Below, piece after piece: positions 1 through 64,000 of a DNA stretch of 64,000 nucleotides; the stretch's first letter is position 1; the number at the start of each line of letters is the position of its first letter. Origin of the DNA: Alphaproteobacteria bacterium (GTDB lineage Bacteria > Pseudomonadota > Alphaproteobacteria > Elsterales > Elsteraceae). A program made the translations under genes and the position numbers. The DNA is taken from contig JAAFIC010000004.1 of NCBI GenBank assembly GCA_013298565.1, positions 1 through 64,000 on the forward strand. The letters are read 5' to 3'. The notes beneath the pieces were generated by a model. That model had not been told where the DNA came from. It saw nothing but the letters and a program-made list of their open reading frames with translations, and made no database searches.

Positions 1-172
1 GGCTCTATAAGCCGCATCAGGCGTGTTTGACACGCCAAGCGTGTCGGGTGAGGCGGCGGCCAAGGGCGCGGATGCGCCCGGCGATGCGCTTGGCGCGTCA
101 AACGCACCGGGCGGCGAGGGCTAAAATAAAGCGAGAGCATCGTGCGTCAACTATGACGCACGATGCTCTCGC
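1..172. repeat. Mosaic palindromic repeat, copy 1 (may extend left of the window)
   Basis: This non-coding stretch shares blocks with 42738-42815 and 50356-50484. The shared core is a hairpin at 64-79 (GGGCGC, loop GGAT, GCGCCC) preceded by CGGCCAA or GGCCAA. The shared right part runs from GGCGAGGGCTAAAATAAAG (114-132) into the GTGCGTCA/TGACGCAC palindrome. This copy also has a 17-nt inverted repeat (25-41 against 87-103, 16 of 17 pairing) around the core and a small perfect hairpin at 20-36. It ends in the perfect 19-bp hairpin annotated separately. It resembles REP/BIME-type intergenic elements; the family is not one I recognise by name. Confidence 0.7.
131..172. terminator. Perfect 19-bp stem-loop at the end of repeat copy 1
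   Basis: Arms GCGAGAGCATCGTGCGTCA (131-149) and its exact complement (154-172) are separated by a 4-nt loop. On the minus strand the hairpin is followed by TTTATTTTAG, so it could act as a second, back-up terminator for the amtB transcript. It also forms the right end of the repeat element, so its origin may be the repeat rather than a dedicated terminator. Confidence 0.55.
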
Positions 173-183
173 CTTTGCCAAAC

Positions 184-212
184 AAAAAAAGAGAGCCGCT
201 CGCGCGGCTCTC
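184..212 (-). terminator. Intrinsic terminator of glnK-amtB
   Basis: On the minus strand GAGAGCCGC, loop GCGA and GCGGCTCTC form a 9-bp perfect stem followed directly by seven T and GTTT. It lies 38 nt past the amtB stop codon, which is the classic Rho-independent layout. Confidence 0.9.
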
Positions 213-249
213 TCAGGCGTCTCAACAGGTAGAATTGGCTCAGAGCCTC

Positions 250-1569
250 TTAGTGGATCGATTCGCCGTGCAGGCGCAAATCAAGCCCTTCACGTTCCGC
301 ATCGGGATCGACACGCAGGCCGACGATAAGGTCGATCACCTTCAAGATAAGGAAGGTGACGACGGCGGTGTAAACTACCGTCACGCCAACACCGTAAAGC
401 TGCAACAGCACCTGACCGCCATTGCCATCCAGCAAACCCGCTTTTTCGGGACTGCCGCTAATGGCCGCACTGGCGAACACGCCCGTAAGAATGGCCCCAA
501 TGATACCGCCGACGCCGTGAACGCCAAAGGCATCCAAGCTATCATCGTACCCAAGCGCGTTCTTGAGGCTCGTGGCCGACCAGAAGCAGATGACGCCGGA
601 GACCAGACCGATGATGATAGCGGCACCCGGACCAACAAAACCTGCCGCCGGAGTGATCGCGACAAGGCCGGCAATCGCGCCCGAAATAATCCCGAGAATC
701 GAGGGTTTCCCGCGCATTGCCCATTCGGCAAACATCCACGCCAATGCCGCAGCCGCAGCGGCAATCTGGGTTGCCAGCATGGCCATACCCGCGCCAAAAC
801 CCGCCGTGACGGCAGACCCCGCGTTGAAGCCGAACCAACCCACCCAGAGCAGCGATGCGCCAATCACCGACAGCACGAGGTTGTGCGGCAGGAACATTTC
901 CGTGCCATACCCACGGCGTTTACCCAAGACCAGCGCTGCCACCAAACCGGCAACCCCGGCATTGATATGAACGACAGTGCCGCCCGCAAAATCGAGCACG
1001 CCCGCAGCCCCCAAGAAGCCGCCGCCCCAAACCCATTTGGCGACCGGCACGTAGCATAGCAGCAGCCAGAAGATCGAGAACAGCACCAGGGCCGAGAACT
1101 TCATGCGATCCGCCACCGCGCCGGTAATCAGCGCGACGGTGATGATCGCGAAAGTCATCTGAAACGTGAGAAAGACGGTTTCCGGGATAGTGGCCGCCAA
1201 GGCATTCACGCTTTCCAGCGTAACCCCCGCCAGCATGACATTGGAGAGACCGCCGATGAAAGCGCTGCCATCGGAAAACGCCAAGCTGTAACCAATCACC
1301 ACCCACAGAATAGTGACAATGCAGGTAATGGTGAAAGATTGCATGACCGTGGACAACACGTTCATCTTACGCACCATACCGCCGTAGAACAGGGCCACGC
1401 CGGGAATGGTCATCATCAACACCAACAGGGTTGAAACGAGCATCCAGGCCGTGTCGCCCGAGTTGATTTCCACTTTAGCCGCGTCTTGGGCCAAGGCGGG
1501 CGCGGTGGCAAGGGCGACAGCAGCAAGGGCCGCCAGACCACGGCCAACCTTTTTAACGCTTTTCTGCAT
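250..1569 (-). CDS. amtB: Ammonium transporter AmtB
   Basis: This is an inner-membrane ammonium channel of the Amt/MEP/Rh family, 439 aa. It opens with a signal-like segment ending in APALAQDA, then DTAWMLVSTLLVLMMTIPG and about eleven membrane segments. The conserved pore-region sequence VHINAGVAGLVAALVLGKR and the late DAFGVHGVGGIIGAI motif, which carries the second pore histidine, are both present. The ATG at 1569 is preceded by AAGGAA at good distance. A longer reading to 1629 exists but would start inside the glnK stop region without a ribosome site. It follows glnK in the usual glnK-amtB order, which implies nitrogen-controlled expression and gating by the PII protein. Confidence 0.95.
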   Translation of the reverse strand: MQKSVKKVGRGLAALAAVALATAPALAQDAAKVEINSGDTAWMLVSTLLVLMMTIPGVALFYGGMVRKMNVLSTVMQSFTITCIVTILWVVIGYSLAFSDGSAFIGGLSNVMLAGVTLESVNALAATIPETVFLTFQMTFAIITVALITGAVADRMKFSALVLFSIFWLLLCYVPVAKWVWGGGFLGAAGVLDFAGGTVVHINAGVAGLVAALVLGKRRGYGTEMFLPHNLVLSVIGASLLWVGWFGFNAGSAVTAGFGAGMAMLATQIAAAAAALAWMFAEWAMRGKPSILGIISGAIAGLVAITPAAGFVGPGAAIIIGLVSGVICFWSATSLKNALGYDDSLDAFGVHGVGGIIGAILTGVFASAAISGSPEKAGLLDGNGGQVLLQLYGVGVTVVYTAVVTFLILKVIDLIVGLRVDPDAEREGLDLRLHGESIH

Positions 1570-1628
1570 CGGGAAGGTTCCTTCTTGTCGAACGTCGGGG
1601 AGGGTGAAACCTGACGAGGACGGCGCCA

Positions 1629-1985
<357 letters not shown>

Positions 1986-2019
1986 TCACACCGTTTGGAA
2001 CGGCATCGGTTTCACTACA

Positions 2020-2035
2020 ATCAAAAAGCGTGCCG
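2020..2035 (-). promoter_or_regulatory. Candidate sigma-54 (-24/-12) promoter for glnK-amtB
   Basis: Read on the minus strand, CGGCACG-CTTT-TTGAT lies about 55 nt upstream of the glnK start codon. The invariant GG of the -24 element is present with the correct 10-nt spacing, but the -12 element has GA in place of the usual GC. NtrC/RpoN control of glnK-amtB is established in proteobacteria, which supports this reading, but the match is imperfect and I saw no clear NtrC sites. Confidence 0.4.
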
Positions 2036-2207
2036 CAGTACGAAACCCGAGCAAATCAGCCACAATTTCGCCTCAGCCTGCCGAGGTATGGCTAAAAAAT
2101 AGGCTGTGATTAAAAAATAAGCAGATCGCTATGCCTCAACAGCAAGCTGACCGGTGCCGAGGAGAGGTAACGGCCCGCTGCGTTTATAAAAAATTAACAG
2201 GAAGAGT

Positions 2208-4103
2208 TTAAGGGATATCACCAGGCGCGGGTTCGGTGCGGGCGGTACGGTAGGTCGGCGCCGTGTCCGAAGCTGTGGCAGTTGCCGGAACCGATTGCAG
2301 CAGCGTATCGGCAAACGACACAAACCGCTGCTGATCCTCTTTATCCTTGCCCTCGGCCAACAAATCTTGCACCAGCGCCGGTACGTTCCGCAGCGGATCA
2401 ATATGACGGCCATCGACGACCAACTCGAAGTACAGATGATTACCCGAGGCAATCCCCGTGCGTCCGACCATGCCAATCACTTGCCCTTGGCGCACCGCTT
2501 GACCCGGCTTCAAGCCCTTAGCGAACTGATCGAGATGGGCGTAAACAGTTTCCGTACGATCATCGTGGACGATGCGAATGTACTTACCGTAGCCGCGATG
2601 GAATTTGACCGTTTCCACCATGCCCTCAGCCGCAGCCACAACCGGCGTTCCACGCGGGGCCGACCAATCCACCCCTTTGTGGAATTTACGCGCCCGCAAT
2701 ACCGGATGCTGCCGCCAGCCGAAACCGGAGGTCATGCGATACCCCGGCATTGGGTGAATAAAATCGGGGCCTTGGGCGAGGCGCACCCGCCCTTGCTGGT
2801 CGATGAGATGCGCGGTGCCTTCTTCCGGCACGTAATAATATAGCCGACGGCTTTGGCTGCCGTGGCTGAGTTCAGCCGAGGTCAATACGGGATCGACCGC
2901 GCTATCCGACGAGGCCCGATAGAGCACATCGAAGGTTAGATCGTCTGTTGCGGCCAGCGGCATTTTGCCGTCGGCGGCAAAACTATCAAGCACCTGTTGC
3001 ACGACCGGCAATGGTAGGCCCGCTGCACTCAGCGCCGGCCCCAAATCACCATCAGCCACTTGGCCGGCAACGCGCAGATGGAAGCCGAGCGGCATTTGGT
3101 CTGGCGGGGTATCATTGAAAGTCCGGCGGGGAGCTTCGGGTTTTGTGCTGAAGGAGCCGACCGAAAAGCCTGCAATCGTCGTGACCGGAGGTGCCCGGCT
3201 GTCGTCGGCTAAAGCTGGACTTTCCGGCAAAACCGTCCCAACGGGCGGCGTAACAACGATGGGGGCAACAACAGCGGGAACCACAACAGGAGCCACAAGT
3301 GCAGCGACCGGCGTCTCTTTAACCGGCGGGGCAGCCGTAACAGGGCCAGGGATAGGGGCTGTAACAACCGCCTCAGCAACGGGACTCGGGTCGAACATCG
3401 GCTTTACAGCATCAGCCACGACCACCGACGGGGCATTGTGCCCGCGCAACCAAGTGAAAGATGTTGGCCCATCAAGCGCGAGGGAAACGGAAATCACCTG
3501 CACTCGGCGCGGATCGCAACTATCGACATAGCGGGCCACAATCACCGACCCCCCAGCGATCATACCCCCGGCGCGCTCAGTGAGCGTTCGCACGGAATGA
3601 TCGGCTTCGCTTCGGGTTAGGCCCAACACTTCCAGGCGGCGGTTAAGCCCTTCAAGCGCGGTGACGGGAAGGGTTTGAAAGTCGGCATCGACGAGACTAG
3701 GCACGCACCCTGGAAGCGTCGGCGTGGCGCTGGCAGCCATCAGAACTGGCAATTTTTCAGTCTGAATTTTGGCAACAGGTTTTTGTCCGGCCTGCGCGGG
3801 CGTAATTTTGCCAGGAAGTATTTTATCGGGCGTAACTTTATCGGGCGATGGCTTTGCTGCCACCGGCTTACCGCTCGCGGGCTTTACCGCTACTTTAGAA
3901 GCCGCTGGTTTAATCGTTGTTTTAGAAATCGCTGGTTTTGAGGCAACTCGGTTGGCGTCAACAGGCTTGGCGATACCTTTCGCCGCAACCGTACGCTCGT
4001 CAGCGGGAGCTGCGACAGTTTTAGCATGGGCCTCGGTATGAAGGGCGCAAAACGCCAGAATCAGCGCTGATACAACACTCCTTCGCTGAATCTTTTGCGT
4101 CAT
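2208..4103 (-). CDS. M23-family (LytM/MepM-like) envelope peptidase homologue with altered zinc motif
   Basis: This 631-aa exported protein has a signal peptide ending near AHAKT. A long low-complexity Lys/Pro/Ala/Val segment (about residues 28-120) and a Pro/Val-rich linker (about 240-330) follow. Next come an OapA/LysM-like region and a C-terminal M23 domain (about 460-570). HxxxD (HKGVD) and the YAHL histidine are present. The last motif reads HLYFE where active enzymes have HLHFE, so the final zinc-ligand histidine is replaced by Tyr. It may therefore be a degenerate LytM domain that activates amidases, as EnvC and NlpD do, or an enzyme with weakened metal binding. The ATG at 4103 follows GGGAGGGA. 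No operon partner is visible. Confidence 0.8.
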   Translation of the reverse strand: MTQKIQRRSVVSALILAFCALHTEAHAKTVAAPADERTVAAKGIAKPVDANRVASKPAISKTTIKPAASKVAVKPASGKPVAAKPSPDKVTPDKILPGKITPAQAGQKPVAKIQTEKLPVLMAASATPTLPGCVPSLVDADFQTLPVTALEGLNRRLEVLGLTRSEADHSVRTLTERAGGMIAGGSVIVARYVDSCDPRRVQVISVSLALDGPTSFTWLRGHNAPSVVVADAVKPMFDPSPVAEAVVTAPIPGPVTAAPPVKETPVAALVAPVVVPAVVAPIVVTPPVGTVLPESPALADDSRAPPVTTIAGFSVGSFSTKPEAPRRTFNDTPPDQMPLGFHLRVAGQVADGDLGPALSAAGLPLPVVQQVLDSFAADGKMPLAATDDLTFDVLYRASSDSAVDPVLTSAELSHGSQSRRLYYYVPEEGTAHLIDQQGRVRLAQGPDFIHPMPGYRMTSGFGWRQHPVLRARKFHKGVDWSAPRGTPVVAAAEGMVETVKFHRGYGKYIRIVHDDRTETVYAHLDQFAKGLKPGQAVRQGQVIGMVGRTGIASGNHLYFELVVDGRHIDPLRNVPALVQDLLAEGKDKEDQQRFVSFADTLLQSVPATATASDTAPTYRTARTEPAPGDIP

Positions 4104-4313
4104 GCTTCCCTCCCATGAAACTTCTACTGAGAGTCCCTACAGGAAGAAAATTCAATTGTCTAGGTAATACCTCTTAACGTCCTTCGGTTTGCCCTGAACT
4201 CGCAACAAGGATTATGTGCAAGGCAGAGACTTAAGGTGCCAAAGCAATACTGGTTAACGCACACTCCGATCTAGCCTCTTGATCTTTATCTCTTTGGCTG
4301 TGGTGTTATTTTT

Positions 4314-5954
4314 TTACGCTGCTTGTATTTGCGATAAGAACTGATCAACGTGGTGTCGCATCACCGTAATCTGCGTGTTAATGGATGTCGCAGCCACGAC
4401 AACTTGTTGCGCTGCACTGCCCGTGGATTGAGCTTCGGTCGTGACCGTTTGAGCCTGCTGCGTCAACCCCGCCGCGCCCATCGCCGCTTGCCGCACATTC
4501 TGAACGATCGCCTGAGTCGCTTGGCCTTGTTGCGATACGGCAGCGTTAATGGTCATCGCGCCTTCGTTCATCGAGCGGATGATCGAGCCGATAGTTTCAA
4601 TCGCATCGACCGTATTGCCCGTTGCGGTTTGGATAGCACCAATTTGCGCCTGAATATCTTCCGTTGCCTTGGCCGTTTGTGTGGCGAGGTTTTTTACTTC
4701 GGAAGCCACGACAGCAAAGCCCTTACCCGCATCTCCGGCACGCGCAGCTTCAATGGTCGCATTCAACGCCAAAAGATTGGTTTGGCTGGCAATCGCATTA
4801 ATAAGCTGAACAATTTCGCCAATGCGATGGGCGGCACTCGCAAGGCCACGCACTTGCTCTGTGGTCGCATCGACACTGACCACAGCCTCGCCTGCCATCG
4901 TCACCGAGCGCTGGACCTGATGCGAAATAGCCCGTACCGATTGCTCAAGTTGATCGGCTGCCGTCGCTACCGATTGCACATTCCGCGTCGTGTCATCTGC
5001 GGCTGAGGTCATCGAGCTAATATGGTCAATCGAAGCATCGGCGAGAGTTGCCATTTGCCGCGATTGGCCAATCATTTGTTCTGCCGCCCCTTCAACTGTA
5101 CCGACCAGCCCCGCAACCGACGCCTCGAACTGGCTGCTGAGTTCTTGCAGAGCTTGGCGTTTCGCCATCGCCGCATCGGCTTCCAGCCGCGATTGTTCAG
5201 CCTGAAGGCCATCCATGCGATCTGCGTTGTCCTTGAAGACCTGGACCGACCGAGCCATCGCGCCGATTTCATCCTGACGGCCCTGGCTAGGAATTTCCAT
5301 GTGCCGCCCGCCGTTAGCCAAATCTTGCATCACGCTGGCAATGCGGCGCAACGGTTTCGAGATCATCCAGCCGATCACGCCCACCAAAGCCACCACCAGC
5401 AAGACCATAATAATCATGGCAGCCAGGCTGCTATTCATCGCCGCATCTTGGATCATATGGTTCTGGGCATCAAGGCTCCAGGCAATCGCAATCGCTCCGC
5501 GCAAATCATCGCCGCGCCGGTTGGTAACGGGCGACACGATGATCATGTGATCTTCTGTCACGAGCACCGCGCTTCGCTGTTGTTTCAGCGTCGGCAGTGC
5601 GCTTACGAAAACCTTTTCTATCGGGTAGGGTTTTAGCCGTTTTGTCTCATCGTGATAATCTATGATAGTTTTTCCGTCGAGATCGAAGGCGGCCACGCTC
5701 GCCAAAGTCGAATCTGGGCGTTTAGCCAGCGGCAGATATTCCGCTTCAACCCCCGCGCCATCGCCGCCCGCAATCGCCGTTCGCACGGCAACCGCCAGCA
5801 TCTCTGACTTAATCGTCGCCTCTAAACGCAAGGTTTCGAGTAAGCTGGCCTGCGTTGCGCGAATTTGCAAAGCAATCAGTACTGCAAAACTTAGCAGCAC
5901 GGCAAGGGTTAGCATCACCGCGACTTTGCGGGTTAAGGTCCAAAAAGACGTCAT
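4314..5954 (-). CDS. Methyl-accepting chemotaxis protein with periplasmic sensor
   Basis: This 546-aa receptor has a transmembrane segment at about 11-30, a periplasmic ligand-binding region of about 150 residues, a second membrane segment at about 182-202, a HAMP domain ([17 protein letters not shown]) and a long cytoplasmic signalling coiled coil. The hairpin tip signature [20 protein letters not shown] and [15 protein letters not shown] is intact, so it should couple to CheA/CheW. The C-terminus ends in an Ala-rich stretch and has no CheR-tethering pentapeptide. The sensed ligand cannot be inferred. The ATG is preceded by a GGGGGAG ribosome site. It appears monocistronic. Confidence 0.93.
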
Positions 5955-6260
5955 CCCCTATCTCCCCCATACCCATAACCCCAGCAGAATCGATTTCCCC
6001 CACGGTCACCGATACACACTGCCGGAGCAGTACCGCGCTTCTGGCGCGTTAAATGGATTTTACGCACAAACCATGCCGCTCCCGCCTCGATCTTTATCCG
6101 TGCATTTCGGCTTTTACCGACTATTTTAAGCACAAGACTGTCGAGATTTCGGAAGCGGCTCCCTGTAACTTGAAATGTCGATACATTACCTTTTATGGAA
6201 ATGACACTGAAATAATTGACGATCCGTTACAGCCGCAAACAAACGAAAGATCGTAAGCAA
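5955..6260. other. Intergenic region between a chemoreceptor and an extensin-like gene
   Basis: About 300 nt lie between the divergently read genes. The half nearer the lipoprotein gene is AT-rich and should hold both promoters. I see no convincing -35/-10 pair, repeat or small RNA signature. Confidence 0.4.
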
Positions 6261-6941
6261 ATGAGCAAAAATTGGATACGTTTGTTACAAAAATATTCCA
6301 AAATCGGTGGCTTCCTAATCGGCGCGGCCATTGTTGCCAGTTGTGTGCAAAGGCCCCCCGCCGTTCCCCGCGAGCCGCCGACGACCCCACCGCCCAAAGA
6401 GAGTGCGAGTGAAGCCTATCTCGCCTGCCAAGCCAACCTATCAGAAGTTGGTTGGGATTTTGAACCCATCATCAGCTTTACCACACCCGATGGCTGCGGC
6501 GTGGTGGATGGCGTTAAACTGCAACGCTCCACGCTCGTGCTAAGCCGCCCCACGGTTGTTACCTGCGATCTTGCCTATGCTATCGCACGCTTTGAATTTG
6601 AAATTCTACAGCCTCTCGCTGAAGAATTGTTTAAGAAGGAGGTTAAGCGCGTCGATCACGTTGGCTCTTATAACTGCCGGGGTATCCGCAACAACCGCGC
6701 CCGACTGTCCGAACACGCCAAGGGCCGGGCTATCGACCTGATCGGCGTGGAGTTGACCGACGGCACCCGCATTCGCGTCGAAACCGATTGGGCCGATAAA
6801 GGGCCGAAGGGCCAGTTCTTGCGCCGCGCGACGCGCTCGGCGTGCAGCCTGTTCAGTGTGGTGCTCGGCCCGAATGCCGACCGCGACCATCGCGATCACT
6901 TGCACCTGGATGTGGGGCCGCAGCGTTATTGTGGGGCTTGA
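6261..6941 (+). CDS. Extensin-like C-terminal domain lipoprotein
   Basis: This 226-aa protein has an N-terminal lipoprotein signal with lipobox VASC at about residues 25-28, a Pro-rich linker (RPPAVPREPPTTPPP), and a full extensin-like C domain (PF06904 type). SEHAKGRAIDL and HRDHLHLD resemble the zinc-binding motifs of MepA/VanY-type D-Ala metallopeptidases (SxHxxGxAxD and HxH). This suggests a murein-active enzyme anchored in the envelope; activity is an inference. The start at 6261 (MSKNW) gives a compact signal peptide, and an in-frame upstream ATG at 6216 would place charged residues ahead of it. The 3' end overlaps the convergent MFS gene by 16 nt. Confidence 0.82.
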   Translation: MSKNWIRLLQKYSKIGGFLIGAAIVASCVQRPPAVPREPPTTPPPKESASEAYLACQANLSEVGWDFEPIISFTTPDGCGVVDGVKLQRSTLVLSRPTVVTCDLAYAIARFEFEILQPLAEELFKKEVKRVDHVGSYNCRGIRNNRARLSEHAKGRAIDLIGVELTDGTRIRVETDWADKGPKGQFLRRATRSACSLFSVVLGPNADRDHRDHLHLDVGPQRYCGA

Positions 6942-8086
6942 CCCGCCCGGCCCCGCAATCCGACGGCAAAAACGACACCCAGCGCCGAGAACAGCACCAT
7001 CGCATAATATCCGGCACCGCCAAACGCAGCATACAGTGGCCCAACAATCGTATAGGCCAACCCCGCCCCAATACCCAGCGGCAAGGCGGCATACAGCCCT
7101 TGCGCGCGGGCGGAAAGCCCCGGCGGGGTGCATTCGCTGAGGAGTTGCATAGCCCCCAAATGCGCTGCACCGAAGGTGAGGCCGTGTAATACCTGAACGA
7201 TAACCAGCACAGTGAAATCGCTGGTCGTGCCTAGCACCGCCCATCGAAAGGCACCCGCCAGCCCTGCGACCACGAGTAGTGCCACGGGACGCCGCAGTAT
7301 TCCGAAGCGCGGTACAATTGCGAACAAAATAATCTCAAACACCACGCCCTCGGCCCACAACCACCCGATTTGGTTTTTGCTCAGGCCCATCTGCTGCCAG
7401 TGTAGAGACGAAAAAGCGTAATAGAAGAGATGCGAATTTTGAAGCAACGCCGCCGTGAGATACAGGCGGCGCAGTGATCTTATCCGCAAAAGAACGGCAA
7501 AGCCTGTCACCATATCGCGCAAACTGGGGGCCGTGTTCCGGGCTGCCATCGGCGGATCAATCAAGCCTCGGCTGGCAATAAGCCCGAGCGAGACCAGACC
7601 TGCGGTGATGACGATAATCGGTGCAGGCCCGGTCTGCTCTAAAACCTGCCCCATTACCAGTGCCAGGACGAGAAACGAGGCTGACCCCCACAGCCGCACG
7701 CGACTATAGCTCAACCCCTCAGTCCGCGCTGCCGCCAAGGCTACCGCATCCGTCACGGTCACGACTGCCGACTGCAAGGCCGTCGCCAGCGCCGACAGCA
7801 GCAAGATCATCCAAAAGGAATAGGCGTTGGCGAGCAAGATCATCACCATAATCACGACCAGCAACGTCAAACTAATCAGGTCGCGTTTGCGGGTGATTTG
7901 ATCGGCAACTTGCCCCGCCATCAGTGTACACAGCACTTTCGCCGCCATGCCGACGGCAAACACTGACCCGATTTCGGACGGGGTGAGGCCACGATAATCG
8001 AACCAGACCGACAGAAACGGCGTCACCACGCCGAACGCACTATAGAAGGCGGCGAAGAACAGGCTGAAACGAAGATAGGTACTCAT
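6926..8086 (-). CDS. MFS transporter of the HcaT/nucleoside:H+ symporter-like type
   Basis: This is a 386-aa, twelve-helix major facilitator. The N-terminus (YLRFSLFFAAFYSAFGVVTP then FLSVWFDYRGLTPSEIG) is typical of the MFS_1-like/HcaT group, members of which import phenylpropionate or nucleosides. The first cytoplasmic loop (MAGQVADQITRKRD) fits the MFS signature loosely. The substrate is unknown. An upstream TTG/ATG extension to 8137 adds 17 polar residues unlike the family, so the start at 8086 is preferred. It is transcribed away from rdgB, with both promoters presumably in the 120-nt gap. Confidence 0.85.
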   Translation of the reverse strand: MSTYLRFSLFFAAFYSAFGVVTPFLSVWFDYRGLTPSEIGSVFAVGMAAKVLCTLMAGQVADQITRKRDLISLTLLVVIMVMILLANAYSFWMILLLSALATALQSAVVTVTDAVALAAARTEGLSYSRVRLWGSASFLVLALVMGQVLEQTGPAPIIVITAGLVSLGLIASRGLIDPPMAARNTAPSLRDMVTGFAVLLRIRSLRRLYLTAALLQNSHLFYYAFSSLHWQQMGLSKNQIGWLWAEGVVFEIILFAIVPRFGILRRPVALLVVAGLAGAFRWAVLGTTSDFTVLVIVQVLHGLTFGAAHLGAMQLLSECTPPGLSARAQGLYAALPLGIGAGLAYTIVGPLYAAFGGAGYYAMVLFSALGVVFAVGLRGRAGQAPQ

Positions 8087-8207
8087 ACAATATTCTTGCC
8101 CGCTCCCCGCAGCCACGTCGAGATGCCTCAGCGGCATGGGTCGTATGCCTATGCCCCCCTACCAGAAGCTGATATAGGTCCACTGCCTTTTGCGTGGAGA
8201 CCCTAAA

Positions 8208-8804
8208 ATGGCCCTTTGGACCCCCGGCGACACCCTGGTTCTTGCGACCCATAACCTCGGCAAACTCCGCGAAATCGAAGAACTGCTACGCCCGTTCGCC
8301 GTGCCCGTTGTCGCCGCTGGCGCGCTGGGGCTGCCCGAACCGGAGGAGACCGGCCTAACCTTCATCGCCAATGCCGAACTTAAAGCCCGTGCCGCCGCTG
8401 TAGGCTCGGGCAAACCCGCGCTGGCCGATGATAGTGGCCTCGCGGTATCGGGACTCGGCGGCAACCCTGGCATTTATTCCGCGCGCTGGGCCGGGCCGGG
8501 CAAGGATTTCGGCGTGGCGATGGACCGGGTTCGCACTGAGTTGGGCGATACTCCAGACCGTAAGGCGGCCTTCCACTGCGCGCTCTCGCTAGCGTGGCCG
8601 ACCGGGCAGATCATAACCTTTGAAGGCATCGTCCGGGGTACGCTCACCTTCCCGGCACGAGGAAGCAAGGGTTTCGGCTATGATCCGATTTTCATTCCCG
8701 AAGGCCATAGCCAGACCTTCGGGGAAATGGACCCCATCGCCAAACACGCCATGAGCCACCGCGCGCGTGCCTTCGAGCCATTGGTGAAAGCCGTTTTTGC
8801 GTGA
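8208..8804 (+). CDS. rdgB: Non-canonical purine NTP pyrophosphatase (RdgB/HAM1)
   Basis: This 198-aa enzyme hydrolyses dITP, ITP and XTP to monophosphates, cleaning the nucleotide pool. The signature motifs [16 protein letters not shown] near the N-terminus, [24 protein letters not shown] in the middle and [13 protein letters not shown] near the C-terminus are all present. The ATG at 8208 is preceded by GGAG at 8 nt; an in-frame ATG at 8190 has no such site. The stop overlaps the start of hemW by 4 nt, the usual rdgB-hemW arrangement in alphaproteobacteria. Confidence 0.95.
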
Positions 8805-10012
8805 GCCTGCCGCCCGATCCGCGCGGTTTTGGCGTTTATGTCCATTGGCCTTTCTGCCGCTCCAAATGCCCCTATTGCGATTTTAATAGCCACGTGCGGG
8901 AGAAAATTGAGGCAGAGGCGTGGGAACATGGCCTCGTCGTCAGCCTCGTCCGGCAAAAGGCCCGGTTTGAAGCGCAAGGCTTGGGCGCGCGCCGGGTTTC
9001 CTCGATCTTTTTTGGTGGCGGCACACCGTCGCTCATGCCGCCGCGCCTTGTCGGCACCATCATCGACACGATTGCCAGGCTTTGGCCGCTCGAAACTGAT
9101 GCCGAAATTACCCTAGAAGCCAATCCAACCTCTGCCGAAGCCGAAAATTTCGCGGGTTATGCCGCCGCAGGCGTCAATCGCCTCTCTATCGGCGTGCAGG
9201 CTTTGGAGGTCAATGCGCTCGGTTTTTTGGGCCGCACTCATGACCCCGACGAAGCTAGGCGGGCGATTGCCCTGGCAACGCAGCATTTTCCGCGCTTCAG
9301 CTTCGATCTCATTTACGCCCGCCCCGGCCAGTCGGTGGCAGCGTGGGAGCGCGAGTTAAGGCAGGCGCTGGATTTGGCCGTGGGGCATTTGTCGCTCTAT
9401 CAACTCACGATCGAACCCGGCACGGCCTTTTATGGCGCGCACGCACGCGGCGATTTCGCCCTGCCCGATGATGCCCTCGCGGGGGATCTCTACGAGGCGA
9501 CGCAAGCGCTGCTAACAACCGCCGGGCTGCCCGCTTACGAAATTTCCAATCACGCTAAACCAGGGCAAGAAAGCCGCCATAATCTTTTATACTGGCGCTA
9601 TGGCGACTACCTCGGCGTCGGCCCCGGCGCGCATGGTCGGTTAACATTGGAAGACGGCACGCCGTTGGGCCGCAAACTGGCGACCCGCGCGCAAAAAGCC
9701 CCGGAAACTTGGTTGGCCTCCTTGGACGCGGACAACGACGGCCTTACCGAAGTCGATGCTGTCGCTGTGCCGGATCGGCTCACCGAGCTTACCATGATGG
9801 GCCTGCGCCTTGCCGAAGGCGTGCCCCTCGCTCGCTACCTGCGCGAAACCGGGGTGCGCCCAGACGCGAGCTTGGATGCTACCGGGCTATCCCGCATGAT
9901 CGACGGCGGCTTCCTGACCCAAACCGACACCCACCTGACCGCGACCGACGCGGGACGGCAGCGGCTAAACGCGCTGCTGACGCAGATTCTTCCTGAGGAT
10001 GCCCCCCGGTGA
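8801..10012 (+). CDS. hemW: Radical SAM protein HemW (heme chaperone, CPO-like)
   Basis: This 403-aa protein begins with GTG overlapping the rdgB stop (GTGA), so the two are translationally coupled. The radical-SAM cluster motif is [51 protein letters not shown] and the HemN C-terminal domain follow. It belongs to the family once annotated as oxygen-independent coproporphyrinogen oxidase, whose HemW branch binds and transfers heme. The extra N-terminal cysteine context typical of true HemN is absent, which favours HemW. Confidence 0.93.
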
Positions 10013-10017
10013 GCCGA

Positions 10018-10386
10018 TTATTCAGCCGCCAAGGGCAGGGGCCAGGGCGCAATTCCGGCCAGAGTTTCCGACATATCGGGTTCAGCGCAGGCGAGATCAT
10101 AGCGAATTTGCAGCGTCAGCCAAACATCGGCGCGCAGACCGAAGAGCTTTTGCAGGCGCAACGCCGTGTCGGCGGTCATCGCGCGTCGCCCCGCAACGAT
10201 TTCCCCAATCCGGCGTGCGCCAACACCGAGCGCCTTCGCCAAGCGGTATTGGGTCATCCCAAGCGGCTCCAGAAACTCACTCTGCAAAATTTGCCCCGGA
10301 TGCACAGGCGGAATGCGCGTGCCATCGCTCAGATCGGCACTATCGGAAAAATCCAACCTATCAATATCGTCACGGGTATAGGCCAT
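10018..10386 (-). CDS. higA: HigA-type antitoxin (XRE family), orphan
   Basis: This 122-aa protein has an N-terminal IPPVHPGQILQSEFLEPLG block, characteristic of the HigA/VapI addiction-module antidote family. A helix-turn-helix follows (MTQYRLAKALGVGARRIGEI) and then a C-terminal DVWLTLQIRYDLACAE segment. The ATG at 10386 has a GGGGAG ribosome site. In intact modules the toxin HigB is encoded directly upstream. Here only a short remnant resembling the HigB C-terminus remains (10399 to about 10440), so the antitoxin stands alone. It probably acts as a DNA-binding regulator. Confidence 0.85.
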   Translation of the reverse strand: MAYTRDDIDRLDFSDSADLSDGTRIPPVHPGQILQSEFLEPLGMTQYRLAKALGVGARRIGEIVAGRRAMTADTALRLQKLFGLRADVWLTLQIRYDLACAEPDMSETLAGIAPWPLPLAAE

Positions 10387-10398
10387 GCTCAACTCCCC

Positions 10399-10440
10399 TC
10401 AGTGGTAATCGACAAGCTCGACAGCCACCGTACAATTCCA
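10399..10440 (-). pseudogene. higB: Remnant of the 3' end of a HigB toxin gene
   Basis: Immediately upstream of higA, in the position of higB, the minus strand reads WNCTVAVELVDYH and then a TGA stop, 12 nt before the higA start codon. The ending V-E-(I/L)-V-D-Y-H is the hallmark C-terminus of HigB/RelE-type toxins. Upstream there is no start codon giving a toxin-length frame before the pyrD gene begins. The reading is a toxin gene deleted down to about its last dozen codons. The match is short, so this is an inference from position plus motif. Confidence 0.6.
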
Positions 10441-10442
10441 GA

Positions 10443-10459
10443 TAACGATAGTATCGTTA
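10443..10459. promoter_or_regulatory. 17-bp palindrome, candidate HigA operator
   Basis: TAACGATAGTATCGTTA is a perfect odd-centred palindrome with 8-bp arms. It lies between the toxin remnant and pyrD, where the original higBA promoter and operator would be expected after loss of the toxin body. XRE-type antitoxins bind such palindromes, so it may serve higA autoregulation and could affect pyrD, whose start is less than 40 nt away. Confidence 0.5.
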
Positions 10460-10496
10460 AGCGCTATTATCGCAGCGCGGCCCTATGGAATATTCC

Positions 10497-11552
10497 ATGA
10501 TCGACCTCTTCCCCCTCGCCCGCCCGTTTCTGCACCGGATGGACCCGGAGGATGCTCACGGCCTCACGCTGAAACTGCTGGCGGCGGGGGCCGTGCCGCA
10601 AGTGCCGATCCCGCCGTTGCCGCGCCTCGCGACCCGTATTTTTGGGCGCGATTTGCCGCATCCGTTGGGGCTTTCGGCAGGGTTTGATAAGAATGCCCAG
10701 GCGTTTCATCAGTTTCCGCGCTTAGGCGTGAGCTTTGCCGAAATTGGGGGCGTAACGCCCCTGCCGCAAGCGGGCAATCCGCGCCCGCGCCTGTTTCGGC
10801 TAACAGAAGACCGCGCCATCATCAACCGCATGGGCTTTAATAACGATGGGATGGAGGCGGTCGCCGCCCGCTTTGCCGCCCGCAAAACTCCCGGCCAAAT
10901 CGTTGGCGTTAATCTCGCCTCCAATGCCGATAGCGCCGATCCGGCCAATGATTTCGTGCGTCTCGCCCGCACTTTTGCCAGCCACGCCGATTTTCTAACC
11001 TTAGATATTTCCTGCCCTAATACCGCCAACGGCAAGATGTTCCTCAGCCCTGGTCCGTTGCGCGATTTGCTGGACCGCTTGGCCGCGCTGTTCACCACCC
11101 CCGGCCTCCCGCGCCCGCCGCTGGTCGCCAAAATCGCCCCGGACATTGACGATGCGGGGCTGGATGCCGTGCTGGAGGTGCTGCTGGAAAAGGGTATCGA
11201 CGCGCTCATCCTCAGCAATACCACCCTCGCCCGCCCCGATACGCTCAAAAGCCCGCAGCAGGGCGAACGCGGCGGCCTCTCCGGCCCGCCCCTCTTGACC
11301 GCCTCAACGGAGCTTTTGCGGAGAGTCTTCCGGCTCACGCGCGGCACCTTGCCCCTCATCGGCGTCGGCGGGATCAGCAGCGGTGCCGATGCCTACGCGA
11401 AAGTAAAGGCCGGAGCTTCCGCGCTGCAACTCTATACCGCCCTGGTCTATCAAGGCCCCTGGGCCGTGCGCCGGATTCTGATGGACCTCGATCAACGCCT
11501 CGCCCGCGACGGCCATGCGCGCTTGACGGAGGCGGTGGGGGTTGAGGGGTAG
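10497..11552 (+). CDS. pyrD: Dihydroorotate dehydrogenase (quinone), class 2
   Basis: This 351-aa flavoenzyme of pyrimidine synthesis oxidises dihydroorotate with quinone at the inner membrane. The N-terminal helical extension (FPLARPFLHRMDPEDAHGL), GGVTPLPQAGNPRPRLFRL, NRMGFNNDG and the phosphate-binding GVGGISSGADAYAKVKAGAS are class 2 features. The active-site loop reads DISCPNTANGK, with Cys at the position normally occupied by catalytic Ser in class 2 (NISSPNTPG in E. coli); Cys there is the class 1 residue. An in-frame ATG at 10485 is an alternative start; neither has a strong ribosome site. It sits next to the orphan higA locus. Confidence 0.93.
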   Translation: MIDLFPLARPFLHRMDPEDAHGLTLKLLAAGAVPQVPIPPLPRLATRIFGRDLPHPLGLSAGFDKNAQAFHQFPRLGVSFAEIGGVTPLPQAGNPRPRLFRLTEDRAIINRMGFNNDGMEAVAARFAARKTPGQIVGVNLASNADSADPANDFVRLARTFASHADFLTLDISCPNTANGKMFLSPGPLRDLLDRLAALFTTPGLPRPPLVAKIAPDIDDAGLDAVLEVLLEKGIDALILSNTTLARPDTLKSPQQGERGGLSGPPLLTASTELLRRVFRLTRGTLPLIGVGGISSGADAYAKVKAGASALQLYTALVYQGPWAVRRILMDLDQRLARDGHARLTEAVGVEG

Positions 11553-11562
11553 GGGGCAAGGT

Positions 11563-12426
11563 TCACCCCGCAAACCGCTTCGCCCCGGCCACACACAGCA
11601 CCACGACGCCCGTGACCGCCACCATCGGCCAAGCCACCGTCTCGCCCAGCAGGGTCGCGGCCAACGTCAGCCCGAAGAACGGTTGGAGAAGCTGCAACTG
11701 CCCAACGCCCGCAATGCCGCCCAAGGCGAGGCCGCGATACCAGAAGACGAAGCCGATGAGCATTGAGAACAGCGAGACGTACACGAGGCTCCACAGCGCG
11801 GGCGTGCCGATGCGGCTCCAGTCGGCGGGTTGCAGCAGTAGGGCGGCGGTTGCCATGAAGGGGAGCGAGAGCAGTAATGCCCAGGAGATGACCTGCCAGC
11901 CGCCTAACCGCCGCGACAGGGCCGCGCCTTCGGCATAGCCAAGCCCGCAAACGATAATCGCGGCCAGCATGAACCCATCGCCCACCATTGATCCTGCACC
12001 CCCTTGGAAGAAGGCGAACCCCGCCACGCACGCGCTGCCGAGACCGGAGAACAGCCAAAAAACCCGGCGCGGCCGCTCGCCACCGCGCAAAACGCCAAAA
12101 ATCGCCGTGGAGAGCGGCAATAGCCCGACAAAAATCATCGAATGGGCGGAGGTGACGTGCTGCAAGGCCAATGCGGTCAACAGAGGAAAGCCGATAATCA
12201 CGCCGAGCGACACGATAAGCAGTGACAAAAGATCGCCCTTGGCGGGCCGCGCTTGACGAAACAGCAGCAGCACACCGCCCGCGCACAGCCCGGCAATACT
12301 GGCGCGCGCGAAGGTGAGGAAGACGGGGTCGAAATCGGCCACCGCGATGCGGGTTGCGGGCAGCGAGCCACTGAAAATCAACATGCCGAGAAAACCGCTC
12401 AACCAGCCGTCGAGATTTTTATCCAT
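11563..12426 (-). CDS. EamA/DMT-family transporter
   Basis: This is a 287-aa, ten-helix drug/metabolite transporter with two EamA repeats. The start at 12426 (MDKNLDGWLSGFLGMLIFSG) has an AAGGGG ribosome site. Reading back to 12561 would overlap the divergent regulator and adds a non-membrane tail. DMT proteins export amino acids or metabolites; the substrate is not visible. Divergence from a MocR-type regulator over a 118-nt gap suggests that the regulator controls it, which is a common pairing. Confidence 0.85.
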   Translation of the reverse strand: MDKNLDGWLSGFLGMLIFSGSLPATRIAVADFDPVFLTFARASIAGLCAGGVLLLFRQARPAKGDLLSLLIVSLGVIIGFPLLTALALQHVTSAHSMIFVGLLPLSTAIFGVLRGGERPRRVFWLFSGLGSACVAGFAFFQGGAGSMVGDGFMLAAIIVCGLGYAEGAALSRRLGGWQVISWALLLSLPFMATAALLLQPADWSRIGTPALWSLVYVSLFSMLIGFVFWYRGLALGGIAGVGQLQLLQPFFGLTLAATLLGETVAWPMVAVTGVVVLCVAGAKRFAG

Positions 12427-12495
12427 CAGCGAACCCCTTCCATCGAATACCCCTTCTGTATCGCTGGAAAGCGCTAGTACGCCTAGAGACAGTTT

Positions 12496-12519
12496 GGTAC
12501 AATTATTCTGAACTGTACT
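12496..12519. promoter_or_regulatory. Inverted repeat GTACAATT/AACTGTAC, candidate MocR operator
   Basis: GGTACAATT (12496-12504) and AACTGTACT (12511-12519) form an inverted repeat with a 6-nt spacer. Eight positions per arm match except one A/G difference. It lies in the intergenic region between the divergent DMT transporter and MocR genes, about 26 nt before the mocR ATG, the expected place for autoregulation plus control of the transporter. Confidence 0.5.
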
Positions 12520-12544
12520 GATAAGATTAGGGATACAAAACCTG

Positions 12545-13987
12545 ATGGAATCCCTCCCCAATCCGCGTTTGGTCGATCATGTCATGCAGGTTGTGCGTGG
12601 GCGCATTGCGGCGCGGGCGCTGACACTGGGGGCGAAGCTGCCGTCTATTCGGGGGCTAGCGGAAACCTTGAGCGTGTCGAAATCGACCGTGGTGGAAGCC
12701 TATGACCGTTTAAGCGCAGAAGGCGCGATTCGCTCCCGCCCCGGCTCGGGCTTTTATGTAGCGGGAACCTTGGCTCCGCTCACTTTGGCCGAGATTGGCC
12801 CGCGTTTAGATCGGGCTATCGACCCGTTCTGGGTGTCGCGCCTCGCCCTCGATGCCGGGCCGGACGTGCTGAAACCGGGCTGCGGCTGGCTACCATCGGA
12901 CTGGTTGCCGGAAGCAAGCCTGCGCCGCGCGCTGCGGGGGTTGGCGCGGGCGGAGGATGCTGGTCCCCTCACCGATTACGGCTCGCCCTTGGGGCTGCCC
13001 GCCTTGCGGGTTTTGCTGGCGCGGCGCATGGCCGACCAAGGGATCGAGGCCCCCCCGGATCAAATTCTGCTCACAGAATCCGGCACGCAAGCGATTGATT
13101 TACTGTGCAGGTTTCTCATCGAGCCAGGCGACTGCGTGTTAGTCGATGACCCCTGCTATTTCAATTTTCACGCGCTGCTCAAAGCCCACCGCGCCAAGGT
13201 TATCGGCGTGCCTTACACGCCCAATGGGCCAGATGTGGAAGCGTTTGCCGCCGCCCTCACCGCTCACCACCCGCGCCTTTATATCACCAACTCGGCCTTG
13301 CATAATCCTACGGGCACCACTTTGTCGCCGCTGGTGGCGCATCGGTTGCTGAAACTCGCGGACGCCGCCAACCTCACCATTGCCGAAGATGATATTTTCG
13401 CCGATTTCGAGCCTGATCCGTCCCCGCGCCTTGCGGCGTTCGATGGGCTAAACCGGGTCGTGCGGATCGGCAGTTTCTCCAAATCCCTGTCGGCGGCGGC
13501 GCGCTGCGGTTATATCGCGGCGAAACCCGAGTGGATCGAAGCGCTGATTGATCTTAAAATCGCTATCTCCTTCGGGGGCGGGCGTTTAGGGGCGGAACTA
13601 GTGCTGGCGGTGCTGAAAGACGGCAGCTACCGCAAACATATGGAAAGCGTGCGAACCCGCCTCGCGCGCGCTATGGCGCTAACGATAAAACGGCTCAAAC
13701 TCCTCGGTATCACGCCCTGGGTGGAACCACGCGGCGGCATGTTTTTGTGGGCGCAGTTGCCTGACGGGCTGGATGCTGCCGAGGTATCGCAAAAAGCCCT
13801 CAGCGAGCGAGTGATTCTCGCGCCGGGAAATGTGTTTAGCGCGGCGCAATCGGCGGCTGGGTTTTTGCGCTTCAATGTGGCGCAATGCACCGACCCACGC
13901 ATTTTCAGCGTGTTAGCTGGGGCGATGGCACGCGCGCCTTCCGCTACTTTCGCCTTAACCGATACGAGGTTAAGCGCAGAGCGCTAA
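12545..13987 (+). CDS. MocR-type transcriptional regulator (GntR HTH fused to aminotransferase fold)
   Basis: This 480-aa protein has an N-terminal winged helix (KLPSIRGLAETLSVSKSTVVEAYDRL, then IRSRPGSGFYV) and a fold-type I PLP aminotransferase domain from about residue 110. TNSALHNPTGTTLSP, AEDDIFADFEP and the PLP-lysine region SFSKSLSAAARCGYI are conserved, so PLP binding is likely. MocR proteins sense amino acids or PLP derivatives rather than act as enzymes. The divergent DMT transporter is the probable target. The downstream dioxygenase, 110 nt away on the same strand, might be cotranscribed. Confidence 0.92.
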   Translation: MESLPNPRLVDHVMQVVRGRIAARALTLGAKLPSIRGLAETLSVSKSTVVEAYDRLSAEGAIRSRPGSGFYVAGTLAPLTLAEIGPRLDRAIDPFWVSRLALDAGPDVLKPGCGWLPSDWLPEASLRRALRGLARAEDAGPLTDYGSPLGLPALRVLLARRMADQGIEAPPDQILLTESGTQAIDLLCRFLIEPGDCVLVDDPCYFNFHALLKAHRAKVIGVPYTPNGPDVEAFAAALTAHHPRLYITNSALHNPTGTTLSPLVAHRLLKLADAANLTIAEDDIFADFEPDPSPRLAAFDGLNRVVRIGSFSKSLSAAARCGYIAAKPEWIEALIDLKIAISFGGGRLGAELVLAVLKDGSYRKHMESVRTRLARAMALTIKRLKLLGITPWVEPRGGMFLWAQLPDGLDAAEVSQKALSERVILAPGNVFSAAQSAAGFLRFNVAQCTDPRIFSVLAGAMARAPSATFALTDTRLSAER

Positions 13988-14097
13988 GTTTTCTTGCAGA
14001 ATGGCTTCTGGTGATTATCATTGCTGTCAGTCCCGAGGGGTTTGGGTTCACACCCTCGCAAAAATAAATCAATACGACTGCCGGGGGAGAAACACTC

Positions 14098-14973
14098 ATG
14101 AGCGCTTCTTTTGAAATTCGCGATTTACCTGGCGTTTTGGGTGCTGAAATTCTGAACCTAGACTTGGCGCAACCCTTGAGCGATGGTGATTTTCTGAGCA
14201 TTCGCAACCGTCTGGCCGAGCGTGCCGTGCTGGTGTTTCGCGATCAAGAGGCGCTAACGCCGGACCAGCAGATTGCTTTCAGCCGGAGGTTTGGGCCGCT
14301 CGAAATTCATGTGCAACACCATTTCCATCTTGCGGGCCACCCGGAAATTCTCATCATCTCTAATGTCGTCGAGAACGGGAAGCCCCTGGGCCTTGGCGAT
14401 GCTGGAAGATATTGGCATTCCGACCTTTCTTATATGGCTTTGCCCAGCTTAGGCTCGCTCCTACACTCTAAGGCATGGCCTGCCGAAGGTGGCGACACGG
14501 TTTTCGTGAATATGGTCGCGGCCTATGAAGCGCTGCCGGACGATGTGAAAGCCCGTATTGATGGCCTTTCTGCCGAACACAGCTATCTTGCCCGCAATGC
14601 GAAGCAGCAAAAACTGAACGGCGATCTGCGCCCCGGCCTGACCGCCGAACAAGCCGCCCGCGTGCCGCCCGTGGTTCACCCCGTGGTGCGCGTTCACCCG
14701 GAAAGCGGCAAACGCGCCCTGTTCGTGAGTGAAGGCTTTACAACCCATATCCTCGGTTTGCCGGAAGACGAGAGCAATGCGCTGCTCGCCATGCTTTATG
14801 CCCATTCCACCGAACCGCGCTTCCAGTACCGCCATAAATGGCAACCCCATGATATGATTTTCTGGGACAATCGCCAAACCCTCCACCTTGCGACGGGTTG
14901 CCCGCCGGAGTTACGCCGCACTCTTTATCGCACCACAGTTCAGGGCGATGCACCGCGCGGGATTACGGCGTAA
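14098..14973 (+). CDS. TauD/TfdA-family Fe(II)/2-oxoglutarate dioxygenase
   Basis: This 291-aa protein shows the HxD iron-ligand motif in RYWHSDLSYMALPS, the distal histidine in DNRQTLHLATGCPP, and the 2-oxoglutarate-binding arginine in RRTLYRTTV. The length fits the family. Such enzymes hydroxylate sulfonates, aryloxyalkanoates or amino acid derivatives; no ssuABC or tauABC genes are nearby, so the substrate is unknown. The ATG is preceded by GGGGGAG. It could be in one unit with the PanE-like gene 43 nt downstream. Confidence 0.9.
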   Translation: MSASFEIRDLPGVLGAEILNLDLAQPLSDGDFLSIRNRLAERAVLVFRDQEALTPDQQIAFSRRFGPLEIHVQHHFHLAGHPEILIISNVVENGKPLGLGDAGRYWHSDLSYMALPSLGSLLHSKAWPAEGGDTVFVNMVAAYEALPDDVKARIDGLSAEHSYLARNAKQQKLNGDLRPGLTAEQAARVPPVVHPVVRVHPESGKRALFVSEGFTTHILGLPEDESNALLAMLYAHSTEPRFQYRHKWQPHDMIFWDNRQTLHLATGCPPELRRTLYRTTVQGDAPRGITA

Positions 14974-15015
14974 CGGGGGAGGCGTTTTGGCGGGTGTAAT
15001 AGGCATGAGGCTTCA

Positions 15016-16005
15016 ATGAAGATCACTATTCTAGGCGCGGGTGCCGTTGGCGGGCATATCGCGGCCCATCTTGCGCGGGCAGGGCTGGCGGTTTCGGCCC
15101 TTGCGCGCGGACCGCATTTGGCAGCAATCCAGGCGAACGGCTTACGCCTGACGACCGGTGCCGAGGATTTTACCGTGCGGTTGCCCGCCTCCGACCGGGC
15201 AGAGGATTTCGGCCCGCAGGACGTCGTTATCAGCACGGTCAAAGCCCATAGCCTGACCAGCGTCGTGCCTGCCTTGACGGCGCTGTCCGGCCCAGAAACG
15301 GTGATTGTCTATGCCCTCAACGGGGTGCCCTGGTGGTATTTCCACCAGCACCCGAACCCGGTATTGGCCGAACGTCCGCTGGAGCGGCTCGATCCCGGCG
15401 GGGTGTTGTGGCGCGACGGGGGCGTGGAACGGGCGCTCGGGTGTGTTATTCAATCACCGAATACGATTGTCGCGCCGGGCGTTATTCACTGCAAATGGCC
15501 GCGCAGCAGTTTCGTGCTAGGCGATCCTGCCGGGGGGCTAACCCCGCGCCTGACCGCCATCGTGGATGCGCTGAAACCGGGGCTGGAGGGGGTGGCCGCC
15601 ACCGCCGATATTCGCGTTAATGTTTGGATGAAAGTGGCGCTGAACGTCGCGGGTTCCTGCCTGGGCGTGCTCACTCAATCCAACGAAGGCGACGTGATTG
15701 CCGATGCAGACCTTTTGGCGCTCTATAAAACTCTGCTCAATGAAACCTGCGCCGTGGCGGCAGGCTTGGGCGTGACCGCCGCGCCCGATATTCCGGCCCG
15801 CTTGAAAGCCATGACCGGCAGCACGCACCGCGCCTCAATGCTGCAAGACCTTGAAGCCGGGCGGCCCTTGGAAATCGACGCACAGTTGAACGCCGTGCAA
15901 GACCTCGCCCGCTTGGCCAACGTACCAACGCCGACGCTAAACCTACTGCTCCCTTTGCTGCGCGCCAGGGCCAGAACCAGGGCCGGAACCAGGGCCGAGC
16001 GTTGA
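15016..16005 (+). CDS. 2-dehydropantoate 2-reductase family protein (ApbA/PanE)
   Basis: This 329-aa NADP-dependent reductase begins MKITILGAGAVGGHIAAHLA with the Rossmann GxGxxG motif. The ApbA C-terminal domain follows (NVWMKVALNVAGSCLGVLTQ, containing the catalytic-type lysine, then STHRASMLQDLEAGRPLEID). The family includes true pantothenate ketopantoate reductases and many paralogues acting on other 2-oxo acids, so I do not assign PanE. The C-terminus ends in an Arg-rich tail (RARARTRAGTRAER) encoded by an imperfect 12-bp tandem repeat, probably a recent slippage extension. Confidence 0.88.
   Translation: MKITILGAGAVGGHIAAHLARAGLAVSALARGPHLAAIQANGLRLTTGAEDFTVRLPASDRAEDFGPQDVVISTVKAHSLTSVVPALTALSGPETVIVYALNGVPWWYFHQHPNPVLAERPLERLDPGGVLWRDGGVERALGCVIQSPNTIVAPGVIHCKWPRSSFVLGDPAGGLTPRLTAIVDALKPGLEGVAATADIRVNVWMKVALNVAGSCLGVLTQSNEGDVIADADLLALYKTLLNETCAVAAGLGVTAAPDIPARLKAMTGSTHRASMLQDLEAGRPLEIDAQLNAVQDLARLANVPTPTLNLLLPLLRARARTRAGTRAER
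15965..16000 (+). repeat. Three imperfect tandem copies of a 12-bp unit
   Basis: CCAGGGCCAGAA, CCAGGGCCGGAA and CCAGGGCCGAGC follow head to tail at the end of the PanE-like gene and encode its Arg/Thr/Ala tail. Slippage-prone repeats at a gene end usually change only a dispensable terminus. Confidence 0.8.
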
Positions 16006-16047
16006 CAGAGGCTTGCGCCGAGCGGGCACTTGGGTAATCCTCATCTT

Positions 16048-16611
16048 ATGAGCATGCTTCCTCCGCCCGCCGCCGTTCTGTTGCTGATTGATTTGCAACA
16101 AGCGATTGATCACCCCTCCTGGGGGCTTCGGAACAACCCGCAGGCCGAAGCCAATATCGCCCGGTTGCTGGCCCATTGGCGACAGAAGGGCTGGCCCGTG
16201 TGGCATGTGCGGCACGATTCATCCTCCCCCACCTCGCACTATCGGCTAGGGCAACCGGGGCATGACTTTAAGCCGGAAACGGCCCCGCTGCCGGACGAGT
16301 TGGTGATCGCCAAACGCACCAATAGCGCCTTCATCGGCACAGACCTTGACGCGCGCCTGCTAACCGGGCGGCACCCGGCGCTGGTGGTGGTCGGCGTCGT
16401 CACCAATAATTCGGTGGAAGCGACCGTACGAATGGCCGGAAACTTGGGCTTCACCACGTTTCTGGTCGAAGACGGCTGCTTCACCTTCGGCCTCAAAGAC
16501 TGGAACCGCGTGGAGCGCACCGCTGAAGAGGTCCACGCCTTCACCCTCGCCAACCTGGACGGGGAGTATTGCACAATCACAACGACGGCGGCGGTATTGG
16601 CGGAGGGTTAG
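16048..16611 (+). CDS. Isochorismatase-fold hydrolase lacking the catalytic cysteine
   Basis: This 187-aa protein shows the first triad residue in LLLIDLQQ and the lysine in IAKRTNSAFIGTDL. The nucleophile loop reads VTNNSVEATVRMAGNLGF, where cysteine hydrolases have TNxCVExTxRMA. Ser replaces the expected Cys, so hydrolysis by a thioester route is unlikely. True isochorismatases (vinyl-ether hydrolases) also lack that cysteine, so other chemistry is possible. The ATG at 16048 is used; a TTG at 16030 is a weaker alternative. The next gene starts only 4 nt past its stop, and its ribosome site lies within this gene. Confidence 0.85.
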   Translation: MSMLPPPAAVLLLIDLQQAIDHPSWGLRNNPQAEANIARLLAHWRQKGWPVWHVRHDSSSPTSHYRLGQPGHDFKPETAPLPDELVIAKRTNSAFIGTDLDARLLTGRHPALVVVGVVTNNSVEATVRMAGNLGFTTFLVEDGCFTFGLKDWNRVERTAEEVHAFTLANLDGEYCTITTTAAVLAEG

Positions 16612-16614
16612 GCG

Positions 16615-18252
16615 TTGATCGCAAAAATGAGTATTTTCATTTCAGAAATACCAAAATCTCAATTGAATAAAGGAGATTATATATTCTTAGAATCTTCTAT
16701 TAACCGAAATCGTATTGCAAAATCCCTAGATTATATGAGCTTAAACTACGATACCAATCGCCCTGGTATAGGAAAAATTATACAAGTTGGAGAAAATTAC
16801 TTTCATGTGAAAATTTGGGAGCATATCTATAGAATTAAAAGATCAACACTTTCAAATACTGTACAGCGCGTTCATCCGTGGCTCTATCATCTCTCGTTTT
16901 ATTTTTGGGCAGAAACTTTGCTCCGCAGTGAAATTGCGGAATCTCAAATATTTTTACGGACATACAATAATAAATCTAACAGATTAACTTCTCTATGGCT
17001 AAAAAAAACACGCGGTTCTCTTCCTATAATTACCGCTCTTGACGGGCGAGTACGCTGGCCGATACTCCGTAGATTGCGTGCTGGTCTGCGTGTTCGTCTG
17101 GCGCGTTGGGGATTTTTTCCTTGGGCAGGTGGTTTTGGAGACTGGGGCCTCTTAATGGACCAAATTGGGGTTGAAATTTCATTTGAATATCATGGCATCG
17201 ACCGTATTCTTTGGTTAAATCAAATCCGTCTTCATCGCAACGGAAACATACACCTAACCGGCATTGACTTAGAGGAAGAGGAAATACGGACTTATAGGCT
17301 TGATAAAATTTATAATGTTTCAGTTCCGGGCGCAGAAAATTTTAATTCAGATGATTTTTATTGGGAAATTTACTCGTTAGTGCACTCCCGCCGTTCCTGG
17401 AAAGGTATCTGGGATAATTTGCAAGACCAAAATAAACGGCCAACTTCTCCAGATTTCGGTTTCCTCGGTCTCTCAATCGAGGCTATTGGTAACTATACAA
17501 GACGAATCATAAAAATACCGTCTCATTTTCGGAATTTAAGATTAAAACTAAAGGAGAGTTATGCCCGATTGAAATATCGCTGCCGGCGGTTCTCTCGGCG
17601 AATTATTGGGGTTTGGCGATACCGTACAGCCCCTCCCCTTGCTCTTCGAGTATCTTACGGGGCAAAAAATCAATTTCTCACACGCTTAAAAACGGCAATT
17701 CTTAATTTGCAACAAAAGAAAATAGAACACATAACATGTTTACATACATTGAAGTCTATTGTTGGAAATACATTTCTAAGTCGATTTTATCTTAAATTTT
17801 TATTAGAAGCTGTAATTATTGAGGCGCGCAACGATGAGATGATTTCCAAAAAAGATCTTTCTTTATTAACTGATATTTTAACGCTATCCTTCAGTATTGG
17901 CACTCATATTACCTTGGCTCAACGGCAAAAAGCATACACGCTTTATGAAGAAGCTTATGGGCGTCAGCCCGGCATGATAAGATTACGCGGCGGTCAATTT
18001 AGGCGTCGTGGGCAGAGCCGTTTTTTATTGTTCGCTGAGTCTTATCTGGCCTCCCTTTATAATTTAACACCTAACCTCCCGCCGCACCGGGATTTAGAGG
18101 CTCACGAGGCTCCGTACTGGGAAAGTTTTTATCGAGCCAACGCCTATTTTCTAAGTTCTTGGAGCCGTAAGCGCTTTACGTTTGACGCTAAGACTGTGGT
18201 TAGATTGAAACTTATCGTGGCTTGGTGGTCAGACCCCGCCGACGCCCCTTGA
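16615..18252 (+). CDS. Uncharacterised AT-rich 545-aa protein with a WYL-like segment
   Basis: I do not recognise this protein as a whole. It is clearly more AT-rich than both neighbours, uses rare-looking codons (ATA, AGA, TTA) and is strongly basic, all signs of horizontal acquisition. Residues about 184-235 look like a WYL-type beta-barrel: a VEISFEYHG strand, alternating strands, then RTYRLDKI, the typical R-x-(F/Y)-R-L-D-(K/R)-I ending. The flanks carry many Arg/Lys and aromatic residues, and a helical region near 400-440 (LLEAVIIEARNDEMISKK) is faintly TerB-like. The TTG start at 16615 has GGAGG at 8 nt inside the previous gene; an ATG at 16627 is the alternative. Confidence 0.75.
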   Translation: MIAKMSIFISEIPKSQLNKGDYIFLESSINRNRIAKSLDYMSLNYDTNRPGIGKIIQVGENYFHVKIWEHIYRIKRSTLSNTVQRVHPWLYHLSFYFWAETLLRSEIAESQIFLRTYNNKSNRLTSLWLKKTRGSLPIITALDGRVRWPILRRLRAGLRVRLARWGFFPWAGGFGDWGLLMDQIGVEISFEYHGIDRILWLNQIRLHRNGNIHLTGIDLEEEEIRTYRLDKIYNVSVPGAENFNSDDFYWEIYSLVHSRRSWKGIWDNLQDQNKRPTSPDFGFLGLSIEAIGNYTRRIIKIPSHFRNLRLKLKESYARLKYRCRRFSRRIIGVWRYRTAPPLALRVSYGAKNQFLTRLKTAILNLQQKKIEHITCLHTLKSIVGNTFLSRFYLKFLLEAVIIEARNDEMISKKDLSLLTDILTLSFSIGTHITLAQRQKAYTLYEEAYGRQPGMIRLRGGQFRRRGQSRFLLFAESYLASLYNLTPNLPPHRDLEAHEAPYWESFYRANAYFLSSWSRKRFTFDAKTVVRLKLIVAWWSDPADAP

Positions 18253-18311
18253 TCCCGCCTCCCGCTCCGCTATGATCTCGGCAGCTTTGGCCCCCGAGGA
18301 AAGATTCTGCC

Positions 18312-18503
18312 ATGACTGTCGCACTTAAGCCGGTCGAAACCATTCTGGTTGATACCTCCACTATCCCGTGTGATGGCGACGGCGGGGCACTGGGGCATCC
18401 GCGCGTCTATCTCAATATCGAAGCGGCAGGCCGGGTTGAATGCCCCTACTGTGGGCGGGAATATGTGTTGAGAGAGGGCGCGAAGAGCCACGCGGGCCAT
18501 TAA
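18312..18503 (+). CDS. CHCC zinc-finger protein (NDUFS6-like)
   Basis: This 63-aa protein has the C-H-C-C arrangement of the zf-CHCC family: Cys in STIPCDGD, His in LGHPRVY, and the pair CPYC. Homologues include the mitochondrial complex I subunit NDUFS6, and the alphaproteobacterial proteins are thought to bind zinc in a complex I-related role. The gene ends 4 nt before the polA GTG start, so the two are probably cotranscribed. Confidence 0.9.
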   Translation: MTVALKPVETILVDTSTIPCDGDGGALGHPRVYLNIEAAGRVECPYCGREYVLREGAKSHAGH

Positions 18504-18507
18504 TTCC

Positions 18508-21312
18508 GTGACCCAAAACACCGTGACTGGCAAGACTCTCTATCTCGTCGATGGCTCGGGCTTTATTTTCCGCGCCTATCACGCGCTGCCGCCAATGTCC
18601 CGCCCTGATGGCGTACAGGTGAACGCCGTCTATGGCTTCACCAATATGTTGGCCCGGCTGCTGGGCGATGCGGGGGCCGAGCGGGTGGCGGTGATTTTCG
18701 ACGTGTCGCGCCAGTCGTTTCGCACGGAGCTTTATCCGCAGTACAAAGCGCACCGCCCGCCCGCACCGGAAGATTTAATCCCGCAGTTCGCGCTGATCCG
18801 GGAGGCGACGCGCGCCTTCAATGTCCCCGCGATTGAGCTTGAGGGATTCGAGGCCGACGATTTGATCGCCGCTTATGCCGCCGCCGAAATCGCGGAAGGC
18901 GGCGATGTGATTATCGTCTCCTCCGATAAGGATTTGATGCAGCTTATCCGCCCCGGCGTGTCGCTGCTCGATCCGATGAAGAACAAGCCGATTGGCGTGG
19001 CGGAAGTGCTGGAGAAATTCGGGGTTCCGCCGGAGAAAGTCGTCGATGTGCAGGCGCTCATGGGCGATAGTACCGATAATGTGCCGGGCGTGCCGGGTAT
19101 CGGCCAGAAAACCGCCGCCGAGCTGATTAATCTTTATGGCGATCTCGATACGCTGCTGGCGCGGGCGGGGGAAATCAAACAACCCAAACGCCGCCAAAGC
19201 CTAATCGACCACGCCGATCTTGCCCGCATTTCGCGTGAACTCGTGCGCCTGCGCGAAGACGCCCCCCTGCCGGTGGCATTGCCAGAGCTTGATAAGCGCA
19301 CGCCTGACGCGGACGTGCTGAAAGAATTTCTGATCGCGCAGAATTTCCGCTCGCTGCTCTCAAAACTACTCGGGCCGGAGGGGGTGAAACTCGCCGTTGC
19401 CCGCGCTGCTGCCACGCCTGCCCCCACCGTCGCCCCCGCTTCCGGCAGTGTAACGCTGCCGACGCCCGTCGATGCTCCCCGGAATTACGAACTTGTGCAA
19501 ACGCGCGACCGGCTGGACCACTGGATCGCCCGCGCCCATGCGGTTGGCACCGTCGCGTTCGATACGGAAACGACCAGCCTCAATGCCGCCTCCGCAAGCC
19601 TCGTCGGCGTTTCGTTGGCGGTCGCACCGGGGGAAGCCTGCTATATCCCGCTCGGCCACGGCACGCCCGGCGGGCAACTCGATCTCGGCGGCGACCGCCC
19701 GCAGCAGCTTCCGTTGATCGAGGCGCTGGACGCGCTGAAACCGCTGTTGCTCGACCAAAGCGTGCTCAAAATCGGCCAGAATCTGAAGTACGATATGGTC
19801 GTGCTCGAAAAATACGGCGTGGCGATTGCGCCTTACGACGATACGATGCTGTTGTCCTACGTGCTCGATGGCGGCAAGCACGGGCATGGAATGGATGAGT
19901 TGGCCGACCGCCACCTCGGCATCACCACGATTTCCTATGAGGACGTGTGCGGCAAGGGCAAGAAGCAGATCGGCTTTGCCGAAGTGGCGTTGGACCGCGC
20001 CCTCGCCTATGCCGCCGAAGATGCCGATGTTACCCTGCGCCTGCATTCGGTGCTAAAAGCTCGGTTGCTGCTGGAGCGGCAAGTGCATCTTTACGAGAGC
20101 ATCGACCGGCCCATCCCAACGATTATCACGGCGATGGAAACCACTGGCGCGCTGCTGGACCGCACCCGCCTGCGCGAACTTTCCACCGATTTCGGGCAAC
20201 GCATGGCGGTGCTGGAAAGCCAGATTCACGATGCGGCGGGGGAAGTGTTCAACATCGCCTCGCCAAAGCAGTTGGGCGAAATCCTGTTCGGCAAACTCGG
20301 CCTCGCCGACCAGGGCAAGACCAGCAAAACCGATAATTATTCAACCTCTGTAGACGTGCTGGAAGAGTTGCGCGCCAGTCACCCCGTGCCGGGGCTGGTG
20401 CTGGAGTATCGGCAGTTAGCGAAGCTGAAATCCACCTATGCCGACGCCCTGGTAGAGCAAATCAACCCGCGCACAGGCCGGGTTCACACCAGCTTCGCCC
20501 TGGCGCTGACCACCACGGGGCGGTTGTCGTCGTCCGACCCGAATTTGCAGAATATCCCTATTCGTACGGAAGAGGGCCGCAAAATCCGCGAAGCCTTCAT
20601 TGCGCCGGACGGGCATAAACTGATTGCCATCGACTATAGCCAGATCGAATTGCGCCTGTTGGCCGAAGTCGCGGGTATTGATGCGTTGAAAGAAGCCTTC
20701 GCCGCTGGCGTGGATATTCACGCGCTTACCGCCTCGCAGGTGTTCGATGTGCCGTTGGAGACGATGGATAAGGAAACCCGGCGCAAGGCGAAAGCCATCA
20801 ACTTCGGCATTATTTACGGCATGAGTGCGTTCGGCCTCGCCCAGAATATCGGCGTTAGCCAGGGCCAAGCGCAGGCGTTCATCCGGGCCTATTTCGAGCG
20901 CTACCCCGGCATTCGGGCGTATATGGACCGAATGAAGGCGTTCGCCAAAGAGCATCAGTTCGTCACAACCCTGTTTGGGCGGCGCTGCTGGGTGCCGACG
21001 ATTGCCGATAAAAATGCCGCCCGCCGCAGCTTCGCCGAACGCCAAGCCATCAACGCCCCCCTGCAAGGCACTGCCGCCGACATCATGAAGCGGGCGATGA
21101 TTAAGGTTTCAGCAACGCTCGCCGAAACCAAACTGCCCGCGAAAATGATCTTAACCGTTCACGACGAACTTTTGTTCGAGGTGCCGGATAGCCATATCGA
21201 GGACGCCATTGCCATCTTAAGCCCAGTGATGGAAAACGCTGCCGGGTCTGTGGTATCGGTACCCCTGATTTGTGAAGCCGGGGTCGGCCAGACCTGGGCT
21301 TCAGCGCACTAG
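18508..21312 (+). CDS. polA: DNA polymerase I
   Basis: This 934-aa enzyme has all three domains. The 5'-3' exonuclease is at about 1-290 (YLVDGSGFIFRAYHALPP; GDSTDNVPGVPGIGQKTA). The 3'-5' proofreading domain is at about 330-530, with an intact DTETTSLN motif, and the polymerase domain runs to the end (AIDYSQIELRLLAEVAGI; RRKAKAINFGIIYGMSAFGL; the palm motif VHDELLFEVP). It acts in Okazaki fragment maturation and repair. The GTG at 18508 directly after the zinc-finger gene is the natural start. Confidence 0.97.
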   Translation: MTQNTVTGKTLYLVDGSGFIFRAYHALPPMSRPDGVQVNAVYGFTNMLARLLGDAGAERVAVIFDVSRQSFRTELYPQYKAHRPPAPEDLIPQFALIREATRAFNVPAIELEGFEADDLIAAYAAAEIAEGGDVIIVSSDKDLMQLIRPGVSLLDPMKNKPIGVAEVLEKFGVPPEKVVDVQALMGDSTDNVPGVPGIGQKTAAELINLYGDLDTLLARAGEIKQPKRRQSLIDHADLARISRELVRLREDAPLPVALPELDKRTPDADVLKEFLIAQNFRSLLSKLLGPEGVKLAVARAAATPAPTVAPASGSVTLPTPVDAPRNYELVQTRDRLDHWIARAHAVGTVAFDTETTSLNAASASLVGVSLAVAPGEACYIPLGHGTPGGQLDLGGDRPQQLPLIEALDALKPLLLDQSVLKIGQNLKYDMVVLEKYGVAIAPYDDTMLLSYVLDGGKHGHGMDELADRHLGITTISYEDVCGKGKKQIGFAEVALDRALAYAAEDADVTLRLHSVLKARLLLERQVHLYESIDRPIPTIITAMETTGALLDRTRLRELSTDFGQRMAVLESQIHDAAGEVFNIASPKQLGEILFGKLGLADQGKTSKTDNYSTSVDVLEELRASHPVPGLVLEYRQLAKLKSTYADALVEQINPRTGRVHTSFALALTTTGRLSSSDPNLQNIPIRTEEGRKIREAFIAPDGHKLIAIDYSQIELRLLAEVAGIDALKEAFAAGVDIHALTASQVFDVPLETMDKETRRKAKAINFGIIYGMSAFGLAQNIGVSQGQAQAFIRAYFERYPGIRAYMDRMKAFAKEHQFVTTLFGRRCWVPTIADKNAARRSFAERQAINAPLQGTAADIMKRAMIKVSATLAETKLPAKMILTVHDELLFEVPDSHIEDAIAILSPVMENAAGSVVSVPLICEAGVGQTWASAH

Positions 21313-21332
21313 TTTTTAACGAGGTAGAGACA

Positions 21333-21821
21333 ATGGTTGAGATTGCCGATCGCGAGAATGCGCTGTTTCTGGAACTGAAAGATGGCCGCGTGACCATCGA
21401 GCTTTACCCAGAGAGTGCGCCGAACCATGTGGCGCGGATTAAGGAATTGGTTCGCGAAGGCTTTTACGATGGCATCGTGTTCCACCGCGTTATCGAAGGC
21501 TTCATGGCCCAAACCGGCGATCCTACCGGCAGCGGTTCGGGCGGCTCGGGCAAGAAGTTGAAGGCGGAGTTCAACGACCGCAAGCACGTGAAAGGCACCT
21601 GCTCCATGGCGCGCGCCGCAAGCCCGGATAGCGGCGATAGCCAATGGTTCATTTGCTTTGGCACAACACCGCACCTGAATGGGCAATATACGGCGTGGGG
21701 CCAAGTGATCGACGGCTTAGAGCATGTGGACGCCATTAAGCGCGGTGCCCCCGGCTCGGGTTCGGTGAAAGACCCGGATAAAATCGTTTCGCTGAAGGTG
21801 GCCGCCGATGTGGCTGAATAA
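21333..21821 (+). CDS. ppiB: Peptidyl-prolyl isomerase, cytoplasmic cyclophilin
   Basis: This 162-aa cyclophilin has no signal peptide. Core motifs are GIVFHRVIEGFMAQTGDPTG, GTCSMARAASPDSGDSQWFI and GQYTAWGQVIDG. The FHRVI arginine and the SQ-FI glutamine that form the active site are present. It folds proline-containing proteins in the cytoplasm. It overlaps the next gene by 14 nt. Confidence 0.93.
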   Translation: MVEIADRENALFLELKDGRVTIELYPESAPNHVARIKELVREGFYDGIVFHRVIEGFMAQTGDPTGSGSGGSGKKLKAEFNDRKHVKGTCSMARAASPDSGDSQWFICFGTTPHLNGQYTAWGQVIDGLEHVDAIKRGAPGSGSVKDPDKIVSLKVAADVAE

Positions 21822-22368
21822 CCTCTCCCGCCGCCTGCTGCTCGCGGGGGCCGTCAGCCTATCACTGCTGGCGCTGCCTGCGATGGCGGCTCCCGCGCCT
21901 GAAAATATCCTCGTGCTGGAGCTTTCCACTGGCCCGGTCGTGATCGAAATGCGCCCAGACTTGGCCCCCAAGCACGTCGCGCGCATTCGCGAGCTTGTGC
22001 GCCAGGGCTTCTACAATAACGTGGTGTTTCACCGCGTGATCGACGGGTTCATGGCCCAAGGTGGTGACCCTACCGGCACGGGCATGGGCGGTTCGGGCAT
22101 GAAGCTGCCGCGCGAGTTTAGCTCTGAGAAGCATCGGCGCGGTACGGTCTCAATGGCCCGCGCTCAAAGCCCAGATTCAGCCGATAGCCAGTTCTTCATC
22201 TGCTTCTCGGACGCGCCCAACCTTGATGGGCAATATACCATCTGGGGCCGGGTAACGTCGGGTATGGATGCGGTCGATAAGCTGCGGAAGGGCGATCCTG
22301 CCCGCAACGGCGTTGTCGCCAACCCGGATAAAATCGTGAGCGCCTTTATTCAGGCCGATAAGAAATAG
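21808..22368 (+). CDS. ppiA: Peptidyl-prolyl isomerase, exported cyclophilin
   Basis: This 186-aa cyclophilin has an N-terminal signal peptide (LLLAGAVSLSLLALPAMAAP), so it is periplasmic. The catalytic segments NVVFHRVIDGFMAQGGDPTG and GTVSMARAQSPDSADSQFFI closely resemble the preceding cytoplasmic enzyme, indicating tandem duplication followed by gain of a secretion signal. The 14-nt overlap with ppiB implies coupled translation. A strong hairpin follows the stop. Confidence 0.93.
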   Translation: MWLNNLSRRLLLAGAVSLSLLALPAMAAPAPENILVLELSTGPVVIEMRPDLAPKHVARIRELVRQGFYNNVVFHRVIDGFMAQGGDPTGTGMGGSGMKLPREFSSEKHRRGTVSMARAQSPDSADSQFFICFSDAPNLDGQYTIWGRVTSGMDAVDKLRKGDPARNGVVANPDKIVSAFIQADKK

Positions 22369-22376
22369 TGCGCCTG

Positions 22377-22407
22377 CCCTCCCCCCTCCCCGCGTGAGGG
22401 GGGAGGG
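22377..22407 (+). terminator. Strong GC hairpin after the cyclophilin genes
   Basis: CCCTCCCCCCTC (22377-22388) pairs perfectly with GAGGGGGGAGGG (22396-22407) across a 7-nt loop. No U-tract follows, so it is either a processing-stabilising 3' hairpin or an imperfect terminator at the end of the polA-ppiB-ppiA unit. Confidence 0.55.
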
Positions 22408-22525
22408 GGTTATGGCCCTGTTCGCTTGATTGGGGTTTGTGCAATGCGCCGGTTTGCCGAACGCGAATCTATGCTACAGTCTTCGCTAACGAAGAATGAG
22501 AGACGCCCAGAGGGAAGGTTACGTG

Positions 22526-23173
22526 ATGTCAAACCCGCAATCGGTTTCCCCGCACGCATCGGCCCAAGCAACGGGAAGCGATTCTAAGCGGCAGATTACG
22601 ATCAAGAAATACGCCAATCGCCGCCTGTATAATACAGCGACCTCTAGCTATGTAACACTCGATACCCTGTGCCAAATGGTGAAGGACGATGTGGATTTTG
22701 TCGTCTACGACGCTAAAACCAGCGACGACATTACCCGGCAAGTCCTCACGCAGATTATTGTGGAAGAAGAAAGTAAGGGGCAAAACATGCTTCCCATCAG
22801 CTTCTTGCGTCAATTGATCGGCCTCTATGGTGACAATATGCAATGGCTGGTACCAAGCTATCTTGAAACGGCTATGCAGAGCTTCGCCCGCAATCAGGGG
22901 GAAATGCGCCAATATTTTCAAGAATCCTTCGGCAGCCTGTTTCCGTTTGGCTCTTTCGATCACATGAGCAAGCAGAATATTGCTATGGTCGAACGGGCAA
23001 TGCGGATGTTCACCCCCTTCGGCGCGCCGGGCGTTGGCAGTGACGGCAAACCGCAAGCCGGTCCCGCGTCGGCAGGCCAACCCGTTCAGGTGTTGGACCT
23101 AAAACGGCAGTTGGATGCGCTGCAAGCGCAGATTGAACAGTTGAACCCCGGCACTAAAGCCGAAAAGCCCTAA
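22526..23173 (+). CDS. phaR: Polyhydroxyalkanoate synthesis repressor PhaR
   Basis: This 215-aa protein begins, after a variable Ser/Gln-rich head, with the diagnostic KRQITIKKYANRRLYNT. The PHB accumulation regulator DNA-binding domain follows (TSSYVTLDTLCQMVKDDVDF, then DITRQVLTQIIVEEESKG). Two phasin-interaction type repeats follow, and a C-terminal coiled coil (LKRQLDALQAQIEQL). PhaR represses phasin and synthesis genes and is released by binding nascent PHB granules, so the organism probably makes PHB. The ATG at 22526 has GGAAGG at 7 nt. Confidence 0.93.
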   Translation: MSNPQSVSPHASAQATGSDSKRQITIKKYANRRLYNTATSSYVTLDTLCQMVKDDVDFVVYDAKTSDDITRQVLTQIIVEEESKGQNMLPISFLRQLIGLYGDNMQWLVPSYLETAMQSFARNQGEMRQYFQESFGSLFPFGSFDHMSKQNIAMVERAMRMFTPFGAPGVGSDGKPQAGPASAGQPVQVLDLKRQLDALQAQIEQLNPGTKAEKP

Positions 23174-23200
23174 GTCTCCAGCCGGGCGGCAGGCGCTACG

Positions 23201-23533
23201 ATGGTCGCGATCACCCCCATCACCTACCAGCCGATCGCCCCGACCCGGCCCATCCGCCGCCGTCAGCCGGAGGCGGAAGAGCATCAGGACGAAAAGCGCA
23301 CTGAGGAGGCGACGGCGGGGGCACATACCGCCCGCCCCACCTTCGATCTTGACAGCGAACAGGAAGATTTGGCCGACCCGCGCCAGCGCCGCCGCTCCAA
23401 GGGCCTCGCTCTGGTAGCAGCCCAAGTGACATTCCAGGCGCAACAGTTCGCCCAAGAGCATCTCGGCAGCGGCCTGTATTACGAACCTTGGGGCCTTGTC
23501 ACGGCAGCCTATAAGCGCTGGGAAGAGCGTTAG
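23201..23533 (+). CDS. Small hypothetical protein
   Basis: This 110-aa protein of unknown function has a Pro/Arg-rich start (PIAPTRPIRRRQPEAEE), a charged middle, and a better conserved-looking C-terminus (FDLDSEQEDLADPRQRRRSK, then AAQVTFQAQQFAQEHLGSG). It has no signal peptide or membrane segment. Codon usage matches the neighbours, which argues for a real gene. It ends with a 4-nt convergent overlap on the DUF2306 gene. No function is inferred. Confidence 0.6.
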   Translation: MVAITPITYQPIAPTRPIRRRQPEAEEHQDEKRTEEATAGAHTARPTFDLDSEQEDLADPRQRRRSKGLALVAAQVTFQAQQFAQEHLGSGLYYEPWGLVTAAYKRWEER

Positions 23534-24030
23534 GGTTTGTGCTGCTTGGCCGCGCCAGCATAGGTGGGCCGCCAGATCAGCCGATCCAGAAACTCCATCG
23601 CGCCCTGAGTGAGAATCAACAGTACAATCGTTGCCGGAAAAATGATCTCCCGCAGGCTCTCGCCAAGAATACCGGGAAGCACTCGAAGCGCCAGCGCGAT
23701 CAGCAGCCCGGTGTACGCGCCAGACATACTGCGGTAATGAATAATCAGCCAAGTGGGGTTGCGCGTGCGCCGCCACCGCATTAACGCGAAAGTTCCAAGA
23801 CTCACGGCCACCAGCGTTACCAGCGACAGAACATGCAGAAAATTGAACCCACCGGTTAACCCATAAAGGAGCAGCCCGGTTGCCCCGGTCACGAACAGCC
23901 CAAAGGCGGAGAGAATGCCCAAGCGACGGTGCCAGGCATTGCCTTTGCGCGGCAGAGCATAAAGGATAGCCCCGCATCCGAGCGCCAAAACCGCGCTGGC
24001 GACGTGCAGGGTAAGAGGATCGAAGGTCAT
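23530..24030 (-). CDS. DUF2306 membrane protein
   Basis: This 166-aa protein has four to five membrane helices and histidines at conserved positions (AWHRRLGILSAFGLF, and IIHYRSMSGAYTGLLIAL), typical of the DUF2306 family of predicted haem- or quinone-binding membrane proteins. Its role is unknown. Its start codon overlaps the start codon of the LytTR regulator on the other strand (CAT/ATG share two bases), so promoters of each gene must lie inside the other. This suggests linked control. Confidence 0.75.
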   Translation of the reverse strand: MTFDPLTLHVASAVLALGCGAILYALPRKGNAWHRRLGILSAFGLFVTGATGLLLYGLTGGFNFLHVLSLVTLVAVSLGTFALMRWRRTRNPTWLIIHYRSMSGAYTGLLIALALRVLPGILGESLREIIFPATIVLLILTQGAMEFLDRLIWRPTYAGAAKQHKP

Positions 24031-24880
24031 GGAACTATCTCCAGCAAGGTTCAGAATGCTCTTTGTCGTGGCGGCGGGGGTTGGGGTGTTTCTGGCATTT
24101 CTCGGCCCGTTCGGCAGTTATGGCGCGCCCCTACCCGACCGTCTGGTGTTCTGGATCACCTCGGTCGTGGCGGGAACTGGCCTGTCGGCGCTGACCACGC
24201 TGCTGCTCCCCGTTCGCTGGCGGGGTCACTCCGGCCCGGTCTATGTGCTGACCGCGACAGCCCTGGTGACGCCGCTGCAAACCCTCGTGGTGCAACTGCT
24301 GCTGCCGCTGATTGCGCCGCCGCAGGTCGTAGCCGAAATGGGCTTCTGGCAGGAACTGCCCAACGTGGCCGTGTTGATGCTGATTGGCACCAGCGCAGCG
24401 TGGTTTTTCCAAACTCGTCCCAAAATTACGGCCCGCCCGCCCGTCGAAACCGTCGCCCCCGCCCCCGAAACCTCCCCCTTCTTTGCGCGCCTGCCGCGTG
24501 CTCTCGGCACGCAGGTGCTGTGCCTTGAGATGGAAGACCATTACCTGCGCGCTCATACACCCTTGGGCAACGCCCTGATCTTGATGCGCTTGCGCGATGC
24601 TGTGACCGAGTTGCGCGCGGTGCCGGGAACACAGGTTCATAAAAGCTGGTGGGTGGCCCGCGCGGCGCTTGCCGGGGCCGAACGCGGTAAAAGCGGCTGG
24701 GAATTGATTCTCACCGATGGGCGGCGCGTACCCGTTGGGCGCACCTATCGGCCCGCACTGGTGGCGGAAGGATGGTTGCCGGGGAGCAGGAAGGGAGATG
24801 AGGCAGGACATGGCTCCCAGGTAACAGACCCGCTAGAAAACCCAAGCGCCTCTTCGGGAAACGCGCGGATTTCGTCGTAA
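24029..24880 (+). CDS. Membrane-bound LytTR-family transcriptional regulator
   Basis: This 283-aa protein has four predicted membrane helices in the first 130 residues, a Pro-rich linker, and a C-terminal LytTR DNA-binding domain (about 160-250). Conserved LytTR features are LCLEMEDHYLRAHTPLG, a VHKSWWVARAAL segment and a WELILTDGRRVPVGRTYRP strand pair. No receiver domain is present, so it is a one-component membrane regulator, a form often found beside the membrane protein it regulates, here DUF2306. Confidence 0.88.
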   Translation: MELSPARFRMLFVVAAGVGVFLAFLGPFGSYGAPLPDRLVFWITSVVAGTGLSALTTLLLPVRWRGHSGPVYVLTATALVTPLQTLVVQLLLPLIAPPQVVAEMGFWQELPNVAVLMLIGTSAAWFFQTRPKITARPPVETVAPAPETSPFFARLPRALGTQVLCLEMEDHYLRAHTPLGNALILMRLRDAVTELRAVPGTQVHKSWWVARAALAGAERGKSGWELILTDGRRVPVGRTYRPALVAEGWLPGSRKGDEAGHGSQVTDPLENPSASSGNARISS

Positions 24881-24929
24881 ACGTCCCGCCGTGCTGTTCG
24901 CGCTTCGTAAAAAGCGCTAGACTAATTTC

Positions 24930-25688
24930 ATGATCCGTCTGCTTCTTCTTCTGCTGCTGATGAGCCTTGCCCCTCCGGCCTTTGCCCAGCAACCCCACTG
25001 CCAGCTTCCCGAACGGCTGTCCACGCCCGCGCCCTGCCCAGATCGAGGCCGGGGAGACGGCGATACGGCGGCGCGCGGCCAACCGGGCGATTTCGATTTC
25101 TATGTGCTCGCCCTGTCTTGGTCGCCAGCCTACTGCGATCAAGTGCGGGACCGGGGTAGTGCCGATTTGCAATGCCGCCGCAACCATTTCGGGTTCGTGG
25201 TGCATGGGCTGTGGCCGCAGTATGGCCCCGGTCGCGGCAGCACTTGGCCGCAGTTTTGCACTCCTACGGCACCCGTGGCGGAAAACACGCTGCGCCGCGC
25301 CCTGTGCCTCATGCCGAGCGAGCGGCTGGTTCAGTGCCAATGGGCCAAGCACGGCACCTGTTCGGACCAAGCGACGCCCGACGCCTATCTCGATAAAATC
25401 CAACGGCTGATGGCAGGGTTGACCTTGCCCGACTTTGGCAAAGGGGGCAGCCGCACGGTGGCAGACATCGCCGAGGCTTTTGTCACAGCCAATACCGCAC
25501 GCGGCCTTACCCCTGCCCATCTTCGTCTTGATCTTGGTCGGGACGGGCGGTTAGAGGAAGTGCGGATTTGCTATGAGAAAAAGCTTAATCAGTTCCAAGC
25601 CTGTGGCGAGACCGTGGGCGGGTTCGATCCGGCGGATCGGCGGACCAGCGGGCGGCGCGTGCTAATCCGTGCGGTGACCCCATCATGA
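24930..25688 (+). CDS. Ribonuclease T2 family enzyme, exported
   Basis: This 252-aa protein has a signal peptide (LLLLLLMSLAPPAFAQ). Both catalytic segments are complete: FVVHGLWPQYGPG (CAS I) and WAKHGTCSDQ (CAS II), with the histidines and lysine in place, and several cysteines fit disulphide bonding. T2 enzymes cut RNA at low specificity through a 2',3'-cyclic phosphate, here in the periplasm, likely for nutrient scavenging. The stop codon overlaps the next gene in an ATGA. Confidence 0.92.
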   Translation: MIRLLLLLLLMSLAPPAFAQQPHCQLPERLSTPAPCPDRGRGDGDTAARGQPGDFDFYVLALSWSPAYCDQVRDRGSADLQCRRNHFGFVVHGLWPQYGPGRGSTWPQFCTPTAPVAENTLRRALCLMPSERLVQCQWAKHGTCSDQATPDAYLDKIQRLMAGLTLPDFGKGGSRTVADIAEAFVTANTARGLTPAHLRLDLGRDGRLEEVRICYEKKLNQFQACGETVGGFDPADRRTSGRRVLIRAVTPS

Positions 25689-26317
25689 TGAAAACCGTGC
25701 TGCTTTTGGCACTCTTAGCGCTCCCCGCCTTAGCGCAAGCCCCCTCGGGATCAGGCGGAGTGCCGCGCTCCGCGCTGCCCGCAGCCCCTTTGCCTGCCGC
25801 CCCATCCCCGTCGTCTGCTGCAAAACCTGCCGGGGTGAGCGCCTCACCGGGATTGCTCCCCCTCGCCGACACGCGCGCGCGCCTGGAAGCCGCTCTGGGG
25901 CGGCCCGTTGATAAAGCGCAATGGTTGGCGATCACGACCGCGTGGAAACAAACGATGGCCGAAGCGCGCATTACGCAGAACGGCTATGCTGACCGCTTGG
26001 CCGCAATCACGCAGCTCTATCGCGGGCGCATTTCCGAACTGCTGCCACCGCTGGAACAGGTGGGCAGTTTCGAGGGGCCGTCGCTGTTTCCAAAACTGGA
26101 AAAAGAACGCGGCCTGCCCTTAACAAAAGAAGAAAAGCTGGCAATTGCCGAGGCGGACAAAGCCCGTAAGGCTCAGGTTCAACCGCTGGGGGGGCGCTTA
26201 GTGGAAAGTTACGCTGCCGCGCTCGTGTTGCCGCAAGATCGCGTGAAGTTAGCCCTTAATACCGCCGCTCCGGCGGCATCAGCACTATCGTCCGCTGGGC
26301 TGCCGGCCAAGAACTGA
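25685..26317 (+). CDS. Exported hypothetical protein coupled to RNase T2
   Basis: This 210-aa protein has a signal peptide (VLLLALLALPALAQA), an Ala/Pro/Ser-rich linker, and a helical domain (about 65-200) with charged helices such as WKQTMAEARITQNGYADRL. I do not recognise the fold. The start overlaps the RNase T2 stop by 4 nt, so the two are cotranslated and the protein may assist, inhibit or localise the RNase. That link is inference from coupling. The 3' end overlaps a convergent small gene by 62 nt. Confidence 0.7.
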   Translation: MMKTVLLLALLALPALAQAPSGSGGVPRSALPAAPLPAAPSPSSAAKPAGVSASPGLLPLADTRARLEAALGRPVDKAQWLAITTAWKQTMAEARITQNGYADRLAAITQLYRGRISELLPPLEQVGSFEGPSLFPKLEKERGLPLTKEEKLAIAEADKARKAQVQPLGGRLVESYAAALVLPQDRVKLALNTAAPAASALSSAGLPAKN

Positions 26318-26537
26318 ACGCGAAGATCCACACTGCAATCGGCAGTAACGGCGTAAAGCCGATGAGTGCCCACCAGCCGGAATAGCCTGCCCGCTGCAAA
26401 ATCCGCACAAGCATCCAACCCCACAGCAGCAGCAGCGGAATGAACAGAATGAAGAGCAGGGCGGTAGAGGCGAGCATTACCAACCCCCACACGGCCCCCA
26501 TCAAGCCGAAAATCAGTGCAAAAAACCCTTCGATCAT
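26256..26537 (-). CDS. Small membrane protein (93 aa)
   Basis: The protein has two hydrophobic helices in the first 45 residues and one near 55-75 (GYSGWWALIGFTPLLPIAVWI), the latter resembling the YhaH/DUF805-like GW-AL motif of small proteobacterial membrane proteins. Its start overlaps the stop of the upstream gene (26534-26734) by 4 nt, which supports both being real. Function is unknown. Confidence 0.6.
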   Translation of the reverse strand: MIEGFFALIFGLMGAVWGLVMLASTALLFILFIPLLLLWGWMLVRILQRAGYSGWWALIGFTPLLPIAVWIFAFSSWPAAQRTIVLMPPERRY

Positions 26538-26734
26538 TTGAGTCGCCGATACTGAAGCCGCGTGTCGCCCTCGATCTTCGGCCAGGCGGCGAAAGCGAGA
26601 ATTGCTATCGCCAACAGCGGCCCGATCAGGGGAACCAGCACGATAAGAGAGAAAAACGGCGACAGGCCCGCCCTATTATAGGCGAACCACGTCGGCACCA
26701 CGATTAGAAGGCCCAATAGGGTCAACGGGTCCAT
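26534..26734 (-). CDS. Small membrane protein (66 aa)
   Basis: The protein has two membrane helices (LTLLGLLIVVPTWFAYNRAG and FFSLIVLVPLIGPLLAIAIL) and a basic C-terminal tail. It begins about 70 nt downstream of rlmN on the same strand and overlaps the next small gene by 4 nt. The shared GLSPFFSLIVLVPLIGP-type motif suggests kinship with its partner. No function is assigned. Confidence 0.6.
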   Translation of the reverse strand: MDPLTLLGLLIVVPTWFAYNRAGLSPFFSLIVLVPLIGPLLAIAILAFAAWPKIEGDTRLQYRRLK

Positions 26735-26804
26735 AAAAACTCCTCAAACGCCGCTCTATCACAGATGGGGGAGCCGCCCGAGAGGTGCAAGGGGGAAGCG
26801 GAGG

Positions 26805-27992
26805 TTACGCTGCCGCCCCCGGCAGAACAACACCCGGCCCCGGTGCGGCGGGGGCAGGCGCGAAGCCGGTTTGCGTGCGGCGAACGCGCTGGCTGTCTGA
26901 CTTCAACTGCCCGCAGGCCGCGCCAATATCGCGCCCGCGCGGCGTGCGAACGGGCGAGGCATAGCCTGCGTTGTTCAACACCCCCACGAACTTATCAATC
27001 TGGGCATCGGTCGAGCACTCATAAGGTGCGCCCGGCCAGGGGTTGAACGGGATCACGTTCACCTTGGCGTGAATTCCCCCCAGCAGGCGCACGAGTTCCT
27101 TGGCGTCGGCAACGCTATCGTTCACGTCGCGCAGCATCGTATATTCAAATGTCACGCGGCGGGCATTGCTGGCACCGGGATACGTGCGGCAAGCGTCCAG
27201 AAGCTCGGCAATCGGATATTTTTTGTTCAGCGGCACCAAAATATCGCGCACCTCATCGCGCACCGCGTGCAGCGAAATAGCCAACGCCACGCCAATTTCT
27301 TCGCCCGTGCGGCGGATCATCGGCACCACGCCAGACGTGGACAGCGTGATACGGCGGCGCGACAAGGCAATGCCTTCGTGATCCATGACGATCTGCATGG
27401 CTTTTTTGACGTTCTCGAAATTATACAGCGGTTCGCCCATGCCCATCAGCACGACGTTGGAGAGCATCCTGCCATCTTGCGGGCTGGGCCATTCGCCAAT
27501 GCAGTCGCGCGCCAGCATGACTTGGCCGACGATTTCGGCAGGGTCCAGGTTGCGGACCAGCTTCATCGTGCCGGTATGGCAGAAGCGGCACGACAGCGTA
27601 CAGCCGACTTGGCTGGAAACGCACAGAGTGCCGCGATCTTCTTCAGGGATATAAACGGTTTCGATTTCATTGCCGTCATCCATCCGTAGCAACCACTTGC
27701 GCGTGCCATCGACGGAGAGGCGATCCACTTTATTTTCCGGGCGGCGAACCTCGTAGGTATCGGCCAGGCGGCGGCGGAAGTCCTTATGCAGCGTTGTCAT
27801 CGCCTCGAAATCGGTTTCACCGCGATGATAGAGCCAGTGCCACAGTTGCTTGGCGCGAAACGGAGCTTCACCTAAAGCCAACATTTCGGCCTTCAGTTCC
27901 TCGCGGGTGAGACCGATCAGGTTTTTTTTGCGCGTTGCTTGCGCGAGAAGAGGGTTTGCCTGCCCTTCCACCATATCCTGAACGCTTGTCAC
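26805..27992 (-). CDS. rlmN: 23S rRNA (adenine-2503-C2)/tRNA methyltransferase RlmN
   Basis: This 395-aa radical-SAM methyltransferase modifies A2503 of 23S rRNA and A37 of some tRNAs. It has the cluster motif [11 protein letters not shown], the [12 protein letters not shown] motif, and the catalytic C-terminal cysteine region [11 protein letters not shown]. The N-terminal segment [31 protein letters not shown] is characteristic. It has a C-terminal Ala/Pro-rich tail beyond the domain. It appears to be first in a unit with the two small membrane genes downstream. Confidence 0.95.
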
Positions 27993-28127
27993 ACCCTATC
28001 CCCTTCACGCCTACTCTAGCGATGTTCTAGCAGATGCCCGCAAGGCTGCCCAGGGAGGGTTTTTCATGCGCCTATGCACGCGGCTGAACGGTGTTGTTTC
28101 GCCGCTCCGTCGCGGGATACCTAAACA

Positions 28128-28146
28128 GAAAGCGGGCTAACCCGCC
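28128..28146 (-). terminator. Possible terminator of the second chemoreceptor gene
   Basis: On the minus strand GCGGG-TTAG-CCCGC, which includes the stop codon, is followed by TTTCTGTTT. The stem is only five to six base pairs, so this is a modest candidate. Confidence 0.4.
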
Positions 28147-29846
28147 CGAACGCTAGACAGAAAATGATCCACCTGTCGGCGTAGGTTTTCGGACTGCTCC
28201 AGAAACCCGCCTGCAACCGATAGCACCTGTTGTGCCGCAGCGCCGGTATGTTCCGAGGCAGTGGTGACGTGAACCATACTTGCCGTAACTTCCCGCGTTC
28301 CGGCGCTGGCTTGAGTAACACTGCGCGAAATTTCATGGGCCGCCATCGACTGTTGCGTCACCGTTGTGGCAATGGTAGCCGTTACATCATCTATTTCGTG
28401 GATCGTGTTGGTAATCGTTGCCAGCGCTTTCACGGAGTTATCGGCAGCGGCTTGAATTTCGTTGATTTTCTGAATGATGCTTTCGGTTGCTTGGGCGGTT
28501 TGATTGGCAAGGCCCTTCACTTCGCTGGCAACAACGGCAAAACCTTTGCCCGCTTCGCCCGCACGGGCAGCTTCGATGGTTGCATTCAGCGCCAGCAAAT
28601 TGGTTTGACCCGCAATCGTTTGAATGAGCTTCACAACATCGCCAATTTGCTGGGCCGCCGAGGTCAAACTTTGGATCGTTGTATCCGTTTTTCCGGCTTC
28701 GGCCACCGCCCGCGCGGCAATGGAGGCCGATTTTTCAACTTGACGACCAATCTCAGCCACCGAGGACGAAAGTTCTTCAGTGGCGGAGGCAACCGACTCG
28801 ACATTGGAAGACGCCTGCTCGGTCGCACCAGCGACGATAACTGACTGCTGACAAGCATTATCGCTGGCCGAAACCATTGATTGCGCGACAGTTTCCAGCT
28901 CATGCGCGGACTGGGCCTGCTGAGTAATAAGCGTACCAACCGACTCTTGAAACCGCTGCGCCAAGCCAGCCATCATCGCCTGCTTTTCTAATTGAGCCTC
29001 GGCCTCGCGCTCGGCTTGCGATGCCACGAGCGCACGACGATCAATCTCACCTGCCCGGAAAATCCGCAAGGCATTCACCATTGCGCCGATTTCGTTGCGA
29101 ACATTATCGCCAACAATCTCAAAGTCGATGTCGCCCTTGGCAACCCGGCGCATAGAAACTTTAAGCCGACTGATTGGGCGCACCACCCAAAACATGAAAC
29201 CAAAACCCAAAATAAAGCACGAAATAAGAATAACACCACCAATAACCATGAACACTGTTTGAAAATTAGACCTATACTCTGCGAGATTGGAAAATTTACC
29301 ATCAATTATTTGCGCGTTTGCGATAAGAATATTGTTCGTTATCATAGAAAGCTCAGTCATGCCTGCCGTGATCGACTTAGCGTTTTCATCGAAAGGCTCC
29401 ATTAGGGCATTCCCGGCAACACGGCCCTTTTCCAAATAAGTATTGGCCATTCTTTTCCCCAGATCATAATAAACTGGAAAATCTATTTTTATTCTTCTGA
29501 GAGACGCTAAAATGATTTTCGCCTTCATAGTTTCAGCTAAAGTTTCAGCTGTCTGTATATCTGAAAAAAAAGACTGAGCGTGCGCTTCCGCATCTTGCAA
29601 ACCTTCAGCATCATGCGTTGCAGAAACATCTGTTAAATATTGTTGCACTTGAATAAGATGTATTTTCATTTCTGTTACAGATTTATGTAACAAAAAATTG
29701 TTTGTATTTTGTATAACAGCTATGTCCCTGACCTCATCAATAAGCATTTGCTCTTGTTGCTGTGCGAATAAATTAGCACCATATCCTATCACAATAGAAG
29801 CTGTTACCACGGCCAAGGCGATATATACTTTAACTCTAATGAGCAT
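28137..29846 (-). CDS. Methyl-accepting chemotaxis protein with AT-rich sensor half
   Basis: This 569-aa receptor has a membrane helix at 8-28, a helical periplasmic domain (about 30-205) of four-helix-bundle type, a second helix ([20 protein letters not shown]), a HAMP domain ([20 protein letters not shown]) and a signalling domain with the tip [20 protein letters not shown]. Bases about 29180-29846, coding for the sensor and first membrane segments, are markedly AT-rich. The cytoplasmic half has the usual GC-rich composition. This fits replacement of the sensor module by recombination. The ligand is unknown. Confidence 0.93.
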
Positions 29847-29933
29847 TTCTTATCTCCAAGATTTCATCGCGCCGATAGGATTATAGAGTAAACCCTAAGA
29901 TTTAATTAAACTAGTTCAAAAATATACTGCTGC

Positions 29934-29952
29934 AATTATTCTTAGAATAATT
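29934..29952. promoter_or_regulatory. 19-bp perfect palindrome upstream of the chemoreceptor
   Basis: AATTATTCT-T-AGAATAATT lies 88 nt upstream of the receptor start codon and about 96 nt past the stop of the upstream aminotransferase gene. It may be an operator or a weak hairpin; on the plus strand it is followed by ATAGTTTTT. Confidence 0.35.
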
Positions 29953-30047
29953 ATAGTTTTTCAAGAAACATTCATTAAGACGAAACCGCTGCCGAAAAGC
30001 CGAGTGCCGGGCGGCACAGGGCAATCCGTCAGCAGGCTGTCCGCCCG

Positions 30048-31379
30048 CTACTCAATCGTCGGCAGAATCTTTGCCAAGGTTTCGACAATGCGGTCGATTT
30101 GATGTTTCTCGATAATCAGCGGCGGCGAGAGGGCGATGATGTCGCCGGTGGTGCGAATGAGAACGCCCGCTTCATAGGCTTTCAAGAAGGTCTCGAAGGC
30201 TCGCGCGGTTGGTTTGCCTGGACGCGGTTCAAGCTCGATGCCGCCGACGAGGCCAAGGTTCCGCACGTCTATAACGTGCTTGGTACCCTTCAGGCTGTGC
30301 AGCGCGTTCTCGAAATACGGGGCCATCTCGGCGGCGCGCTCGAACAATTGCTGGTCGCGGTACACGTCTAGCGTGGCGATTGCAGCGGCGGAAGCAATCG
30401 GGTGGCCCGAATAGGTATAGCCGTGAAAAAGCTCGATGGTGTTTTCAGGCGCATTCATGAAGGCGTCGTAAATCCCATCGCGGGCGAAGACGGCGGCCAT
30501 CGGAATAACGCCATTGGTGATGCCCTTGGCCGTGGTCATCATATCCGGCACCACGCCGAATTTATCGGCCCCGAACGCTGTGCCTAAACGCCCGAAACCC
30601 GTGATAACTTCATCGAAAATCAGCAAAATGCCGTGTTTAGTGCAAATCGCGCGGATTTTTTCGAGATAGCCTTTCGGCGGCACCAGCACACCGGTGGACC
30701 CCGCCAACGGCTCGACAATCACGGCAGCGATATTGCTGGCATCGTGCAAGGTAACAATCTTCTCCAGCTCGTCGGCCAAATTGGCCCCATGCTCCGGCAT
30801 CCCGCGCGAGAAGGCGTTCTTGGCGATGTCGTGCGTGTGCGGCAGATGATCGACCCCCGTTAGCAACGAGCCGAAAAACTTGCGGTTGGTCACAATCCCG
30901 CCCACCGAAATGCCGCCGAACCCGACGCCATGATAGCCACGCTCGCGCCCAATGATGCGCGTGCGCGTGCCGTCGCCGCGCGTGCGGTGGTAGGCAATGG
31001 CAATCTTCATCGCCGTATCGACGGCTTCGGACCCCGAGTTGCAAAAGAAGATTGAGTTCAAATCCTCCGGCGCAAGTTGCGCCAAGCGCGAGGCTAACTC
31101 AAATGCGCCCGGATGCCCCATTTGAAAAGCTGGCGCATAATCGAGAATCGCCACCTGCTTTTGCACAGCCTCCACAATTTTTTTCTGGCCATGCCCTGCG
31201 TTCACACACCACAGCCCCGCCGTTCCATCGAGGATCTCGCGCCCGTCATCGGTGGTGTAGTACATGCCTTCCGCGCTCACCAGCATACGCGGCGCGGCCT
31301 TGAACTGACGGTTGGCCGTAAACGGCATCCAGAAGGGGCGCAGATTGTTCACGCTAGAACGGGTATCATCGGGCATCAT
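30048..31379 (-). CDS. Class III aminotransferase (omega-amino acid:pyruvate type)
   Basis: This 443-aa PLP enzyme contains NLRPFWMPFTANRQFKAAPR, GTAGLWCVNAGHG, FFCNSGSEAVDTAMKIA and the PLP-lysine segment TTAKGITNGVIPMAAV. It falls among beta-alanine/putrescine/omega-amino acid transaminases, which move an amino group to pyruvate. The exact donor is not decidable here. The ATG at 31379 follows TAAGGA at 5 nt; an in-frame GTG at 31397 is an alternative. It lies 113 nt downstream of the ABC ATPase genes on the same strand and may use the imported compound. Confidence 0.9.
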   Translation of the reverse strand: MMPDDTRSSVNNLRPFWMPFTANRQFKAAPRMLVSAEGMYYTTDDGREILDGTAGLWCVNAGHGQKKIVEAVQKQVAILDYAPAFQMGHPGAFELASRLAQLAPEDLNSIFFCNSGSEAVDTAMKIAIAYHRTRGDGTRTRIIGRERGYHGVGFGGISVGGIVTNRKFFGSLLTGVDHLPHTHDIAKNAFSRGMPEHGANLADELEKIVTLHDASNIAAVIVEPLAGSTGVLVPPKGYLEKIRAICTKHGILLIFDEVITGFGRLGTAFGADKFGVVPDMMTTAKGITNGVIPMAAVFARDGIYDAFMNAPENTIELFHGYTYSGHPIASAAAIATLDVYRDQQLFERAAEMAPYFENALHSLKGTKHVIDVRNLGLVGGIELEPRPGKPTARAFETFLKAYEAGVLIRTTGDIIALSPPLIIEKHQIDRIVETLAKILPTIE

Positions 31380-31492
31380 CGCATCCTTACTCTGCACGGG
31401 CTGACCAACTGGTCAAGAATGCTAAGGCGGTTTCGCTTCGGACGGAAGCGCGATTTCACGGCGTGAGACCCAGATGTGATTTATCGCGCCCC

Positions 31493-32521
31493 CTAAGCCG
31501 CCCTGCCCTCCGCAACGGCGTGACAGGCAACATAGCCTTCGGCGGCAGGAACGAGCGCTGGGCGTTCCTGCGTGCAACGCTCGTTCGCCAGCGGGCAGCG
31601 CGGATGATAGAAGCACCCCGACGGCGGGGTGATGGGGTTGGGGATTTCGCCTTGAACCGGCAACCGCTGCCGCCCGCTCATAGCAAGGTCCGGCACGGCA
31701 TCCAGCAGCATCCGCGTGTAGGGATGGCGCGGCGCGGTGAACAACTGGCGGGACGGCGCAACTTCCACCAAACGGCCCAAATAGAGCACACCCACCCGCG
31801 TTGCCATGTGCCGCACAACGGCAAGATTATGGGAAATCAACAGGTAGGTTAGCCCAAACTCCGCCTGCAAGTCCTTCATTAGGTTCAAAATCTGTGCCTG
31901 CACCGATACGTCGAGCGCTGATGTCGGCTCGTCGCAGACCAGAAATTCAGGATTACCCGCCAGCGCGCGGGCGATGGCGATACGCTGGCGTTGCCCGCCC
32001 GAAAACTCGTGGGGAAACTTTACCCCATCGGCGGGATCGAGGCGCACGAGGCGCAGTAGTTCGGCAACCCGCGTGGCAATGGCCCCGTCCTCGGATAAAA
32101 TACCGAAAGCCCGTAGCGGCTCCGCAATGATCGTATCGACGCGCATACGCGGGTTTAGGCTGGCGTAGGGGTCTTGAAAAATCATCTGGAATCGCCGCCG
32201 CAACCGCCGCATCTCGGCGGCATTGCCGACTTTCGTAATATCGGTGCCATCAAAGCGGATTTCGCCGTTCGTTGGGCGCAGCAACCCCACGATCATTTTA
32301 GCGATGGTGGATTTCCCCGACCCCGATTCGCCAACCAGCGCGAAGGTTTCGCCCTTGGGGATGAAGAAGCTAACGTCATCAACCGCCTGGAGCGATTGTT
32401 TCGATGCGCCTTCAAGCACGCGGTTCAGCCAGGGTTTAGACACGTCGAAAACGCAGCGTAGCCCCTCGACAGTCAACAGCGGCACGGCGTCCGCGTGGGA
32501 TGCAGATGCAACGGCGGTCAT
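31493..32521 (-). CDS. Dipeptide/oligopeptide ABC transporter ATPase (DppF/OppF type)
   Basis: This 342-aa ATPase has Walker A (GESGSGKST), signature (FSGGQRQRIAIARALAG) and Walker B (LVCDEPTSALD). It ends in the oligopeptide C-terminal domain with the cysteine cluster CFYHPRCPLANERC. It pairs with the second ATPase to power the importer. Its start overlaps the stop of the neighbouring ATPase gene by 4 nt. An unusual insertion near the N-terminus (SKPWLNRVLEGASKQSLQ) is typical of the F-type subunit. Confidence 0.93.
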   Translation of the reverse strand: MTAVASASHADAVPLLTVEGLRCVFDVSKPWLNRVLEGASKQSLQAVDDVSFFIPKGETFALVGESGSGKSTIAKMIVGLLRPTNGEIRFDGTDITKVGNAAEMRRLRRRFQMIFQDPYASLNPRMRVDTIIAEPLRAFGILSEDGAIATRVAELLRLVRLDPADGVKFPHEFSGGQRQRIAIARALAGNPEFLVCDEPTSALDVSVQAQILNLMKDLQAEFGLTYLLISHNLAVVRHMATRVGVLYLGRLVEVAPSRQLFTAPRHPYTRMLLDAVPDLAMSGRQRLPVQGEIPNPITPPSGCFYHPRCPLANERCTQERPALVPAAEGYVACHAVAEGRAA

Positions 32522-33525
32522 CGGCGCGCCTCCAGGCTTAAAGCGGTCAATTGAGCTTCATCGAGAAAACAGGCAACGCTCCCTTTGCCCACCGCGCGCA
32601 CGGGCGGGCGTTCTGTGCGGCACTGATCGTTGGCAAAGCCGCAGCGCGGGTTAAAAGCGCAGCCCTTGGGGATATGGGTAAGGCGCGGCATGGAGCCGGG
32701 AATCTGGATTAGTCGTTCGGCCTCTGCCTCGGGATCGGGGATCGACCCCATTAGGCCCTTGGTGTAGGGGTGGCGCGGCGATTTAATCACATCGCGCACG
32801 GGGCCAATTTCCACAATGCGGCCCGCATACATCACCGCCACGCGGTCTGCCGTTTCGGCGATCACGCCCATATCGTGCGTGATGAGAATGACGGCAGTGT
32901 TCTTCTCCCGGCACAGGCGTTTGAGCACAGCAATGATTTGCGCCTGCACCGATACGTCGAGCGCTGTTGTCGGCTCGTCCGCAATCACCAACTCCGGCTC
33001 GGCAGCTAGCGCTAGGGCAATCACGACGCGCTGGCGCATCCCGCCAGAAAACTCGTGCGGGTAACTATCCAGTCGGCGCTCTGCGGCTGGAATCCCCACT
33101 TCCATCAGCAGATCAACCGCCCGTTGGCGCGCTTCCGCCTCCGACAGCGGCAGATGCGTGCGGATCGTCTCGATCAACTGCTCGCCAACGCGGTACAGCG
33201 GGTTAAGCGAGGTTAGCGGGTCTTGGAACACCATGCCGATGCGCCGCCCGCGAATTTTCCGCAACTCCTCGGGTGGCAGACCATTGATCTGCTGGCCCTT
33301 CAGGCGAACGGTGCCGCTGGCGATGCGACCCGGCGGCTCCAGCAAGCCAATCAAGGCGGTGCCGGTGAGCGATTTGCCCGCGCCGGATTCGCCTACCAAT
33401 CCCAGCACTTCGCCGGGCATTAAGGAGAAGGAAATTTGATCGACCGCGCGTAAAATGCCGCGCCGGGTGGGGAATTCCACCACCAGATCGCGCACCTCAA
33501 GCAGCGCTTCAGAGGTTTCGGTCAT
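32518..33525 (-). CDS. Dipeptide/oligopeptide ABC transporter ATPase (DppD/OppD type)
   Basis: This 335-aa ATPase has Walker A (GESGAGKSLTG), signature (FSGGMRQRVVIALALAA), Walker B (LVIADEPTTALD) and the C-terminal cysteine motif CAFNPRCGFANDQC. It contributes one of two nucleotide-binding domains of the peptide importer. It begins 3 nt after the permease stop, and is therefore cotranscribed with it. Confidence 0.93.
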   Translation of the reverse strand: MTETSEALLEVRDLVVEFPTRRGILRAVDQISFSLMPGEVLGLVGESGAGKSLTGTALIGLLEPPGRIASGTVRLKGQQINGLPPEELRKIRGRRIGMVFQDPLTSLNPLYRVGEQLIETIRTHLPLSEAEARQRAVDLLMEVGIPAAERRLDSYPHEFSGGMRQRVVIALALAAEPELVIADEPTTALDVSVQAQIIAVLKRLCREKNTAVILITHDMGVIAETADRVAVMYAGRIVEIGPVRDVIKSPRHPYTKGLMGSIPDPEAEAERLIQIPGSMPRLTHIPKGCAFNPRCGFANDQCRTERPPVRAVGKGSVACFLDEAQLTALSLEARR

Positions 33526-33528
33526 GGC

Positions 33529-34482
33529 TTATCTCAGTTTCGGATTAAGGGCGTCGCGCAGCCAATCGCCCAGCAGATTGACCGACAGCGCCAAGGCCAG
33601 CAGCGTGAGGGAGGGGAAGAACAAAATCCACCATTCCCCAGACGCGATATATTCCTGACCGACACGAATGAGCGTGCCTAAAGACGGTTGGGTTGGCGGC
33701 ACACCGACGCCCAGGTAAGACAGCGTGGCTTCGGCAATAATCGCCAAGGCCAGCCCGAGCGTGCCGATAACCAACACTGGCCCCAAGACGTTTGGCAGCA
33801 CGTGCCGGATCATAATGGTTAGCGGCGCAAGCCCGATCACGCGCGCGGCCTGCACATATTCCTTATTGCGCTCCACCATCGTTACCCCGCGCACGGTGCG
33901 CGCATACTGTGGCCAATCGGAAAAACCGATAGCCAGGATCAGCACGGGCACCGCCAGGGTGGCATGGCTTTGCACCGGCAGAACCCCCCGGAACACGCCA
34001 AAAATCAGCATCGCCACAAGAATCGAGGGGAAGGTGAGCTGAATATCGGCAATTCGCATGATGATGCTATCGACAATACCGCCCCTGTAGCCGGCAATCA
34101 GCCCCAGCGTTACGCCAATTAGCATGGCAAGGCCGACGGCAGCGAACCCGACGAGCAAGGACGCGCGGGAGCCGTACAGAATCGTCGAGAGAATATCGCG
34201 GCCCTGATCGTCGGTACCCAGCAAATAGCTATTCTGCGTGAACTCGTTAACGGCCATCGGGGCCGTCTTGCCATCCATCAGGTTCAACCCGGACGGATCG
34301 AACGGATTTTGCGTTGCCAGCAGTGGGGCGAACACGGCCCCAATCAAAATCAGCAGCACCACAAACCCCGCCGCCATCGTTACGGGCGACTGACGGAAGG
34401 AATAAGCGATGTCAGAATCCCAAAGTCTAAAGAGCTTCTGCTGCAAGCTGACCCTAGGAAGGGCGGTTGGCGTATCGCGCAT
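33529..34482 (-). CDS. Dipeptide/oligopeptide ABC transporter permease (DppC/OppC type)
   Basis: This 317-aa membrane protein has six predicted helices, an N-terminal OppC-type cytoplasmic segment, and the EAA loop EYVQAARVIGLAPLTIMIRHVLPN that contacts the ATPase. LLGTDDQGRDILS is a DppC landmark. It forms a heterodimer with the next permease. The 114-nt gap upstream, unusual in such an operon, contains a structured repeat pair. Confidence 0.93.
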   Translation of the reverse strand: MRDTPTALPRVSLQQKLFRLWDSDIAYSFRQSPVTMAAGFVVLLILIGAVFAPLLATQNPFDPSGLNLMDGKTAPMAVNEFTQNSYLLGTDDQGRDILSTILYGSRASLLVGFAAVGLAMLIGVTLGLIAGYRGGIVDSIIMRIADIQLTFPSILVAMLIFGVFRGVLPVQSHATLAVPVLILAIGFSDWPQYARTVRGVTMVERNKEYVQAARVIGLAPLTIMIRHVLPNVLGPVLVIGTLGLALAIIAEATLSYLGVGVPPTQPSLGTLIRVGQEYIASGEWWILFFPSLTLLALALSVNLLGDWLRDALNPKLR

Positions 34483-34494
34483 GGCGTCTAACCC

Positions 34495-34571
34495 TTAGAG
34501 CAAATACCGAGCAAACGACGGCGTTTGCGACGACGCATTTGCTGAAACAAAAAATATTAGAGCGTTTACCG
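34495..34571. repeat. Intra-operon direct repeat with nested stem-loops
   Basis: TTAGAGCAAATACCG (34495-34509) and TTAGAGCGTTTACCG (34557-34571) are 15-nt near-identical direct repeats (12 of 15). Between them lies the perfect hairpin GCAAACG-ACGG-CGTTTGC (34511-34528), enclosed by AGCAAAT (34499-34505) pairing with ATTTGCT (34537-34543). The element sits between two permease genes of one operon. It could be an mRNA processing or stability element or a mobile intergenic repeat. Confidence 0.6.
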
Positions 34572-34596
34572 TGCGCTGAGGCGAACGGGAAATGCG

Positions 34597-35580
34597 CTAA
34601 TGACGGGCGAGGGCCACGCCAGACTTCAGGCGCGGGTCCACGATAAAATAGAGCATATCGACGATCAGATTGATCGTGACGAAGAAGAGCGCCACCAGCA
34701 GCAGATAAGTCGCCATCAGCGGAATATCGACCGACTGAACCGACGCGATAAATAAGAACCCCACCCCCGGCCACTGGAAGACAGTTTCGGTGATAATCGC
34801 GAAAGCCACCAATGATCCTAACTTGATACCCATGATGGTGATGACCGGAATCAGCGTGTTCTTCAGCGCATGACCGAAATGTACTGCCCGATCCGACAAA
34901 CCGCGCGCCCGCGCGAACTTGATGTAGTCGGTTCGGAGTACTTCCAACATTTCGGAGCGCACGAGGCGCATAATCAGGGTCATCTGAAACAAACCAAGCG
35001 TAATCGCCGGTAGAACCATTGATTTCAACCCAGACAGGGTTAAAAACCCAGTCGTCCAGAACCCAAGATCGGTCACTTGCCCGCGCCCGAACGACGGCAA
35101 CCACTTCAATTCAACAGAAAAGAGATAGATCAGCCCGATACCGATGAGAAATGTCGGCAACGACACGCCAATCAGCGAGAAGGTCATAATCGCCTTCGAC
35201 GAGAAGCGGGCGCGGCGCAACGCCGTGAAAACCCCGAACCCCACCCCAAAGACCAGCGCGAAAATTGCGGCACAGAAAGCCAGTTCCAGCGTGGCGGGCA
35301 AGCGTTCCAGGATGAGATCAATCACCGGGCGGCCCACACGGTAGGAAATCCCAAACTCGCCCTGCACAATGCGCCCCACATAGGCCGCAAACTGCACGGG
35401 GAAAGGCTGGTCCAAACCAAGCTCCTGGCGCATCCGCTCCCGGTCTTCCTGCGTTGCTTCCTGACCAACCATCACGGAAATCGGATCGCCAACGAAACGG
35501 AATAGGGAAAACGAAACGAGCGCCACGACAAGCATGACGAGAATCGCCTGGAATAGCCGACGAAGCACGAAAGCAAGCAT
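34597..35580 (-). CDS. Dipeptide/oligopeptide ABC transporter permease (DppB/OppB type)
   Basis: This 327-aa membrane protein starts MLAFVLRRLFQAILVMLVVA, the usual DppB beginning, with FFFR-like SFSLFRFVGDPI and the EAA loop DYIKFARARGLSDRAVHFGHALKN. The ATG at 35580 has GAGG at 5 nt; a longer in-frame reading to 35634 lacks support. It partners DppC in the membrane. It lies 74 nt downstream of the binding-protein gene. Confidence 0.92.
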   Translation of the reverse strand: MLAFVLRRLFQAILVMLVVALVSFSLFRFVGDPISVMVGQEATQEDRERMRQELGLDQPFPVQFAAYVGRIVQGEFGISYRVGRPVIDLILERLPATLELAFCAAIFALVFGVGFGVFTALRRARFSSKAIMTFSLIGVSLPTFLIGIGLIYLFSVELKWLPSFGRGQVTDLGFWTTGFLTLSGLKSMVLPAITLGLFQMTLIMRLVRSEMLEVLRTDYIKFARARGLSDRAVHFGHALKNTLIPVITIMGIKLGSLVAFAIITETVFQWPGVGFLFIASVQSVDIPLMATYLLLVALFFVTINLIVDMLYFIVDPRLKSGVALARH

Positions 35581-35653
35581 CAACACCTCTATAGTGTAAT
35601 GAGACCGGGGGGCTATTAGCCCCCCGGTCAACACTTATTTTACCTACTGCGCG

Positions 35654-37234
35654 TTACTTTACATCAATGTATTTGATATAAAGGGTATTTTCAGTCTGCA
35701 CCGGAATATCGTAAGTTGCCTTCATGGCCCAAGCGATGTTCTGGTTGTGAACCGGAATATGGACCAGCGAGTCCTTAGCAATCTTCAGCGCCTTGGCCAT
35801 CGTCGCGTCGCGCTTGGTCTTATCCGTCTCGGTGGCCAGCGACTTAATCATGCCATCAAGTTCTGGGTTCGAGTACTTCGGATTGTAGCTACCATAAGCC
35901 CCCTTGCCTTCGCGGCTGTGGTACAGGAACTTCAGCACATATTCGCCATCAAAGGTCGGTACCCCCCAACCGAGTAGGTAGAAGTCGATCGCGCCCTCGA
36001 TGATCTGCGGCGAATGCTGCGCCATTGGACGAGCTTCCAGCGTTACCTTAATGCCGATCTGACCGAGCATCCCAACAACGGCTTGGCAGATTTTTTCATC
36101 GTTGACGTAGCGGTTGTTCGGGCAGTGCATGGTAATGCCGAAGCCGCTTTCGTACCCGGCGTCCTTCATCAAGGCTTTGGCCTTGTTCACGTCGTGCGGC
36201 GTGACGGTATCCAGTTCCTTCGAGTAGCCATCAGACCCCGGCGGCAGCAGCGTGCCCGACAGGGTGGACTGGCCTGCCATCACGACCTTCTGAATCGCGA
36301 TGCGGTTTATAGCGGAATCAATAGCTTGGCGCACGCGCAAATCGGCCAGCGGGTTTTTGCCCTCGACCGTATCGAACTTCAGGTCGGGATCGCCGACGTT
36401 CAAGCTGAAGAAGATCGAGCGGTTTTCGGCGCCGGAGTTAACGCGCAGCCCGTTGGTTTCGGAGATGCGGGCAATGTCTTGCACCGGCACGTCTTGAATA
36501 AAATCAACCTCGCCCGATAGCAGGGCGGCAACGCGCGTGGGGGCAGCGGCAATCACCGAGTAGGTCACTTCCGTTACCTTCAGCGGAAACTGGCCCTTGC
36601 CCCAATACGCGGGGTTAGCGGTCATGACCGTACGAACATCGGGTTCGCGGGATTTGAGCACAAACGGGCCGGTGCCATTGGTGTTGCGAACGGCGAAGGT
36701 TTCTTCCTTGGCATTAAAGTCCTGGGAATTCACCACATTATTTGCTTCCGCCCATTGCTTATCCACAATGAACAGATTGGTCATGTCATTAATCAGCAGC
36801 GGGTTCGGCCCATTGGTTTTAATATTGACCGTAAGATCATCAACCTTGGTTGCCGACTCGATGCTGGTCAGCAAGCCTTTCATCTGCGACTTGTCGCCCT
36901 TGGCGCGCGTGAGGGAGAAGACCACATCGTCTGCCGTGAAGGCATTGCCATTATGGAACTTCACACCGGGGCGCAGCTTAAATTCCCACACGGTAGGATC
37001 AGCGGTGAGCTTCCAGGATGTTGCCAGCGCCGGGGTTAGTTTCGCGTCGTTATCGCGATGGGCCAGCGGCTCGTAAATCTGGTGCAAGAGATTGAAATTC
37101 TGGCCAGAATTTTGAGCGTGCGGATCAAGCGTCGTCGCGTCCTGACCACGGGCCATCTTGAACTGAACCGCCGAGGCCGGAAGGGCCAGCGCAGTTCCCG
37201 CCAGCAGGGCTGCGGCTAAAGCGAAAGTCTTCAT
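35654..37234 (-). CDS. Peptide ABC transporter substrate-binding protein (SBP family 5)
   Basis: This 526-aa periplasmic protein has a signal peptide (TFALAAALLAGTALALPASA) and family 5 landmarks: RGQDATTLDPHAQNSGQNFN, VWEFKLRPGVKFHNGNAFTADDVVFS, and the DLRVRQAIDSAINR block. It delivers dipeptides, oligopeptides or a related compound to the permease pair. It is the first gene of the five-gene transporter operon. The start at 37234 follows a purine-rich GGGGGAAAA; the upstream frame to 37321 gives no sensible signal peptide. Confidence 0.93.
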   Translation of the reverse strand: MKTFALAAALLAGTALALPASAVQFKMARGQDATTLDPHAQNSGQNFNLLHQIYEPLAHRDNDAKLTPALATSWKLTADPTVWEFKLRPGVKFHNGNAFTADDVVFSLTRAKGDKSQMKGLLTSIESATKVDDLTVNIKTNGPNPLLINDMTNLFIVDKQWAEANNVVNSQDFNAKEETFAVRNTNGTGPFVLKSREPDVRTVMTANPAYWGKGQFPLKVTEVTYSVIAAAPTRVAALLSGEVDFIQDVPVQDIARISETNGLRVNSGAENRSIFFSLNVGDPDLKFDTVEGKNPLADLRVRQAIDSAINRIAIQKVVMAGQSTLSGTLLPPGSDGYSKELDTVTPHDVNKAKALMKDAGYESGFGITMHCPNNRYVNDEKICQAVVGMLGQIGIKVTLEARPMAQHSPQIIEGAIDFYLLGWGVPTFDGEYVLKFLYHSREGKGAYGSYNPKYSNPELDGMIKSLATETDKTKRDATMAKALKIAKDSLVHIPVHNQNIAWAMKATYDIPVQTENTLYIKYIDVK

Positions 37235-37577
37235 TATTGTTTTCCCCCAAATGAAAGCCAAACCGCGTCTGGCACCCAGCCGACACGCTTCCCAGGCATA
37301 TAAGAATGGAATACCTGTCATTCAATCAACACATTTCCAAAGTTTTTTTGAAAAAAACATCGTTCAAAAACAAAGGGCCGAACCGAGAGATAACACAATT
37401 TTACGGATGGGTTCGGTGTCATCCATAAAAAAATAGAACCGAAATCACCCCCATTGAGATAATTTCCAGCTTGATTTGATATTTGTTGCACTGCGCCAGG
37501 GACTTTTACCAGTCCGTAAACTTTAGCGATTGATCCTGCGCGGCAGCGGGAATAGCGCCGCTGCCGCGCGGAAAGGC
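37235..37577. other. Intergenic region upstream of the peptide transporter operon
   Basis: This 343-nt gap contains an AT-rich core. At 37342-37358 there are mirrored runs of seven T and seven A around a central G. Two mutually exclusive short stems lie near 37378-37425 (CCGAACC with GGTTCGG, or GGATG with CATCC), which would fall in the 5' leader. The ridA-proximal end has a strong hairpin, listed separately. No clear promoter hexamers were identified. Confidence 0.4.
37538..37569 (-). terminator. 12-bp stem-loop downstream of ridA
   Basis: GCGCGGCAGCGG (37538-37549) pairs exactly with CCGCTGCCGCGC (37558-37569) over an 8-nt loop, 9 nt past the ridA stop. No U-tract follows on the minus strand, so it is either a Rho-assisted terminator or a 3'-end stabiliser separating ridA from the transporter operon. 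Confidence 0.55.
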
Positions 37578-38042
37578 TTACTCGATCTCGAAAATCGCCT
37601 CGACTTCAACCGCCGCGTTCAACGGCAGCGACCCCATGCCGACCGAGGAGCGCGCGTGCTTGCCAGCTTCTCCCAAGACCGACACGAAGAAATCAGACGC
37701 GCCATTCATCACTTTGGCGTGATCGGCAAACTCCGGCACGCCGTTGATAAAGCCAACGACTTTCACGAGGCGCTTAATCCGCTCCAAGCTGCCCAAGGTC
37801 GCCTTTGCCACGGCCAGCACGTTCAGCGCACAAAGCTGTGCCGCCTCCGTCGCGGCTTCGATCGACACATCGCCGCCAACCTTGCCTGCGGTCGTCAGTT
37901 TGCCGTCCTGCATCGGCAATTGCCCCGCCGTGAACAGAAAATTGCCCGAGATCACGCCCGGCACATAGTTCGCTACGGGCGGCACTACGGCGGGAACCGT
38001 AATGCCCAGTTCCTTCAAGCGCGTTTCAACCTTACCAGCCAT
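37578..38042 (-). CDS. RidA/YjgF family protein
   Basis: This 154-aa protein belongs to the longer subgroup of the RidA family. FLFTAGQLPMQDGKL and CALNVLAVAKATLGSLERIKRLVKVVGFI match the family, and the R-S-S-V-G-MGSLPLNAAVEVEAIFEIE end carries the substrate-binding arginine. RidA proteins hydrolyse reactive enamine/imine intermediates released by PLP enzymes. The ATG at 38042 has GGAG at 9 nt. The nearby aminotransferase and peptide importer make an amine-catabolism role plausible, but it may be general housekeeping. Confidence 0.9.
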   Translation of the reverse strand: MAGKVETRLKELGITVPAVVPPVANYVPGVISGNFLFTAGQLPMQDGKLTTAGKVGGDVSIEAATEAAQLCALNVLAVAKATLGSLERIKRLVKVVGFINGVPEFADHAKVMNGASDFFVSVLGEAGKHARSSVGMGSLPLNAAVEVEAIFEIE

Positions 38043-38119
38043 CTCTGTCAACTCCTGCTAAAGCGCGAGCGCGCGCGACCGACTTCATAAAACGGTTTTC
38101 GCTGAAACGGAAGGCTTGG

Positions 38120-40435
38120 CTACTTCGTTGTCGCCACATAAACGCCGTCCCAATCGGCAGGCAGCGGGTTGCTGCGGAACTCTTCGATGCGTTCAACGTA
38201 AGTAGTATAGAGCGGCTGCGACGACAGCCCCTCCGAGAGCGTGCGGCACGCTTCGATCAGCCCCCTCGCCTCCTCCCAACGCTGCCCGCGATAAGCCGAC
38301 AGTAAACGGATGTGGGTTTCTGTGAGTTTCTGAAATCTTTCGCTGCCCTTCAGCGCCAAATCGCCAATAAGGGTGAAGATACGCACCGGCACGGTTTTGC
38401 CCTTCACCTGAATTAGATCAACTTCCAGCAGCGCAAAATCTGTCGCCGCCGCCGCCGTCGCAGCGCCGATGATGTTATCGAGATGATACGGTTTCGATTG
38501 GCCTTCCAGGCGAGCGGCCAAGTTCACCGTATCGCCCAAGGTGGAATAGTTAAACTTTTGTGTCGATCCCATATTCCCCACCACGCACGGGCCAGTATTA
38601 AGGCCCATGCCAATACTGATGGGAATAAAGCGCTTGCCGGTTGCCTCGGCTTCGGCCTTCAACTCGTCATTCAGCGCGACCAGCGAGGTCCGCATATCTA
38701 GCACTGTCTGGCAGGCGTGGCGCACGTGTTCGGCATCATCGAGCGGCGCGTTCCAAAACGCCATAATCGCATCGCCGATGTATTTATCAATATAGGCCCC
38801 GTGCAACAGGGCAATATCGGTCATCGGCGTGAGATAACGGTTCATGAAAGCGGTTAGACCTTGGGCATCGAACATTTCTGAAATGGTGGTGAAACCGCGC
38901 ACGTCGGTGAACAACAGCGTCATGTCGCGGGTTTCACCACCGAGCTTCAACTGATTGGGATCGGAGGCCAGCCGATCTACCATCGCGGGCGAGAGGTAGA
39001 AGGCAAAGGTATTACGAATCTGCCGCCGCTGCGCCGCCTCTGCCGCGTAAGAGGTATAGGTGCCGACCATAAACACAGCTAGAGTCGCCATTACGGGAGC
39101 GGTTGCATCGCTTAAGAGTTTATGCTCGGAAAAATTGTTCCAAGAATAACCGATGACCGCCGCTGTAACGCTCACGACCAGCACCAACGTCCAGCGCGCG
39201 CCGAGGAAAGGCATTCCGAAGATAATAATTAGGCCGCAAAGCAGCATCACGACCAATTCATCGCTCAAGGCGGTTGCCGGGCGGGTCAGCAGCGTATCCG
39301 TCAGAATACTCTCCAAGAGTTGCGCGTGAACCTCAACGCCTGGAATGTTAACATCAATCGGCGTGGTCCGAAGATCGCGCAGACCAGCGGCAGATGTTCC
39401 AAAGATTACCAGCTTATTCTCGATTCGCGCGGGATCAAACGTGCCTTTCACCACTTCCCGCGCCGACAGGTAACGGGCAGAGGTCTTTACGGCGTAATGC
39501 GGCCACAGGGTTGCCTGGGCGTCGGTGGGAATCAGGAAGGGGTTTTGCCCCTGCACAAGAATAGACTGAACCCCAAGCTGGGCATCGGTATTGACGATAT
39601 AAGTAGGCAAGCCCGCCGCCACTCGGATCATTTCCATCGACAGCGTGGGATAGACTTGCCCGGCAATAGAAACCATCGCAGGAACCCGGCGTACAACATT
39701 ATCTCCGTCCGTTGCATAATGAAACAGACCGCTGCCCGCAGCATGAGACTCGAGCAACGGTAAGTTATGTACAAGCCCAGCATATTTGTAGAGAAAGCGT
39801 GCCGGATCGGCCCCTTTTTTAGCAATATTAGCAATCGGCTTAACTGTAAGGCCACGCGCATCATCGGCGACGGTCTGCCCGAGAACGGTCGGTGTTTTCG
39901 CAAGAACCTCCGCCAGCCGTTTATCGGTATCGGGCAGATCGCGTAGTTGAGCGGCGATTGCAGCATATTCGGGCGGCAACGCTTCGGCCAAACGCGAGGG
40001 CGACAGCCGATCCGGTTCAGCTAAAACAATATCGAAGCCAATCGCAATCGCGCCCGCCGCCGTTAGCGTCTCCACCATCTCGGCAATCAGCCGGCGCGAC
40101 CACGGCCATTGCCCGATGTCGGCCAAACTATCTTCATCGAGATCAATCACCGTCACCAGCATATCCGCCGCTTCACGCGGCTTGAGATTTTGATAAACGT
40201 CGAAGGCTTTCAGGCGCAAAATTTGCACGGGTTGCGGATCATAGCCCCGTAGAACGATCAACCCAAACAGCACCACGAGTGCCAGCCAGCGGCCTTGGCC
40301 AAAAAATTTCTTGAGACCCTGTCGCAGCCGAAGCCCGACATTCGGGCGATTGTTGTTCGCCCCGCCGTCCGGCGCTTCTTGCTCGCTTAAGGCCACAGGT
40401 TGATCTTGAGTCGGCGCTGCCATCACATTCCCCAC
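38120..40435 (-). CDS. Adenylate cyclase with CHASE2 sensor domain
   Basis: This 771-aa protein has a membrane helix near 52-66, an extracytoplasmic CHASE2 domain (about 75-370; VTVIDLDEDSLADIGQWPWS), three membrane helices (about 380-460), and a class III cyclase domain (about 490-690). The metal aspartates (FTDVRGFTTISE; DKYIGDAIMAFW) and the transition-state motif TLGDTVNLAARLEG are intact. The Lys/Asp specificity pair fits ATP, so cAMP is the likely product. A second ATG at 40423 is an alternative start. It diverges from the cobalamin riboswitch/btuB unit. Confidence 0.9.
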   Translation of the reverse strand: MGNVMAAPTQDQPVALSEQEAPDGGANNNRPNVGLRLRQGLKKFFGQGRWLALVVLFGLIVLRGYDPQPVQILRLKAFDVYQNLKPREAADMLVTVIDLDEDSLADIGQWPWSRRLIAEMVETLTAAGAIAIGFDIVLAEPDRLSPSRLAEALPPEYAAIAAQLRDLPDTDKRLAEVLAKTPTVLGQTVADDARGLTVKPIANIAKKGADPARFLYKYAGLVHNLPLLESHAAGSGLFHYATDGDNVVRRVPAMVSIAGQVYPTLSMEMIRVAAGLPTYIVNTDAQLGVQSILVQGQNPFLIPTDAQATLWPHYAVKTSARYLSAREVVKGTFDPARIENKLVIFGTSAAGLRDLRTTPIDVNIPGVEVHAQLLESILTDTLLTRPATALSDELVVMLLCGLIIIFGMPFLGARWTLVLVVSVTAAVIGYSWNNFSEHKLLSDATAPVMATLAVFMVGTYTSYAAEAAQRRQIRNTFAFYLSPAMVDRLASDPNQLKLGGETRDMTLLFTDVRGFTTISEMFDAQGLTAFMNRYLTPMTDIALLHGAYIDKYIGDAIMAFWNAPLDDAEHVRHACQTVLDMRTSLVALNDELKAEAEATGKRFIPISIGMGLNTGPCVVGNMGSTQKFNYSTLGDTVNLAARLEGQSKPYHLDNIIGAATAAAATDFALLEVDLIQVKGKTVPVRIFTLIGDLALKGSERFQKLTETHIRLLSAYRGQRWEEARGLIEACRTLSEGLSSQPLYTTYVERIEEFRSNPLPADWDGVYVATTK

Positions 40436-40494
40436 GCAATTCCCCGCTTCTTTAGTAAGGCATTCGCCACAATTTTGCCGTAGCTTTGTAACCC

Positions 40495-40523
40495 TTGACG
40501 GAGGAACCCGCTCTCCTTACGAT
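40495..40523 (+). promoter_or_regulatory. Sigma-70-type promoter for the btuB operon
   Basis: TTGACG (40495-40500), a 17-nt spacer and TACGAT (40518-40523) match the housekeeping consensus well. The expected start site near 40530 coincides with the 5' boundary of the cobalamin riboswitch. Confidence 0.65.
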
Positions 40524-40530
40524 TTATATC

Positions 40531-40735
40531 AGGATTGGTCGCCCATCCGTGGGCGTGAAAAGGGAATTCGGACAGGTTTTCGCCAAGAGAATCGAAGCCG
40601 AGCTGCCCCCGCAACTGTAGATACCGAGCCGCACCCGTCTTGGGGTTTCCCAAGGTCAAACATCACTGGCGCTTTTTGCGTTCGGGAAGATGGGGTGGCG
40701 GCGATGACGTATCAGCCAGGAGACCTGCCAATCCA
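40531..40735 (+). ncRNA. Cobalamin (B12) riboswitch
   Basis: The leader contains the conserved CTGCCCCCGCAACTG core (about 40603-40617) and the B12 box GCCAGGAGACCTGCC (40715-40729), in correct order and spacing. It precedes btuB, so adenosylcobalamin should lower expression of the uptake operon. Downstream of the aptamer a GGGGTGCGC/GCGCCCC pairing and an ACGG/CCGT hairpin lie before the AAAAGGAG ribosome site. No U-tract terminator is seen, which favours control of translation. Confidence 0.93.
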
Positions 40736-40861
40736 ACGCGCGCGCGTCGCAACCACCAGCCGGGGTGCGCTGAGGGGACGGCTCCAACCGTTATGCGATT
40801 GCGCCCCTCGTAAGCCGAAACGCTTGCGGGGCCAATTGCTGTTCGGAAAAGGAGCGCTTTT

Positions 40862-42730
40862 ATGCGTTTGTCCTCATGCTTGCTTGTGTCTGTGTCCTTG
40901 CTCGGCCTTCCCGCGCTTGCTCCCCCCGCGCTTGCTCAAGGCGTCGGCGCGCCGCCCGTCGAGGGACCGGTTGCCCTATTGGAGCCGGTCAATGTTACCG
41001 CTCAACGCCTGCCCAGCCGGGCCGCGGAAACCGGCAGCGCCCTAACCATACTCACCCCAACCGAGATTGAGCGGCGCGGCGCGGTCGAAGTGCTGGACCT
41101 GTTAAAACGCGCCCCCGGTGTTGCCATTAGCCGCAATGGCGGTTTTGGCGCTACCTCGGGCTTACGCATTCGCGGGTCTGAGACGGGGCAAGTGTTGGTG
41201 CTCATTGATGGCGTGCGTGTCAATGATAGTACCGATATCAGCGCGGCCTATGATTTCTCCGGCCTTACCGTCGATGGCGTCGAGCGGATCGAAATCTTAC
41301 GCGGGCCGCAGTCGGCACTCTATGGCAATGACGCGATGGGCGGGGTCGTGAATATCATCACTCGCAAAGGGCGTGGACCCGCCAAAATCACTGGGCTGGT
41401 GGAGGCCGGAAGCTATCAAACTTTCCGCCAGCAAGCCGGACTGTCGGGCGCGCAGCAAGGGTTTGATTACGCCCTCACCGCCGCCCACACGCAAACCAAA
41501 GGCTTTTCGCGCATTTACGCGGGGCCGGAAAAAGACGGCGCGGAGCACCTGAGCCTAACAGGGCGGGGCGGCTATCGGTTTTCCGAGCAGTTTCGCTTGG
41601 GCGTTTCCGGCGGCTATCAAAAGCTCGATGCCGATTTCGACCCCGGCGCTACCCGCGACGGCCCGGCCTCGGTCGCCACCGAAAAACTCTTCGGGCGCGT
41701 CGATGGCACGCTGACGCTGCTGGACGGCACGTTCGAGAATATCCTCTCCCTCACGGGCAGCGATACCGACCGCGCTTACGACGAGCCGTTGGGTTTCTAC
41801 CGCACCTCGCGCTACGAGGGCCGCAGCTTTGGCGCAGAGTATCAGGGCAACCTAACGCTGTTCGATAAGGACGTGCTGACCGGCGGGCTTGCAACCCGCA
41901 CCGATACAGCCAGCACCACGATCGTGGGCAAGGCCGGGCCGCGCTTTAGCCAAGATACCCAAAGCGCCTTCGCCCAGTACAAGTGGAAAGCGACGGAAGC
42001 CTTCACTGTCACTCTCGGCGGGCGGTATGATGATGTGGAGAGCTTCGGCGGCAAGGGCACTTACCGCGCTGCCGCCGCTTACCGCATTGCTGGCACAGGC
42101 ACAACCCTTCGCAGCAGCTACGGCACGGGCGCGAAAGCCCCTACCTTATTCCAGCGCTTCGATCCGCAGTTCGGCAATAGGAATCTCCAGCTCGAAAGCA
42201 GCCGGGGTTTCGATGCCGGGATCGAGCAGGAGGTGAGCAAGACTCTGACCCTCTCGGCGGGTGTTTTCCAAAATCGCTACCGCAACCTTATTCAGTACCA
42301 AGGCGCGGGCTACACGAACGTGGGCCGGGCAACGACGCGCGGGATAGAGTTGGGCGCAACGTGGACTGGCGTTCCAGACCTGACCCTTGCCGCCAATTAC
42401 ACTTTCTTAGAAGCGGAAGACGGCGCGACGCATCTCCGCCTCCCCCGCCGCCCGAAGCATACGCTGAACTTGACTGCCGACTACGCGATTACCGAGACAT
42501 GGCAGTTGGGCGGCGCGATGCGCTTCGTCACGGAACAGAAGGATAATGGCTTCAGTGCCGACAAAATCCCGCCGGGGCTGATTTTTGATGCGCGCACGTC
42601 CTACAAAATCACTAACGGCGCGCAACTCTACCTGCGGGCCGACAATCTGTTCGATGCCGATGGCCGCGAAACCGCCCGCTATCGCGCCCCTGGCCGCTCG
42701 GCTTATGTGGGCGTGAAGGCGGAGTTCTAG
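40862..42730 (+). CDS. btuB: TonB-dependent vitamin B12 receptor BtuB
   Basis: This 622-aa outer-membrane receptor has a signal peptide (LLVSVSLLGLPALAPPALAQ), a TonB-box-like VNVTAQR, a plug domain (GLRIRGSETGQVLVLIDGVR; RIEILRGPQSALYGNDAMGG), a 22-strand barrel and a terminal Phe. BtuB identity rests on the riboswitch upstream and btuCD downstream, together with size. It imports cobalamins with TonB energy. The ATG has AAAAGGAG at 7 nt. Confidence 0.92.
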   Translation: MRLSSCLLVSVSLLGLPALAPPALAQGVGAPPVEGPVALLEPVNVTAQRLPSRAAETGSALTILTPTEIERRGAVEVLDLLKRAPGVAISRNGGFGATSGLRIRGSETGQVLVLIDGVRVNDSTDISAAYDFSGLTVDGVERIEILRGPQSALYGNDAMGGVVNIITRKGRGPAKITGLVEAGSYQTFRQQAGLSGAQQGFDYALTAAHTQTKGFSRIYAGPEKDGAEHLSLTGRGGYRFSEQFRLGVSGGYQKLDADFDPGATRDGPASVATEKLFGRVDGTLTLLDGTFENILSLTGSDTDRAYDEPLGFYRTSRYEGRSFGAEYQGNLTLFDKDVLTGGLATRTDTASTTIVGKAGPRFSQDTQSAFAQYKWKATEAFTVTLGGRYDDVESFGGKGTYRAAAAYRIAGTGTTLRSSYGTGAKAPTLFQRFDPQFGNRNLQLESSRGFDAGIEQEVSKTLTLSAGVFQNRYRNLIQYQGAGYTNVGRATTRGIELGATWTGVPDLTLAANYTFLEAEDGATHLRLPRRPKHTLNLTADYAITETWQLGGAMRFVTEQKDNGFSADKIPPGLIFDARTSYKITNGAQLYLRADNLFDADGRETARYRAPGRSAYVGVKAEF

Positions 42731-42734
42731 AGGC

Positions 42735-43799
42735 GTGGACGATAAATCGGACGCGACTCTAAAAGCAGCCATTGAGGCTGCGGCCAAGGGCGCGGACGCG
42801 CCCGCCCGGCGAGGGCCAATCATAAAGCTAGGGGGGCTTTTGGCGCTGGGGGCGGCTGCCCTCGCGGCCTTCAGCCTCAGTCTGTTCTGGGGGGCGCTCC
42901 CGCTGCCCCCTGCAACAGTTCTTGCAGGACTGTTCGGCCAGGGGGAGGCTGCGTTGATCGTGCAGGAAATTCGCCTGCCGCGCGCCGCCCTAACGCTGTT
43001 AATCGGCGGCAGTCTTGGCCTTTCCGGCGCGGCTTTGCAGGGGCTACTGCGGAACCCGCTCGCGGAACCCGGCTTGCTCGGCGTCTCCAGTTGGGCGGCA
43101 CTGGGGGCCGTTATCGCGCTCTACTTCGGTTTTTCGGCAGAAGTCCCGGTCTCGCTGCCCGTTGCCGCCCTGGTGGGGGCTGCGATTCCATCGCTTGCCC
43201 TCCTCAGCCTTGCCCAGCGCGACGCGCGCACGGGGCCGCTGATTCTGGCGGGGATCGCCCTGTCCTCCTTCGGCGGTGCTCTGACTGCGCTGGTGCTGAA
43301 CCTTGCCCCCAACCCCTATGCCATTTCCGAAATGGTGCTGTGGTTATTAGGGTCCGTCCGGGATCGGTCGTTCGACGATCTCGCCCTGGTCCTGCCGTTT
43401 ATCGCGGTTGGTTGGGGATTGTTACTGTCTTGTGCGCGCGACCTTGATGCGCTGACCTTGGGGGAAGAGGCGGCGGCCAGCCTCGGCATCCGCCTGCACT
43501 GGCTGAAAGCCAGACTGATCGTGGGGGTTTGCCTGTCTGTAGGGGCCTCGGTTGCGGTTGCGGGCAGTATCGGCTTCATCGGCCTTGTCGTGCCGCACCT
43601 CATTCGCTGGATCGCCGGGCCGTCGCCGGGCGCGATCCTACTGCCCTCGATGATCGGCGGCGCGTTGCTGCTCACGCTCGCCGATCTTTCTGTGCGGATC
43701 ATCCCCAGCAGCGGCGAGCTTCAGTTGGGCGTCGTCACCGCCCTCATCGGCGCTCCCGCCTTCATCGCGCTCCTTTGGCGCTATCGGAGCGAAGCATGA
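42735..43799 (+). CDS. btuC: Cobalamin ABC transporter permease BtuC (FecCD family)
   Basis: This 354-aa protein has about ten membrane helices. Family landmarks are VQEIRLPRAALTLLIGGSLGLSGAALQG, LLRNPLAEPGLLGVSSWAALG and GSIGFIGLVVPHLIRWI. It starts at GTG 42735, four bases after btuB. Its first about 27 residues, up to ARRG, are encoded by a copy of the palindromic repeat family (42738-42815), and no better start follows the repeat. The cytoplasmic N-terminus therefore appears to derive from repeat DNA. Its stop overlaps btuD by an ATGA. Confidence 0.9.
   Translation: MDDKSDATLKAAIEAAAKGADAPARRGPIIKLGGLLALGAAALAAFSLSLFWGALPLPPATVLAGLFGQGEAALIVQEIRLPRAALTLLIGGSLGLSGAALQGLLRNPLAEPGLLGVSSWAALGAVIALYFGFSAEVPVSLPVAALVGAAIPSLALLSLAQRDARTGPLILAGIALSSFGGALTALVLNLAPNPYAISEMVLWLLGSVRDRSFDDLALVLPFIAVGWGLLLSCARDLDALTLGEEAAASLGIRLHWLKARLIVGVCLSVGASVAVAGSIGFIGLVVPHLIRWIAGPSPGAILLPSMIGGALLLTLADLSVRIIPSSGELQLGVVTALIGAPAFIALLWRYRSEA
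42738..42815. repeat. Mosaic palindromic repeat, copy 2, within btuC
   Basis: It is highly similar to 50361-50440 over about 70 bp: TAAATCGGACG, a C/T-rich block, GCCATTG, then GGCCAAGGGCGCGGA and GCGCCC. The core hairpin 42788-42803 has the same GGGCGC/GCGCCC stem with a loop base change (GGAC). It keeps the reading frame open and encodes the start of btuC. Confidence 0.75.
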
Positions 43800-44596
43800 T
43801 CCGCGCGGAAGGCGTTTCTGTCACCCTCGGCGCGCAACGCCCGCTGATTAATGTTTCGCTTACGGCAGAGCCAGGCCGCGTGATCGGGATTATCGGCCCC
43901 AATGGCTCCGGCAAAACCACACTGGTGCGCGTGCTAGCGGGAGTGCGCCCGCCTGAAACCGGGCAGGTTTTTCTGGAAGGCCAACCGCTTACCAGCTTCA
44001 GCCCCGCCGCGCGCGCCAAGCGAATCGCCTATCTCCCCCAAAGCGGCAGCGTTGCGTGGCCGTTGCGCGTGCGGGAGTTGGTTGCTTTGGGCCGTCTGCC
44101 ACAATCTGCCGATTTCTGGCGCTCGCCGCTGCATCACCCAACGTCGCAAGATCAGGCCGCAATTACCAAAGCCCTCGCCGATGCCGCCTGTACTAACCTT
44201 GCAGAGCGGCCCTATCCCTCCCTGTCCGGCGGGGAGAAAGCCCGTGCGCTGCTGGCCCGCGCGCTTGCCACGGGCGCGCCCGTGGTGCTGGCAGATGAAC
44301 CCGTCGCGGCCCTTGACCCCGCCCATCAGGTGCGGATTCTGAGCGTGCTTAACGCGCAAGCGCGGGCCGGTCATACGGTTGTCGTCGTGCTGCATGATCT
44401 CTCGCTTGCGGCACGGTTCTGCGATCATCTGGTGCTGCTGAACGCAGGGAGCGTTGCTATCGCCGGGCAGTGCCTCGACGTACTGGCCTCGCCCCTCCTA
44501 GAAACGAGTTTTGGTACGCGCTTTCACCGCAACCTCAGCGGCCCCGTGCCGGTGCTGGTGCCCACCCATCCGATTGAGATAACAGATGACCGTTGA
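43796..44596 (+). CDS. btuD: Cobalamin ABC transporter ATPase BtuD
   Basis: This 266-aa ATPase has Walker A (GPNGSGKTT), Q-loop (YLPQSGSVAWPL), signature (LSGGEKARALLARALA), Walker B (VVLADEPVAALD) and the switch His (VVLHDLSLAARF). The start at 43796 overlaps the btuC stop; a longer frame beginning at 43529 lies inside btuC and is not used. It pairs with BtuC. The gene overlaps the DUF1636 gene by 11 nt. Confidence 0.93.
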   Translation: MIRAEGVSVTLGAQRPLINVSLTAEPGRVIGIIGPNGSGKTTLVRVLAGVRPPETGQVFLEGQPLTSFSPAARAKRIAYLPQSGSVAWPLRVRELVALGRLPQSADFWRSPLHHPTSQDQAAITKALADAACTNLAERPYPSLSGGEKARALLARALATGAPVVLADEPVAALDPAHQVRILSVLNAQARAGHTVVVVLHDLSLAARFCDHLVLLNAGSVAIAGQCLDVLASPLLETSFGTRFHRNLSGPVPVLVPTHPIEITDDR

Positions 44597-44954
44597 ACTT
44601 TCCGTCTGCACATCCTGCCGTCTCGACCGCAGTGGCCCCTATGAGGCCGAAAAAACCGACGGTCTGCCCTTCGCGCGGCTTCTGGAAGCCGCCGCCACCG
44701 ACGATCCTCAGCTTCGCATTCGCCCTATCGGTTGCCTTTTGCAATGCGACCGCGCGTGTTCCGCCGGGCTGACAGCCCAGGGCAAGTGGAGCTATGCGTT
44801 CGACACCCTACCGCCAACCCAGGCGAGCGCTACGATGCTAGTGGCTTTCGCGCGGCTCTACGCCGCGAGCCAGGATGGCGTGATCGCCTTTGCCCGGTGG
44901 CCGAAAGGTATCCAAGCCCATTTCGGGGCACGTTTGCCGCCTATGTTCGGGTAA
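44586..44954 (+). CDS. DUF1636 predicted metal-binding protein of the B12 operon
   Basis: This 122-aa protein has the cysteine pattern CTSCR near the N-terminus and CLLQCDRACSAGL in the middle, giving a thioredoxin-like ferredoxin-type arrangement. DUF1636 proteins recur with cobalamin and cobalt genes. Here the gene overlaps btuD by 11 nt, so it belongs to the riboswitch-controlled operon. A role in metal or corrin handling is an inference from context. Confidence 0.82.
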   Translation: MTVELSVCTSCRLDRSGPYEAEKTDGLPFARLLEAAATDDPQLRIRPIGCLLQCDRACSAGLTAQGKWSYAFDTLPPTQASATMLVAFARLYAASQDGVIAFARWPKGIQAHFGARLPPMFG

Positions 44955-45036
44955 GAGCCGGATTTTGCTTGGCAGAGCACCCACGCATCGGCTTATCTGT
45001 CGCGCCCGTGATTTCTCACCTTAAGACTGGTCTGCC

Positions 45037-46236
45037 GTGTCGAACGCCTCGGTACCTCCTGCGCCTGCGCCCCCCTCTCTCGCGCCCTCCGCCCCAACGC
45101 TGCTGCCAACTGGGTTGCGCGATGCCCTACCGCCGGAGGCCGAACATCAAGCCGCCTGCGTGGTGGCGCTGCTGCGCGGTTTTGCCGATGAGGGCTATGA
45201 GCGCGTGGAGCCGCCCCTGGTTGAGTTTGAAGAGTCGTTGCTGGCCGATGCCGATAGCAGCGTTGCCCGGCAAACTTTTCGGCTGATGGACCCAGTGTCG
45301 CAGCGCATGATGGGCGTGCGGCCCGATATGACCATTCAGGTCGCCCGCATCGCCACCAGCCGCCTCGCGCACCGCCCGCGCCCGCTTCGCCTCGCCTATG
45401 CCGGCGACGTGCTGCGCGTGAAGGGCAGCCAGTTGCAACCCCAGCGCCAGTTTACTCAGGTTGGGGTTGAGCTTATCGGCGCGGCCTCGGTCTCAGCCGA
45501 CGTTGAAGTGATCCGATGTGCGCTGGAGGGGTTGAGCGGTCTGGGGGTTGCTGGGCTGACGGTCGATCTCACAGTGGCAGCCCTGGTGCCGAACCTGTTC
45601 GATCTCTACGCCCTGCCCGCAGGCCAGCGCCAGGCCGTGCGCGCCGCGCTGGACCGGAAAGATGCCGCCGCCGCCGCCGCTCAAGCCGGGCCGCTTGCTG
45701 ATTTGCTCACCGGGCTGCTTGCGGCCACTGGCCCCGCCCGCGCCGCCCTGATGCTGCTAACCTCGCTCGATTTACCTGATGCGGTGCAGCCGCTGCGCCA
45801 AGATTTAGCCGATGTGGCAACCGCGCTGCTTCAGCAAGTGCCGCAGGTGGGCCTGACCATCGACCCCATCGAAGGGCGCGGGTTCGAGTATCATACCGGC
45901 GTCGGCTTCACGCTCTTCGCCCGCAATGTGCGGGGAGAACTTGGGCGCGGCGGGCGCTATCAAGCAGGGCCGCAGCAGGGGCAGGCGGAAGCCTCCACGG
46001 GCGTTACGCTCTACATGGATGCGATTCTACCCGCCGTTCCCGCACCGCCGCCACGCCAGCGCCTGTATCTCCCCGCTGGAACGCCGGTTGAAGTGGGGCG
46101 CAGCGCCCGCGCCGAGGGCTGGGTGACTATTGCCGGGCTGGACCCGTTGGAAGCGGTTGACGAAACCGCAACGCGCCTAAACTGCCGCGCAATTTTCCGG
46201 GGCGGTCATATCATCGAGCTTAAGGAACGCGCATGA
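45037..46236 (+). CDS. hisZ: ATP phosphoribosyltransferase regulatory subunit HisZ
   Basis: This 399-aa class II aminoacyl-tRNA synthetase-like protein lacks tRNA-charging function. It has the HisZ/HisRS-like segments [45 protein letters not shown] and [16 protein letters not shown]. It partners short-form HisG for the first step of histidine synthesis. HisG is not in the window. The GTG at 45037 is the start, and the stop overlaps purA by ATGA, a common hisZ-purA arrangement in alphaproteobacteria. Confidence 0.92.
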
Positions 46237-47525
46237 GCCACGTTGTTGTAGTCGGCTCCCAATGGGGGGACGAGGGGAAGGGCAAGATCGTCGATTGGCT
46301 CTCGGAACGCGCCGACGTGGTCGTGCGTTTCCAAGGTGGTCATAACGCCGGTCACACGTTGGTGATCGACGGGACGGTTTATAAGCTCTCGCTGCTGCCC
46401 TCGGGCGTCGTGCGGCACGGCAAGCTCTCCGTCATTGGCAATGGCGTCGTGATTGATCCTTGGGCTTTGCTGACCGAAATTGCACGCATCGCTGGCCAAG
46501 GCGTTGAACTGACCCCGGAAAACCTGCGTATTGCCGATAATGCCGCCCTCATTCTGCCCCTGCACGGCGCGATTGACCGGGCGCGGGAAGAAGCCAGCGG
46601 TGCCTCCAAAATCGGCACGACCGGGCGGGGCATCGGCCCGGCTTACGAAGATAAGGTTGCGCGCCGGGCGATCCGCGTTTGTGATTTGGCCGATCCGGCG
46701 GAACTAGGCCAGAAGCTCGACCGCCTGCTGACCCATCACAACGCGCTGCTGCGCGGCTTGGGCGCGGCGGAGATGGAAAAAGCCGAGTTGCTTCAGCAGT
46801 TACTCGATATCGCTCCGCGCCTGCTACCCTTCGCGGGGCCAGTGTGGCGCTTGCTGGATGCCGCTCATAAAGCCGACAAACGCATTCTGTTTGAAGGCGC
46901 GCAAGGGGCGATGCTGGATGTCGATCACGGCACCTATCCCTTCGTTACCTCCTCCAACACGGTAGCCGGGCAAGCCGCTGCTGGGTCGGGGCTTGGGCCA
47001 TCGGCGCTGTCCTATGTGCTGGGGATCACGAAAGCCTACACCACGCGCGTTGGTTCCGGCCCGTTTCCGACTGAGCTTACCGATGACATCGGCGAGCGCA
47101 TTGGCGCGACGGGTAAGGAATTCGGCGTCGTCACTGGGCGCAAGCGCCGCTGCGGCTGGTTCGACGCCGTTATGGTGCGCCAAGCCATAAAAATTGGCGG
47201 GATCACTGGCATTGCCCTGACCAAGCTAGACGTGCTGGACGGGTTCAAAGACCTTAAAATCTGCACCGGCTACCGACTGGATGGAGAGGATCTCGACTAT
47301 CTCCCCGCGCTTGCCAGCGCACAAGCTAGGGTTGAGCCAATCTATGAAACACTGGAAGGCTGGGACCACAGCACGCAAGGCGCCCGCTCCTGGGCCGATC
47401 TGCCCGCAACCGCCATCAAGTATATCCGCCGCTTGGAAGAATTGATCGAAGCGCCGGTCGCGTTGCTGTCCACCAGCCCGGAGCGAGACGATACGATTTT
47501 GGTGCGCGACCCTTTCCATCCGTAA
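46233..47525 (+). CDS. purA: Adenylosuccinate synthetase
   Basis: This 430-aa enzyme makes adenylosuccinate from IMP, aspartate and GTP. It begins with the GTP-binding [16 protein letters not shown], followed by the catalytic [32 protein letters not shown], and the C-terminal [14 protein letters not shown] and [10 protein letters not shown]. All key residues appear in place. The start overlaps hisZ. Confidence 0.97.
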
Positions 47526-47558
47526 GACAGCGCCGCAAACCCCCGTCGCAAGCCCTTA

Positions 47559-47597
47559 TTTCGTGTCAGATTTTAGGTAATACGCTCTGACACGAAA
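47559..47597. repeat. 12-bp inverted repeat between purA and the pseudokinase gene
   Basis: TTTCGTGTCAGA (47559-47570) and TCTGACACGAAA (47586-47597) are exact complements separated by 15 nt. No U-tract follows on either strand, so it is a weak terminator candidate. It may be an operator or a trace of an inserted element. Confidence 0.55.
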
Positions 47598-47754
47598 AAC
47601 TTGTTGGAACCTACGGCGATTCCACAGAGAATAGGATCGCACGGGTCTGCCGAGTTCCCGCATAATATAGGGGAACAAAGTATGGCCGTCAGGGCAGAAT
47701 GTGGCACGCAGACGGTGATCGCCGTTCGCCGCCTCTCAGAATGAGTGGCACACG

Positions 47755-49848
47755 ATGGATTTGGCTGAGTCTGAAATGCTTGATCTCGAACAACCGCAAG
47801 GCGCAATAGCGCCTGCTGCTGCGGATGAACGAGACGAGGAAACCGAAGGTCGCTCGGACGCTGTTGTCGAGCTGAAGCAACGCTTCATGATCTATTCAGA
47901 TCAGGCGCTGCCCCAGCTTGATTCAGGTGATTCCTTTGCCTTCCATGCTCAGTTGAAAGCGGATACGGCACGGCCTTTCTACGCTCTGCTGCCGCCTGCC
48001 GACATGCCCGCGCGCACGGACATGCTAGAGACAATGCGGAACTTCAATGTGCCCGGCTTGTTGAAGGTTGCGGAATGGGGCAAAATTTACTGGCCACCGG
48101 AAAAACGGCACCGATTCGCCATTGTGCTGGAGCGCCCAGGCGGCGTGCGGATTTTCCCTGATCTCAAGGTTCCCCAAGCGCCGCTGCAAGAAGAAGAACT
48201 GATTACTGGTTTCTTGACGTCGTTGTTGCCCGCCATTCGGGAATTCACCGGGCGTACGCTGGCGCATCGCGCAATTCGTCCGAATAATATTTTTTATGCC
48301 GATGCTGGTCGTCGGTCGATGGTGTTGGGGGAATGCGTCTCCTCCCCGCCAGCCTTCGATCAACCCGCCGTGTTCGAGCCTATCGAGAGCGCGATGGCGC
48401 ACCCGACCGCGCGGGGCAACGCCAGCAGTATTGATGATCTTTACGCGCTTGGTATAACTATGCTGTTCCTGATTTTGGGCCGTAATCCGGTCTCTGATCT
48501 CGATGAAGAGCGGGTGTTGGCCAATAAGATCGAGTTTGGAACCTACGCCACTCTCGTCGGTCAAGCCCGCATTCCACTCGCGCTAATGGAACCCCTGCGG
48601 GGTCTACTCACCGATGACCCGCGTGAGCGTTGGGGCTTGCAAGACCTGGACATGTGGCTCGCAGGGCGGCGGCAATCGCCCAAGCAACCGAAGTTGCCGC
48701 AGCGGGCTTCGCGGCCTTTCGTGTTTAACGAGGTTGAATACTTCAACACTCGCAGCCTCGCGAATGCGTTGGCGAAAGATTATATTAACGCCGTCACGGT
48801 TGTGCGCTCGAAGCAGCTTGATGCTTGGTTGCGCCGCAGCTTAAACGACGAGCCGCGTGCCGAAGCAATGCAGCAAGCGGTTTCCTCCACCGCTAATCAC
48901 ATTAGCGCTGGGCGCGGCTCCGAAGATCGTTTGGTGGCCCGCGCCTGCGTGCCGCTCGATCCTGCCGCTCCCATCCGCTATCGTGGTTTCGGCCTCAGCG
49001 TCGATGGTATTGGTCCCGCTCTCGCCTCGGCGATGTCGCACCGCGAGCGCCGTCAGCTTATTGCAGAAGTGATTTCTTCGCGCTTACCGGTTCATTGGAT
49101 TTCGGCCCAAGCCAAGCCCCGTGCAGAAGACCTGCGCGCAGTGCAACTGCTCGACCGACTGCCAACGATGATTGATAATCCGTCTATCGGTTATGGTGTC
49201 GAACGGTGCTTGTACGAGTTAAACCCCGGCGAGCATTGCCACAGCCCGATCTTTGACCGGGAATATGTTGCGGACCTCTCCCACATCGTTCCGGCGTTGG
49301 AACGCACGGCCCGCCGTTCCAAGCGCCCCGAGTCGCCACTGGACCGGCATATCGTGGCCTTCATTGCTGCGCGCGCGCGGCGAATGAACGACGATGTGGT
49401 AAGAGCACTGCAAAACCCCGATCCCGCTACGCGCGCGCTCGCGACATTGCGCGTCTTGGCCTCCGTGCAGGACCAAACCAATAGCGGCCCCGCGCCCGCC
49501 TTGGCGCAGTGGCTTGCGGGCATGTTGGGTGGCGTTGTCGGCTCCTTCCATCACCGCAAGCGCCGCGAGAAAATTGGCGAACGAGTGCGCCGCGCCGCAA
49601 CAGATGGACAAATGTCCGAACTGCTCTCGGTTGTCGATGATGAGGCGGAACGCGCTTCCGATACGCGCGGCTTTAACGAAGCCAGCTCGGAATATCGCGC
49701 CATTGAGTATCAACTGAAGCAGTTTGAAACCGAAAAGCCGCGCCGGGACGACGAGTCTCGCCACTTCGGGGAACAATTAGCTGCGGCGGCTGGCGGATTG
49801 TTGGTTAGCATCGTGACTGCCGTAACCATTTTTGCGACGATGATCTAG
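47755..49848 (+). CDS. Tail-anchored pseudokinase-like protein
   Basis: This 697-aa protein has a degenerate protein-kinase region (about 60-300). The catalytic loop reads HRAIRPNN (near 170) instead of HRDxKxxN, the DFG position reads LGE, and no beta3 lysine is evident. The F-helix-like SIDDLYALGITMLFLILGRNP is clear. A long unrecognised region follows (300-670), with a coiled-coil-prone Arg/Glu-rich segment, and a C-terminal membrane anchor (GGLLVSIVTAVTIFATMI). It should bind partners rather than phosphorylate. It is 12 nt upstream of the next gene, a membrane protein, which is presumably its partner. Confidence 0.75.
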   Translation: MDLAESEMLDLEQPQGAIAPAAADERDEETEGRSDAVVELKQRFMIYSDQALPQLDSGDSFAFHAQLKADTARPFYALLPPADMPARTDMLETMRNFNVPGLLKVAEWGKIYWPPEKRHRFAIVLERPGGVRIFPDLKVPQAPLQEEELITGFLTSLLPAIREFTGRTLAHRAIRPNNIFYADAGRRSMVLGECVSSPPAFDQPAVFEPIESAMAHPTARGNASSIDDLYALGITMLFLILGRNPVSDLDEERVLANKIEFGTYATLVGQARIPLALMEPLRGLLTDDPRERWGLQDLDMWLAGRRQSPKQPKLPQRASRPFVFNEVEYFNTRSLANALAKDYINAVTVVRSKQLDAWLRRSLNDEPRAEAMQQAVSSTANHISAGRGSEDRLVARACVPLDPAAPIRYRGFGLSVDGIGPALASAMSHRERRQLIAEVISSRLPVHWISAQAKPRAEDLRAVQLLDRLPTMIDNPSIGYGVERCLYELNPGEHCHSPIFDREYVADLSHIVPALERTARRSKRPESPLDRHIVAFIAARARRMNDDVVRALQNPDPATRALATLRVLASVQDQTNSGPAPALAQWLAGMLGGVVGSFHHRKRREKIGERVRRAATDGQMSELLSVVDDEAERASDTRGFNEASSEYRAIEYQLKQFETEKPRRDDESRHFGEQLAAAAGGLLVSIVTAVTIFATMI

Positions 49849-49860
49849 GGGGCTGTTCCG

Positions 49861-50349
49861 ATGGCTGATATGCTACGACGCCCAGGTTTGAACCGTGGGC
49901 AGAAGAAAAAAAACTCCCCTGGGCCGCTTCTCGCCTGGATTGTTGTACCCGTACTGATGGTGTTTGCCTGGAAAGTTGCCATTCTGGTAATATTGGGTAT
50001 GTTGCCAACACTGGTAGCGCTGGTTATCGACCGCCGCCCAGAAAAATATGCGGCCTATTGCGTTGGCGGGTTTAATCTCTGCGGACTAGTGCCGTGGGTC
50101 GTGAAACTGTTTGTCGATGGGCAAACCGGTATCGCCCTGCAACACATCATGATCAACCCCTTCTCTTGGTTGGTGATTTACGGCGCGGCGGCGATTGGCT
50201 GGTTGGTGTTTTCCTGGACACCGGAATTGGTGTTGCGGATGACCGCGTTCCGCGACCGCCAAGAAATCGTCTCGCTGCAAAAGCGCCAGGAAACTTTGGT
50301 GGAAGAGTGGGGGCCGGATATTATCCCGCCGCGCGCTGAAGAGTTTTAG
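49861..50349 (+). CDS. Membrane protein paired with the pseudokinase
   Basis: This 162-aa protein has a basic N-terminus (RPGLNRGQKKKNSPG), two close helices (about 23-55), a third near 66-80, a fourth near 98-115, and a charged cytoplasmic C-terminus (FRDRQEIVSLQKRQETLVEEWG). I do not recognise a family. It starts 12 nt after the pseudokinase stop, so the two form a small operon. Its stop codon abuts the inverted repeat of repeat copy 3. Confidence 0.65.
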   Translation: MADMLRRPGLNRGQKKKNSPGPLLAWIVVPVLMVFAWKVAILVILGMLPTLVALVIDRRPEKYAAYCVGGFNLCGLVPWVVKLFVDGQTGIALQHIMINPFSWLVIYGAAAIGWLVFSWTPELVLRMTAFRDRQEIVSLQKRQETLVEEWGPDIIPPRAEEF

Positions 50350-50355
50350 AACTGC

Positions 50356-50484
50356 GTGCGTTAAATCGGACGTGGCTTTAGGGGCCGCCATTGCGGCGGG
50401 GGCCAAGGGCGCGGATGCGCCCCCCCCCCCCCCCCGGCGAGTGAAAAAAATAGCCGATAGCATGGTGCGCCTAACTTAACGCAC
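50356..50484. repeat. Mosaic palindromic repeat, copy 3, with terminal inverted repeats
   Basis: This 129-bp element is bounded by GTGCGTTAA (50356-50364) and TTAACGCAC (50476-50484). It contains the family core hairpin 50407-50422 (GGGCGC, GGAT, GCGCCC), then a run of 16 C (50420-50435), and the GGCGAG-A-rich right half shared with copy 1. No gene lies inside. The terminal inverted repeats and modular interior resemble a small non-autonomous element. Confidence 0.75.
50420..50435 (+). repeat. Homopolymer of 16 C
   Basis: Sixteen consecutive C within repeat copy 3, 133 nt upstream of a DMT transporter gene. Such tracts mutate by slippage; the length could also be an assembly uncertainty. Confidence 0.85.
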
Positions 50485-50511
50485 AATTCTATAAGCGCGT
50501 CCCTGATGCTG

Positions 50512-50548
50512 AAAAACCCCGCCCGACACTTGGCCCGGCGGGGTTTTT
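50512..50548 (+). terminator. Intrinsic terminator or attenuator upstream of the DMT gene
   Basis: AAAAACCCCGCC (50512-50523) pairs with GGCGGGGTTTTT (50537-50548) across 13 nt, giving a strong stem ending in a U-tract. It ends only 20 nt before the next start codon and 10 nt before its ribosome site, so besides closing the pseudokinase operon it would block read-through into the transporter. Confidence 0.8.
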
Positions 50549-50568
50549 ACTGAGAAAGGGAATTCCCG

Positions 50569-51420
50569 ATGCCGCGTAGTACCGACCTGATGCTGACTGC
50601 TCTCGCTCCGGCTATTTGGGGCAGCACTTATATTGTAACGACGCAGTTGCTACCGCCCGATCACCCGCTATGGGTATCGCTGTTGCGCGCATTACCAGCG
50701 GGATTGCTGCTGCTGTTGATCGTTCGGCAGTTCCCGCAGGGGCACTGGTGGGGGCGCGTTTTCATTCTCGGCGCGCTAAATTTTTCGATTTTTTGGGCGC
50801 TGCTCTTTGTCAGCGCTTATCGGCTGCCGGGCGGCGTGGCGGCGACGGTGGGGGCGGTGCAGCCGTTGATCGTGCTGGGGCTGGAACGGCTGTTCTTCAA
50901 AACGCCAGTACGGCGCATCTCGATTGTCATTGGCCTCGTCGGCATTACCGGGGTGGCCCTATTGGTGCTAACACCTCAAGCGGCGCTCGATCCGATTGGC
51001 GTTGCCGCAGGCTTAGGCGGGGCGCTGTCGATGGCGGCGGGCACCGTCTTCACGCGCTACTGGCGACCGCCCGTCTCCGCCCTCACGTTTACAGCCTGGC
51101 AACTGACCGCAGGCGGGTTGCTGTTGGTGCCCGTGGCGCTGATCTTCGAGCCGAGCCTGCCAATGCCGACGGCGGAAAACATCCTCGGCTTCGCCTACCT
51201 CGGCCTCATTGGTGCGGCGCTCACTTATCTTCTTTGGTTCCGGGGGATCGCGAAGCTGAAACCCGCCATTGTCGCGCCCTTGGGTTTCTTAAGCCCGTTG
51301 ATGGCGGTGCTATTGGGCTGGAGCGTGCTCGACCAAACGCTCACCCCGGCGCAACTGGCCGGGGTGGCGGTGGTTTTGGGCAGTGTTTGGCTCAATCAAC
51401 GCGCCAGCCTGAAGAGCTAA
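50569..51420 (+). CDS. EamA/DMT-family transporter
   Basis: This 283-aa protein has ten membrane helices. The first EamA repeat opens with [20 protein letters not shown], and the second ends with [36 protein letters not shown]. It probably exports amino acids or other metabolites. The ATG is preceded by AAAGGG. There is no room for a separate promoter between the terminator-like hairpin and the start. Its end overlaps the convergent fumC gene by 4 nt. Confidence 0.87.
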
Positions 51421-52814
51421 CCCAGGGGGTCAGGCGCGATCATTTTTTCCGGGCGGACCAGCGCATCGAACTCCGCCTCGGTCACATAGCCGCCGCCTAC
51501 CGCCTCTTGCCGCAAAGTAGTGCCGTTGTGATGGGCGGTTTTAGCGATTTTGGCGGCATTATCATAACCAACCTTCGGCGCAAGCGCGGTGACGAGCATT
51601 AACGACCGCTCCAGCGCCGCTTGAATATTCTCCGTGCGCGGCGTAATCCCCACGACGCAATGATCGGTGAAGGAGCGCGCGGCATCGCCCAGCAACTGCA
51701 CCGACTGAAGAAAATTATACGCCATGACCGGGTTATAGACGTTTAGCTCAAAATGCCCCTGGCTGCCGGCGAACGTGAGCGTCGCCTGATTGCCGAAGAC
51801 TTGGCAGCAGACCATCGTCAAGGCTTCGCACTGCGTGGGGTTAACCTTACCGGGCATGATGGAGGAGCCGGGTTCATTCTCCGGCAGGGCCAATTCCCCA
51901 AGGCCAGAGCGCGGACCGGAGCCGAGGAAGCGAATATCATTAGCGATTTTGAACAGGCTCGCCGCTACTGTATTAAGCGCGCCGTGGCTCATGACCAGCG
52001 CGTCATGGGCGGCCAGCGCCTCGAATTTATTCGGGGCCGTGGTGAAAGGTAGGCCCGTCAGCGTCGCAATCCGCGCGGCCACCCCCTCGGCAAACCCCAC
52101 CGGCGCATTCAACCCGGTTCCGACGGCTGTGCCGCCTTGGGCCAATTGCATCAACAGTGGTAGGGTTTGTTCGATGCGGAAAATGCCGTTTTCCACCTGT
52201 TGAGCATACCCGGAGAACTCTTGCCCCAAGGTCAGCGGCGTCGCGTCTTGCGTGTGCGTGCGGCCAATCTTGATGATCTGCGCCCAGGCTTCTGCCTTGG
52301 CCGCTAGGGCCGAATGTAGGTGCCGCAGCGCTGGGATCAAGTGATGGATCACCTGCACTGCCGCTGCAACGTGCATCGCCGTTGGGTAAGTGTCGTTGGA
52401 AGATTGGCTCATATTGACGTGATCGTTCGGATGTACCGGCTTTTTCGATCCCATCACCCCGCCCAAAGTTTCAATCGCCCGGTTCGAGATCACCTCGTTG
52501 GCGTTCATATTGGTTTGGGTGCCGGAGCCAGTTTGCCAGACAACGAGCGGGAAATGCCGATCCAGCTTCCCCTCGATCACCTCTTGAGCCGCCGCCACAA
52601 TTGCGTCCTTCACGCCGCTATCGAGCTTGCCTAAAGCGTGATTGGTTTCGGCGGCGGCGCGTTTGATGACGCCGAGCGCCCTGATTACCGGCATCGGCTG
52701 GGTTTCCCAACCAATCTTGAAATTCCCGATGGACCGTTGCGACTGCGCGCCCCAATAGACCGAGGCATCGACCTCGATGGGGCCAAAACTGTCGGTTTCA
52801 ATTCGAGTGATCAT
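51417..52814 (-). CDS. fumC: Fumarate hydratase, class II
   Basis: This 465-aa enzyme interconverts fumarate and malate without an iron-sulphur cluster. Its motifs include [18 protein letters not shown], the H-T-Q-D-A-T-P-L block and the fumarase signature [16 protein letters not shown]. It is complete. It stands 70 nt downstream of the mutase gene on the same strand, consistent with linking succinyl-CoA from propionate to the TCA cycle. Confidence 0.95.
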
Positions 52815-52887
52815 AAGCGTGAGCCTTCCCCAAAACTAACTGCCGCTAAAAGGCACAGTGCCTAAGCCTCCGTCAAGCACGAGACTG

Positions 52888-55029
52888 CTACATATTGCGC
52901 GGCTTCCTCGCGATCAGATCGAGCACCACTTGCGCCGCATCCAGCACGTTGGTGCCGGGGCCAAAAACCGCCGACACCCCAGCATCGAGCAAAAACTGAT
53001 AATCCTGGCGCGGAATAACCCCGCCGCAGATCACGACAATATCGCCGCCGCCCTTGGCCTTCAGTTGCTCAATCAACTGCGGCAGCAGCGTTTTATGCCC
53101 GGCAGCGAGCGAGGAGACGCCGATAGCGTGGACGTTCTGAGCGAGGGCCAGAGCGGCGGCCTCTTCCGGTGTTTGAAATAACGGCCCCATCACCACATCA
53201 AAGCCAATATCGGTAAAGCCGGAGGCGATGACCTTCGCTCCCCGGTCGTGCCCATCTTGGCCGAGTTTTGCCACCATCAGCTTCGGGCGACGGTTGATTT
53301 CCTGAGCGAAACTCTCCAGCCGCTCCACCAGCACGGTCATTTCCGGATCGCCCTCGTAGGCTTTTCCGTAGATGTTCGTGACCACCTGGGGCGTCGCCGA
53401 ATGAGTGCCGAAGACCGCGCGCATCGCGTCTGAAATTTCCCCAACCGTGGCGCGGGCGCGGGCGGCTTCAACGGCGGCAGCGAGCAAGTTTCCCTCGCCC
53501 GTGCGCGCGATGCTTTCGAGCGCGGCTAGCGTTTCCGCCACTTGCCTTGCGTTGCGGCGGCGCTTGGTGTCTTCAATTCGCTTTACCTGGGCGATACGAA
53601 CGGCGGTGTTATCAATTTCAAGAATATCAATGGGCTGCTCGTTCTCCAGCCGGTATTTGTTGACGCCAACGATCACCTCGTCGCCCTTATCGACTGCCGC
53701 CTGACGGCGGGTTGCCGCTTCTTCAATCAAGCGCTTGGGCAGACCATCGTTCACGGCTTGCGTCATGCCGCCCATCGCCTCGATTTCTTCGATCAAGGCC
53801 CAGGCTTTTGCCGCAAGCTCGTTGGTGAGCGATTCGACGTAGTACGACCCCGCCAGCGGATCGACCACGTTGGTTACGCCGGTCTCATGCTGAAGAATAA
53901 GCTGCGTGTTGCGGGCGATCCGCGCCGAAAACTCGGTAGGCAGCGCAATCGCTTCGTCGAAAGAATTGGTGTGCAGCGATTGGGTTCCGCCCAACACCGC
54001 CGCCAGCGCCTCATAGGCCGTGCGAACGATGTTGTTATACGGGTCTTGCTCCTGCAACGACACGCCGGAGGTTTGACAGTGCGTGCGGAGCATGAGGGAG
54101 GAGGCTTTTTTCGGCGCGAACTCTGCCATAATCCGCGACCACAGCAGGCGGGCCGCCCGCAGCTTGGCAGCCTCCATGAAAATATTCATGCCGATAGCGA
54201 AGAAGAACGATAAGCGCCCGGCGAACTCATCGACAGTCAGGCCCTTGGCCAGCGCTGCCCGCACATACTCCCGCCCATCGGCAAGCGTGAAGGCAAGCTC
54301 TTGCATCAGGGTCGCCCCGGCTTCTTGCATATGGTAGCCGGAAATGGAAATCGAGTTGAAGCGCGGCATTTCTTTGGCGGTGAACTCGATAATATCGGCA
54401 ATAATCCGCATGGAAGGTTCGGGCGGATAGATATAGGTATTGCGAACCATGAATTCCTTCAGAATATCATTCTGAATGGTCCCGGAAAGCTCGGCACGCG
54501 GCACGCCCTGTTCTTCCCCCGCGACAATAAAACTCGCCAGAATCGGGATGACCGCGCCGTTCATCGTCATTGATACGGACATATCTTGCAGCGGAATGCC
54601 ATCGAAGAGGATTTTCATATCCTCGACTGAATCAATAGCCACGCCTGCCTTGCCCACATCGCCTTCCACACGCGGATGATCGGAATCATAGCCGCGATGG
54701 GTCGCGAGATCGAACGCGACCGACAGGCCCTTTTGCCCTGCCGCTAGATTCTTGCGGTAGAAAGCGTTGGATTCTTCCGCTGTCGAAAACCCGGCATACT
54801 GCCGGATTGTCCAGGGACGGCCTGCGTACATCGTGGCGCGCGGGCCACGCAAGAACGGCGCGAACCCCGGCAATCCATCGAGATGGTCAATCCCGGCCAG
54901 ATCGTCCTTCGTGTAGAGCGGCTTAACGTCGATACCTTCCGGTGTGTGCCAGATGAGAGTGTGCGGCGAAACCTTTAGCTCTTTTTCAGCGAGCCTTTCC
55001 CAATCCTGCACGGTCTTTTTCCCGGTCAT
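52888..55029 (-). CDS. mcm: Methylmalonyl-CoA mutase, large subunit
   Basis: This 713-aa enzyme converts (R)-methylmalonyl-CoA to succinyl-CoA. The substrate-binding barrel ([40 protein letters not shown]) is followed by a C-terminal B12 domain with the base-off motif [15 protein letters not shown] and ISSLAAGH-like [12 protein letters not shown] homodimeric or heterodimeric form is possible; no small subunit is visible nearby. It depends on cobalamin, whose uptake genes are in this window. It lies 28 nt downstream of pccA. Confidence 0.95.
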
Positions 55030-55056
55030 CGCTTGCCCCCTAAAAAAAACCTGCGC

Positions 55057-57063
55057 CTATTCAAATTCCAAAATGAGTTCATCAACGGCAAGGCTTTCGC
55101 CCACGGCCACCGCGATGCGCTTCACTACGCCCGTGCGTTCGGAACGCAGGATATTTTCCATCTTCATCGCTTCGACCGAGGCCAACGCCTGCCCCGCTTC
55201 CACCGCTTCACCCACGGTAACGGTGATCGCCGTTATCACGCCGGGCATCGGGCAGAGCAGCATTTTAGAGGTGTCGGGTGGCCGTTTCACCGGCATCAGC
55301 GCGGCCAACTCGGCACTGCGTGGGCTGCGAACGCGCGCCACCAAATCAATGCCGCGCAACCGGAGGCGCACGCCGTTGCCCGGCACTGGATCGACCTTCA
55401 CGCCAAGGGGAATGCCCTCGACCGTAAACCGCGCGTGGCTCCGCCCCGGCAGCCAATCGGTTTGAACAGACAAGGTTTGCGCCCCATCGAGGGTGACTAA
55501 AGCCGCCTCCTGGCGCGGCTCGAACTGGGCCGAGAATCGCTGCTCGCCCAAGCTCACCACCCAGGACCGGCCCACCACGCGGCGATGGTTAGGGAGTGCG
55601 CCGGAAATATCCGCCGCCCGCTCCTGCACTGCTTGGTGAAGGACCGTAGCAATCGCGGCCAGCGCGCGCGCTTCGGTTTGGTTCGGCGTAACGCCCTTAA
55701 AACCTTCGGGAAATTCTTCGGCAATGAACCCCGTCGTCAGCCGCCCGGCTTGGAAGCGCTCATGCCGCATCACTGCCGACAGGAACGGCAGATTATGGCC
55801 GATACCTTCAACCTCGAAGTTATCGAGCGCCACCGACATGGCCGCAATTGCCGCCAGTCGATCCGGCCCCCAAGTGCAGAGTTTGGCGAGCATCGGATCG
55901 TAATATATCGAAATCTCACCGCCCTCGAACACGCCCGTATCGTTCCGCACAATGGTGCCATCGGGCTGCGGGCCTTCGACCGGGGGGCGATAGCGCGTGA
56001 GCCGTCCGATAGAGGGCAGGAAATTGCGGTAGGGGTCTTCGGCATAGAGGCGGCTTTCCATTGCCCAGCCGTTAAGCCTGACATCTGCTTGCCCGAAGCT
56101 GAGTTTTTCGCCCGAAGCAACGCGGATCATCTGTTCGACAAGATCAATGCCGGTAATGAGTTCCGTTACCGGATGCTCCACCTGCAACCGCGTGTTCATC
56201 TCCAGAAAATAGAAATTGCGGTCGGCATCGACGATGAACTCCACCGTGCCTGCCGAAAAATAACCAACGGCTTGGGAGAGCGCCACCGCCTGTTCGCCCA
56301 TCGCCTTGCGCGTCGCAGCATCCAGAAACGGCGACGGCGCCTCTTCGATCACCTTCTGATTGCGGCGCTGAATGGAGCATTCGCGCTCGCCCAAATACAG
56401 CAAAGTGCCGTGCTGATCGCCCAACACCTGAATTTCGATATGACGGGGGTCGGTCACGAATTTTTCAATGAAAATCCGGTCGTCGCCAAAAGATGCGCGG
56501 GCTTCGTTTTTCGAGGATTGAAAGCCTTCCCGCGCCTCGGCATCATTCCAAGCAATCCGCATTCCCTTGCCGCCACCGCCCGCCGACGCCTTAATCATCA
56601 CCGGATAGCCGATGCTTTGGGAAATCCGCACCGCTTCGTCGGCATCGGCAATCAGGCCCATATGGCCGGGAACAGTGGAAACCCCCGCTTCCGCTGCCAG
56701 CTTCTTCGAGGTGATCTTATCGCCCATCGCCTGCACTGCGCGCACGGGCGGGCCGATGAAGATAATCCCTTCTTTCTGCAAGGCTTCGGCGAACAGCGGA
56801 TTTTCCGACAGAAACCCGTAACCGGGATGCACCGCATCGGCCCCCGTCTGTCGGATTGCCGCCAAAATGTTCTCGATCACGATATAAGATTGGTTCGATG
56901 GCGCCGGGCCAATATGCACCGCTTCGTCAGCCTCCCGCACGTGCATTGCGTCGCGGTCGACGTCTGAATAGACCGCGACCGTGGCAATCCCCAGTTTCTT
57001 GGCCGTGCGGATCACGCGGCAGGCGATTTCGCCGCGATTGGCGATTAGAATTTTCTTGAACAT
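55057..57063 (-). CDS. pccA: Propionyl-CoA carboxylase alpha subunit
   Basis: This 668-aa protein begins MFKKILIANRGEIACRVIRT with biotin carboxylase ATP-grasp motifs (VMIKASAGGGGKGMRIA; FYFLEMNTRLQVEHPVTE). A middle region follows, then a C-terminal biotin carrier domain with the biotinylation motif VEAMKMEN. The combined domains mark an acyl-CoA carboxylase alpha subunit. The start at 57063 is the domain start; the longer frame to 57246 is an antisense-free but unsupported extension into pccB. It lies 19 nt downstream of pccB. Confidence 0.95.
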   Translation of the reverse strand: MFKKILIANRGEIACRVIRTAKKLGIATVAVYSDVDRDAMHVREADEAVHIGPAPSNQSYIVIENILAAIRQTGADAVHPGYGFLSENPLFAEALQKEGIIFIGPPVRAVQAMGDKITSKKLAAEAGVSTVPGHMGLIADADEAVRISQSIGYPVMIKASAGGGGKGMRIAWNDAEAREGFQSSKNEARASFGDDRIFIEKFVTDPRHIEIQVLGDQHGTLLYLGERECSIQRRNQKVIEEAPSPFLDAATRKAMGEQAVALSQAVGYFSAGTVEFIVDADRNFYFLEMNTRLQVEHPVTELITGIDLVEQMIRVASGEKLSFGQADVRLNGWAMESRLYAEDPYRNFLPSIGRLTRYRPPVEGPQPDGTIVRNDTGVFEGGEISIYYDPMLAKLCTWGPDRLAAIAAMSVALDNFEVEGIGHNLPFLSAVMRHERFQAGRLTTGFIAEEFPEGFKGVTPNQTEARALAAIATVLHQAVQERAADISGALPNHRRVVGRSWVVSLGEQRFSAQFEPRQEAALVTLDGAQTLSVQTDWLPGRSHARFTVEGIPLGVKVDPVPGNGVRLRLRGIDLVARVRSPRSAELAALMPVKRPPDTSKMLLCPMPGVITAITVTVGEAVEAGQALASVEAMKMENILRSERTGVVKRIAVAVGESLAVDELILEFE

Positions 57064-57082
57064 CGCGCTGCCAGACTTTGAG

Positions 57083-58615
57083 TTATAGGGGAATCGTATC
57101 GTGTTTGCGCCAGCGCCGCTCGACACTCTTGTTCCGCAAGGACGCGAAGGCGCGGGCAATGCGGCGGCGCGAGGAATGAGGCATAATAACTTCATCAATA
57201 AAGCCGCGTTCTGCTGCCACGAACGGGTTCGCGAACCGCGCTTCATAGTCCCGAGTACGCGCCGCGATTTTCTCTGGGTCGCCTAACTCGGCGCGGTAGA
57301 GAATTTCCGTTGCGCCTTTCGCGCCCATCACCGCGATTTCCGCCGTTGGCCACGCGTAATTGATGTCGGCCCCAATATGTTTGGAGGCCATAACGTCATA
57401 GGCCCCGCCATACGCCTTGCGGGTAATCAGCGTTACCATTGGCACGGTGGCTTCTGAATAGGCAAACAGCAGTTTTGCGCCGTGCTTAATCACCCCGCCA
57501 TATTCCTGCGCGGTACCCGGCAGGAACCCCGGCACGTCCACCAGCGTCAGAATGGGGATAGAATAAGCATCGCAGAAGCGCACGAAACGCGCGGCTTTGC
57601 GGGACGAGTCAATATCCAAACACCCTGCCAGCACCATCGGCTGATTGGCGACCACGCCGACCGTAGAGCCTTCCAGGCGCAGGAAACCGATAAGGATATT
57701 CTTGGCAAAATCCTGCTGAATTTCAAAGAAATCGCCCTCGTCGGCCAGCGCGAGGATAAGTTCCTTCATATCGTAAGGCTTGTTGGAGCTATCGGGAATC
57801 AGCGTATCCAGCCGCGCTTCCAGGCGCTTGGGATCGTCATGAAACGGGCGGACGGGCGGCTTTTCGCGGTTGTTCAGCGGCAGAAAATCGAACAACCGCC
57901 GCACTTCCTCAAGGGCGATTATGTCATTCTCAAACGCGCCATCGGCCACCGAAGATTTGCGCGTGTGCGTGCTGGCACCGCCCAGTTCTTCTGCCGTCAC
58001 GATTTCGTTGGTAACGGTCTTCACCACGTCCGGCCCGGTGACGAACATGTAGGATGAATCGCGGACCATGAAAATAAAATCGGTCATCGCGGGGGAGTAA
58101 ACCGCCCCGCCCGCACACGGCCCCATAATCACCGATATTTGCGGAATAATCCCGGAGGCATCGACATTGCGGCGAAACACTTCGGCATAGCCCGCCAGCG
58201 ACGCCACACCCTCTTGGATACGCGCGCCGCCAGAATCGTTCAGCCCGATAATCGGCGCACCGTTCCGCAAGGCCATATCGGTGATTTTGCAAATTTTCTC
58301 GGCGTGGGTTTCCGATAAGGAGCCGCCCAACACCGTAAAATCTTGGCTGAAAACATAAACCTGCCGACCGTTGATCGTCCCCCAGCCGGTCACAACCCCA
58401 TCGCCTGCGACCTTTTGGGAGGCCATGCCGAAGTCGGTCGCCCGGTGGGTTACATACATGTCGTATTCTTCAAACGAGCCTTCATCGAGCAGCACGTCCA
58501 GCCGCTCCCGCGCCGTCAGTTTCCCCTTGGCGTGCTGCGCCTCGATGCGGCGCGCACCGCCCCCTGCCCGCGCTTCGGCCCGTCGTGCTTCCAACTGCTC
58601 TAGGACCGCGCGCAT
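57083..58615 (-). CDS. pccB: Propionyl-CoA carboxylase beta subunit
   Basis: This 510-aa carboxyltransferase carries [20 protein letters not shown]-type N-terminal sequence, [36 protein letters not shown] and [27 protein letters not shown], with both acyl-CoA and carboxybiotin sites. It is the first gene of pccB-pccA-mcm-fumC, all on the minus strand. The C-terminal IRRALASL-type ending is normal. It converts propionyl-CoA to methylmalonyl-CoA together with PccA. Confidence 0.95.
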
Positions 58616-58724
58616 GGTCTGTCTCTCCCTAAACTCGGGCCGGTTACAAACGTCCGTCCTCTCCCAATTCGAGTAGGCGAAAAGCGCGGCAAAGGAAAGG
58701 CTTGATTCTGCGTGAATCCAGCCC

Positions 58725-59807
58725 TTACGCGCTTTTCCGTTCTACCAGCAGATGCCCGGTATCGACGATGCGGTCAGCCCCCGGCGGTCGGTTTCCCTTC
58801 GTGCAGGCTTTGATAAGGCGGGCAACTTCGCGGCCAATCAAGTCGCCAGAGGGGCGGATCGTGGTCAGCGGCGGGTTGCTGGTGGAACTAAAGCTGAGGT
58901 CGCCGAAGCCCATAACGGCCAGATCGCCCGGTACGGCAATCCCCCGGCGCTGGCACTCGAACAACACCCCGAGGGCGACGAGATCGTTGGAGCACGCGAC
59001 GGCTTGCAGTTTGGGTAAGCTGGCTTGAACACGCCCAAGCAATTGCGCCCCGGCTTCGGCAGTAGCGGGGGCTGGGTGATTGAGAATCTGAGGTTCGGGC
59101 AGACCCAAGCGCAAGGCTTCGACCGCAAACCCTTCGGCACGGGTGGCGGCCCGGCTATCTTGCAACAGGCGCGCACCGAGAAAAGCCAACTGAGTAAAGC
59201 CTTGTTGGGCAAAATGTCGCGCCGCCGTAGCACCAACGGCAGTATGGCAGAAGCCAACGGCCATATCGATGGGGGCTTGCGCCCCCAACTCCCACATCTC
59301 CACTACCGGCACGCTGGCGCTGGCCAACAAGTGGCGCGCGGCCTTGCTGTGACGAAGACCGGTGAGCACAATCGCGGCGGGCGCCCACGCGAGAGCCGTG
59401 CGGATCAGCGCTTCCTCGTCCTCTTCCGAGTATTCCGAGTGACCGAGCATGACCTGAAGCCCTTCGGCGGCAAGCTCGGTTTGCAGAGTCGCGACCGTTT
59501 CGGCAAAAAACGCATTGCGGATCGACGGCACAATAACGCTGACCACGCGGCTGCCAGCAGCAGCAAGCCCACCCGCAACCAAATTGGGCACATAGCCCAA
59601 CGCCTCAATCGCCTGCGCTATTTCCTGCCCCGCCATCGGCGAAACCGCTTCAGGCCGCCGTAGATAGAGGGAAACCGTGGAGGACGACACGCCCGCCCGC
59701 TTCGCCACATCCATCATCGTGACGCGCTGCATTTTACGGCGCTGTCGGCGCACGTGCCCCTCTGAACTCGGTTCGATAAAGTCGGATTTAATAGCGCTAC
59801 CATTCAT
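58725..59807 (-). CDS. LacI-family transcriptional regulator
   Basis: This 360-aa repressor has a LacI-type helix-turn-helix ([20 protein letters not shown]) at about 31-50 and a periplasmic-binding-fold effector domain ([21 protein letters not shown]; the [20 protein letters not shown] effector-domain block). Its HTH variant is closest to the GntR/gluconate-type LacI group. The ATG at 59807 is chosen; the longer frame to 59930 gives an unlikely head. It is divergent from a sugar ABC transporter, its probable target. Confidence 0.9.
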
Positions 59808-59920
59808 GATGGATTGATCTTTGTTGGTTTCGGTTAAGCCGTCAAGGGACGGTATGGGAAATTTATAAGAGTTTTTAACACAATGATTTTTAGTGCGTTG
59901 CCGCAAAATTAAAGACAACG

Positions 59921-59956
59921 GACTCGCCAAAAATTAATCAAGGGGGCTTGCGAGTC
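59921..59956. promoter_or_regulatory. Inverted repeat in the LacI/ABC divergent region
   Basis: GACTCGC (59921-59927) and GCGAGTC (59950-59956) are exact complements with an AT-rich 22-nt spacer, centred in the 217-nt gap between the regulator and the transporter. A LacI-type operator half-site pair is possible, although the spacing is longer than a single compact operator. Confidence 0.35.
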
Positions 59957-60024
59957 TGAAATCGTAGCGCTATTATTTTCAAAAGTAGATAAGCCGGGCA
60001 AGATCGGCGATAAAGGGGGCGGTG

Positions 60025-62474
<2,450 letters not shown>

Positions 62475-62502
62475 TCCGGTAAGGGCCTAGCCCTCCTGAC
62501 CT

Positions 62503-62533
62503 CCCCCGCTCTTTTCAAAGGGCGGGGGCTTTT
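62503..62533 (+). terminator. Hairpin after the binding-protein gene
   Basis: CCCCCGC (62503-62509) pairs with GCGGGGG (62522-62528) and CTTTTCC follows. A partial terminator or RNA-stabilising stem after a binding-protein gene is common in ABC operons and would raise its dose relative to the permeases. Confidence 0.6.
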
Positions 62534-62562
62534 CCCCGAAGCTCCTACCGTGCGAGCCGCCC

Positions 62563-63480
62563 ATGACCGCCCAACCGAACCGCGAGGGGTCGAAGTCTTC
62601 GTTCACGCGATTTTTAGACCTCAGCGAAACCAAACTTGCGGCGCTGCTGCTGGCGCCGGCGGCGATTTTGCTGGTGCTGATTGTCGTTTATCCGGTCGGG
62701 CGGCTGATCTGGACCAGTTTTTTCAACCTGTCGCTCACCTCGGGCATGCCCGCCAGCTTCGCCGGGTTCGAGAATTACGGTTTGCTGCTGAAAGACCCGA
62801 TTTTCTGGCAAACGACGAAGAACACACTGCTCATTACCGTCGTGACCGTTCCCGGTGCCTTATTGCTGGGCATAGCCTTGGCGCTGATGGCAAATTTGCC
62901 ATTCGAGCGGAAATGGCCCGTGCGCCTGTCCCTCCTCATCCCTTGGGCCTTGCCGCTATCCTTCGCTGGGCTGATTTTTGCTTGGTTCTTCCATTCGGAA
63001 TACGGGGTGGTGAACGATGTGCTGCGCCGCTTCGGCCTCAAGGGCATCATCTGGTTCAACTCCGAAGAATGGGCGATGACGGCGATTTGCCTTACGATTA
63101 TTTGGAAAACCTCCTCCTTCATGGCGCTGATTATCCTGGCCGGGCTGCAAACCATTCCGCGCTCGCTGTATGAGGCCGCCGATGTCGATGGGGCGGGCCG
63201 AGTACGGCAATTCTTTGAAATTACCCTACCGCTGCTGAAGCCTTCCATCATCATCGCGCTGATTTTCCGCACGATCACGGCGCTGCAAACCTTCGATATT
63301 CCCTACACCATGACGCGCGGTGGCCCCGGCAGTTCCACCGCGACGCTTGCCATGTATATCCACCAGAATACGGTCGATTTTCTCGATCTTGGCTATGGTT
63401 CGGCCTTGGCTGTGGTGATGTTCCTGCTCTCGATGGCGGTAACGATGGTTTACCTCCGCTTTATCCGCAGCACGCGCTAG
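62563..63480 (+). CDS. Sugar ABC transporter permease (MalF/UgpA type)
   Basis: This 305-aa protein has six membrane helices and a cytoplasmic EAA loop (SLYEAADVDGAGRVRQFFEITLPLLKPSII). It begins with a polar tail and the FLDLSETKLAALLLAPAAIL helix. It forms one half of the CUT1 channel. The ATG at 62563 lies 88 nt after the binding-protein stop, past the hairpin. Confidence 0.92.
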   Translation: MTAQPNREGSKSSFTRFLDLSETKLAALLLAPAAILLVLIVVYPVGRLIWTSFFNLSLTSGMPASFAGFENYGLLLKDPIFWQTTKNTLLITVVTVPGALLLGIALALMANLPFERKWPVRLSLLIPWALPLSFAGLIFAWFFHSEYGVVNDVLRRFGLKGIIWFNSEEWAMTAICLTIIWKTSSFMALIILAGLQTIPRSLYEAADVDGAGRVRQFFEITLPLLKPSIIIALIFRTITALQTFDIPYTMTRGGPGSSTATLAMYIHQNTVDFLDLGYGSALAVVMFLLSMAVTMVYLRFIRSTR

Positions 63481-63497
63481 AAAGGCTGGCCCCTACC

Positions 63498-64000
63498 ATG
63501 ACCAGTGTTACAGCCTCCCCTGCGACCGGCTTCCTGTCGGGCCGCGCGCTGCGCCTCGCGGTTGGTGGCATTCTGATTATCAACGGGATGTTTCCGGCCC
63601 TGTGGATTCTGTTCACCTCCTTGAAAGGTGAACCGGAGCTAACCCGCAAGCCAATCACCTGGTTCCCGGATTTGGCGACGACGGAGAATTACCTGCGCGC
63701 TTTTGCCGATCAACCTTTGCTGCTATTTTTGTTCAATAGTTTCATGGTGGCGCTGCTCTCGACGATTGCAACCCTGTCCGTCTCTACTCTCGCTGCCTAT
63801 GCGTTAGCGCGGCTGAACCTGCGGTTCCGCGATCTCATTCTGTCGGCGATCATCGCGGTTTCCACTTTTCCGCTGGTAACGCTGCTGGTGCCGTTGTTCG
63901 AGGTTATGCGGGCACTGGAGTTGCTGAATACCTGGGCCGCGCTGGTTTTGCCTTACATCGTGCTCAGTCTGCCGGTCTGCACACTCGTCCTCGTGTCTTT
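63498..64000 (+). CDS. Sugar ABC transporter permease (MalG/UgpE type), cut by window end
   Basis: The first 167 codons are present. The polar head is followed by the first membrane segment (LAVGGILIINGMFPALWILF) and then the typical MalG PDLATTENYLRAF loop and FNSFMVALLSTIATLSVSTL helix. It starts 17 nt after the MalF-type gene, and the EAA loop lies beyond the window. It is the second half of the CUT1 channel. Confidence 0.92.
   Translation, partial: MTSVTASPATGFLSGRALRLAVGGILIINGMFPALWILFTSLKGEPELTRKPITWFPDLATTENYLRAFADQPLLLFLFNSFMVALLSTIATLSVSTLAAYALARLNLRFRDLILSAIIAVSTFPLVTLLVPLFEVMRALELLNTWAALVLPYIVLSLPVCTLVLVS

Follow-up and report, generated by a model that had tools for sequence, protein, structure and literature searches.

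WYL domains are found mostly in transcription regulators, and the structure of one such protein, PafBC, as described in the same source, displays an Sm fold within an HTH-WYL-WCX order of domains (PMC6789036). The account of the domain by Makarova et al. (PMC4012209) describes the W, Y and L residues themselves as lacking strong conservation, in contrast to four basic residues and, often, a cysteine, and notes that WYL domains also occur fused to enzymatic domains. PafBC and DriD, both WYL proteins, are reported to bind ssDNA. The 545-aa protein considered here is encoded within a stretch of 64,000 nucleotides (the window), and shares with the WYL domain (PF13280) an in-register HLxG....E.RT[YF].LD.I pattern that resembles the second half of the domain. 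However, the resemblance spans less than half of the domain at a score below the Pfam cut-off and offers I-H-L where W-Y-L would be expected. Most members of the family bear a winged HTH, whereas this protein has none, and in contrast to the order of PafBC, no HTH of any kind is detectable in it.

A foreign gene in place of two native genes

The gene has a G+C content of 40.5%, compared to 58.6% for the window, and among all 1638-nt stretches of the 64 kb (mean G+C 0.587, sd 0.040) the minimum of 0.405 falls at position 16601. Its codon-position G+C of 0.46/0.41/0.35 differs from the 0.66/0.42/0.74 of polA, and its GC3 of 0.35 compares with values of 0.61-0.75 in the four neighbours measured. 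The frame is intact, with 545 codons uninterrupted by an internal stop, where a random frame of the same base composition would stay open with a chance of about 1e-15, and it specifies a basic protein (pI 10.1) carrying a net charge of +15 across residues 263-345. The original prediction of an AT-rich foreign gene encoding a basic 545-aa protein is thus borne out in both its parts. The TTG start is plausible because a GGAGGG sits 7 nt 5' of it and, at 4 nt past the preceding stop, the gene would be placed for translation within the native transcription unit. The features of the locus are collected in Table 1.

Table 1. Features of the locus, in window coordinates
Feature	Position	Strand	Remarks
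Isochorismatase-family gene, native left neighbour	16030..16611	+	Last codons unlike those of the congeners
Left border	16597..16615	.	Congener similarity stops within the last isochorismatase codons (about 16606)
GGAGGG, Shine-Dalgarno-like	16602..16607	+	7 nt before TTG; within the 3' end of the preceding gene; putative function
Foreign AT-rich gene	16615..18252	+	545 aa; TTG start; in-frame ATG at 16627
Core common to the pEJ01 protein	17005..18222 (residues 131-536)	+	24% identity
WYL-like stretch	17233..17319 (residues 207-235)	+	Pfam 16.7 bits, cut-off 21.8
Right border	18240..18252	.	Congener similarity restarts at about 18245-18246, within the final foreign-gene codons
Small native gene with CPYCGREY motif, right neighbour	18312..18503	+	Orthologue in both congeners
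polA, native	18508..21312	+	

Two congeners (G001 and G002, with polA of the source genome 87% and 95% identical to theirs, respectively) have the isochorismatase gene in close proximity to polA, with genes for a DUF2157-like membrane protein and a cytochrome c, as well as the small CPYC gene, between them. In the source genome, the same interval contains, apart from the small CPYC gene, only the foreign gene. The DUF2157 assignment comes from a sub-cut-off Pfam match in G002 that is absent in G001, the two proteins being 58% identical to each other. Between the isochorismatase gene and polA, the foreign gene has therefore taken over the position of two native genes, and the limits of similarity to the congeners define the event as the exchange of a two-gene segment of about 1.5 kb for a single-gene segment of 1.64 kb. 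At the right border, the TGA stop of the foreign gene (18250-18252) itself falls in sequence common to the source genome and G002. The native genes persist in G001 and G002, so the simplest placement of the exchange is on the branch leading to the source genome, where it would have followed the split from the nearest congener compared. A search of the source genome, run without a positive control, gave no DUF2157-like gene, and the cytochrome c of the congeners has only a 39% paralogue there. The native pair is absent from the stretches around polA examined in six other family members, which are too short for this to carry much weight.

The sharp change predicted at the borders of the gene is mirrored in this comparison, in which similarity to the congeners stops and restarts at its two ends. 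The accompanying view of the gene as inserted in a GC-rich unit holds as to foreign origin and fails as to mere insertion. A simple insertion is ruled out by the two native genes, some 1.5 kb, missing from the site, and a transposon, insertion sequence or cassette is ruled out in turn, there being no repeats at either border and no transposase or integrase domain in the single ORF of the foreign gene. The suggested comparison of the site among relatives found no vertical conservation, in that both congeners carry other genes there and 59 related genomes yielded no relative (one match in 60, the source genome itself).

Two further features of the window are recorded here as separate observations. 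A methyl-accepting chemotaxis protein gene (HAMP, MCPsignal) at 28137-29846 on the minus strand is AT-rich, down to 0.35 G+C, in the 5' half that encodes the sensor part and not in the 3' half, which possibly reflects a swapped sensor domain. A cobalamin riboswitch (Rfam RF00174, 89 bits) lies at 40519-40746 on the plus strand, upstream of an ORF at 40862.

A protein family shared with Paracoccaceae plasmids

All searches together returned two relatives of the protein, both on plasmids from water-dwelling Paracoccaceae. The first, the hypothetical protein WP_071167418.1 (LPB142_RS17720) of Rhodobacter xanthinilyticus pEJ01, was recovered at E 2e-5 from 72,556 plasmid records, and its alignment along the common core (E 1e-17 as a single comparison) has a score reached by none of 200 shuffles. 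Like the 545-aa protein it is basic (pI 11.3), whereas its gene is GC-rich and situated on a conjugative plasmid, directly after VirD4. The second, WP_085378998.1 (B0A89_RS14240) of a Paracoccus contaminans plasmid, was reached at E 0.01 from the 545-aa protein, and the same place was found independently from the pEJ01 protein at E 6; within the locus the E is 2e-8. This copy lies beside repABC, between repC and a regulator with a sugar-transport operon, and in contrast to the intact gene its frame is interrupted by stops, the protein being a fragment of 179 aa. It nevertheless preserves the conserved centre, including the motifs G-x-L-[MI]-D, L-x-Q, H-x-N and HL-x-G, and the residues invariant in all three members include G178, L180, D182, Y192, R197, L201, Q203, H207, N209, H213, L214 and G216.

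The correspondence may extend beyond the core on pEJ01 (NZ_CP017782.1; L002 7594-8178 and 8007-9347), where codon periodicity switches frame near 8000, close to the annotated start, and codon-position G+C reveals an unannotated coding stretch of about 135 codons 5' of the annotated gene. This stretch is sized like the N-terminal part of the 545-aa protein, but it lies in another frame and its similarity to that part is marginal; together with the annotated gene, it represents a copy split by a frameshift or, alternatively, a pair of overlapping genes. By local alignment, homology of the stretch to the first 130 residues is unsupported, 288 of 500 shuffles reaching the score; by global alignment it is marginal, with 36, 174 and 57 of 2000 shuffles doing so under three scorings, leaving position, length and coding periodicity as the only backing for the correspondence.

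No relative was found among the other genomes sampled from the class (384 genomes; 1/385 with the source genome itself) or from the phylum (397 genomes; 1/398), two samples that overlap. A single match in a further family sample (G077; 1/397, E 0.0085) was rejected, as its open frame gave a best blastp E of 2.1. Another family sample (G030), presumably of Rhodobacterales as judged by a SAM-SAH riboswitch, gave three matches in 394 that were all rejected: one (L051) reads as a Y-family polymerase by eye, without a family search, one (L049) appears by eye to be a shadow frame of a transporter-like gene, and one (L050) is interrupted by a stop, in a frame of non-coding appearance. A phage origin was likewise rejected, with no relative in 50,697 phage records or in four viral-contig scans; two genome-contig scans also returned none, although such contig scans depend on exact matches of short peptides and lack sensitivity at this distance. 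Searching the plasmids with the foreign gene at the DNA level gave no match, and searching the PDB by sequence gave no convincing relative (best E 0.26 in one of the searches). No match to the 545-aa protein exceeds the curated cut-offs of Pfam and NCBIfam, and those from PADLOC and PHROGs are weak. The accession numbers and locus tags of both relatives are absent from the literature searched, and the protein family appears to be undescribed.

The WYL-like centre

The Pfam WYL model matches the 545-aa protein with an E of 0.0073, which falls short of the gathering score, and a WYL model fits it better than 997 of 1000 shuffles. PADLOC adds weak matches to CRISPR-associated WYL models (E 0.002 and 0.0037), with no match to an effector or core component. 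A profile of all three family members, compared with 25 WYL sequences taken from related genomes, gave an E of 0.003 that none of 200 column-shuffled decoys attained, and 15 of the 25 sequences scored above the 95th percentile of shuffles. The putative WYL barrel first placed at about residues 184-235 is thus retained as a similarity that exceeds decoys in the three-member comparison and set aside as a scored Pfam match, the stretch recognized being confined to residues 207-235. The AlphaFold model, computed without an alignment, is of unusable confidence (pLDDT 35.7 for the whole protein and 55.3 for residues 170-260), and a Foldseek search with this low-confidence fragment gave no match at E<=0.001. 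Since the score is sub-cut-off and structure prediction brings no confirmation, the label stops at WYL-like, and the protein is not filed as a member. Neither an HTH nor a nuclease was detected by Pfam, NCBIfam, PADLOC or PHROGs, in agreement with what had been anticipated from the sequence.

The strongest rival explanation holds the WYL resemblance to be a product of chance and the protein to be some other nucleic-acid-binding or conjugation-accessory protein of unknown fold. In its favour, aside from the sub-threshold Pfam score, a WYL model finds its match in the pEJ01 protein at a position that is not equivalent, with a score that 26 of 1000 shuffles reach, and neither that protein nor the one from P. 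contaminans has any Pfam or PADLOC match. The hhalign probabilities are also weak, at 10% for the three-member profile and 0.5% for the two-member core of the 545-aa and pEJ01 proteins, the latter lying under the maximum of 3.6% among 60 decoys. It was the addition of an independent third member, however, that lifted the in-register similarity above all 200 decoys, and a chance origin is regarded as a serious contender at odds somewhat short of even.

Plasmid context and alternative functions

The slot after VirD4, viewed in the best 13 of at least 5000 other plasmid records matching, is variable in its content. It holds a Hachiman HamA and helicase gene in a Gemmobacter aquarius plasmid (NZ_CP028920.1; L055 7537-10825), RelBE in two plasmids of the same species with the same antitoxin, ParDE in one, and hypothetical genes followed by a PIN/AbrB pair in another. 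The remaining plasmids present an S8 peptidase (one plasmid), an S8 peptidase with an ATP-binding protein (one), a relaxase directly (three), VirB11 on the other strand (one), DUF2478 with molybdenum-cofactor genes (one), or a hypothetical gene with an HTH gene (one). In none of the 13 does the stretch fetched after VirD4 contain a relative of the 545-aa protein, which argues that the gene is not a fixed part of the VirD4 conjugation machinery. A conflict role for the pEJ01 gene would be somewhat likelier, since the slot is variable and carries conflict genes in some plasmids. On pEJ01 itself, a 644-aa protein without a Pfam match is encoded between VirB11 and VirD4 (L002 3686-5620); its C-terminal part matches relaxase-annotated places in Paracoccus plasmids, and its N-terminal part matches places annotated TraO/primase or LPD7.

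A second rival would make the protein an accessory regulator or plasmid-maintenance protein with no defence role, its WYL-like or other small barrel responding to a metabolite while plasmid or conjugation genes are controlled through DNA or RNA bound by the basic regions. The plasmid relatives directly after VirD4 and after repC are consistent with such a function, as is a basic protein resembling a domain that PMC6789036 places mostly in transcription regulators. Against this stand the lack of an HTH or any other DNA-binding domain among those found and the absence of the gene from the fetched stretches of all 13 plasmids with a related VirD4, and the explanation is considered unlikely.

Rather unlikely as well is the notion that the gene is a passenger, recombination having swapped two dispensable genes for foreign DNA with no benefit from the new one. 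Both replaced genes were indeed lost and a single host genome was found, and, one or both of the plasmid copies being broken, retention on plasmids does not appear strong. Yet the intact 545-codon frame and a core conserved across very divergent relatives point to past selection for function.

A more elaborate scheme, in which the protein would sense an invasion signal and act directly and without a partner as a single-gene agent of plasmid-versus-phage or plasmid-versus-plasmid conflict, domesticated in a chromosome, with two small barrels (one N-terminal, one WYL-like) and a basic helical effector half in a single chain, is a distinctly long shot. The least credible explanation is an assembly or binning artefact that put a foreign segment into the contig by mistake. 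The genome does comprise 126 contigs and compositionally odd DNA can be misplaced, but the gene sits 16 kb into a contig of 86.5 kb with both flanks matching two congeners, and its borders coincide with gene ends rather than falling at random.

A probable plasmid-borne accessory gene and its arrival

Taken as a whole, the observations are best explained by plasmid cargo encoding a WYL-like sensor of nucleic acid or nucleotide that responds to an invasion or DNA-damage signal, a tentative reading to which a probability of about 0.4 is assigned. The arrival route is ordinary horizontal transfer, and the gene would be plasmid-mobile accessory cargo that recombination fixed in the chromosome. From its sequence and settings, it is probably a plasmid-borne accessory gene for a nucleic-acid or nucleotide sensor serving conflict or regulation. 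The basic regions of the protein would contact nucleic acid. With less assurance, the conserved centre may form a WYL-like (Sm/SH3-type) barrel for sensing a nucleotide or nucleic acid, the signal probably arising in phage or plasmid invasion or in DNA damage, and this barrel might then relay it to the C-terminal half, which is helical and rich in arginine.

A role in defence is possible. The single-gene defence module originally envisaged did not find support in the surroundings of the gene, as the ten neighbours scanned include no defence genes and are all metabolic or housekeeping; it is in some of the slots related to that of pEJ01 that Hachiman or toxin-antitoxin genes reside. These plasmid slots place a conflict role slightly ahead of plain regulation, but its odds stay below even, as no effector can be recognised, the P. 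contaminans copy is broken and the neighbours are not defence genes.

Should the rival explanations hold, the gene would be an ordinary orphan gained by horizontal transfer. The two-for-one replacement is a clean case of plasmid-type cargo turned chromosomal and, if the centre of the protein is a WYL-type sensor without a DNA-binding domain, the family would exemplify an architecture that couples sensing to something besides transcription.

Follow-up and report, generated by a model that had tools for sequence, protein, structure and literature searches.

A MITE-like palindromic element inserted at the start of btuC in an Elstera genome, and its probable contribution to the BtuC N-terminus

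Rickettsia palindromic elements (RPEs; Ogata et al.; reviewed in PMC10969869 and PMC2229807) include copies that lie in frame within conserved protein genes. The enterobacterial repeats ERIC/RU-1, YPAL/RU-2 and RU-3 (Delihas, PMC2759123) are MITE-like and are likewise found fused in frame with genes, as in the N-terminal fusion of RU-2 in YP_0349 wbbJ (PMC2759123); ERIC/RU fusions are also described in PMC2229807. The QMITEs of Coxiella burnetii extend or alter annotated proteins, including one C-terminal extension that ends just downstream (PMC5896051). In-frame fusions of repeats to genes are already known, and the case described here adds an unusually complete before-and-after record.

The genome studied belongs to Elstera, a freshwater bacterium, and comprises 3.02 Mb in 126 contigs; the window, the 64,000-nucleotide stretch whose numbering is used below, corresponds to contig C61. 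Comparisons were made with Elstera litoralis Dia-1 (NZ_LAJY01000058; L051; G002), the nearest named relative found, and with a second Elstera species (G001). Compared by description, the repeat at issue resembles the RPEs in being palindromic, about 100-150 bp long and carried by an alphaproteobacterial host. It differs in that the host is Elstera (Rhodospirillales), not Rickettsia; that about 2 of 50 copies lie in ORFs, as against nearly half of the first-reported RPEs (PMC10969869); and that the in-frame copies are missing one or both terminal hairpins, one of them apparently supplying a start codon. The ERIC/RU repeats belong to a different sequence family, and the Elstera case has an empty ancestral site and a start-codon displacement documented in congeners. 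QMITEs are again another family, and in Elstera it is the N-terminus that is affected. No description of this Elstera family was found in the literature searched, and three of its loci (L001, L002, L007) gave no Rfam match at the gathering threshold.

The locus is a putative B12 uptake cluster in which a TonB-dependent receptor gene is followed by btuC and then by an ABC-ATPase-like ORF with an open frame. Its features are:

40862-42730, plus strand: TonB-dependent (BtuB-like) receptor gene (ORF; Pfam TonB_dep_Rec 1.1e-47, Plug 1.5e-25)
42716-42724, plus strand: host-derived Shine-Dalgarno sequence AAGGCGGAG, lying within the receptor gene's 3' end and shared unchanged with E. litoralis
42728-42831, plus strand: element remnant that runs from the left-end TA as far as a residual CTAG and lacks the right terminal hairpin (family matches; alignment with L003 and L002)
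42728-42761, plus strand: decayed left terminal hairpin (TAGAG...CTCTA), containing the GTG start (alignment; family hairpin)
42735-43799, plus strand: BtuC-type permease ORF, 354 aa when read from the GTG inside the element (preferred start)
42762-42815, plus strand: element core, AAAGCAGCC...CGAGGG, encoding KAAIEAAAKGADAPARRG in the btuC frame
42816-42831, plus strand: element tail CCAATCATAAAGCTAG, one nucleotide longer than CCAAAATAAAGCTAG of copy L003, the in-frame TAA removed
42840-42842, plus strand: rival in-frame TTG 3' of the element, with AGGGGGG (42830-42836) ahead of it

The permease ORF is of the FecCD/BtuC type. Pfam FecCD (PF01032) matches residues 43-349 at 2.5e-80, and the solved E. 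coli BtuC (1l7v) matches at 9.9e-41 with an alignment that begins at query residue 34-35, about 15 residues of the 1l7v chain coming before the start of the match. The protein is 93% identical to BtuC of E. litoralis and 79% identical to that of G001. These matches place a conserved permease domain in the putative uptake cluster.

The repeat at the start of this gene is genuine, its matches far exceeding chance. Searching the genome with 151 bases spanning the btuC start gave about 45 hits, the strongest apart from the query locus at E=1.7e-28; merging resolved 49 copies, to which protein-level searches added a few more, such as C88 and C24:37335, for a total of about 50. The repeat had been placed at 42738-42815 in the first-pass annotation, and although it does lie there, its extent is slightly larger (42728-42831). 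Nine same-family genomes were searched: G001 holds three matches and E. litoralis six, and the six others hold none, so among these genomes the family is found in Elstera only, and it expanded in the studied lineage. Two further copies in the window are:

1-175, plus strand: family copy 1, with nested modules, truncated where the contig begins
50346-50492, plus strand: family copy 3, in the stop codon of an upstream ORF (ending in RAEEF), with a run of 16 C

The C run (window 50420-50435) is a possible slippage site or sequencing error. Variants of 169-199 bp carry nested palindromic modules in the core (L041, L048, L036 and window 1-175).

The full element measures 135-170 bp, with a hairpin at either end and TA flanks within YTAR targets; most of the copies are 138-170 bp long. 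A full copy reads TA-GAGCCGCGCGCC..TTAA..GGCGCGGCTC-TA through the left hairpin; the core AAAGCMGCCATTGAGGCKGCGGCCAAGGGCGCGGATGCGCCCGCCCGGCGAGGGCTAARATAAARC follows, and after it the other hairpin, TAGAGCGTCTTGCGTCA..TTTACGCAAGACGCTCTA. Structure prediction over 11 copies gives 41 pairs, eight of them with compensatory changes, and the terminal hairpins covary. Each end is both a hairpin and an inverted repeat, with TAGAGC read inwards from both sides. The base before TA is C or T at all scored left ends, and the base after TA is A or G in 34 of the 36 scored right ends. IS630 elements are reported to insert at TA with TA duplication, preferentially in CTAG (PMC2170065 and a reference cited there), and the Elstera family resembles IS630 sequences and TA-flanked MITEs (PMC2170065) in its TA flanks and CTAG preference. 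It is also short (within 100-300 bp), present in many copies, lacking a transposase gene, bounded by terminal inverted repeats with TA duplication, and variably present among relatives. Taken in aggregate, the sequence data suggest a non-autonomous MITE-like palindromic element, probably of the IS630 type. REP/RAYT palindromes are recognised by a tag, GTAG or CGTC, together with a RAYT transposase; the TAGAGC ends and TA duplication of the Elstera element seem instead to point elsewhere.

The mobilising partner may have left a trace. In contrast to IS630 sequences, the only transposase found here is a remnant, a single 5'-truncated DDE_3 (IS630-type) ORF (C120; L114:1420-1998, plus strand). 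Its left end is gone; at its downstream end stands CGATGCTCTAG, which matches the right end of many element copies. This is suggestive of a remnant of the partner and goes no further. No intact IS630-type partner transposase was found in the three Elstera genomes, and in G001 and E. litoralis none of this type was found at all.

That the repeat was inserted at the btuC start is strongly supported by empty sites in both congeners. In E. litoralis the btuC site is free of the repeat and the empty CTAG target is intact (TTCTAGTG): the receptor ends GGCGGAGTTCTAGTGCGC, its TAG stop overlaps the btuC GTG start, and BtuC begins MRFTGLAALGAAALAAF. The G001 gene, also repeat-free, begins MHARLLLAALAG. 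A later start in repeat-free relatives had been predicted, and it lies about 29-31 residues later in both; the same N-terminal residues in such relatives, named in advance as contrary evidence, were sought and not found. Four further sites were compared, of which two (C38 and C41) are empty in E. litoralis and two were uninformative, flanking synteny being lost or the spacer different. Because btuC is repeat-free in both E. litoralis and G001, parsimony places the insertion in the studied lineage. The converse reading, in which the repeat was ancestral BtuC N-terminal coding sequence later copied elsewhere, found no supporting evidence: orthologues throughout the class, those of Elstera included, begin near helix 1 without it, E. 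litoralis and G001 hold a few copies elsewhere and none at btuC, and we give this reading almost no credence. The insertion at btuC is carried by one genome only, which counts against the preferred explanation. An assembly artefact that joined a repeat to btuC would be in keeping with the several draft contigs that end within element copies (C6, C126, C61). It is highly improbable here, since the btuC copy, being diverged and truncated, is unique, and both of its flanks are continuous with the conserved operon. Elsewhere in the same uptake cluster, G001 has a diverged element copy about 1.2 kb 3' of btuC (L109:1751-1826; C30:157750-157825).

The position of the insertion is informative about its consequences. 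The TA target sits within the receptor stop TAG (42728-42730). The element would have entered the TA of a CTAG that held both this stop and part of the overlapping btuC GTG, moving btuC farther from its ribosome-binding site while the receptor retained TAG as its stop. That retention follows from the first base of the element, a G directly behind the target TA. The opposite end also begins with G, so TA plus G restores a TAG stop whichever way round the element inserts.

Consistent with this, the placement of the family is far from random. Among 37 copies with defined ends, scored against ORFs of at least 90 aa, 15 lie exactly in a stop codon, 21 are intergenic and one is inside a gene. The first-pass annotation had described the repeat as intergenic; this holds for part of the family, and many copies are exactly in stop codons (for example C41:18033, C42:40322, C105:44403 and window 50346). 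Gene interiors are strongly avoided (1/37 copies, against 303/364 YTAR sites in the window; p about 1e-22). With the available non-coding YTAR sites in the window as the null, stop-codon enrichment is modest (15 copies in stops and 21 between genes, compared with 12-15 and 49-56; Fisher p about 0.02). A stronger enrichment obtained with simple open frames (35/77 ends) shrank under this null and was set aside. The btuC insertion is one more stop-codon event of this kind, at a site where the stop overlapped a start codon. It is doubtful, though conceivable, that the family is shaped for harmless insertion into stop codons, TAA or TAG becoming TAG, with the element taking over the downstream start and N-terminus wherever stop and start overlap.

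Since insertion, the btuC copy has changed. The left end is kept, the core is nearly perfect, and host sequence resumes at the residual CTAG. As first reported, the btuC frame through the core reads AAAKGADAPARRG. Two further points of that report need correction. In copy 3 the AKGADAP frame does not reach a TGA directly after GGCGAG; it runs on through the 16-C run as AKGADAPPPPPRRVKKIADSMVRLT and then stops. Nor did insertion as such keep the frame: intact copies stop in it, and it closes shortly after the core in all other scored copies except two degenerate ones. A one-base insertion and loss of the right hairpin most likely opened it later. The right hairpin would have been lost after insertion, probably when CTAG repeats recombined to delete it, and the element tail would have gained one base; together these changes would have produced the frame that now runs from the element's GTG into btuC. 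The ancestral GTG position, read from E. litoralis, is now GGG. BtuC would then be translated from GTG 42735, 4 nt past the receptor stop, by way of the host's original Shine-Dalgarno sequence, and the roughly 30-32 element-encoded residues (MDDKSDATLKAAIEAAAKGADAPARRGPIIKL) would form a cytoplasmic extension ahead of the first membrane helix. Alternatively, the insertion damaged btuC expression, leaving a gene that is decaying or weakly translated by reinitiation and an N-terminus with no role. Removal of the stop/start overlap and loss of the old GTG are what such damage would look like. It is nonetheless very unlikely: beyond its start, BtuC is undamaged (93% identity with the E. litoralis protein; Pfam FecCD at 2.5e-80), and the ATPase frame downstream is open.

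The remaining requirement is a choice of start codon. GTG 42735 stands about 8 nt from the host Shine-Dalgarno sequence, whose duplex with the anti-Shine-Dalgarno is worth -6.1 kcal/mol. The first-pass annotation had found no good alternative start after the repeat, which was too strong: TTG 42840 is in frame, and the AGGGGGG 3 nt upstream gives the best such duplex among the candidates (-9.4 kcal/mol). If BtuC began at this TTG, the element would be an untranslated spacer and the open frame upstream fortuitous. Opening is easier there (15.8 kcal/mol, against 19.7 at GTG 42735), the resulting protein is near its orthologues in length, and chance open frames are not rare in this GC-rich DNA, as the E. 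litoralis element-before-ATG case described below illustrates. Against this, TTG is a weak initiation codon, and in the G001 orthologue the TTG at this alignment position simply encodes Leu; the 3-nt spacing from the full AGGGGGG is short; and the codon lies more than 100 nt past the receptor stop, where the coupling of the ancestral overlap would be lost. The charge ahead of the first helix differs as well. The GTG-started protein has six K/R there and E. litoralis and G001 have one each, whereas the TTG-started protein has none. We consider a start at TTG 42840 somewhat unlikely; initiation at both codons would not be separable from the single-start models. Receptor coupling, codon type, the opened frame and charge all count for GTG 42735, which is most likely the BtuC start, with its N-terminal ~30-32 residues derived from the element. 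For the preferred reading as a whole, MITE insertion followed by decay and a BtuC start at the element's GTG 42735, we estimate a probability of roughly 0.65. In the proposal that the BtuC N-terminus was built from a repeat, the insertion stands, translation from inside the element is likely, and the TTG start is its less probable competitor.

Read in this way, the locus is a clear record of how a small mobile element rewrote the point at which translation of a conserved transporter begins within an operon, the empty site being preserved in sister species. It may also indicate a general route, from insertion at overlapping stop and start codons through hairpin loss to the opening of a frame.

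Other copies bear on whether the element can be coding. A 69-nt antisense remnant without either terminal hairpin (C65:20532-20600) lies inside a DUF6456 gene (Pfam 9.5e-8; L044:1408-1986, plus strand). The G001 homologue has no element, and both flanks match it in the same frame, with MS..RGLRSSTRSK..IGR in common before the element and HAAAE.LAE.FA after it. In the codons for RGLRSSTRSK, read from the two sequences, the genes differ at synonymous positions only. The element can thus be retained within a protein, as Rickettsia palindromic elements are. The DUF6456 copy is an RPE-like in-frame copy inside a conserved gene; whether the btuC copy is one depends on the start codon.

An open frame through the element is weak evidence by itself. 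It was considered as proof of coding and rejected, because E. litoralis has an intact copy within an open frame 5' of a glycosyltransferase gene whose own ATG follows GGAGAGGATA (L135; G002 C168:3932-3979). Repeat-borne starts may be real or may mislead gene callers, and this glycosyltransferase is an example of such a start-annotation trap. Two further candidates were set aside: C48, in a 503-codon open frame, was taken as fortuitous since no homology supports the element part, and C52, a third degenerate copy, was treated as intergenic, beside a fabG-like gene. Separately, the window contains two direct 125-nt copies with 76% identity, 1046 nt apart (31890-32014 and 32936-33060).
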